This document shows, piece by piece, positions 1-33,023 of a stretch of DNA of 33,023 nt (the first letter of the stretch is position 1; each line of letters opens with the position of its first letter). This DNA is from Lachnospiraceae bacterium. GTDB taxonomy: Bacteria > Bacillota_A > Clostridia > Lachnospirales > Lachnospiraceae. A model generated the notes under the pieces. The model was not told the DNA's origin. It saw only the letters and a list, made by a program, of their open reading frames with translations, and ran no database searches. Location of the stretch: assembly GCA_017613595.1 (NCBI GenBank), contig JAGADM010000107.1:1-33023 (forward strand). The letters are read 5' to 3'. The position numbers and the translations under genes were made by a program.

Positions 1-475
1 CGTCAAGCTTGTCCACGGTCAGCTTTCCGTAAACTTCGCCGTTGATCGTCATGACAGGTGCAAGTCCGCAGGCGCCGATACAACGGCATGCATCCAATGA
101 GAACTTGCCGTCCGGCGTGCACTGTCCGCCTTCGATACCGAGCTTTTCACAAAGCTTGTTATAGATGTCACCCGATCCTTTTACGTAGCAGGCTGTACCA
201 AGGCATACGGAAATTGCATACTTTCCCTTCGGATAGAGAGAAAACTGTGCGTAGAAGGTAACAACACCGTAAACCTTCTCCAACGGAATTCCGGTCTCAT
301 CCGAAATCATCTTCTGAACTTCGATCGGCAGATAACCATAGATGTCCTGTGCTTTCTGCAGAATCGGCATCAGTGCGCCCCGCTCATCCTTAAGCTCACG
401 AATAACCTGCAACAACTGTTGCTTCTGTTCTTCAGTTCCGCGGAAAGGAACTGTCGTCTTTTTGTCAGCGCCCAT
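1..475 (-). CDS. NuoE/HndA-family [2Fe-2S] subunit of an NADH dehydrogenase or [FeFe] hydrogenase complex (C-terminus cut by window edge)
   Basis: Thioredoxin-like [2Fe-2S] electron-transfer subunit of the NuoE/HndA/HydC family, which passes electrons between a flavin NADH (or NADPH) subunit and the rest of a cytoplasmic complex. The 158 readable residues begin with a basic, hydrophilic helix. Cluster ligands are visible as C91-x4-C96 (CLGTAC) and C132-x3-C136 (CIGAC), the family pattern, and the motif GVVTFYAQF near residue 70 is typical. The ATG at 475 follows an AAAGGAGG box at 482-490. The family is usually 155-175 residues, so only a few residues should be missing beyond base 1. In Clostridia the next genes are usually HndB/HndC/HndD or NuoF/hydrogenase subunits, which would lie outside the window. 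The choice between an electron-bifurcating hydrogenase and another complex cannot be made here. Confidence 0.93.
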   Translation of the reverse strand, partial: MGADKKTTVPFRGTEEQKQQLLQVIRELKDERGALMPILQKAQDIYGYLPIEVQKMISDETGIPLEKVYGVVTFYAQFSLYPKGKYAISVCLGTACYVKGSGDIYNKLCEKLGIEGGQCTPDGKFSLDACRCIGACGLAPVMTINGEVYGKLTVDKLD

Positions 476-508
476 TGAGCGTCCTCCTTTACATAATTAG
501 TTAATCGT

Positions 509-514
509 ATTCTA
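509..514 (-). promoter_or_regulatory. Extended -10 promoter for the NuoE-like gene
   Basis: Read on the minus strand, TGTTAGAAT matches an extended -10 (TGn then TAGAAT) about 34 bases upstream of the start codon. No good -35 hexamer is seen at 16-18 bases, as is usual for extended -10 promoters. Inferred from sequence only. Confidence 0.4.
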
Positions 515-590
515 ACACTAAAGGGGGCGGAATTCCAGCAGTTTTTCGGGCAAAAGGTCGGTTTTCACATTGTTTTTTTATTTAATTCAT

Positions 591-604
591 GTATACATGT
601 ATAC
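591..604. promoter_or_regulatory. Perfect 14-bp palindrome, operator-like
   Basis: GTATACATGTATAC is exactly self-complementary. It sits about 77 bases upstream of the candidate -10 of the NuoE-like gene, a position suited to an activator or repressor dimer. It does not match the Rex consensus (TTGTTAA-N4-TTAACAA) that often controls redox genes. The binding protein is unknown. Confidence 0.35.
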
Positions 605-726
605 CGCATTGTATTTGTCAGATTACGTGTCCCGAGGGTGTGAATTTTCAGAATATTTTATCCAATTTAATCGTGCAAAAAGGCGCGGAAAATGTCACTT
701 AAAATGACATTGCGCGGCAATGAAAA

Positions 727-753
727 AGGAACCGTTCTTTCCATACGGTTCCT
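727..753 (-). terminator. Rho-independent terminator of the CarD gene
   Basis: A 9-bp perfect stem (AGGAACCGT at 727-735 with ACGGTTCCT at 745-753) and a 9-base loop. On the minus strand it is followed by a T run (A's at 723-727 of the plus strand). It lies about 100 bases past the CarD stop codon. Confidence 0.8.
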
Positions 754-850
754 GCTTCATTCTTATGTATTCCGGGCGGTACTTCCGCACTCTGAGGGCT
801 CCGTTTCCATCCCTCCCGTGTTCCCGCCGTGTCCGGTTATATTTTATTGT

Positions 851-1354
851 TCAGGCCTTGTCCTGTACCTGTTTCAGCACATACTCCCTGGCTTCCGTCC
901 TGCTCATGTCAAGCGAGATCGCAAGCTCTCCGAGAAGCCCGTCTTCCGCCATTTTGAAATACTTTTCATCGCTTGATGTCGTCTTCTTGCCCTGCGCCTG
1001 ACGCTTCGCGCGGCGCTCATCGATCGTCTTAATGATGCGCACCAGATCTTCGCACCGTCCGGACCGGATCGCGTCCCGGTACTCCTGCTCACGGCGCTTG
1101 TCTTCCATTTCGCCGAGGCTCTTGATCTTATTAATCCCGGAGATCAGCTTTTCGGCTTCGCTGCGGGTCAGGACCGGCCGGATCATTACCTTCGGGTTAT
1201 CGACAGGCGAATAGATCGTGCTCTTCGTATAGCAGGTCGTCAGAGTATAGTATTCCCTGTCGCCGGACCCGGACATGCCGGTAAGAGGGCCGATCTTCTC
1301 GACCTTACAGGCACCGTTGCTTCCGTGAATGACATAATCGCCTACCTGAAACAT
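851..1354 (-). CDS. CarD family transcriptional regulator
   Basis: A 167-residue protein whose N-terminus (MFQVGDYVIHGSNGACKVEKI) is the signature of the CarD/CdnL/TRCF RNA-polymerase-interacting domain, a Tudor-like fold that binds the beta subunit and stabilises open promoter complexes. Residues 1-65 form this domain. From about residue 70 the protein is helical and highly charged, as in the DNA-contacting C-terminal part of CdnL proteins. Length is normal for the family. An ATG at 1354 is preceded by GAAGGAG seven bases away. The gene is monocistronic: it has its own promoter, a structured leader and a terminator. In Clostridia these proteins are often called CarD family regulators without a defined regulon, and nothing here identifies targets. 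Confidence 0.92.
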   Translation of the reverse strand: MFQVGDYVIHGSNGACKVEKIGPLTGMSGSGDREYYTLTTCYTKSTIYSPVDNPKVMIRPVLTRSEAEKLISGINKIKSLGEMEDKRREQEYRDAIRSGRCEDLVRIIKTIDERRAKRQAQGKKTTSSDEKYFKMAEDGLLGELAISLDMSRTEAREYVLKQVQDKA

Positions 1355-1434
1355 ACTCTGCTCCTTCGTTTACGACACAATCCGCCGCGGATTCCTTTCC
1401 TCTCCGCCCCGGATTTCAGACAAATGGCACTACT

Positions 1435-1458
1435 CGGAGGGAACCCCGGTTCCCTCCG
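1435..1458 (-). promoter_or_regulatory. Strong hairpin at the predicted 5' end of the carD mRNA
   Basis: CGGAGGGAAC (1435-1444) pairs with GTTCCCTCCG (1449-1458), and an inner C-G pair leaves only a 2-4 base loop. The predicted start of transcription from the -10 at 1464-1469 falls at about 1457, so the transcript would begin with this stem. A 5'-terminal stem-loop commonly slows mRNA decay. No T run follows on either strand, so it is not an ordinary terminator. Confidence 0.55.
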
Positions 1459-1463
1459 TATAT

Positions 1464-1493
1464 ATCATAACACAATTTTACGCAAAATGTAAG
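1464..1493 (-). promoter_or_regulatory. Promoter of the carD gene
   Basis: On the minus strand: -35 CTTACA (1488-1493), 18-base spacer, -10 TATGAT (1464-1469). The -10 differs from consensus at one base. It gives a leader of roughly 100 bases before the ATG at 1354. Confidence 0.55.
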
Positions 1494-1544
1494 TCTTTTT
1501 TCGCATTTTCCGTAAATAGTCAGATAATTTCAGCGGTATTTCGG

Positions 1545-1573
1545 TTGTCTGAAAACACATTCTGTGATACACT
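1545..1573 (+). promoter_or_regulatory. Promoter of the nucleosidase / SPL-like / SDR operon
   Basis: -35 TTGTCT (1545-1550), 17-base spacer, -10 TACACT (1568-1573), with TGA just before the -10 giving an extended -10. The TTG that could be read as a start codon at 1545 is therefore better explained as the -35 element. Confidence 0.6.
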
Positions 1574-1640
1574 GAAGAGCGGAATGCGACCGGACGCAGA
1601 TGCGCGGACCGCGTCAGGATATCCTTTACGGAGGGCACTT

Positions 1641-2462
1641 ATGCTTTGGTTCTTTACGGCAATTTATCCGGAAGCCGCGCCGGTTGTTTCACGGTATGCC
1701 ATGAAACGTACGGCCGGGCGGTTCGCTGACATATTCCGCGGCGAAGACGCGGTTCTCGTTCTCACGGGATCCGGTCCTGTGCGCGCGGCGTCTGCCGTTT
1801 CGGAAGCACTCACACTCGATGCTCCGGGGCCGAAGGATATCCTCATCAACCTCGGTATATGCGGCGCGCCGGAGGGATATGCCTTCGGGGAATGCTGCCG
1901 TATCCATAAGATCACCGATGCCTGTTCCTGCAGGGATTTCTATCCCGATCTGCTGGCGGACTCCGCTTTTCGGGAAGCGGCTCTGACCACTTACGGAAAG
2001 CCTTGCGAAGCTCCGGAAACGCTTGCCGACATGGAAGGCTCCGCGTTTTTTGAAACGGCTGTGAAGGCGGTTTCGCCGGACCGGATCTTTCTTTACAAGA
2101 TTGTTTCGGACCGCGGAAATACGGACGCTCTGACGCCGCAGACGGTCACAAACCTTATTGCGAAGGCTCTCCCCGGTATTATCTCTGAAGCGGAACGGTA
2201 CGCTTCCCTTCTGCCGGAGCCGAAGGAGCTCAGCGCGGAAGCGGAGGAGGCAGCCGATGGCATCTGCCGTCTTCTTGACGCGTCGGTCACGATGCGTAGT
2301 GAGATAATGAAACTGGCCCTCTATATAGAGTTAAGAGACGGAAACGCCGCGGAGCGGCTCCGTGCGTTTCTGAACGAAGAAGGAATCAGCGGAGAACAGC
2401 CGCTTCGGAGAAAGGAGGGCAAGATCATCCTTGAACACTTACGGCAATTCTGCCTTCGGTAA
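1641..2462 (+). CDS. MTA/SAH nucleosidase-like protein (PNP/UDP phosphorylase superfamily)
   Basis: Predicted cytoplasmic N-ribosyl hydrolase related to 5'-methylthioadenosine/S-adenosylhomocysteine nucleosidase. All three catalytic landmarks of E. coli MTAN have counterparts: a Glu in the first loop (E11 in YPEAAP), the ribose-binding Met-Glu (M131-E132 in DMEGSA), and the catalytic Asp (D157 in VSDRGN). Glycine-rich loops lie at 43-46 and 72-75. The start at ATG 1641 is chosen because GGAGGG lies five bases upstream and a promoter lies just before it; the longer in-frame TTG at 1545 overlaps the -35. The result is 273 residues, about 40 more than typical MTAN, the excess being a helical C-terminal tail from about residue 175. 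It overlaps the downstream radical SAM gene by 32 bases. A likely role is hydrolysis of 5'-deoxyadenosine or SAH made by that enzyme; this is inference. Confidence 0.8.
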   Translation: MLWFFTAIYPEAAPVVSRYAMKRTAGRFADIFRGEDAVLVLTGSGPVRAASAVSEALTLDAPGPKDILINLGICGAPEGYAFGECCRIHKITDACSCRDFYPDLLADSAFREAALTTYGKPCEAPETLADMEGSAFFETAVKAVSPDRIFLYKIVSDRGNTDALTPQTVTNLIAKALPGIISEAERYASLLPEPKELSAEAEEAADGICRLLDASVTMRSEIMKLALYIELRDGNAAERLRAFLNEEGISGEQPLRRKEGKIILEHLRQFCLR

Positions 2463-3477
2463 CGAAGTTTCGTTCCGGAAGGCGTTCTCCCGCGTCTATG
2501 CAGAGGATGCCGCGCTTTCCTATCCGAGGACGCGGGAAATCCTCAGCCGGCTGCCCGGCAGCACGGTCATTCCGATACACGATTACAAGAATCTGTTCAA
2601 CCGTCCGAACCAGTCCGCAGCCTTGCAGAAGCAGGCTCCGGCACTGATTTTAGCGGTGCAGAAGCCGCCGTTTCTCTACCCCGGCGCAGCGGTGTGCCAG
2701 GACTTCGGCGAGCGGCATTTTTACTATACTTCCTGTATCCGCAACTGCCCGTACGACTGTGAATACTGCTATCTGCAGGGGATGTATCCGTCTGGTGACA
2801 TCGTAATCTTCGTGAACCTTGAAGATGTCTTTACGGAGATTTCCGAGGTGCTTACGAAGCATCCGCTGTACCTCTGCATCAGCTTTGACACCGACCTGCC
2901 CGCGCTCGACGGGCTGACCGGCTTTCTAGCGGACTGGGCCCGCTTTGCCGCCGCCAATCCGTCGCTTCTTCTGGAAGTCCGGACGAAAAGCGCCGCGGTA
3001 TCGGCCGTCTCCGCGCTGCCGGTGCTTGACAATATGATCTTCGCGGTCACGGTTTCTCCGGAGCCTGTCAGGCAACGTTTTGAACACCGCACGCCGCCGC
3101 TAGCGGACCGCCTGAAGCTCGTGAACACTGCTCTTTCGGAGGGCAGGCAGGTAAGACTCTGCTTTGACCCGATGCTTCGGATCCGTGATTTTGAGACCGT
3201 CTACGGCGAGCTGTTCCGAACGGTCCGTGAAACGGTTCCGACGGAAAAGCTGCGTGACGTCAGCGCAGGAACCTTCCGTATCTCCGCGGAATATCTGAAA
3301 CACATGCGAAGCCACCGTTCCTGCGAGATCACGGCTTACCCGTACACCAACGCGGACGGCGTGTACGGCTATGACGCGGCAGATGTGCGTGAAATGCTCT
3401 CATTTGCCCGCAGCCGCCTTGCGGAAATGATTCCCGAAGAACGGATCTTTTTAAGTGAAGAACTGCCGAAAGGATAA
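2431..3477 (+). CDS. Spore photoproduct lyase (SPL) family radical SAM protein
   Basis: A 348-residue radical SAM enzyme of the SPL family. The [4Fe-4S] ligands form C106-x3-C110-x2-C113, the spacing peculiar to SPL, and the context EYCYLQ (112-116) matches the Y-C-Y-L-Q of Bacillus SplB, keeping the two tyrosines that flank the last cysteine. SPL repairs the UV thymine dimer of spores by hydrogen-atom transfer. By my alignment by eye (DLPALDGLT at 155-163 against the Bacillus block DIVGIDHLT) the H-donor cysteine C141 is replaced by F152; a cysteine sits three residues earlier at C149. So photoproduct repair is not assured and the substrate may differ. The start is TTG at 2431, behind AAAGGAGGG at 2411-2419 and inside the end of the nucleosidase gene, which implies translational coupling. 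The SDR gene follows after 4 bases. Confidence 0.85.
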   Translation: MNTYGNSAFGNEVSFRKAFSRVYAEDAALSYPRTREILSRLPGSTVIPIHDYKNLFNRPNQSAALQKQAPALILAVQKPPFLYPGAAVCQDFGERHFYYTSCIRNCPYDCEYCYLQGMYPSGDIVIFVNLEDVFTEISEVLTKHPLYLCISFDTDLPALDGLTGFLADWARFAAANPSLLLEVRTKSAAVSAVSALPVLDNMIFAVTVSPEPVRQRFEHRTPPLADRLKLVNTALSEGRQVRLCFDPMLRIRDFETVYGELFRTVRETVPTEKLRDVSAGTFRISAEYLKHMRSHRSCEITAYPYTNADGVYGYDAADVREMLSFARSRLAEMIPEERIFLSEELPKG

Positions 3478-3481
3478 AACT

Positions 3482-4186
3482 ATGGATACTGTGAAAACCG
3501 CACTAGTCACCGGAGCCTCGTCGGGCATCGGACGCGCCGTCGCGGAAGCGCTTCTTGCGGACGGCTTCACGGTCTACGGCATCGGCCGGACCTTCCCCGA
3601 AGACACCGACGCACGGCTTCACAAACTCGAATACGACCTCACGAAGACCGCAGGTCTTCCGGACTATCTGAAAACAAATGTGCCGCAGCCGCTCTCGCTT
3701 CTCGTGAACTGTGCCGGCTGCGCCTACTACGGGCCGCATGAGACGCTCTCTCCCGCCGCCGTTCACGAAATGGTTGCGGTCAACGTGGAAGTGCCCCTGC
3801 TTCTTACAAACCGCTTCCTGAGGGATTTACAGAAGACGCAGGGCGCCGTAGTGAACATCTCGTCCGTGACGGCAAAGCAGAGCAGCAACACCTACGGCTG
3901 CGCCTACGGGGCGACCAAGGCCGCACTGTCGCATTTTTCGGAGGCGCTCTTTGAAGAGACAAGAAAGAGCGGCGTACGGATCATCACGATCCACCCCGAT
4001 CTGACCGATACGAACCTCTACCGGAACGCGGACTTCCGTCCCGCTGAAGAACCCACGTGTGTCCTTACCGCGCAGGAAGTCGCGGAAGCCGTTCTCTTCG
4101 CCGTTCACGCAAGGGACGGTCTTGTCGTAAGCGACATCACGCTGCGGCCGCAGAAGAACCGCATCGTACGGAATAAAACGGAGTGA
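3482..4186 (+). CDS. Short-chain dehydrogenase/reductase (SDR) family protein
   Basis: A 234-residue classical SDR with a Rossmann fold. Visible motifs are the cofactor loop TGASSGIG (10-17), an NAG-type motif written NCAG (76-79), the catalytic serine in ISSV (126-129) and the Y142-x3-K146 pair (YGATK). R26/R36-type basic residues after beta-2 (GIGRTF) favour NADP(H), but this is a weak guide. It acts in the cytoplasm on an unknown alcohol or carbonyl. ATG 3482 is chosen because AAAGGA lies seven bases upstream and the fold begins at once; a GTG 27 bases earlier lies inside the SPL-like gene. It is the third gene of the operon. The last codons are part of a 28-bp imperfect tandem duplication that continues past the stop. 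Confidence 0.88.
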   Translation: MDTVKTALVTGASSGIGRAVAEALLADGFTVYGIGRTFPEDTDARLHKLEYDLTKTAGLPDYLKTNVPQPLSLLVNCAGCAYYGPHETLSPAAVHEMVAVNVEVPLLLTNRFLRDLQKTQGAVVNISSVTAKQSSNTYGCAYGATKAALSHFSEALFEETRKSGVRIITIHPDLTDTNLYRNADFRPAEEPTCVLTAQEVAEAVLFAVHARDGLVVSDITLRPQKNRIVRNKTE

Positions 4187-4213
4187 CCGCATCGTGCGGA
4201 ACAAGGCGGCGTG
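4158..4213 (+). repeat. Imperfect 28-bp tandem duplication across the SDR stop codon
   Basis: Unit 1 is 4158-4185 and unit 2 is 4186-4213; 23 of 28 bases agree. Both begin ACCGCATCGT and end with GTG. The stop codon of the SDR gene lies at the junction, so the second copy is untranslated. It looks like a slippage or duplication event that has since diverged. Confidence 0.75.
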
Positions 4214-4316
4214 ACCGCCCCGGCCGTCGGCCCGTATTCACACCCTTGCCGCACTCTGGCCGGAGGGGACACGGTACCGCCGGGAACCGCAGCGGCACTT
4301 TATCGGAAACAACACG

Positions 4317-4357
4317 AAAAGGCTGCCTCACCGTTTTTCACGGTGAAGCAGCCTTTT
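4317..4357. terminator. Bidirectional rho-independent terminator between SDR and lemA
   Basis: An 18-bp stem with one C-A mismatch (4317-4334 with 4340-4357) closes a TTTTC loop. It begins AAAAGGCTGC and ends GCAGCCTTTT, so it has an A run before and a T run after, and can act on both convergent operons (SDR on plus, LemA on minus). Confidence 0.85.
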
Positions 4358-4444
4358 ACACTGTGGATATAATACCCCCCATTCCGGCACCTATGCCGGA
4401 ACGCTCCGGCCGAAACCGTCCGGGCGTCTCCCCTCTACACGATA

Positions 4445-5002
4445 TCAGATATCGATCTTAACATTTACATCATTGCGCTTTGTTGCCTCAGCCTCGAAGA
4501 ATGCCTCTTTCGCGATTCCCATGGCACCCGCAACAATGCTGGTCGGGAACGAAACGATCTTCTGGTTCAGAGTAGATACGTTTGCGTTGTAAGCGCGGCG
4601 TGCGCCCTGAAGATGCTCTTCCACATCCATAACCGCAATCTGCAGCTGACGGAAGTTCTCATTGGCATGCAGCTGAGGATAATTCTCAGCAAGGAAGTTG
4701 AGTTCTCTCTGAACGTCGCCCATCTTCTCGGCAGCTTCGTTCTTCTCGGAGATGGTCATGCCCTTACGAAGCTTGATGGCTTCGAGGATTGTCTGCTTCT
4801 CGAAGGTTGCGTAGGACTTTGCCACATCAACCATCTTGGTCAGCACATCATAACGCTTCGTCAGAGCCACATCGATACCCGAGGAAGCCTCTTCGATCTT
4901 AACCTTTGTCTGACGGAGTCCGTTCACGGTGGAAATCCACCATCCGAAACAGATCACAACCAAAGCCACAACAACAATTACAACGATCGTTACTCCATCC
5001 AT
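4445..5002 (-). CDS. LemA family membrane protein
   Basis: LemA-family protein of 185 residues. One N-terminal transmembrane helix (about residues 4-24, rich in Val and Ile) is followed by a long helical domain. The family signature is clear: LAENYPQLHANENFRQLQ near the middle, then ARRAYNANVSTLNQKIVSFP and IVAGAMG-x-FFEAE towards the end. Function is unknown for the family. The start is uncertain: GTG at 5032 follows AGGAGG by only 3 bases and would add ten atypical residues, whereas ATG at 5002 gives the usual family length but has only a weak GGAAAGAG box. A short stem (GAGAC/GTCTC) between the two could bring the strong AGGAGG closer to the ATG. It is the second gene of an operon with DUF3137, a common pairing. 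Confidence 0.88.
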   Translation of the reverse strand: MDGVTIVVIVVVALVVICFGWWISTVNGLRQTKVKIEEASSGIDVALTKRYDVLTKMVDVAKSYATFEKQTILEAIKLRKGMTISEKNEAAEKMGDVQRELNFLAENYPQLHANENFRQLQIAVMDVEEHLQGARRAYNANVSTLNQKIVSFPTSIVAGAMGIAKEAFFEAEATKRNDVNVKIDI

Positions 5003-5059
5003 ACTCTTTCCGCATGAGACGCCCGGTCTCACGCTCCTCCTTTCTTGATTTGGAAAAGT

Positions 5060-5935
5060 TTATAAGAAAATCTTACGATCCAGGTTCATACTTACGACAA
5101 ATGAGGTGATTGCGTTAATCTCTCTCGTCACTTCATTGAGGTCGTCATTCGTAATGGTTCTCCACGGCGGTTCAAGGGAATCCTTCTTCGAATTCACCGC
5201 CACATGCATCTTATTGTCGACAAATCCGACCATAATCTTTCCGTCCATCGCCTGCGCCAGTCTCAAAAGGCCCTGCATGACACCCGGTGTCAGCAGATAG
5301 AACGCCTCGCCTTCATCCTGACAGAGACACTGGAACTCTTTATTGAAGGACTCATCCTCGGTCTTAAATACATGTCTCCGATCGGCCTTCTTCGTGAAGA
5401 AGCCTTTGCGACGGTTCGCGTAGCTGAATCCCTTCTGGATGATCTGCAGATCACCCTGAAACGACTTGTTGGATTCAAAGATCATCCAACGCCCATGCAG
5501 GTAAGTCGTCGTGGTCGTATGGCCTTCGGAATCGGTGGATTCATCCTCGATCAGGACATCCGCACGTTCAAACGAAACACCGTTATAGGTACCGCGGATA
5601 TAATCCTCACTCGAGTAAACGTTACCCATTGCCATGAGGCCCGTTCCGCTGATCACGGCTTTCGGAAATCCCTGCGCCGGGTCGTACACCGCATCCGGAA
5701 TCGCCTGCAGGATCAGTTTCTTAACGAAAACGTCCTTGTAATAGGAGCGGTATTCCTTGCGGTATCTGCTGACCTTTTTCTTGTAGATCAGGACAATCGC
5801 CACAATCACCGCGATGGCAAATATAAAGTTGATATAGAACGAAATGAACGCGAGGAAAATCAGCGGAAGGATAAGAAGCATTCCCTGGGATGATTTCTTT
5901 CGCAGCGAATCCATATACTGAATATCTTCCTGCAT
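5060..5935 (-). CDS. DUF3137 domain-containing membrane protein
   Basis: A 291-residue protein with two closely spaced transmembrane segments (about 19-35 and 36-50) and a large soluble domain that matches my recollection of DUF3137, including KLILQAIPDAVYDP and the block around HGRWMIFESNKSFQGDLQI. The N-terminus is charged and cytoplasmic, and the soluble part most likely also faces the cytoplasm. No catalytic motif is evident. The ATG at 5935 has AAAGGAG seven bases upstream. LemA follows after 57 bases. DUF3137 and LemA genes are neighbours in many bacteria, which suggests they act together at the membrane; their biochemical role is not known. Confidence 0.85.
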   Translation of the reverse strand: MQEDIQYMDSLRKKSSQGMLLILPLIFLAFISFYINFIFAIAVIVAIVLIYKKKVSRYRKEYRSYYKDVFVKKLILQAIPDAVYDPAQGFPKAVISGTGLMAMGNVYSSEDYIRGTYNGVSFERADVLIEDESTDSEGHTTTTTYLHGRWMIFESNKSFQGDLQIIQKGFSYANRRKGFFTKKADRRHVFKTEDESFNKEFQCLCQDEGEAFYLLTPGVMQGLLRLAQAMDGKIMVGFVDNKMHVAVNSKKDSLEPPWRTITNDDLNEVTREINAITSFVVSMNLDRKIFL

Positions 5936-5965
5936 ATCCTGCTCCTTTCGGTTGAATTTGTCTAT

Positions 5966-5994
5966 ACTATATCACATGTAAACTACATTTACCA
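5966..5994 (-). promoter_or_regulatory. Promoter of the DUF3137-lemA operon with overlapping inverted repeat
   Basis: On the minus strand an extended -10 (TGA then TATAGT, 5966-5971) lies 31 bases before the start codon, with a poor -35 (TGGTAA) at 17 bases. The inverted repeat GTAAA-5-TTTAC at 5978-5992 lies in the spacer and could be an operator. Confidence 0.5.
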
Positions 5995-6020
5995 GTATTT
6001 TTTTACGATTTTACAATGAT

Positions 6021-7253
6021 TTAACAATTCTCACTGCCTGCCGTGCACAGTCCGAGGAGAATCTTAACGATCGCTTCCATCGATTCGAGCACGCAGTATT
6101 CAAACCGCCCGTGGAAGTTGTGACCGCCGGTGCAGATGTTCGGACAAGGAAGCCCCATAAACGAAAGCCTGGCGCCGTCAGTACCGCCGCGGATCGGACG
6201 GATCAGCGGCTTAATGCCGAGTTTCTCCATCTCCGCCGCCGCATTCTCAATTAAGAAATAATAGTCCGGCTCGATCTTCTCCTTCATGTTGTAATAGGAG
6301 TCGTTGATCTCGGTTTCCACGGTATTGCCGCCGTACAGAATGTCAAGCCGTCTGCCGATATTCCCGGCAAGCGCCTTCTTCTGTTCGAACTTCGCGCGGT
6401 CATGGTCGCGGATAATGTAAACGAGTTTCGCCTCTTCGACGTCGCCCGTAAAATGCAGCAGATGGAAGAATCCTTCATACCCTTCGGTCAGCTCCGGCTT
6501 CTCCGCTTCGGGAAGCATGCAGTCGTACTCCATACCGATCCGCACGGCGTTCTTCATCTTGTTCTTCGCGTCACCCGGGTGCACGCTGATACCGTGAACG
6601 GTAACCGTAAGCGAGGCCGCGTTGAAGTTCTCATACTCGAGCTCGCCGAGCCCGCCGCCGTCCACCGTATAGGCGACATCGGCGCCGAACTGCTCAAGGT
6701 TAAAGAAATCCACTCCCCTGCCGACTTCCTCATCGGGGGTAAATGCGATCGCGATCGTTCCGTGCTCCGCCTCCGGATGGCTGAGCAGATACTCCGCCAT
6801 CGTCATGATCTCACTGACGCCTGCCTTATCGTCGGCGCCGAGAAGCGTCGTTCCGTCCGAAGTAATGATCGTCTTACCCTTATAGGCCGCAAGTTCCGGA
6901 TACGCCTCAGGAGAAAGAACGATGTTCTTCTCCGCATTGAGCACGATATCCCCGCCGTCATAATCTTTAACAATCTGCGGCTTTACGCCTTCTCCGGAAG
7001 CATCCGGAGAGGTGTCCATATGCGAAAGAAAACCGATTACCTGCCCGTTCTTTCCGCCGTCAGTGGCCGGAATCTTCGCGTACACGTAGCCGTTATCGTC
7101 CATGACGACATCGGCCGCTCCGAGAGACTCGAGTTCCTCCTTCAGCATACGTCCGAGCACCTTCTGCTTTTCCGTACTCGGGAATTCCTCGCGGTCCTCC
7201 GCGGACTGCGTATCCACCTTCACGTATTTCAAAAACCGTTCCAAAACATCCAT
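6021..7253 (-). CDS. pepT: Peptidase T (tripeptidase, M20B family)
   Basis: Cytoplasmic di-zinc aminotripeptidase that removes the N-terminal residue of tripeptides. It is 410 residues, the standard length. Metal and catalytic residues align with Salmonella PepT: H78 and D80 (SHMDTSPD), D141 (LLGADDKAG), E175-E176 (TPDEEVGRG), D198 (YTVDGG) and H381 (HNFHG). Of two nearby ATGs, the one at 7253 is preferred because AAGGAG lies eight bases upstream; the one at 7259 overlaps the stop of the upstream gene as TAATG and has the box only two bases away. The overlap with the preceding membrane-protein gene implies coupled translation. No clear terminator follows, so some read-through into DUF3137-lemA is possible. 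Confidence 0.95.
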   Translation of the reverse strand: MDVLERFLKYVKVDTQSAEDREEFPSTEKQKVLGRMLKEELESLGAADVVMDDNGYVYAKIPATDGGKNGQVIGFLSHMDTSPDASGEGVKPQIVKDYDGGDIVLNAEKNIVLSPEAYPELAAYKGKTIITSDGTTLLGADDKAGVSEIMTMAEYLLSHPEAEHGTIAIAFTPDEEVGRGVDFFNLEQFGADVAYTVDGGGLGELEYENFNAASLTVTVHGISVHPGDAKNKMKNAVRIGMEYDCMLPEAEKPELTEGYEGFFHLLHFTGDVEEAKLVYIIRDHDRAKFEQKKALAGNIGRRLDILYGGNTVETEINDSYYNMKEKIEPDYYFLIENAAAEMEKLGIKPLIRPIRGGTDGARLSFMGLPCPNICTGGHNFHGRFEYCVLESMEAIVKILLGLCTAGSENC

Positions 7254-7258
7254 GGTCA

Positions 7259-8914
7259 TTACTCCTTATTCTTGCCGGTCCACGAACGGATCGTAAAGAT
7301 ATTGGGTGTCTGCGTATCTTCGCAGTACACATGGATCCAGTCGCCGACACGGATCAGTACGAGCGACTCATCCTGGTTCAGATAACCTTTGTAAACCCGT
7401 CCGTCGGAACCCGTCACATATACGGTCGGAAGGTCTCCGACGGTGATCATGCGCACGTCGGTAACCTCAACCGTCAACGATTTCAGGTTGTCCGTCACTA
7501 CGGCGGTGATGCCGTCACGCTCTAAGAGCTTGCGGTAGGTGCTCATAGCCTCCTGCTGCGTCGCTCCGGTCGCAACCATCGAGTACTTCTCTACGTTAAC
7601 AAGGGCATACAGCTTAACGAGTCCGCCGCTGTCCTTCAGAACCATAATGTAGGTTGCCTGTCCGCCGACATTGATCAAGGACGGGAAGGAAGCCTGGTAG
7701 CCCTTCTCCTGCACTTCGCCCTCGGCGGCATGCATCGCGGAATATTCCTCCGCGCCGATTACAGGGTAGAATTTGTATTCGCCGGTACGTGCGTTGGCGA
7801 GAATGAAACCGATGTTGCTCTCGTCCTCGTTCACGCTCGTAACGCCGGTGAAATACCACACGTCGTCATCCAGTACGATGTAGCCGTAGTCGCTCGTCGC
7901 ACGCTTACAGTTCTTGTTACCGATCACGCTGTTCCAGAAACCGCCGGAAAGCGTGCCGTACCAGTTGTATTTTTCGCTGGCCAGGTCACCGTCAAATACG
8001 ATGTCGACCCAGCTCGGAACATCCTTCAGCGCGTACAGCTTGCTTGAGCCGTCGCACGGATTAAAGATGATGACCTCGTTCACGTCCATCGCGCCGAACA
8101 GTCCGGCGTGCGGAGTCTTACAGGAAACGATGTAGTAGGGATTGCCCTCATCGTCGATCTCAAAATAGTAATTGTGGAAGATCTTGGTCGGATACGCGAA
8201 CCGGAGCGCACGCTTCAGGTCCTTGCCGAAGTAAGCGCTGTCCACATACTTCATCGGTTTTGCCAGTTTAATGTACTCCGCCGTATTGTTGAGCGGGTCG
8301 ACCATTACGATGCCGGGAACGCCTTCGGAGCGGTTCTGGAACCACTTGAAGAAGTCCGCGTATTCAAGGTTTGCGACCTTCTTCGGCGTGTCGCGGTAGT
8401 TGATCTGCGAATAGGAATTGCTGATCACATACTGGGAAACGACTTCCGACAGGGAGCCGAGGGTACGGTTACCGATGATACTTGCCGAAGCCGTATCCAT
8501 CAAAGCGATGTTATTGACATTGGTCGTTTCGGGCATATCCTCTTTAAACGAAGCCGTCTGCACGTCGATCAGGCCGGCAAAGCGGCGGGCGTTGAAGAGT
8601 TTCGCGGACGAGATGCCGCCGATCACAAGCACCGCAACGATCGCGAGGATCAGATAGAACGGATATTTCACAAGCTTTCCGGCATTCTTCGTGTCGATGG
8701 TATTGCCCTTCGCGGTTGCGAAAACCGCCGCTGCGATGAACACGCCGCAGATGGAAAGAAGCCATCCCCAGAATCCCGAATTGTAAATGTTCAGCGCCGG
8801 CAGTATCAGATAAAACGATATCAGCCCGTACAAAACCGTGATGACGGAAGGGATGATCACCTTTCCCGCCTCACTCGGCTCGCGGTAGCGAACCGCTTTC
8901 TTCTCTTCACTCAT
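7259..8914 (-). CDS. Unrecognised membrane protein with large non-cytoplasmic or cytosolic domain
   Basis: A 551-residue protein I do not recognise. Three hydrophobic helices are visible at about residues 20-42, 48-68 and 84-104, followed by about 445 residues without another membrane segment. A charged N-terminus and an odd number of helices would place the large domain outside the membrane, though this is only prediction. The soluble part is rich in Tyr, Asp and Val and shows beta-like stretches such as TYIMVLKDSGGLVKLYALV, and an ending VRVGDWIHVYCED-like block that resembles a small beta-barrel. The ATG at 8914 has AAAGGAG seven bases upstream. It has one of the best promoters in the window and its stop overlaps a possible pepT start, so the two are co-transcribed. 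No function is proposed. Confidence 0.8.
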   Translation of the reverse strand: MSEEKKAVRYREPSEAGKVIIPSVITVLYGLISFYLILPALNIYNSGFWGWLLSICGVFIAAAVFATAKGNTIDTKNAGKLVKYPFYLILAIVAVLVIGGISSAKLFNARRFAGLIDVQTASFKEDMPETTNVNNIALMDTASASIIGNRTLGSLSEVVSQYVISNSYSQINYRDTPKKVANLEYADFFKWFQNRSEGVPGIVMVDPLNNTAEYIKLAKPMKYVDSAYFGKDLKRALRFAYPTKIFHNYYFEIDDEGNPYYIVSCKTPHAGLFGAMDVNEVIIFNPCDGSSKLYALKDVPSWVDIVFDGDLASEKYNWYGTLSGGFWNSVIGNKNCKRATSDYGYIVLDDDVWYFTGVTSVNEDESNIGFILANARTGEYKFYPVIGAEEYSAMHAAEGEVQEKGYQASFPSLINVGGQATYIMVLKDSGGLVKLYALVNVEKYSMVATGATQQEAMSTYRKLLERDGITAVVTDNLKSLTVEVTDVRMITVGDLPTVYVTGSDGRVYKGYLNQDESLVLIRVGDWIHVYCEDTQTPNIFTIRSWTGKNKE

Positions 8915-8966
8915 GGTTACTCTCCTTTATCAAAGAACCGTATTACGCGGTAGTTTACTGTCGCTC

Positions 8967-8995
8967 ATCATACCATATCCGCGCCAAAATGTCAA
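8967..8995 (-). promoter_or_regulatory. Near-consensus sigma-A promoter of the membrane protein-pepT operon
   Basis: On the minus strand: -35 TTGACA (8990-8995, consensus), 17-base spacer, -10 TATGAT (8967-8972) with TGG before it, so also an extended -10. Expected to be strong and constitutive unless repressed. Confidence 0.8.
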
Positions 8996-9018
8996 TAATA
9001 TTTACCACATTTTCCGTA

Positions 9019-9046
9019 AAATATGCCGCCAGGAAGCGGCATATTT
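9019..9046 (-). terminator. Terminator of the GH130 gene
   Basis: An 11-bp perfect stem (AAATATGCCGC at 9019-9029 with GCGGCATATTT at 9036-9046) and a 6-base loop, 38 bases past the GH130 stop. The T run on the minus strand is short, so termination may be moderate. Confidence 0.65.
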
Positions 9047-9083
9047 CACTCTGTCCTCTTTTCATTTTTACGCACGGGAAGGA

Positions 9084-10061
9084 TTACTCAGCGTTATCCT
9101 TAATAAACTTAACAAGCTCATCAACCTGGGCAAATGCGAGCGCTACGACCGTATCCGCGGCGCCGTAATAGATCGCGATGCGGCCGGTTGCGGCATCGGT
9201 CAGCGTTGCGCACGGGAAGCATACGTTCGGAACGTCTCCAACACACTCGTAGAGCGTCTCAGGATGAAGCAGGAACGGCTTGCAGCGGTACTTCACCTTC
9301 CAGGGCTCGTTCTTATCGAGAATGCATGCGCCGACCGAATAGATCAGGCCGTTGCAGGTCGTGCCGACACCGTGGAATAAAAGCAGCCAGCCTTCGTCAA
9401 TCTCGATCGGGATCGGGCCCGCACCGATCTTGGTCCATGCCCAGCCGCCGTGGTTCATCACATGATGATGGTAGCCCCAGTGCTCCATGTCCGGGCTCTC
9501 GGAAAGATAGATGTCGCCGAACGGGGTGTGTCCGTTGTCGGACGGACGCGAAAGCATCATGTATTTGCCGTTGATCTTACGAGGGAACAGTACGCCGTTT
9601 CGGTTGAACGGAAGGAACGCGTTCTGCAGCTGGATGAACTTCTTAAAATCGTAGGAATATGCCACGCCGATGGTCGGTCCGCAGTTGCCCTCGAACTGGT
9701 TGCACCACGTAACATAATAACGGTCTTCGATCAGGCATACGCGCGGGTCATAACCGCACGCAACACCGGTCTGCTCTCCCGCTTCGTTGTAGAGCGGCAG
9801 CGGATCGGGCTCGATGTCCCAGTGAAGGGCATCCTCGCTCTTTCCGAGGAACAGGTGCTGCTCCATCGCCTTGTTATCGCTTCGGAATACGCCGACAAAT
9901 GCCCCGTCCTTCGGGATTACGGCGCTGTTGAATACACTGTTCGCGGACGGGATCGCATGGCGGCCGATGATCGGATTGTCCGAATAACGCCAGATCACAT
10001 CCGTACATCCCGCAGGCTTCTCCTGCCACGGAATATTGGGAAGATTGTTTCCGATGATCAT
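9084..10061 (-). CDS. GH130 family glycoside phosphorylase (beta-mannoside phosphorylase type)
   Basis: Five-bladed beta-propeller enzyme of family GH130, whose members cleave beta-1,4-mannosyl linkages with phosphate to release mannose 1-phosphate. At 325 residues it has the usual length. Motifs: VFRSDN (58-63), the proton-donor aspartate D105 in [44 protein letters not shown] and YYGAADT near the end. No signal peptide, so cytoplasmic, acting on imported mannosides. The assignment to mannooligosaccharide phosphorylase rather than mannosylglucose phosphorylase is not secure from sequence alone. The ATG at 10061 has AAAGGAG six bases upstream. It is divergent from an AraC regulator that probably controls it; no transporter lies in the window. 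Confidence 0.9.
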
Positions 10062-10096
10062 GGTTTTCTCCTTTACGCTTATGTATGGGCCGGATT

Positions 10097-10124
10097 ATTG
10101 TACGCTTCTGATTCCGGCCGTTAA
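10097..10124 (-). promoter_or_regulatory. Promoter of the GH130 gene
   Basis: On the minus strand: -35 TTAACG (10119-10124), 16-base spacer, -10 TACAAT (10097-10102), 36 bases before the start codon. The -10 is good and the -35 partial, consistent with an activator-dependent promoter. Confidence 0.5.
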
Positions 10125-10164
10125 CCTCTTTGTGATTTCACTATAGCATTTTCCGCATTTCACT

Positions 10165-10172
10165 GCTATAAT
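10165..10172 (+). promoter_or_regulatory. Extended -10 promoter of the AraC gene
   Basis: GCTATAAT preceded by T gives TGC-TATAAT, a perfect extended -10 (TATAAT at 10167-10172). It implies a leader of about 85 bases before the ATG at 10264. Confidence 0.6.
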
Positions 10173-10234
10173 AACTTCTGTAAAAAATCGTACAAATCTA
10201 TCCTGCCTGGATGCGGCGGGATGCTCTCGCGGAA

Positions 10235-10256
10235 GCAGGAACCGCGAAATTCCTGC
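10235..10256 (+). promoter_or_regulatory. Hairpin in the araC-type leader just before the start codon
   Basis: GCAGGAA (10235-10241) pairs with TTCCTGC (10250-10256) around an 8-base loop. It includes the only GGA-like element near the ATG, so it could limit ribosome access. Alternatively the inverted repeat is a protein-binding site. Confidence 0.4.
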
Positions 10257-10263
10257 AGATACC

Positions 10264-11139
10264 ATGCCGCAATTATACGAACCGATTGATACGTTAAATA
10301 CGCCGTATGACGCCTTCTGGGCCGACAGCCGCAACGTGAACGACCCGCCGCGTACGCACTGGCACTATTATATTGAGCTGATCTATGTGGAAGACGGGAC
10401 GCTGCAGGCGGACTATGACCGCAGGCGTACGATTCTGCACCCCGGGGATCTCGCGGTCTTCTATCCGAAGCAGATTCACACGCTGACACCCGACGCGGCG
10501 CACTCCTACCGCTACGGCGTCATCAAATTCGATATCGGACGGCTCACGCAGTCCTCCGTCTATACGCCGAAGCTCCGGACGATCCTTGAGGCCGCGAAGA
10601 ACACACCCGATATCCTTCCGGTCGTTTCCGCCGACGAACTGAGCCCGGGACAGGCCGGAAACGCGTTTCACACCGTAATCGAAGAACTCGGGAACCGTAA
10701 CTACGGCTACGATATGATCGTACAGAGCGTCCTCTCTTCACTCCTCGTCTCCGTAATCCGCGTTTTCAAAGACCGCGGACTAAACGTAAGCGTACAGCAC
10801 AGCGCTCCGGAGGAGGCAAGCATCGATTCGGTGACCGAATATATCGACGCGCATTCGGCGGAGCCTCTCCGGGTGGAGGACCTTGCGAAACGGTGCGGCA
10901 TGTCCTATTCGTATTTTGCGCGGACGTTCCGCCGCATGTACGGACGAGGCTGCCGGGAGTATATCGAATTTGTCCGCGTCTGCAAAGCCGAGGATCTGCT
11001 GCTGTTTACGGATTACGACCTGACCTATATCAGCCAGGAGACGGGTTTCTCCGACTGCAGCCACCTGATCAAAACGTTTAAGAAATGGAAAAACGAAACC
11101 CCGAAACAGTTTCGGCTGCGCCGCAACTCTCCGGGGTAA
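10264..11139 (+). CDS. AraC family transcriptional regulator
   Basis: A 291-residue regulator with an N-terminal cupin sensor domain (about residues 20-110; HWHYYIELIYVEDG and HPGDLAVFYPKQIH are typical AraC-binding cupin strands) and a C-terminal pair of helix-turn-helix motifs (about 185-288). The second HTH carries the hallmark ISQETGFSDCSHLIKTFKKW followed by TPKQFR. The cupin pocket with several histidines suggests a sugar ligand. It is divergent from the GH130 gene with a 202-base shared control region, so regulation of mannoside use is the likely job. The ATG at 10264 lacks a good ribosome binding site and lies 7 bases after a hairpin; no better in-frame start is seen upstream. Confidence 0.93.
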   Translation: MPQLYEPIDTLNTPYDAFWADSRNVNDPPRTHWHYYIELIYVEDGTLQADYDRRRTILHPGDLAVFYPKQIHTLTPDAAHSYRYGVIKFDIGRLTQSSVYTPKLRTILEAAKNTPDILPVVSADELSPGQAGNAFHTVIEELGNRNYGYDMIVQSVLSSLLVSVIRVFKDRGLNVSVQHSAPEEASIDSVTEYIDAHSAEPLRVEDLAKRCGMSYSYFARTFRRMYGRGCREYIEFVRVCKAEDLLLFTDYDLTYISQETGFSDCSHLIKTFKKWKNETPKQFRLRRNSPG

Positions 11140-11166
11140 TATCCGTTTTATGAATTGTAATAAGCT

Positions 11167-12258
11167 CTACTCTGTTACGGAAGCGTCCGCGATAAATGCG
11201 AGCGCTTTTTCCATTTGTTTACTGTACGTAAGGAAGTCCTTTCCGAACATCTGCTCCACGGTTGCGTTGTCCGCGTAACCGCCCTCTTCCTTTACGCCGG
11301 TAACGTACTCGTTATACTCTTCGACCGTCACCGTAATGCCTTCCGCTTCCGCGATCTTTTGAAGCACCATGAACTGCTTCACGGAACTGATCGCAAGGTC
11401 GCGGCTCCGCGCATACAGTTCCTCGGGCGAGGAATAAGAGGTATATGCCTTAAGGAACGCTGCGAGTTCCATGCCGCTCTGCGATGCGTAGCTCTCATAC
11501 GGAGTGATGAGGCGCAGATAATAATACTGGATATCCGCCTCGGGAATCTCGCCGAACGTCGATGACTCGACAACCTGATCGAGAAGTTTCAGATTGGCCT
11601 CCTCTTCAGCCTTTTCCTTCGCGTCCTTCTCGAGATTCTCCCTTACGAATGCGCGGAATTCCGCAGCGGTTGTGTAACCCCGGGAATTCTTCTTTACATA
11701 CTCGTCATCGATATCGTCCGACTTCTTACAGAAATAGTTGACGGTAACCTCGAACTGTACGGTCAGACCCGAAAGCGACGGATTATTCGTATAATTGTCG
11801 GGGAATGTGGCGTCTACCGTCACGGTATCACCCGGCTTCGTTCCGACCAGTCCGCTCTCGAAGCCTTCGATAAAGGAACCGGAGCCGATCTCCAGGTCAT
11901 AACCCTGCGCCGTTCCGCCCTCGAACGCTTCGCCGTTATTGCGGCCGATGAAATCGATATTTATGACATCGCCGTTCTGTACCGTATTGCCGTCCTTCGA
12001 CTCGTCATGCACATAATTCGGACGGATGCTTAAAAACTCCTGAATCTGCTGCCTGACGGTCTCATCGGAGATCGTAACCTTCTCTACCTTTCGGGCAAGT
12101 CCTTTGTACTGTCCGACGGTCACTTCCCCGGTACACGGGTGAAACGCCGCCGTAACGTCAGCCGATACCGTCGGCGTCGGCGTATCCTTCTTGCCGCAGC
12201 CCGCCATGAGCGCGGCAGCCAATATAAGGAAGAGGAAAACCCTCCTTCTGTTCTTCAA
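11167..12258 (-). CDS. Lipoprotein FKBP-type peptidyl-prolyl isomerase with trigger-factor-like C-terminus
   Basis: Predicted surface foldase of 363 residues. A basic start (KNRRR), a hydrophobic stretch and the lipobox MAGC with C21 mark a lipoprotein. Residues about 90-180 form an FKBP-type domain (NGDVINIDFIGRNNGEAFEGG, GSGSFIEGFESGLVGTKPGD). The rest is helical and resembles the trigger factor C-terminal chaperone arms (EFRAFVRENLEKDAKEKAEEEANLKLLDQVVE). So it looks like a trigger factor without its ribosome-binding domain, exported and anchored, possibly a functional counterpart of PrsA. The start is TTG at 12258, nine bases after GGAGG, five bases past the stop of the cyclase gene; a longer TTG start at 12279 would put the ribosome binding site inside the gene. 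Last gene of the cluster. Confidence 0.87.
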   Translation of the reverse strand: MKNRRRVFLFLILAAALMAGCGKKDTPTPTVSADVTAAFHPCTGEVTVGQYKGLARKVEKVTISDETVRQQIQEFLSIRPNYVHDESKDGNTVQNGDVINIDFIGRNNGEAFEGGTAQGYDLEIGSGSFIEGFESGLVGTKPGDTVTVDATFPDNYTNNPSLSGLTVQFEVTVNYFCKKSDDIDDEYVKKNSRGYTTAAEFRAFVRENLEKDAKEKAEEEANLKLLDQVVESSTFGEIPEADIQYYYLRLITPYESYASQSGMELAAFLKAYTSYSSPEELYARSRDLAISSVKQFMVLQKIAEAEGITVTVEEYNEYVTGVKEEGGYADNATVEQMFGKDFLTYSKQMEKALAFIADASVTE

Positions 12259-12263
12259 TCCTG

Positions 12264-13448
12264 TCAACCTCCTCCGCAAACCTGATTCTTGCCGTTGTGC
12301 TTTGCCTTATAAAGCAGTTTATCCGTAATCTGGAAGAACTCCTCGGCGTTCATGCGGTACGCGCCGCACTGGAACACACCGCAGCTGAACGTGATACTTC
12401 CGCTGTGCCAGTCGTAATGCGTATTCCGGAACGCTTCGAGAATGCCCTGCATAACCTGTTTCGCATCCTTCTCACGGGAATTCGGGAAGATAACCGCGAA
12501 TTCCTCGCCACCGTAACGGCACACGTAATTGTCGACGCCGCAGTGCTCCTGCATGATCTTCGCAAGCGTCAGAATGACTTCATCGCCGTTATCGTGACCA
12601 TAGGTGTCATTTACCTTCTTAAAGTCGTCAATATCCACTACCGCAAGCGTCAGCGGCTCATCGCCCTTCATCCGCACGCAGCGGTCAAGGAACTCATAGA
12701 ATGCGGTGTGGTTGTAAAGCCCCGTCATCTGGTCGCGCAGCAGCTGTTTTTCAAGCGCCATATTGTCCTTCTCATGTGACTGCAGCATCGTGTCCTTGCG
12801 CTGCAGCTGCATCAGCATCAGATAGCCGAACAGTCTCGCCATGGCCACCAGCAGAATACCTAAAATGATGTTCAGCCAGAGCACGTTGGTACGCGTACTT
12901 GTGGAAAGGTCAAGCAGCATGTCAGCATCAATTCCGTGCGTGGTAATCGTGTCGCTCTTGTCCGAAAGGCTCTTCGCGAGATCCTCCGCGTCGACAACGA
13001 TCTGTCCGCTCTTCGTCAATACCGAACTCGAAACGGTCAGCTGCAGGATACCGATCTGGCACAGCACATGCGTTACGCTGCAAAGCATCTTATCCTCAAA
13101 GACGGTCGACCAGAGTACCGGAACGACAAATACGGCAAGCAGTACCGGATAATCGTTATGCGCCGTAACAACTACCGTGCACACAATGACAAATCCGACT
13201 ACGCACGCGTAATTCATGAAGACCGGATTCATATTCGGGCTGTTGATGATGATCCCGATTGCAACCACAACCGACAGATTGATCGCAAGCGGAACATAGA
13301 AGTTGCTCACGCTGTAATCGTTCCAGAGCATGCCGGTCGGTTCCAGAACCTTGATGTACATAGCCAGTTCGGTAATCGCGATGATCACGGAACTGAGTGC
13401 TATGACGAGCAGAAATTGTTTTCTTGCTGCAGCAAATTTTTCTTCCAC
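12264..13448 (-). CDS. Membrane-bound GGDEF domain diguanylate cyclase
   Basis: A 394-residue protein that should make cyclic di-GMP from two GTP. Six or so transmembrane helices are visible: about 12-32, 52-70, 78-98, 101-118, perhaps 121-138, and 189-212. A non-cytoplasmic loop (about 140-188) could sense an external signal. A short coiled linker leads to the GGDEF domain (about 238-392) with DQMTGLYN, VDIDDFKKVNDTYGHDNGD and the active-site RYGGEEF (311-317). The product-inhibition site RxxD expected just before RYGGEEF reads GVDN, so feedback control through that site is probably absent. GTG start at 13448 behind GGGGGT. The gene lies 22 bases after mgtE. Confidence 0.93.
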   Translation of the reverse strand: MEEKFAAARKQFLLVIALSSVIIAITELAMYIKVLEPTGMLWNDYSVSNFYVPLAINLSVVVAIGIIINSPNMNPVFMNYACVVGFVIVCTVVVTAHNDYPVLLAVFVVPVLWSTVFEDKMLCSVTHVLCQIGILQLTVSSSVLTKSGQIVVDAEDLAKSLSDKSDTITTHGIDADMLLDLSTSTRTNVLWLNIILGILLVAMARLFGYLMLMQLQRKDTMLQSHEKDNMALEKQLLRDQMTGLYNHTAFYEFLDRCVRMKGDEPLTLAVVDIDDFKKVNDTYGHDNGDEVILTLAKIMQEHCGVDNYVCRYGGEEFAVIFPNSREKDAKQVMQGILEAFRNTHYDWHSGSITFSCGVFQCGAYRMNAEEFFQITDKLLYKAKHNGKNQVCGGG

Positions 13449-13470
13449 AGGTTATTACCCCCAATATGCG

Positions 13471-14841
13471 TCACAATCGAAGGAACATCGTTGCAAACGC
13501 GAAATAAACGAGCAGTGAAACAGCGTCGACGATCGTGGTGATGAACGGACTCGCCATGACAGCCGGGTCAAATCCGAGCTTTGCGACGATCATCGGCAGC
13601 GTACAGCCGAGGAGCTTCGCGCAGAGCACGGTAATACAAAGCGTTAAACATACAACAAGCGCTACGGGTACGGTAATCTCACGATGCATGAGCAGCTTAT
13701 CCACAAGGAAAATCTTACCGAAGGTCACGACGCCGAGCGAAACCCCGCACAGGAACGCGACACGCATTTCCTTCCAGATAATTCTCATGATATCGGCAAA
13801 TTCGACTTCCCCCAAAGAAATCGCACGAATGATCGTAACACTTGCCTGGGAACCGGAATTACCGCCGGTATCCATCAGCATCGGAATGAACGCGGTCAGT
13901 ACGACCTGCACCCGCAGGGCATCCTCAAAGGAGGAAATGATCATTCCGGTGAAGGTTGCCGAAACCATCAGGAGAAGCAGCCAGATGATTCGGCTTCGCC
14001 AGAGCGAAAGCACCGGCGTTCTTAAGTAAGGCGTTTCGACGGGCGCCATAGCGTTCATCTTTGCGAAGTCCTCTTCCGCCTCATCCTGCATGACATCGAT
14101 AGCGTCATCGACGGTTACGATACCGACGAGACGGTTCTCTTCGTCCACAACCGGAAGCGCGAGCACGTCGTACTTACTGATGGTCGCCGCCACATCTTCC
14201 TTATCATCGAGCGTCTTCACGCTGATGACATTGTCCTGCATGATGTCCTTGATCTTCGCTTCGTAGTCGGACAGGAGCAGGTATTTGACCGTTACCATAC
14301 CGATCAGATGACTCCGATTATCGGTTACGTAACAGGTATAAATCGTTTCTTTATCGATGGCGACCTTACGGATCAGGGCAAATGCCTCGCGCACCGTCAT
14401 GTCCTCCTTCAGGCGGACAAACTCGGTCGTCATAATGCTTCCGGCACTGTCTTCCGGATACTTTAAAAGTTCATTGACCGTCTTGCGGTCCTCCGCGGAT
14501 GAGTTCGCGAGGATTCGTTTTACCACGTTGGCCGGCATCTCCTCAATCAGGTCAACCGTATCATCCATGTAAAGCTCATCCAGAACTTCACGAAGCTCCT
14601 TATCACTGAATGCCTCGATCAATACCTTCTGGAAATCGGGATCCAGTTCGACGAACACATCGGCCGCAAGTTCCTTCGGCAGGATACGGTACAGGATCGC
14701 GAACTGGTTCTTCGGGATTTCTTCGAACATCTCGGCGATATCGGCCGCCGGAACGTCCATCAGCATCTTTCTGAGATCCGCATATTTCTTCTCATCCAGT
14801 AGCAGCTTTGCATTTTCCAGGGAAAAATCATCCAATTCCAT
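13471..14841 (-). CDS. mgtE: Magnesium transporter MgtE
   Basis: Mg2+-gated Mg2+ channel of 456 residues, the usual length. Domain order: N-terminal superhelical domain (1-130), two CBS domains (about 131-255), a connecting helix and five transmembrane helices (about 285-455). The pore signature MDTGGNSGSQ (323-332) and the final block DPAVMASPFITTIVDA are intact. The acidic residues between N and CBS domains that sense cytoplasmic Mg2+ are present as DEAEEDF and similar runs. ATG at 14841 with AGGAGG seven bases upstream. No M-box riboswitch fits in the 58-base gap upstream; a possible promoter lies there. It sits in a gene row with a diguanylate cyclase and an exported isomerase, with no obvious functional link. 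Confidence 0.96.
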   Translation of the reverse strand: MELDDFSLENAKLLLDEKKYADLRKMLMDVPAADIAEMFEEIPKNQFAILYRILPKELAADVFVELDPDFQKVLIEAFSDKELREVLDELYMDDTVDLIEEMPANVVKRILANSSAEDRKTVNELLKYPEDSAGSIMTTEFVRLKEDMTVREAFALIRKVAIDKETIYTCYVTDNRSHLIGMVTVKYLLLSDYEAKIKDIMQDNVISVKTLDDKEDVAATISKYDVLALPVVDEENRLVGIVTVDDAIDVMQDEAEEDFAKMNAMAPVETPYLRTPVLSLWRSRIIWLLLLMVSATFTGMIISSFEDALRVQVVLTAFIPMLMDTGGNSGSQASVTIIRAISLGEVEFADIMRIIWKEMRVAFLCGVSLGVVTFGKIFLVDKLLMHREITVPVALVVCLTLCITVLCAKLLGCTLPMIVAKLGFDPAVMASPFITTIVDAVSLLVYFAFATMFLRL

Positions 14842-14859
14842 GCTCTAACCTCCTGTCTC

Positions 14860-14889
14860 TTTATATTTCAGGCAGAGCGCAAACGGCAA
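14860..14889 (-). promoter_or_regulatory. Possible internal promoter before mgtE
   Basis: On the minus strand: -35 TTGCCG (14884-14889), 18-base spacer, -10 TATAAA (14860-14865), between the SGNH gene and mgtE. It would let the mgtE end of the cluster be expressed apart from glgB. Confidence 0.4.
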
Positions 14890-14899
14890 TCGTCCCGGC

Positions 14900-16609
14900 T
14901 CAATCTTTGGTAAAGGCAAATGCCACGATCGAGAACCGTTTGTCCGGGCTCTTCGGAACAACGCTTATCGTGTGTTCCGCAGGCTCCCCGTAAGGAACGG
15001 CGAGCATCGCTTTGCTATGCGTCCAGCCGATAGCAAGCGGGTTGTATTCGTACTTTACTTCTCCGTCGACGACGACATCGCAAGGGCCGAAAGCCGGGTC
15101 CCCGGTGTCCTTGAAGATGAAGAAGAACGAAGAACACTTCATCGTTACCGTGAACGGCTCCTGCGACTTAAGCGCGCGGCTCCAGGAACCGTCGAACGTG
15201 TAGGTACCGTGATGGTCAAGATCCTTCTCGGCATACTGCAGGTCCTTGTCGTTGTCCGTGAAATCACCGTACGAAACCGTGAAGCCGGCGAATTCGCCGA
15301 TTGTTCCGGGATATACGGTAACGGTCTTATCATAGTAGCGGCCGAGGCAACTTTCCTCAGGATAGGAAACCTCGTCGCTGACATGCGCGAGCGACTGCTC
15401 GATCAGGTAATTCACGCAGTCCGCCATGACTCTGTGTCCGTCATTGGTCGGATGATAGATGTCATAGAAATACTGGCGCTTTGAGATTACATGGTCCGGA
15501 GCGTCCTTCGGGAACTGCGGCGATACGCCGTCTAAAACGCTTACCATCGGATAATCGTAGTGGCGTCCGATCGGCTCCAAACGGTCCTGCAGGTTCCAGT
15601 CGTTCATGAATACCGAGAACAGAAGGATCACAGCCGGTCCGTTATCACGGTGGAACGCCTTTGAAGCAAGACTCTCGAAGCAGATGCCGTTCGTCTCGTC
15701 ACCGGCATCGTTAACCGCGAACTCGATGATCAGAATGTCGGGATTGACCGTTCCGTTCCTAAGAACGTCCTTCTCATAACGGAGTACGCCGAGCTCACTG
15801 CTCGTTCCGCCGATGCCCGCCTTCACGAGGTGTACCTTTTCGGGATCCTCGGCATAGGTGTTTCGGAAATTATCAAAGATACGGTAAGCGTAACTCTTCG
15901 ACTCAATCGGCTTCGCGCCGGCGCCCTGTGTGATGGAGCCGCCGATAAATGCGATCGTTACGTCCTCGCCTTCGGAAGCCTTCTCAATCGCACGGCGGAG
16001 TCTCGTCGTGTTGCCCATCGACATAAGCGACCGCTCGAGAATCTTCTGATAATCGTCGCTCTCCCAGTCAATCGGCGTATCGAGTACCGGTTCGGGAACC
16101 TCGAACCCGTCGTTTAAGTAAAGGATAATGGTGCCCTTTGCCTGCAGGCTCTCGCTGTCGGAGAAAAGAAGCAGCGTTCCGAGGATGTCATCCTCCTCCG
16201 TACACGGGAATTCCGTGAGCGGGAACACTCTCTCCGCGCCGTCGCAGAGCACGTCCATCGTCATGCGCGTTCCGGAATTGTAGCGGTCGGTCTTGCCGTA
16301 ATGCTGCAGCACAACCGACATCGGATGATTCCGGTCCTCCTCGCGCTCGGGTTCCATGATGATACCGATACTGTGTACGATTTCCATGAAATCCGCGCTC
16401 TTCTGAAGCCGTCCCGCAATCTCGTCGGGAACCTCCTGGCAGATCAGCTTGATGTTGCCCGCGACACGGTTCTCGAGGAAACGGAGTTCCTTCGGCTTAC
16501 CGTCCTCCGCGTAGGAAGTCGCTACGAGATCGTCCAGCATGAAATAAATCTTGGGACGTTTCACGGTAGGGTCTTTGGGCGCAACAGGTCCTTTTACGTT
16601 GGTATTCAA
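14900..16609 (-). CDS. SGNH/GDSL hydrolase with extra N- and C-terminal domains (putative carbohydrate esterase)
   Basis: A 569-residue predicted esterase with no signal peptide. Residues 1-200 form an unrecognised beta-rich domain, about 200-410 an SGNH hydrolase domain, and about 410-569 a beta-sandwich-like tail. SGNH residues: S225 (GGSITQG), glycine block IGGTSS at 266-271, N300 (FAVND), and D383-x2-H386 (DIYH). The lipoprotein gene at 20656-21972 is a close paralogue: both share LLFSVF, WNLQDR and PMVS and the tail domain. The start is TTG at 16609, seven bases after AAGGAG and only 4 bases after the glgB stop, so co-translation with glgB is likely. Substrate unknown; deacetylation of acetylated oligosaccharides inside the cell is an inference from the neighbours. 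Confidence 0.85.
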   Translation of the reverse strand: MNTNVKGPVAPKDPTVKRPKIYFMLDDLVATSYAEDGKPKELRFLENRVAGNIKLICQEVPDEIAGRLQKSADFMEIVHSIGIIMEPEREEDRNHPMSVVLQHYGKTDRYNSGTRMTMDVLCDGAERVFPLTEFPCTEEDDILGTLLLFSDSESLQAKGTIILYLNDGFEVPEPVLDTPIDWESDDYQKILERSLMSMGNTTRLRRAIEKASEGEDVTIAFIGGSITQGAGAKPIESKSYAYRIFDNFRNTYAEDPEKVHLVKAGIGGTSSELGVLRYEKDVLRNGTVNPDILIIEFAVNDAGDETNGICFESLASKAFHRDNGPAVILLFSVFMNDWNLQDRLEPIGRHYDYPMVSVLDGVSPQFPKDAPDHVISKRQYFYDIYHPTNDGHRVMADCVNYLIEQSLAHVSDEVSYPEESCLGRYYDKTVTVYPGTIGEFAGFTVSYGDFTDNDKDLQYAEKDLDHHGTYTFDGSWSRALKSQEPFTVTMKCSSFFFIFKDTGDPAFGPCDVVVDGEVKYEYNPLAIGWTHSKAMLAVPYGEPAEHTISVVPKSPDKRFSIVAFAFTKD

Positions 16610-16613
16610 TTCT

Positions 16614-18404
16614 CTACTCCTTGTCCGCGGCCGCTCCGAGTGCGAAAAGCATTCCCGAATAGGCCGGCAAATGTATGGTGATTTCGCAGGGATCCTGCTG
16701 AAAATCAGCCGTTTCGCTGCTTCCTCCGAACCGGATATCGTCGGAGTTCAGCAGAAGCCGCGCTTCCTCGCCGTAAAGCGGAAGGCGGTATGTCTGTTCT
16801 ATCCCCGAAAAGTTCATCGCCGCAAGGATGCGGGATGAATCTCCTCTTCTCTCAATCGCGTACAGGCACTGTTCCCTGGAATTGCAGTCGCGCCACAGAA
16901 AGCCGTCGCCCGCGTAATCCCGGAAGAACGCGTCATTGGTTGTGAGGATGCGGTTCAGTTCCTTCATGTACGTAAAGAACGCGTCATGTTTCGGATACGA
17001 AAGAAGCATCCAGTCCTGTTCGCGGGACTCGTCCCACTCCCTCAGCTGGCCGAACTCGTTGCCCATGAAATTGAGCTTCTTTCCGGGATGCGCCGCCATG
17101 TATAGATACAGAAGGCGGGCCTGCGGAAACTTGTCCTCGTAATCGCCCTGCATACGCTGCAGGATCGTAGCCTTTCCGTGAACGACCTCGTCATGCGAGA
17201 ACGGCAGCAGATACCGTTCCGAGAAGAAGTACATCATGGAAAATGTGAGCTTGTCGTACATGCTTCCGCGGAGCCATGCTCCGGTCTGCATGTAAGAAAG
17301 CGTGTCATGCATCCAGCCGAGGTCCCATTTGTAGTCGAAACCGAGACCGCCCGCCCAGGTCGCACGCGTCACGCCGGGGTAGGCCGTCGAGTCTTCGGCG
17401 ATCAGCATAGAGGTCGGATGCAGCCGCTTCAGGCTCTCGTTCATGTATTTTAAGAAGTTTAAGGAGTTGGGATTCACGCCCCTGCGCTCATTACCCTGCC
17501 AGAAGATCAGCCGGCTGACTGCGTCAAAGCGGAGTCCGTCAAAGTGGAATTCCTTCAGCCAGTAGTTTGCGCACGACTGCATGAAGGACCGCACCTCTCC
17601 TCTCGAATAATCAAAGTTGTAGGTTCCCCATTCGCTGTTCGCGACATCCGGGGAGCGGTACTCGTAAAGCGGTGTTCCGTCAAAGCGGCACAGACCGTAC
17701 GAATCAACCGCGAAATGCGCCGGAACAAGGTCGAGGATGACCCCGATGCCCTCCCGGTGGAACCGGTCGACCATGGCGCGCAGCTGGTCCGGCGTTCCGT
17801 ACCGGGAAGTCGGCGCATAAAAGCCGGTGTTCTGATAGCCCCAGGAAGCATCGCACGGATGCTCCGAAAGCGGCAGGAACTCAACATGGGTATAGCCTGT
17901 CTCCTTCACATAGGGAATCAGCTGTTCCGCTAGCTCCGGATAGGTGAGGAACCCGTTCTCATCCTCATCGGAATGCCTCTTCCACGAACCCGCGTGCACT
18001 TCGTATATATTCACCGGACGGTCATAGCCCGTGCTCCGGTTATTCATCCAGTCCCAGTCTTCGAAGGAATACGAGTGAAGCTCGGTGATCACCGACCCGG
18101 ACCCTGGCCGCAGTTCCGTAAGAAATCCGTACGGATCGCTCTTCTCAACGCGGCTTCCGTTCCTTCCGTAGACGACGTATTTGTAAATATGGCCCGGATA
18201 CGCAAACTCCTCCCATTTCGTGAACACACCGTCCGCTTCACGGCCCATGGAGATTTCCTTCCACCCGGTCCAGTCTCCCATCACCGTAACGCCTGCGGCA
18301 CCCGGCGCGTAAACGCGGAACACGGTCCCTTTGCCGGTCGGATGAGCCCCGAAAAACTCATATGCGTCCATCGCCTTTCCGGCGAGAAATTCCTTCCGAT
18401 CCAT
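16614..18404 (-). CDS. glgB: 1,4-alpha-glucan branching enzyme
   Basis: GH13 glycogen branching enzyme, which cuts alpha-1,4 chains and rejoins them by alpha-1,6 links. Domain order: a CBM48 domain (about 10-110), the catalytic barrel (about 130-490) and a C-terminal all-beta domain. Catalytic residues: D294 (GLRFDAVSRL), E337 (LIAEDS) and D405 (PFSHDE). HPCDASWGYQ and MGNEFGQ are branching-enzyme signatures. At 596 residues it lacks the N1 domain of the E. coli enzyme, as is common in Clostridia. ATG 18404 has only AGGA or a more distant GAGG as ribosome binding site. First gene of the cluster; no other glg genes are in view, so it is separate from any glycogen synthesis operon. Confidence 0.95.
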   Translation of the reverse strand: MDRKEFLAGKAMDAYEFFGAHPTGKGTVFRVYAPGAAGVTVMGDWTGWKEISMGREADGVFTKWEEFAYPGHIYKYVVYGRNGSRVEKSDPYGFLTELRPGSGSVITELHSYSFEDWDWMNNRSTGYDRPVNIYEVHAGSWKRHSDEDENGFLTYPELAEQLIPYVKETGYTHVEFLPLSEHPCDASWGYQNTGFYAPTSRYGTPDQLRAMVDRFHREGIGVILDLVPAHFAVDSYGLCRFDGTPLYEYRSPDVANSEWGTYNFDYSRGEVRSFMQSCANYWLKEFHFDGLRFDAVSRLIFWQGNERRGVNPNSLNFLKYMNESLKRLHPTSMLIAEDSTAYPGVTRATWAGGLGFDYKWDLGWMHDTLSYMQTGAWLRGSMYDKLTFSMMYFFSERYLLPFSHDEVVHGKATILQRMQGDYEDKFPQARLLYLYMAAHPGKKLNFMGNEFGQLREWDESREQDWMLLSYPKHDAFFTYMKELNRILTTNDAFFRDYAGDGFLWRDCNSREQCLYAIERRGDSSRILAAMNFSGIEQTYRLPLYGEEARLLLNSDDIRFGGSSETADFQQDPCEITIHLPAYSGMLFALGAAADKE

Positions 18405-18458
18405 ATCCTACGATGCCTCTTTTCAGTACTCATGAAAACAGCAACAGCATACAGAATT

Positions 18459-18487
18459 ATAATAACTGATTTTCGGGTCTTTTTCAA
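18459..18487 (-). promoter_or_regulatory. Promoter of the glgB cluster
   Basis: On the minus strand: -35 TTGAAA (18482-18487), 17-base spacer, -10 TATTAT (18459-18464), each one base from consensus, 55 bases before the glgB start. Confidence 0.65.
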
Positions 18488-18529
18488 CCCATAAAAACGC
18501 GTGCGCGCGTAGGAAAATGTAAAAAGCAA

Positions 18530-18559
18530 TTGCATTTTCCGCCGGGAAAGAAGTATACT
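18530..18559 (+). promoter_or_regulatory. Promoter of the GH30 gene
   Basis: -35 TTGCAT (18530-18535), 18-base spacer, -10 TATACT (18554-18559), 43 bases before the ATG. It is divergent from the glgB promoter; the GC-rich inverted repeat ACGCG-4-CGCGT at 18497-18510 lies between the two. Confidence 0.6.
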
Positions 18560-18602
18560 GTTCATACTAAGCGAAAAAACGATGTAAAGAGGTTTCCGAG
18601 CA

Positions 18603-20081
18603 ATGAAAAAAGCAAGATTTACCGCACTGCTTCTGATCCTGGTACTGCTGTGCGGATGCCAGAACAAGCCTACGGCGTCGCCGACAGCGACTGCCGAGCC
18701 GACACCGTCGCCCACGCCCGCTCCCGAACCGGACTACGCATTTTCCGTGAATACGGACGAGCGGTTCCAGGTAATTGACGGTTTCGGCGCCGGATATACC
18801 TGGTATGCAGACCAGATCCTCAATCATGGCCACGCCGACGAAGTGTTCAACCTGCTGTTCGGCGAAGGCGGCATGACGATCCTCCGCTTCAAAAACGAGT
18901 ACGGCTACGCGAACTTCGAGAATTCCGCGAAGACCAACCTCGCCTTCTACGAAGGCGCGAAGAAATATGCCGACGCGCGCGGCGAGGAAGTGACCGTTCT
19001 TTATACGAGCTGGTCTCCCGCCGGCGGAACGAAGTCCAACGGAAGCGTTAACGGACACGGTACGCTCACGAAGGACGCAGACGGACAGTATGAGTACGGA
19101 AAGTTCGCGCAGTGGTGGACCGAGGGCGTTCAGGCATACCGTGAGAAGGGGCTTCCGGTCGACGTTGTCAGCATCCAGAACGAGTGCGATTACGCCGTTA
19201 CCTATGACGGCTGCGAATTCGACGCGAAGGAAGGAAAGAACGCTTCCTACGCCAAAGCCTATCTCGCAACCTACGCTGCGTTTCAGGACGCGTTCGGAAC
19301 CGATATTCCGCGTTTGATCGCGCCCGAAACGATGACATGCGCCGCGACACAGATCAAGCTGTATCTTGCCGAAATCCTGAAGGAAGCGCCCGAAAGCCTC
19401 TACGCAGTGGCGCACCACCTGTATGACGGCGGAACAAGCACCGATAAGCCGGATAACTGCAGCTACGATTCGTTCAGCACCAATCTCCGTTCCCTCAAGG
19501 ATTACGCGCAGACCTACGGCTACCGCCTGTGGCAGACCGAGTTCTACCGCGGCACTGCCCTTCAGACCGTCAACATGATCAATAACGTTCTCACCGTGGA
19601 AAATGCGAACGCCTACATCTACTGGGGCGGCGTATGGAGCAGCGATGTAACGAATGACCTTGAGACCAACACGCTGATTCCGATCTCCCGCGACATGTCC
19701 AATAAATCCGGCATGACCGGCTATAAGCTGACCGGTGCCTATTACGCGATGCGGCACTTTTCGGAATACATCCGTCCCGGCTATACCCGCGTGTCGGGTT
19801 CTTTCTCATTCCTTTCCGGCAATGAGGTTTCGGGACTGCGGAACAGCTGCTTCGTAAGTCCCGACGGCAAGCGCATCGTATCGGTTCTGATCAACAACAG
19901 CACGACGGATCTGCTTGTCGATGTAAAGAGCCTGACCGGTTCCGCAACAATCGTCCGCCAGTCCGTTTTCACTGACGGATTTACCGCCGACATGATGTAT
20001 AAAGATCTCGGTTCCGTTCCGGCGGACGGTCTTCTTACCGTTCCCGCAGGCTCCGTTACAACGGTTGTAACGGACCGCTGA
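18603..20081 (+). CDS. GH30 family glycoside hydrolase lipoprotein (xylanase/glucosylceramidase clan)
   Basis: Surface-anchored hydrolase of 492 residues. A signal peptide ends in the lipobox LCGC (C19), followed by a Ser/Thr/Pro linker (22-43). The catalytic part starts with the GH30 opening QVIDGFGAGYTW and carries SWSPAGG (136-142), the acid/base glutamate E194 (IQNECD) and the nucleophile E313 (LWQTEF). The final 100 residues form the family's side beta-domain (SGNEVSGLRNSCFVSPDGKR). GH30 members cleave beta-xylans, glucosylceramide or beta-1,6-glucans. With esterases nearby a xylan substrate is plausible, but the subfamily is not assigned. ATG 18603 with AAAGAGG ten bases upstream. Single gene with its own promoter and terminator, divergent from glgB. 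Confidence 0.88.
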   Translation: MKKARFTALLLILVLLCGCQNKPTASPTATAEPTPSPTPAPEPDYAFSVNTDERFQVIDGFGAGYTWYADQILNHGHADEVFNLLFGEGGMTILRFKNEYGYANFENSAKTNLAFYEGAKKYADARGEEVTVLYTSWSPAGGTKSNGSVNGHGTLTKDADGQYEYGKFAQWWTEGVQAYREKGLPVDVVSIQNECDYAVTYDGCEFDAKEGKNASYAKAYLATYAAFQDAFGTDIPRLIAPETMTCAATQIKLYLAEILKEAPESLYAVAHHLYDGGTSTDKPDNCSYDSFSTNLRSLKDYAQTYGYRLWQTEFYRGTALQTVNMINNVLTVENANAYIYWGGVWSSDVTNDLETNTLIPISRDMSNKSGMTGYKLTGAYYAMRHFSEYIRPGYTRVSGSFSFLSGNEVSGLRNSCFVSPDGKRIVSVLINNSTTDLLVDVKSLTGSATIVRQSVFTDGFTADMMYKDLGSVPADGLLTVPAGSVTTVVTDR

Positions 20082-20090
20082 CAACAAATC

Positions 20091-20114
20091 AGGGAGTACC
20101 CGCGGGTACTCCCT
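20091..20114 (+). terminator. Terminator-like perfect palindrome after the GH30 gene
   Basis: Twelve bases on each side (AGGGAGTACCCG at 20091-20102, CGGGTACTCCCT at 20103-20114) are exactly complementary. It lies ten bases past the stop. Only CTCTTT follows, so termination may be partial. It may also serve the convergent minus-strand operon ending at 20130. Confidence 0.6.
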
Positions 20115-20129
20115 CTCTTTATGCCCTGT

Positions 20130-20624
20130 TTACTCCAAATACAGTGTTACCGTTATATTTCCGTTTCCGAACAATTTCTTCACTTCCGCTTCGTTCAGAT
20201 CCGCAAAATGTCCCAACACATAATAATACGATGTAGCCTCCCGCAACGGAACCGTAAGCATCATATCGGCGGCCATAACAAGGTCTCCCGGCCGTACCGC
20301 AGTCAGCTCTTCCACATGGAGCGGAAATCCTTCGAGATATCCGGACGGACCGGTATCAAACTGTGCCATGGAAACCGTAACCGGACCCTCGAGAAGTCTT
20401 TCGTACATCAGCCTTGTGATAGGATTGTCTTCCCAGCTTACGTTTACTTCCCGTTCGCCGGCCTTAAGGCGGATCGTTCCTTCCGCCGCCGGCGCCAGCG
20501 TTGCCTTCCCCCGCATGTCCTTTGTATCATTTGCGGGAGTTTTCTTCAGCAGAAACGGAATCACGGCCAGCAAAAGCACTGCCGTAATGCATAATATTCC
20601 TTTTCGTATCACATTCTTTTTCAT
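20130..20624 (-). CDS. Membrane-anchored cyclophilin-like-fold protein
   Basis: A 164-residue protein with an N-terminal transmembrane or uncleaved signal segment (about 8-27) and one extracytoplasmic domain. Residues about 55-162 fit the cyclophilin-like fold seen in small bacterial proteins: a strand ending in DNPITRLMYERL, a middle beta-hairpin, RPGDLVMAADMMLTV, and the tyrosine-rich ATSYYYVLGHF followed by an acidic helix. These proteins share the cyclophilin barrel, but proline isomerase activity is not established for them and the catalytic Arg/Phe/His set of true cyclophilins is not evident. ATG 20624 with AAGGAAAGGGGG about ten bases upstream. It lies 31 bases after the SGNH lipoprotein gene and is probably co-transcribed with it. 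Confidence 0.7.
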   Translation of the reverse strand: MKKNVIRKGILCITAVLLLAVIPFLLKKTPANDTKDMRGKATLAPAAEGTIRLKAGEREVNVSWEDNPITRLMYERLLEGPVTVSMAQFDTGPSGYLEGFPLHVEELTAVRPGDLVMAADMMLTVPLREATSYYYVLGHFADLNEAEVKKLFGNGNITVTLYLE

Positions 20625-20655
20625 GCCGGCCGTTCCCCCTTTCCTTTTTATCCTG

Positions 20656-21972
20656 TCAGTCTCCGTAACCGAATGCCATTACGGTGAACACCTTATCCTC
20701 GTTGCCTTCCGCCATCTTCACTTCCACCTTGTGGGAAGCGACGGTGTCGGTATTCAGGATAACGGCCGTATACGGATTGTTCCAGCCGCCTTTGTCGTAG
20801 CCGTTGATCGTAGTTACCTTCTTGCCGTCCACGAACACATCCACGCTGCCGAAATCCTGGCTGCTGCTCTTTTTATATGTCAGCAGGATTGTCTTGGCTT
20901 TCACGGTAAATGTGAGCGCCTTATTGCCGGAATTGGCCTCATGCTTCCAGTTGTCCGGGAACGTCTTCGCCTTATCGTAGCGGGTTGTTCCGATCGCGGC
21001 GTCCACGCCGACGAAGCTGCCTGCTGTCACCTTCACATTCGTACTCTTTGACGTGATCATGTGAACATTATCAAACGCGGAGCTCTTAAGAGCGTCAACC
21101 TTCGGCGTATCGGACGCGGAAGGATCCTCTTCCATCGCCGCCTTAAACAGATTCGCAAGACAGCGCGCCATGATCGTGTGTCCGTACAGCTTCGGATGAT
21201 ATTCATCATTGAAGAACTGGCTGTTCGTGATCTTACCGCTACTGAGGCACGGAACAACCGCGTCCTTGATGCTGACCATCGGCAGATTATAATGCGCGCC
21301 GATCGGCTTGCAGCGGTCCTGCAGGTTCCATTTGCTGCGGAATACACTGAACAGAAGAACGACAGCGGGCTCATTTTCCGCATACAGCGCGCGGCGGATC
21401 AGGCCTTCGTACGTCTGTCCGTTCGTCGGATCGTCACCGTCGTTGACCGCGAACTCAATGATCAGAAGATCCGGCAGATGTCCGTCGTTCTTCTCGATCA
21501 GATCCCGTTCGTAACGGATTACGCCGAGCGTCGACGGAGTTCCCGAAACGCCTGCGTTGATGATGTGTACATTGTCGCCTTTTCCGTACATTTCGGAGAA
21601 CATCTTGTACGTCTGCATCGCGTAGCAGTTCTCGTAGGAAGCGCCCTCGCCTTCGGTAATGGAGCCGCCGATAAATCCGATGTATACGTCCTCGCCGGAC
21701 TGTGCCTTCTCAATGACCTTACGAAGGCGGTAGTTGTTGCCGGTCGTAATAAGCGAGCGGGCGATCATTTCGTCATACCACGCGTTATCGGGCGTCGGCG
21801 TGGGGGTTTCGGTCGGATCGGGCGTCGGCGTGCTTGCGGGTTCCGTAACCTCCGGCGTTCCCGTAACGGGTTCCGTCGGCTGCGGTGTAGGCGTCGTCTC
21901 CTTCGCTCCGCACCCGGCAAGCGAAAGGATCATAACCGTTACTAAAAACAAACATAAAACTTTCTTTTTCAC
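20656..21972 (-). CDS. Surface SGNH/GDSL hydrolase lipoprotein (putative carbohydrate esterase)
   Basis: Predicted extracellular esterase of 438 residues. Lipobox LAGC with C21, a Thr/Pro/Glu-rich linker (26-62), an SGNH domain (about 63-285) and a beta-sandwich tail (about 300-438). Catalytic residues: S104 (GGSITEG), glycine block VSGTPS, N177 (FAVND), D256 and H259 (DEYHP). It is a paralogue of the cytoplasmic-type protein at 14900-16609, sharing WNLQDR, LLFSVF and the tail, but has replaced that protein's N-terminal 200 residues by an export signal and linker. GTG start at 21972, six bases after AGGAGG. Together with GH30 and the CE2 esterase it fits removal of acyl groups from plant polysaccharides; the substrate is not shown by the sequence. 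Confidence 0.87.
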   Translation of the reverse strand: MKKKVLCLFLVTVMILSLAGCGAKETTPTPQPTEPVTGTPEVTEPASTPTPDPTETPTPTPDNAWYDEMIARSLITTGNNYRLRKVIEKAQSGEDVYIGFIGGSITEGEGASYENCYAMQTYKMFSEMYGKGDNVHIINAGVSGTPSTLGVIRYERDLIEKNDGHLPDLLIIEFAVNDGDDPTNGQTYEGLIRRALYAENEPAVVLLFSVFRSKWNLQDRCKPIGAHYNLPMVSIKDAVVPCLSSGKITNSQFFNDEYHPKLYGHTIMARCLANLFKAAMEEDPSASDTPKVDALKSSAFDNVHMITSKSTNVKVTAGSFVGVDAAIGTTRYDKAKTFPDNWKHEANSGNKALTFTVKAKTILLTYKKSSSQDFGSVDVFVDGKKVTTINGYDKGGWNNPYTAVILNTDTVASHKVEVKMAEGNEDKVFTVMAFGYGD

Positions 21973-22001
21973 AGTAAACCTCCTGATACATTAACGCCCT
22001 C

Positions 22002-22010
22002 ATTTTATCA
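22002..22010 (-). promoter_or_regulatory. Extended -10 promoter of the SGNH lipoprotein operon
   Basis: On the minus strand TGATAAAAT gives an extended -10 (TGA then TAAAAT), 30 bases before the GTG start. No convincing -35. Confidence 0.4.
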
Positions 22011-22036
22011 TGGGAGCGGGCGCAGACTGTGAATCC

Positions 22037-22345
22037 CTAAGGGATCAGAAATCCGCTTAAAAGCGCTACGGCACAGGCCGAAAGCGAAACCGTAACCATA
22101 CCTTTCCCGCGGAAGGCAAGGATAAGCGCCGTCGCGGTTCCGAGTGCCGCCGGAATCATCGATTCGGTCGCGTAAAGGACGGCGGGAAATGTCATAGCCG
22201 CCAGTATCGCATATGGGATGTAATAAAGGAACGACCGGAAGAACCGGTTTCTGACCTTTCTGCGGAACGCCATAAAAGGAACGGCACGGAGCAGATAGGT
22301 AATGAGCGACATCACGAGAAGATAAATGATAAACACATGCTTCAT
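22037..22345 (-). CDS. azlD: AzlD family branched-chain amino acid transport subunit
   Basis: Small integral membrane protein of 102 residues with about three to four hydrophobic helices (5-20, 42-60, 64-78, 83-100) and the AzlD hallmark TYLLRAVPFMAF. With AzlC it forms an exporter first linked to 4-azaleucine resistance and branched-chain amino acids. Its ATG overlaps the azlC stop (ATGA), so the two subunits are translationally coupled. The stop codon lies in a small hairpin (ATCCC/GGGAT at 22033-22045) without a T run. It is the last gene of the long trpS-to-azlD row. Confidence 0.92.
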   Translation of the reverse strand: MKHVFIIYLLVMSLITYLLRAVPFMAFRRKVRNRFFRSFLYYIPYAILAAMTFPAVLYATESMIPAALGTATALILAFRGKGMVTVSLSACAVALLSGFLIP

Positions 22346-23067
22346 GCGGACACCTCCTTCTCATCCGGTGTCTGCACCGGGAAGAAGAACGCGCCGGCAA
22401 GCGATGCCGCCACGGCGCAGATGACCGCCGCGTATCCGCCCGACAACTTCGAAAACCAGGGCACATAATAAAGCACACAGCTGACCGCAACCGCGAGGAG
22501 AATGATCAGAAGCGTGTTGCGCTCCTCTTTGGCCTTCGGAACGATGATGGCGATGAACATGCCGTAAATCGCCAGCCCCATCGCGTCGGACAGCGTCTCG
22601 TTCATAATGTCTCCGAGTACCGCTCCCATGAGCGTTCCGAGCGACCACCCGAGATACGGAAGCGTCATCAGTCCGAGGAAGTAGATTCTCGACACCGGTT
22701 CCTTACGGTTGACCGCGACCGCGAAAATCTCATCGGTAATCCCGAAGCCGAGCACCGCCCTGCTGCCGGTCCCGAAGTTTTCATCGGTGTTCTGCGAAAG
22801 CGATATGCCCATCAGCGAGTACCGCAGGTTGATAACGAACTGCGAAATCGCCATTTCGAGATAAGACCCCTGCGCGGCGATGATCATTACGCCCGCGAAC
22901 TGTCCCGCGCTCGTCAGATTGGTCATCGAAATCAGCACCGTCTCCCACCATAAAAGCCCGTTCTTCGAGCCGACGATGCCGAAGGTAAATGACACGAAAA
23001 AATAACCGAGGGCTATCGGAATCCCGTTCCGAAAGCCCTCCGAATAATCCCTTTTAGGTACGCTCAT
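22342..23067 (-). CDS. azlC: AzlC family amino acid transporter large subunit
   Basis: Integral membrane protein of 241 residues with five to seven predicted helices. Family features: the early block YSEGFRNGIPIALGYFFVSFTFG, then SAGQFAG and INLRYSLMG, and a hydrophilic tail. It works with AzlD as an amino acid exporter; substrates of other AzlCD pairs include branched-chain amino acids and azaleucine. Its ATG overlaps the asnA stop codon (ATGA), which ties its expression closely to asparagine synthesis; whether it moves asparagine or aspartate is an inference that the sequence cannot settle. Confidence 0.94.
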   Translation of the reverse strand: MSVPKRDYSEGFRNGIPIALGYFFVSFTFGIVGSKNGLLWWETVLISMTNLTSAGQFAGVMIIAAQGSYLEMAISQFVINLRYSLMGISLSQNTDENFGTGSRAVLGFGITDEIFAVAVNRKEPVSRIYFLGLMTLPYLGWSLGTLMGAVLGDIMNETLSDAMGLAIYGMFIAIIVPKAKEERNTLLIILLAVAVSCVLYYVPWFSKLSGGYAAVICAVAASLAGAFFFPVQTPDEKEVSA

Positions 23068-24074
23068 AACAGCTGGACTCCTCTGGATTCCGCATAATCA
23101 CGTACGGACTGTGGCCATACCGACGACTGTACTTCGCCGATATGCACTTTACGAAGATAGAACATGCAGATTCTCGACTGTCCGATTCCGCCGCCGATCG
23201 TATACGGCAGTTTCTTCTCAAGAAGAGCCTTCTGGAACGGCAGTTCCGCACGCTCCTCGCATCCGGCCTTCTTCAGCTGGGAAAGGAGCGAATCCTCATC
23301 CACGCGGATGCCCATACTCGAAAGTTCAAGCGGAATGTCAAGTTCCGGATAATATACGATAATGTCACCGTTCAGTTCCCAGTCATCATAGTCGGGGGCG
23401 CGGCCGTCATGCTTCTCACCGTTCGAAAGAAGGTCGCCGATTTTCATTAAGAACACGGCGCCGTATTCCTTTGCCGCCATGTATTCACGCTCTTTCGCGT
23501 TCTTATCGGGATAACGGTCGAGAAGCTCCTGCGTCGTAATAAAGGTAATTTCCTCCGGCAGGATGCAGTGAACGTATTCATACTGGTTCGCAACATACTT
23601 CTCGGTTACGCGGAGCGCTTCGTATACGGCCTTTACAACCGCTTTCAGCGTGGTAACGTTGCGGTCCTTCTTCTCAATGATCTTCTCCCAGTCCCACTGG
23701 TCCACGAAGATGGAATGGATGTTGTCCGTATCCTCGTCTCTGCGAATCGCGTTCATATCGGTATAGAGGCCCTCTCCTACATGAAAACCGTAGCGGCCGA
23801 GCGCCATACGCTTCCATTTCGCGAGCGAATGAACGACCTCCATGATGCTGCCGCTTTCCAATACGTCAAATGCGACCGGGCGCTCCACGCCGTTCAGATT
23901 ATCATTGAGACCGGATTCCTTCGGTACGAAAAGGGGTGCCGAAACGCGGTACAGATTCAGCTGCGTCGCAAGCTCTCTCTGGAAGAAATCCTTTACTTTC
24001 TTAATCGCTATCTGGGTCTCTTTCATTCCGAGCGGGGACTTGTAGCCCTCCGGAATGCGGATGCTGTCGCTCAT
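23064..24074 (-). CDS. asnA: Aspartate--ammonia ligase
   Basis: Ammonia-dependent asparagine synthetase AsnA, a homodimeric relative of class II aminoacyl-tRNA synthetases that makes asparagine from aspartate, ammonia and ATP. It is 336 residues, close to the 330 of E. coli. Motifs: VSAPLFVPKESGLNDNLNG, the class II motif-2-like ALGRYGFHVGEGLYTDMNAIRRDE region, SIFVDQWDWE, and the C-terminal GGGIGQSR motif 3. The ATG at 24074 is chosen because AAGGAGG lies six bases upstream and the homology begins there; the in-frame extension upstream lacks support. It overlaps azlC by 4 bases and follows the DUF1846 gene by 50. Confidence 0.96.
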   Translation of the reverse strand: MSDSIRIPEGYKSPLGMKETQIAIKKVKDFFQRELATQLNLYRVSAPLFVPKESGLNDNLNGVERPVAFDVLESGSIMEVVHSLAKWKRMALGRYGFHVGEGLYTDMNAIRRDEDTDNIHSIFVDQWDWEKIIEKKDRNVTTLKAVVKAVYEALRVTEKYVANQYEYVHCILPEEITFITTQELLDRYPDKNAKEREYMAAKEYGAVFLMKIGDLLSNGEKHDGRAPDYDDWELNGDIIVYYPELDIPLELSSMGIRVDEDSLLSQLKKAGCEERAELPFQKALLEKKLPYTIGGGIGQSRICMFYLRKVHIGEVQSSVWPQSVRDYAESRGVQLL

Positions 24075-24124
24075 AATAAGCCTCCTTGCAGTAATATCCG
24101 TCGGCCGGTGCATTGCACCTTCCG

Positions 24125-25609
24125 TTATTTGTGATACAGTTTCTTGGTCTCGTAAACCGGCTCGCAGGTCAGGTGCATGCCGAGCTTACGGAATACGCCT
24201 TCGTCAACGCCCGAAAGGATAACGCTCGAATGCACTTCGCAGCACTTGAGATTCTCAAGCTGCTTCATCGCTTCCTCGGCAATCGGTACGGTGCTTGCCA
24301 CGATGGAAAGCGCAAGCAGCGTCTCATCGGTATGGAGTCTCGGATTACGGTTTCCGAGATGGTTCACCTTAAGGTCCTGGATAGGCTCGAGAATCTCCGG
24401 CGAAAGGAGTCTCGTATTGTCATCGATGCCCGCCATATACTTAAGAGCATTCAGGATGGCTGCGGAGCTGGCGCCGAGAAGCGGAGACGTCTTTCCGGTA
24501 ATGATCGTGCCGTCATTCAGCTCGATCGCGACAGCCGGTGCGCCGGTCTCTTCGGCCTTCTGCAGCGCGGCGGGAACAACCTTACGGTCTTCCTTGCGGA
24601 TGCCCGCCTGCTCCATCAGGAGTTCAATCTTATAAACCGCGTCTTCGTCCGCACGGTTCTTGCGGCACTCGCAGAGCGTCGAATAGTAACGGCGGATGAT
24701 CTCCTCACGGGACGCGATACGCGTTGCTTCATCGTCGATGATGCAGTTGCCCGCCATATTCACACCCATATCGGTCGGGGACTTATACGGAGACTTTCCG
24801 AAGATGCGCTCGAACATGGCGTTCAGAACGGGGAAAATCTCAACGTCACGGTTGTAGTTAACCGTCGTTACGCCGTATGCCTCGAGATGGAACGGATCGA
24901 TCATGTTTACGTCCTTGAGGTCTGCGGTGGCTGCCTCATAAGCAAGGTTAACCGGATGCTTCAAAGGAAGATTCCAGATCGGGAATGTCTCAAACTTCGC
25001 GTAGCCCGCGCGGATTCCACGCTTATGCTCGTGGTAAAGCTGGGAGAGGCAGGTTGCCATTTTCCCGCTTCCCGGTCCGGGTGCGGTAACGACAACAAGG
25101 GAACGGCTCGTCTCGATATAATCGTTCTTGCCGTAGCCTTCGTCGCTTACGATCTTGCTGATGTTCGAAGGATAGCCCTCGATCTTATAGGAACGGTATA
25201 CCTTAAGACCGAGCTCCTCAAGTTTCTTCTGGTAGCTGAGCACGTTGTCATGCTCGGTAAACTGTGTAAGAACAACGCTGCCGACATAGAGTCCGTATCC
25301 GCGGAAGGCGTCGATCAGACGGAGCACATCCACATCATAGGTAATGCTCAGGTCGCCGCGGACTTTCTTTTTGATGATATCATTGGCATTGATGGCGATG
25401 ACAATCTCAGCATCCTCCTTCAGCTGTTTGAGCATGCGGATCTTACTGTCCGGCTCAAACCCGGGCAACACGCGGGACGCGTGAAAATCGTCGAAAAGCT
25501 TTCCTCCGAACTCCAGATAAAGCTTTCCTCCGAACTGCCCGATCCGCTCCTTGATGTGTGCGGACTGCATCTCAAGATACTTGTTGTTGTCAAATCCCAC
25601 TCGGTACAT
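24125..25609 (-). CDS. DUF1846 domain-containing protein
   Basis: A 494-residue cytoplasmic protein of the DUF1846 family, which is widespread in Clostridia and Lactobacillales with no agreed function. The N-terminus [12 protein letters not shown] and the block [22 protein letters not shown] are family signatures. A glycine-rich PGPGSGK at 177-183 resembles a nucleotide-binding loop. The second half includes [11 protein letters not shown] and [16 protein letters not shown] blocks typical of the family. ATG 25609 with AAGGAG nine bases upstream. The coding DNA contains a 16-base direct repeat (25496-25511 and 25521-25536) that encodes the two GGKL motifs; this is part of the family sequence, not an insertion. 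It follows the HD-GYP gene by 17 bases. Confidence 0.92.
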
Positions 25610-25626
25610 TTTCGTACTCTCCTTCG

Positions 25627-26904
25627 TCAGCTTAATTCTTCGGTTTCACCGCCGGTCATACTGCTCATCTTGATGCTCTCACGTTCAACGTAACGCTTGA
25701 TCTCGGACTGCAGGTTCAGAACGGCTATCGCAATACAGGGTTCGAAGTGTGTTCCCTTTTCCTCACGGAACACCTGCATAACCTGATCGATATCCATACT
25801 CGGTTTATAGCTGCGCTGGCTCAGAAGCGCGTCCAGCGTATCGGCCGCCGCCACGATTCTCGCAAGAAGCGGAATGCTTTCGCCCTTATATCCGTGCGGG
25901 TAGCCGGCTCCGTTCCACCACTCATGGTGACAGAGCGCCACATCTTTGATTGCCGTATACAGCTCGCGGTCGGTCAGGTTCGAGAGGTTCATCTCGATCA
26001 GCCGTCCGCCCTCTGTCGTGTGGCTCTTAATGATCTCGTATTCCTCCGGCGTCAGCTCGCCGGTCTTCTGCAGAATGGAATCCGGAATATATACTTTGCC
26101 GGCGTCATGAAGCGGCGCCGCGATAACCAGGTTATCGATTGCCTTCGGTGTCAGTTCGTCTTTATGATAGCCGCTGCGCACAAGCTCGTCCGCGATCATC
26201 TTCGCGTAATCCGCGGTTCTGCGGATATGGAAGCCGGTGTTCTCATCCTTGGATTCCATGAAATTCGCGAAGCCCGCGATCAGCTGCTTCTGCATGCGGC
26301 GCATCTGTTTATTCTTGGCAAGCGTCGAATCAATCGTGTCCTCAATCTTTCGGACAAGAAGGAAGAACACGATAAACATGACGATATACTCAATCGTCAT
26401 ACGGAAGCCGTACATACCGAACCATTCGAAAGAGGTAAGATTAAGACCGTCGTTAAGCTTGTTCGCGTTATCTGCTTCGATCGTAGCGCGGAGTCCGAGC
26501 GAGATGAGCATCATACAGTAGCACACCTCTCCGAGACGGATGGTATACCAGCGGCTGAAATAGAGACAGGACAGCGCCGGAACAAGTGCATACAGCATGT
26601 ACATGTTGATCTCGTACTTGGTTCCCGCATAGCAGACACCGACATGCAGACCGATCAGGATCACATATTTGATGATCGGGTTCTCGGGATTGACCCGGTA
26701 CAGAAAGAAGGCCAGACCGAACACAAGCACCGCTCCGACCGAAATAACAATGTCATCCAGGTACGAAAGGGCTTTGTAGTCGACGGATGCGGTGGCAATC
26801 GCCGCAAGAGGTCCGATCAGAACCGCGAAGATTCCGAGACGGATCAATACCTTGTTGACTTTTCTTTCATTCTCCGTAAAATACGCGTTCCGCTTTTCCT
26901 CCAC
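25627..26904 (-). CDS. Membrane-bound HD-GYP domain phosphodiesterase
   Basis: Likely cyclic di-GMP (or related dinucleotide) phosphodiesterase. About five to six N-terminal transmembrane helices (up to about residue 185), a short coiled linker ([10 protein letters not shown]), then an HD-GYP domain. Metal-binding HD pair in APLHDAGK (H266-D267), HH in [10 protein letters not shown], and GYP at 334-336, so the domain looks active. The start is uncertain: GTG 26904 lies six bases after AAAGGGG and gives 425 residues, whereas ATG 26925 has its purine box only one base away. It lies between trpS and the DUF1846 gene. With the GGDEF protein at 12264-13448 the window holds both a maker and a breaker of the signal. 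Confidence 0.92.
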
Positions 26905-26959
26905 AGTAAGCCCCTTTCTCTCCATTCCGCCTTCTCACGCCGGTATGGAAACTCTTACG

Positions 26960-28039
26960 TCAGTTCGCGTTCAACTGGTCACGAAGCCACTCCTCATCTT
27001 CGAAATAGTTGATCTTCATGGCATTCTTTACGTCCAAAAGGGTCTGCGCCGCAACCTTTTCCGCTTCGATGCTGCCCTTCTTCAAAATCTCGATTATTTC
27101 AGGGATACGCTTCTCCCACTCAAGTCTGCGCTCTCTGATCGGCGCCAGCTCGTCATTCATAACGGCAAAGAGGAATTTCTTCACCTTTACGTCGCCGAGA
27201 CCGCCTCTCTGATAGTGTTCTTTCAACGCGTCAAGCGACTCGTACTCGGGAAGGAACTTCGCGAAATGCTCCGGTCTGCAGAACGCGTCCAGATACGTAA
27301 ATACCGCGTTGCCCTCAAGCGAGCCGGGATCCGTAACCTTGATGTGGTTCGGGTCCGTATACATGCTCATGACCTTTGTCTTAAGCTCCTGCTCGGTATC
27401 GGCAAGATAGATGCAGTTGCCGAGCGACTTGCTCATCTTGGCCGTTCCGTCGATACCCGGAAGACGCTTGCAGATCTCATTCTCGGGAATAACCGCCTCG
27501 GGCTCAACCAGCACTTCCCCATAGGTCTGGTTGAACTTGCGGACGATCTCTCTCGCCTGCTCGATCATCGGCAGCTGGTCTTCTCCGACCGGAACCGTCG
27601 TTGCCTTAAATGCCGTAATATCACTCGCCTGGCTGATCGGATACGTGAAGAATCCGACCGGAATGCTCGTCTCGAAATTCCGCATGATGATCTCGTTCTT
27701 AACGGTAGGGTTCCGCTGCAGGCGGGATACCGTAACGAGGTTCATGTAGTAAAACGAGAGCTCCGTCAGCTCCGGAACCTGCGACTGGATGAAGATGGTT
27801 ACCTTCTCCGGATCAAGTCCCGCGGCCAGATAGTCCAGTGCCACCTGCATAATGTTCTGGCGCACCTTCTCCGGGTGCTCCGCATTATCGGTGAGCGCCT
27901 GTGCATCGGCGATCATGATATATATCCTGTCAAATTCTCCGGAATTCTGGAGTTCCACGCGGCGCTTCAGCGATCCTACATAATGTCCCACATGAAGCCG
28001 TCCGGTGGGCCGGTCTCCGGTCAAAATAATCTTACCCAT
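26960..28039 (-). CDS. trpS: Tryptophan--tRNA ligase
   Basis: Class I aminoacyl-tRNA synthetase of 359 residues, charging tRNA-Trp. Signature sequences: LTGDRPTGRLHVGHYVGSL with the HIGH motif as HVGH (16-19), and the KMSKS loop intact at 201-205 (TAKMSKSLGN). The opening TGDRPTGRLH-type is the longer bacterial variant common in Clostridia. The ATG at 28039 is chosen because AAAGGA lies upstream and homology begins there; an upstream in-frame extension has no box. It has its own promoter, and its short leader has no room for a T-box, which often controls trpS in Firmicutes. Downstream genes follow with small gaps. Confidence 0.96.
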   Translation of the reverse strand: MGKIILTGDRPTGRLHVGHYVGSLKRRVELQNSGEFDRIYIMIADAQALTDNAEHPEKVRQNIMQVALDYLAAGLDPEKVTIFIQSQVPELTELSFYYMNLVTVSRLQRNPTVKNEIIMRNFETSIPVGFFTYPISQASDITAFKATTVPVGEDQLPMIEQAREIVRKFNQTYGEVLVEPEAVIPENEICKRLPGIDGTAKMSKSLGNCIYLADTEQELKTKVMSMYTDPNHIKVTDPGSLEGNAVFTYLDAFCRPEHFAKFLPEYESLDALKEHYQRGGLGDVKVKKFLFAVMNDELAPIRERRLEWEKRIPEIIEILKKGSIEAEKVAAQTLLDVKNAMKINYFEDEEWLRDQLNAN

Positions 28040-28053
28040 GCTTTTCCTTTCAC

Positions 28054-28071
28054 GCGCGTACGCGGACGCGC
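28054..28071 (-). promoter_or_regulatory. GC-rich leader hairpin before trpS
   Basis: ACGCGC and GCGCGT (28054-28059 with 28066-28071) pair around a 6-base loop, in the roughly 50-base leader just before the ribosome binding site. It is too short for a T-box; significance uncertain. Confidence 0.35.
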
Positions 28072-28097
28072 ACAAAAATATAATAAAAATCTATTCC

Positions 28098-28126
28098 AGT
28101 ATAGTATTGCGGGCGCGAAAAGTCAA
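28098..28126 (-). promoter_or_regulatory. Promoter of the trpS operon
   Basis: On the minus strand: -35 TTGACT (28121-28126), 17-base spacer, -10 TATACT (28098-28103). Each hexamer is one base from consensus. It begins right after the terminator of the upstream operon. Confidence 0.8.
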
Positions 28127-28133
28127 TGAAAAA

Positions 28134-28164
28134 TCCCTCTTCCGCGAACTTCGCGAAAGAGGGA
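28134..28164 (-). terminator. Terminator of the deoC-purine nucleoside phosphorylase operon
   Basis: A 13-bp stem with one mismatch (28134-28146 with 28152-28164), loop AACTT, followed on the minus strand by five T's (A's at 28129-28133). It starts 15 bases past the stop of the phosphorylase gene. Confidence 0.88.
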
Positions 28165-28178
28165 ATCCCGTCAGCATA

Positions 28179-28925
28179 TTATTTCATTGCTACAGCGGTG
28201 TCGAGAGCCAGTGTGATCATCTCGGTAAAGGAGGTCTGCCGCTCTTCCGCGGTCGTCGCCTCACCGGTCACCAGACTGTCGGAAATCGTGCAGATCGCAA
28301 GCGCGCGCTTTCCGGCGCGTGCGGCGTTCATATAGAGCGCGGCCGCTTCCATCTCTACGGCCAGTACGCCCATCTTACCCCATGCGTGGATCGGCTTCAC
28401 CATCTCGGGCGCGTCGGCAAGGTCGCCGTAGAATATATCGCTCGAATGGATGTTGCCGACATGGTAGCGGAGTCCTGTCTTTTCAGCCTGTTCCACACAG
28501 GTGCGGAGCAGTTTGAAGTCAGCAATCGCGGACAGTGTTCCCGGCAAATGGAACTGCGACACGTAATTCGAATCGTAGCATGCGCCCTGCGCGATCACGA
28601 TATCGCGCACCTTCACGTCCGGGTTGTAGGCACCGGCGGAACCGACACGGATAATGTTCTCCACGCCGAAATAGTTATACAGCTCGTAGCTGTAGATACC
28701 GATGGACGGCATTCCCATGCCGCTTGCCATGACACTGACCTTCTTCCCTTTGTAGGTACCGGTATAGCCATGTACTCCGCGCACGTTGTTGATCAGTTTC
28801 GCGTCAGTCAGAAACGTCTCGGCAATGAACTTCGAACGAAGCGGATCGCCGGGCATCAGAACCGTCTTGGCGAAATCCTTCGGCGACGCATTGATATGAG
28901 GGGTCGGATAATTCTTCTTGCTCAT
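28179..28925 (-). CDS. deoD: DeoD-type purine-nucleoside phosphorylase
   Basis: Hexameric-type purine nucleoside phosphorylase of 248 residues, splitting (deoxy)nucleosides with phosphate. Landmarks: H10 (TPHINA), phosphate-binding G26-D-P and R30 (GDPLR), R93 (IIRVGSAGA), ribose-binding VEMEAAALY (190-198) and the catalytic D216 ([10 protein letters not shown]). The ATG at 28925 is chosen because AAAGGAG lies six bases upstream; the longer in-frame ORF has no support. Its partner deoC is about 100 bases upstream on the same strand: the phosphorylase yields deoxyribose 1-phosphate, which after isomerisation feeds the aldolase. A small hairpin (28943-28959) stands before its ribosome binding site. 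Confidence 0.95.
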
Positions 28926-29027
28926 CGTAAACTCCTTTCCGTTCCGGGTGTATCCCGGATTACACAAAATGTCCGTGTCCCATAAGTCACACACCTGTAA
29001 AACCGGCTCTCAGCGCACAGTGCTTCA

Positions 29028-29714
29028 TCAGGAAAAGAAACTCAGATCCCAATGGTTGACACGCTGTACCATAGCCTTTACTTCACTTACCACGCGGCTT
29101 GTTCCGAGGCGCTCCGCGCCGAGTTCCAGGAACTCTTCCGCGTCCTCAAGAGTCTTGATGCCGCCTGCTGCTTTCACGCGCTTGCCCTTTGTGTTGGCAA
29201 CCATCAGTTCGATGTCGCGCGCGGTCGCACCGGCGCCGCCGAATCCGGTCGACGTCTTGATGAAGTCCGCATCCGATTCCGATACGATCTCACACATGCG
29301 GATCTTCTCCTGCTCGGTCAGCATGCAGGTCTCGATAATAACCTTCAGAAGCTTTCCGTCGCAGGATTTCTTCACGTGATTGATCTCACGGAGAACATCC
29401 TCGTAGCGGCCTTCCTTGACCATCCCGAGATTGATAACCATATCGATCTCCGACGCGCCGTTCTCCACCGCCTCCGCGGCTTCGTAGCATTTGACCGCCG
29501 TTGTGGAATAGCCGTTCGGGAATCCGATCACGGTGCAGATCGGGATTTCGCCCTTTACATAGTCTGCAGCCTGCTTAACGAAGCACGGCGGAATGCATAC
29601 CGACGCGGTATGAAAACGGATTCCGTCATCGCACAGTCTGCGGATTTCTTCCCATGTCGCCGTCTGCTTCAAAAGCGTATGGTCCACGGCATTTAAGATC
29701 TTCTGTAACTCCAT
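29028..29714 (-). CDS. deoC: Deoxyribose-phosphate aldolase
   Basis: TIM-barrel aldolase of 228 residues that splits 2-deoxyribose 5-phosphate into glyceraldehyde 3-phosphate and acetaldehyde, the last step of deoxynucleoside breakdown. Catalytic residues: D91 (EIDMVIN), the Schiff-base lysine K153 (DFIKTSTGFG) and the second lysine K181 (VKAAGGI). HTASVCIPP and TVIGFPNGYS are family signatures. ATG 29714 has a rather distant AGGAG/AGAGG box (about 11 bases). First gene of the deoC-deoD pair. A small inverted repeat lies just upstream and may be an operator. Confidence 0.96.
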   Translation of the reverse strand: MELQKILNAVDHTLLKQTATWEEIRRLCDDGIRFHTASVCIPPCFVKQAADYVKGEIPICTVIGFPNGYSTTAVKCYEAAEAVENGASEIDMVINLGMVKEGRYEDVLREINHVKKSCDGKLLKVIIETCMLTEQEKIRMCEIVSESDADFIKTSTGFGGAGATARDIELMVANTKGKRVKAAGGIKTLEDAEEFLELGAERLGTSRVVSEVKAMVQRVNHWDLSFFS

Positions 29715-29736
29715 AATGATTGATACCTCTCCTCTA

Positions 29737-29752
29737 TTCTACAATAGTAGAA
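29737..29752. promoter_or_regulatory. Operator-like inverted repeat upstream of deoC
   Basis: TTCTAC and GTAGAA flank AATA (29737-29752), 23 bases before the deoC start and overlapping a TAGAAT -10-like hexamer on the minus strand. Deoxynucleoside operons are commonly repressed by a DeoR-type protein, but no regulator gene is adjacent here. Confidence 0.35.
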
Positions 29753-29808
29753 CTATTATTTTCTTTCAAAAACTTCCAGACAGCCCGGATTGTCCCGAAG
29801 GGGGGGTC

Positions 29809-31035
29809 CTACCACTCTTCCTGCTGCAGTTCGGTAATGAACTTCGCAAGCTTCTTCGCGGCTTTCCCGTGCGTTGCCTCGCTCGGATGCCAGTCAACAA
29901 CAATGCCGTCGTTCTCGACATCCTGCTCCTCAAACCGCATCGTCACGATATTGGTGTCGCCCTTTTCGGTCTTAAACTCTTCCACGGCCTTTTCCATGCT
30001 TTCGCAGAGCTCGGTTCCCATGATGCCGAGCGTGCAGATGATCTTCGCGTCCGGATTCTTGGCTCGTACGGCCGCGAGGAATTCCTTATAGCCGTCGATA
30101 TACTCGCGCTTCTTGGCGTCATCCTTACAGTAGCTCGAATCGTTGGTGCCGAGATTGATGACTACGATATCGGGAAGGAACTCATCAAAGTCCCAGTCAA
30201 TCTCGTCCGCACGGCGTCCTTCGCCGAACGTCGCGATGGACATGCCGAACTTCGTGTAATACGGCGGAAGAATCTTGTCGCCGAGTTTCTCCCCCGTCGC
30301 GGTATAGCCGGAAACGATTCCGTATCCGCTGATGCTCACGAGGCTGTAGTCCGCGTTGAGAAGGTCGGCCGTCTTGTAGGCAAATGCCTTCGTGCAGTCC
30401 TCATTTGCCGTGGAATATACGTCCTTTTCGAACTCGCCGTCCACGCCGTAGCCGCAGGTGATGGAGTCTCCGATAAACTCGATCCGCGTCGCGCGCGCCG
30501 AAATCGGAAGCAGCGAGCCGGTCATGGTCAGCGACTCGATGCCGACAACGGAATCCGATACTTCGGAAAGCTTGATGATCTTTACGGTTGCAAATGTGAG
30601 TTTCTCACTCTCGATAATCTTAACATCCTTGCGGGGCTCGTCCATCAGAACGTCCGCAACGCGCTCGCCGTCAACAAATATCCCCACGCGTGCCGCGTGT
30701 GTCGCGCTTGTGTACTGGTCATCGGACACGAGATGCACGGTGCAGTCATGTCCCGCGAAGGTAAATTCGACGCCGCTTCCGGAGTATCCGCACCAACGGA
30801 TATCCTTCTCATAATAAGTCCGGCCGATTGTCTTTACATTGTCTTTGGTCATTAAGTACTCGGTCTCGGTAAGATCCGGTACATAGGGTTCTTTCGTCGG
30901 TTCCACTGTACTTTGTCCTTTCGTCGGAATCGGTGTAAGCGGGACCGGGCGCCCCGGTTTCTCATGCGTCGTACATCCGCAGCAAAGCAGCACCGATGCA
31001 AGGATCAGCACTGCAATTTTATATCCTCTTTTCAT
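29809..31035 (-). CDS. CE2-type acetylxylan esterase lipoprotein (SGNH hydrolase)
   Basis: Predicted surface carbohydrate esterase of 408 residues. Signal peptide and likely lipobox ending at C21 (CCGC), a Pro/Thr linker (26-52), an N-terminal jelly-roll domain (about 65-180, GSGVEFTFAGHDCTVHL and the FVDGERV strand) and a C-terminal SGNH domain (about 183-408). That order is typical of family CE2 deacetylases. Catalytic elements: S191 (FIGDSITCGYG), glycine block ISGYG, N298 (LGTND), and D381-W-H383 (DWHPS). It should remove acetyl groups from xylan or other polysaccharides. ATG 31035, five bases after GGGAGG. It is a single gene with a good promoter; the repeat array lies directly upstream of that promoter. 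Confidence 0.9.
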   Translation of the reverse strand: MKRGYKIAVLILASVLLCCGCTTHEKPGRPVPLTPIPTKGQSTVEPTKEPYVPDLTETEYLMTKDNVKTIGRTYYEKDIRWCGYSGSGVEFTFAGHDCTVHLVSDDQYTSATHAARVGIFVDGERVADVLMDEPRKDVKIIESEKLTFATVKIIKLSEVSDSVVGIESLTMTGSLLPISARATRIEFIGDSITCGYGVDGEFEKDVYSTANEDCTKAFAYKTADLLNADYSLVSISGYGIVSGYTATGEKLGDKILPPYYTKFGMSIATFGEGRRADEIDWDFDEFLPDIVVINLGTNDSSYCKDDAKKREYIDGYKEFLAAVRAKNPDAKIICTLGIMGTELCESMEKAVEEFKTEKGDTNIVTMRFEEQDVENDGIVVDWHPSEATHGKAAKKLAKFITELQQEEW

Positions 31036-31063
31036 ACCTGCCTCCCGTTACACTTATGGTCTT

Positions 31064-31092
31064 ATTTTACTGAAATGAGGGGCGGACGTCAA
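31064..31092 (-). promoter_or_regulatory. Promoter of the CE2 esterase gene
   Basis: On the minus strand: -35 TTGACG (31087-31092), 17-base spacer, -10 TAAAAT (31064-31069), 29 bases before the ATG. Each hexamer is one base from consensus. The first inverted-block repeat begins about 40 bases upstream of the -35. Confidence 0.75.
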
Positions 31093-31132
31093 TAGAAAAT
31101 GGGAACCGGCTGGACGGCACGGGGTACACGGA

Positions 31133-31191
31133 CCGGACTGCCTCGGGAGTCTAGCCGGACTGCCTCGGAAAACCGGACCGGACTGCCTCGG
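31133..31191 (+). repeat. Three direct copies of a 14-bp core (CCGGACTGCCTCGG), 22-23 bp apart
   Basis: Exact copies start at 31133, 31155 and 31178. The bases between copies differ. The core is the reverse complement of the repeats at 31262-31363 (GCAGTCCGG), so the two blocks face each other across a central hairpin. Confidence 0.9.
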
Positions 31192-31245
31192 AGGAGGTTG
31201 TCTCAGGAACTGAATCCTTCGTCAACCTCCTCCGGGCGCGTCCGG
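31178..31245. repeat. Long central hairpin between the two repeat blocks
   Basis: CCGGACtGC then a 14-bp stem (31187-31200 with 31223-31236, one G-T pair), closing a 22-base loop that itself contains AGGA/TCCT. The outer part (31178-31186 with 31238-31245) continues the pairing with a one-base bulge. No T run follows at once, although TTATTTTTC comes five bases later on the plus strand. Confidence 0.8.
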
Positions 31246-31261
31246 AAAGTTATTTTTCTAA

Positions 31262-31363
31262 GCAGTCCGGGGGTTCTTTCTCAAGCAGTCCGGATGATTT
31301 TTTCCAGACAGTTCGGAAGTTACTCTTCCAGGCAGTCCGGATGTACTTTTTCAAGCAGTCCGT
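31262..31363 (-). repeat. Five direct copies of a 23-bp repeat with core GCAGTCCGG
   Basis: Cores start at 31262, 31285, 31308, 31332 and 31355, a spacing of 23, 23, 24 and 23. Copies 1, 2 and 4 have the exact 9-mer; copy 3 has two changes (ACAGTTCGG); copy 5 ends in T. Upstream of each core is a pyrimidine run such as TTTTTCAA. In minus-strand reading each unit is CCGGACTGC followed by a TTGAAAAA-like tract. Confidence 0.9.
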
Positions 31364-31489
31364 TAGTTTTTTCTTGCTTGTGCTCATTTTTGGGTGCTGA
31401 AATGATATGGGTTCCCTTGAAATCTATTGTTTTTGAAATCAAGTAGGAATGTGGATGTGTCAATTGCATATGAATTCCATAAAAAGGGG

Positions 31490-31531
31490 GATTTCGTATG
31501 CAAACCGGTTGATATCGGCTCATACGAAATC
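31490..31531. repeat. 11-bp perfect inverted repeat (GATTTCGTATG ... CATACGAAATC)
   Basis: Arms at 31490-31500 and 31521-31531 with a 20-base interior. It is the most regular of three related elements in this spacer. Confidence 0.75.
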
Positions 31532-31547
31532 TCAGTTTCTTAAGATT

Positions 31548-31582
31548 GTGTATGAAACAGACGGAACCCGTTTCCCATGAAA
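31548..31582. repeat. Degenerate copy of the 35-base semi-palindrome
   Basis: GTGTATG (31548-31554) and CCCATGAAA (31574-31582) match the arms of the elements at 31694-31728 and 31490-31531 with the same internal spacing of about 22 bases. Confidence 0.5.
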
Positions 31583-31693
31583 TCAAGAAATTAAGGCGAA
31601 AGGTAGGCTCATGCATCGGGGCCGGCGAAAAATGAACATAAAGAGAAGAAAAAACTCCTGAATCAGCCCACCAAAAAGGGAGTTTGCGTAATC

Positions 31694-31728
31694 TCGTATG
31701 AACGATGTCTCTCTCCCTTCCCACGAAA
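31694..31728. repeat. Degenerate copy of the 35-base semi-palindrome
   Basis: TCGTATG (31694-31700) and CCACGAAA (31721-31728). On the minus strand it shares TTTC-T-GGGAA, then GTT-CATAC, with the copy at 31548-31582 in register. Confidence 0.5.
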
Positions 31729-31746
31729 CTCCTCTGCTGACAAAAA

Positions 31747-31775
31747 CAGAGGACTGCCGGGGCGGCAATCCTCTG
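31747..31775 (-). terminator. Terminator of carB
   Basis: CAGAGGA pairs with TCCTCTG (31747-31753 with 31769-31775), one mismatch, then TGCCG with CGGCA around a GGG loop. Five T's follow on the minus strand (A's at 31742-31746). It lies about 60 bases past the carB stop. Confidence 0.88.
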
Positions 31776-31836
31776 AGTATTATTCCGGTCATTTTTCGTG
31801 CACGCGGACGGCGGTGAAACTCCCGCCGGTCTCCGA

Positions 31837-33023
31837 TCAGTGAATCTCGCTGTGGATCTCCTGGAGAGACTTTACGCTGTGCTCGCTGTGGGTCTTTACA
31901 TAGTGGATACCGTCCGCGGTAGCAAGGGCTGCTGCCATCGTCGTTACGTACGGAACCTTTGCCTTGATGGCTGCCTTACGGAGGTAGCTGTCGTCGTGCA
32001 GGCTGTTCTTGCCGATCGGGGAGTTGATGATCAGCTGGATCTGTCCGTTCGTGATCAGGTCGTAGCAGTTCGGACGTCCTTCGTACAGCTTGAGTGTCTT
32101 CTCCGCGGGGATTCCGGCTGCGGTCAGACGGTCGTAGGTGCCGCCGGTCGCGTAAATCTTGAAGCCGTCGCCGACAAGGGATTCCGCAACCTTGAGTGCC
32201 TCTTCCTTGTCCTTATCCTTTACGGAGATCAGAACGTTACCGGAAAGCGGAAGCTTGCTCTGGATTGCTTCCTGCGCCTTGTAGAACGCTTCGCCGTAGG
32301 ACGGGGAAAGTCCGAGTACCTCACCGGTGGAACGCATCTCCGGTCCGAGGATCGGGTCTACTTCAGGGAACATATTGAACGGGAACGCGGCTTCCTTTAC
32401 GCCGTAGTTCGGGATAACCATCTCATGAAGATCCGGAACCGGGGACTTGCGTCCGGTCAGTTCGGATGTAATGATGTCGGTTGCGATCGGTACCATGCGG
32501 ATGTTGCAGACCTTCGATACAAGCGGAACGGTACGGCTTGCTCTCGGATTTGCCTCGATTACGAATACCTTGCCGTTCTCGATGGCGTACTGCATGTTCA
32601 TAAGACCCTTAACATGCATCTCTTCCGCGATCTTTCTCGTGTATTCCTTGATGGTCTTCAGATTTTCCTCGGAGATGTGTACCGAAGGAAGGATACATGC
32701 GGAGTCTCCGGAGTGGATACCCGCAAGCTCGATGTGCTCCATTACCGCAGGGACAAATGCGTGTGCGCCGTCGGCGATCGCGTCGGCCTCGCACTCGGTC
32801 GCGTGGTTCAGGAAACGGTCGATCAGGATCGGACGGTCGGGCGTTACGCCGATCGCCGCCTTCATGTATTCGGTCATCTGCTCGTCATCGTATACGACTT
32901 CCATGCCGCGGCCGCCGAGTACGAACGAAGGACGTACCATTACGGGGTAGCCGATCTTCGTCGCGATCGCGATAGCGTCGTCAACGGTAACCGCCATGCC
33001 GGACTCGGGCATCGGGATGTCGA
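31837..33023 (-). CDS. carB: Carbamoyl-phosphate synthase large subunit, C-terminal part (N-terminus beyond window edge)
   Basis: The last 395 residues of CarB, the ATP-using subunit that makes carbamoyl phosphate for pyrimidine and arginine synthesis. The frame is open to the window edge (residues DIP before the first internal Met), so the Met at 33012 is not the start. Visible: most of the second ATP-grasp domain (YPVMVRPSFVLGGRGMEVVYD, RFLNHATECEADAIADG, HIELAGIHSGDSACILPS, VIEANPRASRTVPL) which phosphorylates carbamate, then the MGS-like allosteric domain (YATGGTYDRLTAAGIPAEK, INSPIGKN) that binds UMP in other species. The full protein is about 1,060-1,070 residues. It is followed by its own terminator. 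Confidence 0.97.
   Translation of the reverse strand, partial: DIPMPESGMAVTVDDAIAIATKIGYPVMVRPSFVLGGRGMEVVYDDEQMTEYMKAAIGVTPDRPILIDRFLNHATECEADAIADGAHAFVPAVMEHIELAGIHSGDSACILPSVHISEENLKTIKEYTRKIAEEMHVKGLMNMQYAIENGKVFVIEANPRASRTVPLVSKVCNIRMVPIATDIITSELTGRKSPVPDLHEMVIPNYGVKEAAFPFNMFPEVDPILGPEMRSTGEVLGLSPSYGEAFYKAQEAIQSKLPLSGNVLISVKDKDKEEALKVAESLVGDGFKIYATGGTYDRLTAAGIPAEKTLKLYEGRPNCYDLITNGQIQLIINSPIGKNSLHDDSYLRKAAIKAKVPYVTTMAAALATADGIHYVKTHSEHSVKSLQEIHSEIH

Follow-up and report, generated by a model that had tools for sequence, protein, structure and literature searches.

Introduction

Small hairpin-forming repeats are dispersed in many bacterial genomes, and those described so far in the sources consulted come mostly from Proteobacteria and streptococci. 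According to the consulted parts of these sources, BOX of Streptococcus pneumoniae is an interspersed hairpin with conserved ends and variable tandem modules, and it is thought to affect co-transcribed genes (PMC3049150). REP/BIME elements are found mainly between co-directional and convergent genes, and their G-T pairs have been read as indicating that they work as RNA (PMC3733652). ERIC/RU-1 and Correia/NEMIS give long base-paired transcripts, and a role of RNase III has been proposed for NEMIS; ERIC is co-transcribed with genes and has an orientation-dependent effect on mRNA stability (PMC2229807). Template switching, in turn, can create and maintain RNA hairpins (PMC8794818). In yeast, such switching between short inverted repeats homogenises the arms and inverts the spacer (PMC8604942).

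We analysed a stretch of 33,023 nucleotides from a Lachnospiraceae bacterium (contig JAGADM010000107.1), called the window below, in which two opposed repeat blocks flank a long hairpin at 31133-31363. The locus appears to represent a new family of small dispersed hairpins rather than an array of protein-binding sites. Like BOX, it is a small interspersed hairpin with a conserved part and repeat units in variable number. By description, which is all that was compared, the boxB modules are tandem inside the element, whereas here the copied arms lie on either side of a core that stays fixed, in opposite orientations. With REP/BIME, as far as the source describes them, it shares the co-directional or convergent placement (0/33 members divergent) and the G-U pairs. 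However, REP stems have 5-13 bp and a GTAG or CGTC tag, while this hairpin has 29 modelled pairs in 77-81 nt, and neither tag was seen by eye among the conserved columns of our two alignments (A1 and A2). The Y1 (RAYT) transposase linked with REPs of the GTAG type also shows no association with it (counts below). ERIC is described as 127 bp long with TA ends and target duplications; for this hairpin no TA ends were found, and target duplications were not visible by eye between flanks that have diverged. As in the structured RNA classes of Rfam, a covarying hairpin is combined with conserved unpaired residues. No Rfam family reached its gathering score in the window, and at E-value thresholds (the window part and eight loci) the matches were microRNA, snoRNA and sRNA models far below their cut-offs. 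A literature search by titles and the starts of abstracts, Lachnospiraceae included and not sequence-based, gave no description of this hairpin family among the entries listed.

Architecture of the carB-esterase spacer

Along the minus strand, carB is followed by a terminator-like hairpin, a stretch with five inverted arm copies at its end, the conserved hairpin, whose 3' arm is the first 14-mer, two more 14-mers, the promoter-like site and the CE2 esterase. The features are as follows, with the basis of each in brackets.

31837..33021, minus: carB (carbamoyl-phosphate synthase large chain), 3' part, upstream gene (Pfam on 31837-33012)
31747..31775, minus: terminator-like hairpin and T run after carB (terminator scan; similar in the relatives L001 and L002 by eye)
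31246..31744, strand not applicable: stretch without counterpart in G001, 499 nt against 13 nt there, including the five-copy block (blastn segments)
31262..31363, plus: opposed block of five inverted 3'-arm cores, at 31262, 31285, 31308 (variant), 31332 and 31355 (variant) (repeat scans; absent in G001)
31174..31250, minus: imperfect hairpin of 77 nt (model match 86.2 bits, E 1.6e-18, the window being among the nine seed sequences)
31235..31245, minus: P1 5' arm CCGGAC (31240-31245) with motif GC and GCC (31235-31239) (fold, alignment)
31202..31221, minus: tip CGAAGGATTCAGTTCCTGAG (pattern search)
31178..31191, minus: 3' arm CCG-A-GGC-A-GTCCGG, which is the 14-mer copy inside the hairpin itself (fold, alignment)
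31155..31168, minus: duplicate 3' arm, second 14-mer (repeat scan)
31133..31146, minus: duplicate 3' arm, third 14-mer (repeat scan)
31064..31092, minus: promoter-like site TTGACG-17-TAAAAT before the esterase (scan; similar in L001 and L002 by eye)
29809..31035, minus: CE2-type GDSL esterase, downstream gene (Pfam CE2_N and GDSL lipase)

A sequence-only reading of this DNA had described three exact 14-mers at a period of 22-23 bases and, in reverse-complement orientation, five 9-mer cores (three exact, two variant) at 23-24 bases, with a long hairpin in between, the array standing 40-280 bases upstream of a near-consensus promoter of a CE2 esterase. The repeat scan, the fold and the Pfam matches agree with this description. 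The 14-mer CCGGACTGCCTCGG starts at 31133, 31155 and 31178 (spacing 22 and 23). On the opposite side of the hairpin, exact copies of GCAGTCCGG start at 31262, 31285 and 31332, and the variants ACAGTTCGG (by eye) and GCAGTCCGT at 31308 and 31355; the five cores are spaced 23, 23, 24 and 23. Between the promoter-like site and the array the distance is 41 to 271 bases, and one such site was found against 0.6 expected in shuffles. Tandem Repeats Finder reports both blocks as arrays, at 31129-31192 (period 22, score 86) and at 31255-31362 (period 23, score 91). It also gives a 28-bp tandem repeat of 2.2 copies elsewhere in the window (4158-4218). Between 31100 and 31400 the commonest 9-mer occurs six times on the two strands together, against a mean of 1.5 and a largest value of 5 in 2000 dinucleotide shuffles, so that this count was reached in 0/2000 of them. 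Both repeat blocks consist of additional copies of the conserved hairpin's own 3' arm.

Structure and conservation of the hairpin core

The core consists of P1, a GC/A internal loop, three base pairs, a bulged A, P2, a tandem G.A step, a tip helix and a 6-nt loop. It folds at -48.7 kcal/mol, whereas shuffled sequences average -25.3 (z -7.3). In the 3' arm, the unpaired A at 31184 is retained in all 28 distinct rows of alignment A2, and the bulged A is at 31188. The tip CGAAGGATTCAGTTCCTGAG is unique in the window even with up to 3 mismatches, and its pattern with at most one mismatch is present in 4/22 genus genomes. A 281-nt region of the locus folds strongly on both strands (z -6.3 for plus, -7.7 for minus). 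The strand of the conserved hairpin, left unspecified in the sequence-only reading, is the minus strand, the same as that of carB and the esterase.

Two alignments were made. In A1, nine sequences aligned with MAFFT and with a structure drawn by hand, both sides have changed in 16/29 pairs. In A2, fitted to the model's structure, this holds for 24/29 pairs, 94.6% of the cells are paired, and the covariation score is 0.595 against 0.167 when shuffled and at most 0.104 when slid. The length is 77-81 nt across the 28 rows; two weaker matches outside A2 have 82 and 117 nt, and members of the family are mostly 77-82 nt. The 5' GC of the internal loop is kept in 25/28 rows, the opposite 3' A in 28/28, and the one- or two-base bulge past the next three pairs also in 28/28. 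Mean entropy is lowest in this motif (0.24 bits), followed by the tip (0.58), P1 (0.89) and P2 (1.16). These conservation values are to be read with the fact that members were found by a model already carrying the loop-motif positions; the G001 copy at the carB locus has lost the loop GC and has TT instead. Among the inner 27 pairs there are 19 G-U and 3 A-C pairs, and among all pairs, including the two outermost, which are often unpaired, 19 G-U and 8 A-C.

Covariation in itself is not proof of selection, since compensatory changes could arise from template switching alone. Since template switching would tend to erase such asymmetry, we take the asymmetric loop to point to selection acting on the sense strand. 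Taken together, the covariation, the almost invariant asymmetric loop and the G-U excess suggest selection on the minus strand as RNA. Here the sequence-only reading had also proposed a switching multi-hairpin, in which any left arm could pair with any right arm. Its general idea of a structured RNA is favoured by the covariation; the free arm-to-arm pairing finds weak backing, the two flanks of the window ranking 2 and 8 as each other's complement among 34 members.

An interspersed family in few related genomes

A scan with the esterase gave two relatives, L001 (RGIG2751, goat omasum, 88% identity) and L002 (RGIG8119, water buffalo rumen, 70% identity), and further copies of the hairpin are found elsewhere in both genomes. 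The relatives consist of many contigs and at least these two are MAGs, in which repeats can be misassembled. The first model, built on nine sequences, matched 6/22 genus genomes (G001, G002, G003, G008, G018 and G021) in 36 rows, four of them antisense copies of other rows. The second, built on 29 matches, gave 39 rows with one antisense in 6/9 genus genomes and none in the other three. Combined and with antisense rows excluded, they define 39 distinct places, the weakest with E about 1e-5. We studied 34 of these and the window, 35 members in all (G003:C112, G003:C60, G008:C13:156515, G008:C31 and G002:C29 were left out). The weak matches L043, L058, L053 and L060 were rejected, having by eye the appearance of coding sequence. 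At L108 (1500-1880) two elements stand in tandem with starts 156 bp apart, followed by about four 38-bp repeats.

In the larger samples, 1/299 genomes at family level and 1/392 at order level were positive, in both cases G001, the starting genome; divergent copies may be missed there, since the filters were stricter and 12-15 candidates were scored per genome among the rows listed. Ranked by identity of the RelA start to that of G003, the top five of 20 matching genomes, with 87-100%, are all carriers, and one of them is G003 itself; this leaves one of the six carriers. The next, G013 with 86%, is without a model match, and G018 has no RelA match and is therefore unplaced by this measure. The hairpin thus seems to belong to a small, genus-restricted interspersed family in a few closely related bacteria.

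Dispersed intergenic copies, several per genome and filled or empty at the same loci, are also what a non-autonomous MITE-like element, spread by a transposase and without host function, would leave behind. We regard such an origin as quite improbable. No target duplication is visible by eye between filled and empty loci, whose flanks have diverged; copies that share P1 differ in P2 (by eye), unlike the products of recent spread; and the G+C content of the model matches is 0.54-0.74, not AT-rich. The Y1 transposase PF01797, the one transposase domain searched, occurs in 1/6 element genomes against 5/16 others, in genomes that may be incomplete, and mobilisation by a RAYT was rejected on the same counts. 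The 281-nt region matches 0 of 50,697 phage and 0 of 72,556 plasmid records, and the exact tip pattern is absent from viral contigs; a loose two-unit pattern retrieved 40 viral stretches (pattern match only). A phage or plasmid origin was rejected on these searches of phage records, plasmid records and viral contigs.

Copies of the hairpin arm around the core

The exact 14-mer CCGGACTGCCTCGG has nine matches in the 22 genus genomes: four in two G001 elements, two in one G021 element, and single ones in G009, G010 and G019. With at most one mismatch there are 67 matches against 37 for a reversed-pattern control, and no second cluster like the array of the window is found among them. The layout itself, with opposed blocks around a long hairpin, does recur with other sequences. 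The 35 members were scanned together with up to 400 nt of flank on each side. Two-sided arrays in which the element's own arms take part occur at G003:C53 (periods 38/42), G018:C47 (36/41) and in the window (23/22), and the arms of the first two differ from those of the window. G003:C18b, too, is flanked by arrays on both sides, whose periods of 74 and 28 are unlike. In G003 and G021 the hairpin also adjoins long tandem arrays with units of 74 to 95 bp (L092, L100 and L091).

At the carB-esterase locus, the position of the hairpin in L001 corresponds to that in the window, and five AGTCCGG cores, two of them exact 14-mers, lie 3' of it. The opposed five-copy block is absent from G001, the nearest relative. 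Homology between the window and G001 ends after the carB terminator and restarts at the first base of P1, with 85.9% identity from there through the end of the esterase. G002/L002 has no element upstream of the esterase, and the promoter-like site is retained there by eye. Inside the stretch missing from G001 there is an 11-bp inverted repeat, GATTTCGTATG / CATACGAAATC (31490-31531), and similar TTCATACGA sequences occur near a G008 element (L107, by eye). A single TTTCRTAYGA 10-mer is present in the window; 25/100 shuffles have as many or more, so that the observation may be nothing.

These comparisons bear on the proposal that the blocks are operators or iterons in the DNA, to which protein binds along a single helix face to control the esterase. 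The period of about 23 in the window (22-24), partly kept in the G001 block (cores spaced 23, 24, 25 and then 15), and the location upstream of a promoter-like site would fit it. However, the unit is the hairpin arm, the other opposed arrays have other units and the periods 38/42 and 36/41, the five-copy block is missing in G001, and in G002 the whole element is missing while the promoter-like site is kept. We consider such control of the esterase highly improbable and have given up that part of the sequence-only reading. Nor does the locus look like an iteron array, in which repeats of one direction stand beside a gene for a replication initiator: the two blocks are opposed, the neighbours are carB and the esterase, and there is no plasmid match.

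Genomic placement

With neighbours taken from codon-weighted gene calls, 33/35 members have both neighbours. Seventeen lie in sense orientation between co-directional genes, 12 between convergent genes and four antisense between co-directional genes; none is between divergent genes. Several members are orthologous, and grouping by eye gives about 20 independent loci. The antisense members are the flipped copy described below and three more, the upstream gene call being weak at G008:C5. These members show that sense orientation is not needed at every locus.

The flanking genes include apt, relA, dtd, tyrS, purH, icd, a GPH-type transporter gene and a methyltransferase-like gene, which we take to be such by recognition from sequence. 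By eye, the apt-relA spacer is short and without the element in G013, carries a small hairpin in G001 and has long forms in G002, G003 and G021, the tip of the last holding extra arm sequence. In G008 (L112) it holds a short module, GGCAGGCGCGCC-ACTTT-GGCAGCCTGC, with the loop motif kept and P2 and the tip absent. Beside the methyltransferase-like gene the element is present in G003, G018 and G021; at this locus in G001, G002, G008 and G013 it is absent and the genes abut or nearly so. Upstream of the transporter gene there are four copies, two in G002 and one each in G003 and G008. G001 and G021 have this locus without the element, and G013 and G018 gave no match.

In the window, the scan of the sense strand for intrinsic terminators gives only the site at 31775-31747 and none in the hairpin. 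On the opposite strand a weak 6-pair terminator-like site (31231-31246) overlaps the hairpin's 5' arm. Situated between the terminator-like and promoter-like sites, the hairpin of the window may go untranscribed.

Matching layers and the flipped element

The flanking blocks vary from locus to locus and from genome to genome. At G003:C53 the layers alternate outward between two variants, and each left copy matches the right copy of equal rank (by eye). At one locus the nested outer arms differ among genomes (by eye). The own left and right flanks are mutually best complements in 12/34 members, the window not being one of them, and flank complementarity was rejected as a rule of the family on that count. 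Between G001:C41 and G021:C69 the element is flipped: 112 bp align on the minus strand at 96.4%, while the flanks are collinear on the plus strand at 91.8 and 87.5%. The exact 14-mer of the window stands on both sides of this flipped element in both genomes.

The blocks would be additional copies of the hairpin's arm that arose in place, some through replication slippage and some through template switching between inverted arms; such switching could also flip the whole element. Template switching would account for the matching layers and the flip, and slippage for the tandem copies. We hold this origin, the flip included, to be probable.

A rival reading is a neutral palindrome without function, that is maintained and regenerated as an inverted repeat by template switching alone. 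The variation of the nested outer arms between genomes, the one flipped segment and the small, patchy family are consistent with this, and the yeast and RNA-hairpin cases (PMC8604942, PMC8794818) are precedents for the process in the consulted parts of those papers. Several features speak against it, namely the GC/A loop and the bulge, which survive in 25 to 28 of 28 rows and which switching would tend to erase, the prevalence of G-U over A-C (19 to 3 for inner pairs, 19 to 8 for all), the length of 77-81 nt in 28 rows and the 0/33 members between divergent genes. We judge a neutral palindrome unlikely. The constancy of the core would follow from selection on RNA, and we lean slightly towards a genus-restricted hairpin family whose sense strand is kept as a structured RNA and whose arms have been duplicated around the core.

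A possible role and its meaning

As for function, the placement of the members, together with the effects reported or proposed for BIME, ERIC, NEMIS and BOX, leads us to a tentative proposal, which we would rate as possible and a little short of likely. The hairpin would act on the transcripts that contain it, as a processing, stability or attenuation site, and the GC/A internal loop would be the recognition point for a putative factor. In the window, with the terminator of carB on one side and the promoter of the esterase on the other, the hairpin would be present only on read-through RNA from carB, where it could be a site of cleavage or a barrier; the esterase would be little affected directly. 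The most far-reaching form of the proposal is a new structured RNA class, a hairpin of nearly constant length in the operon spacers and 3' regions of a single Lachnospiraceae lineage, that is read through its GC/A loop by a putative RNA-binding factor, goes on adding concentric complementary layers and can be flipped as a unit. We regard this complete picture as somewhat unlikely at present.

The same loci are found in filled, empty, layered and flipped states in these few close genomes, to which this family seems confined. They form a natural series for the origin of long RNA hairpins, and the series bears on whether template switching or selection maintains the pairing. If the new RNA class is real, the RNA architecture of one and the same locus would differ between closely related species.
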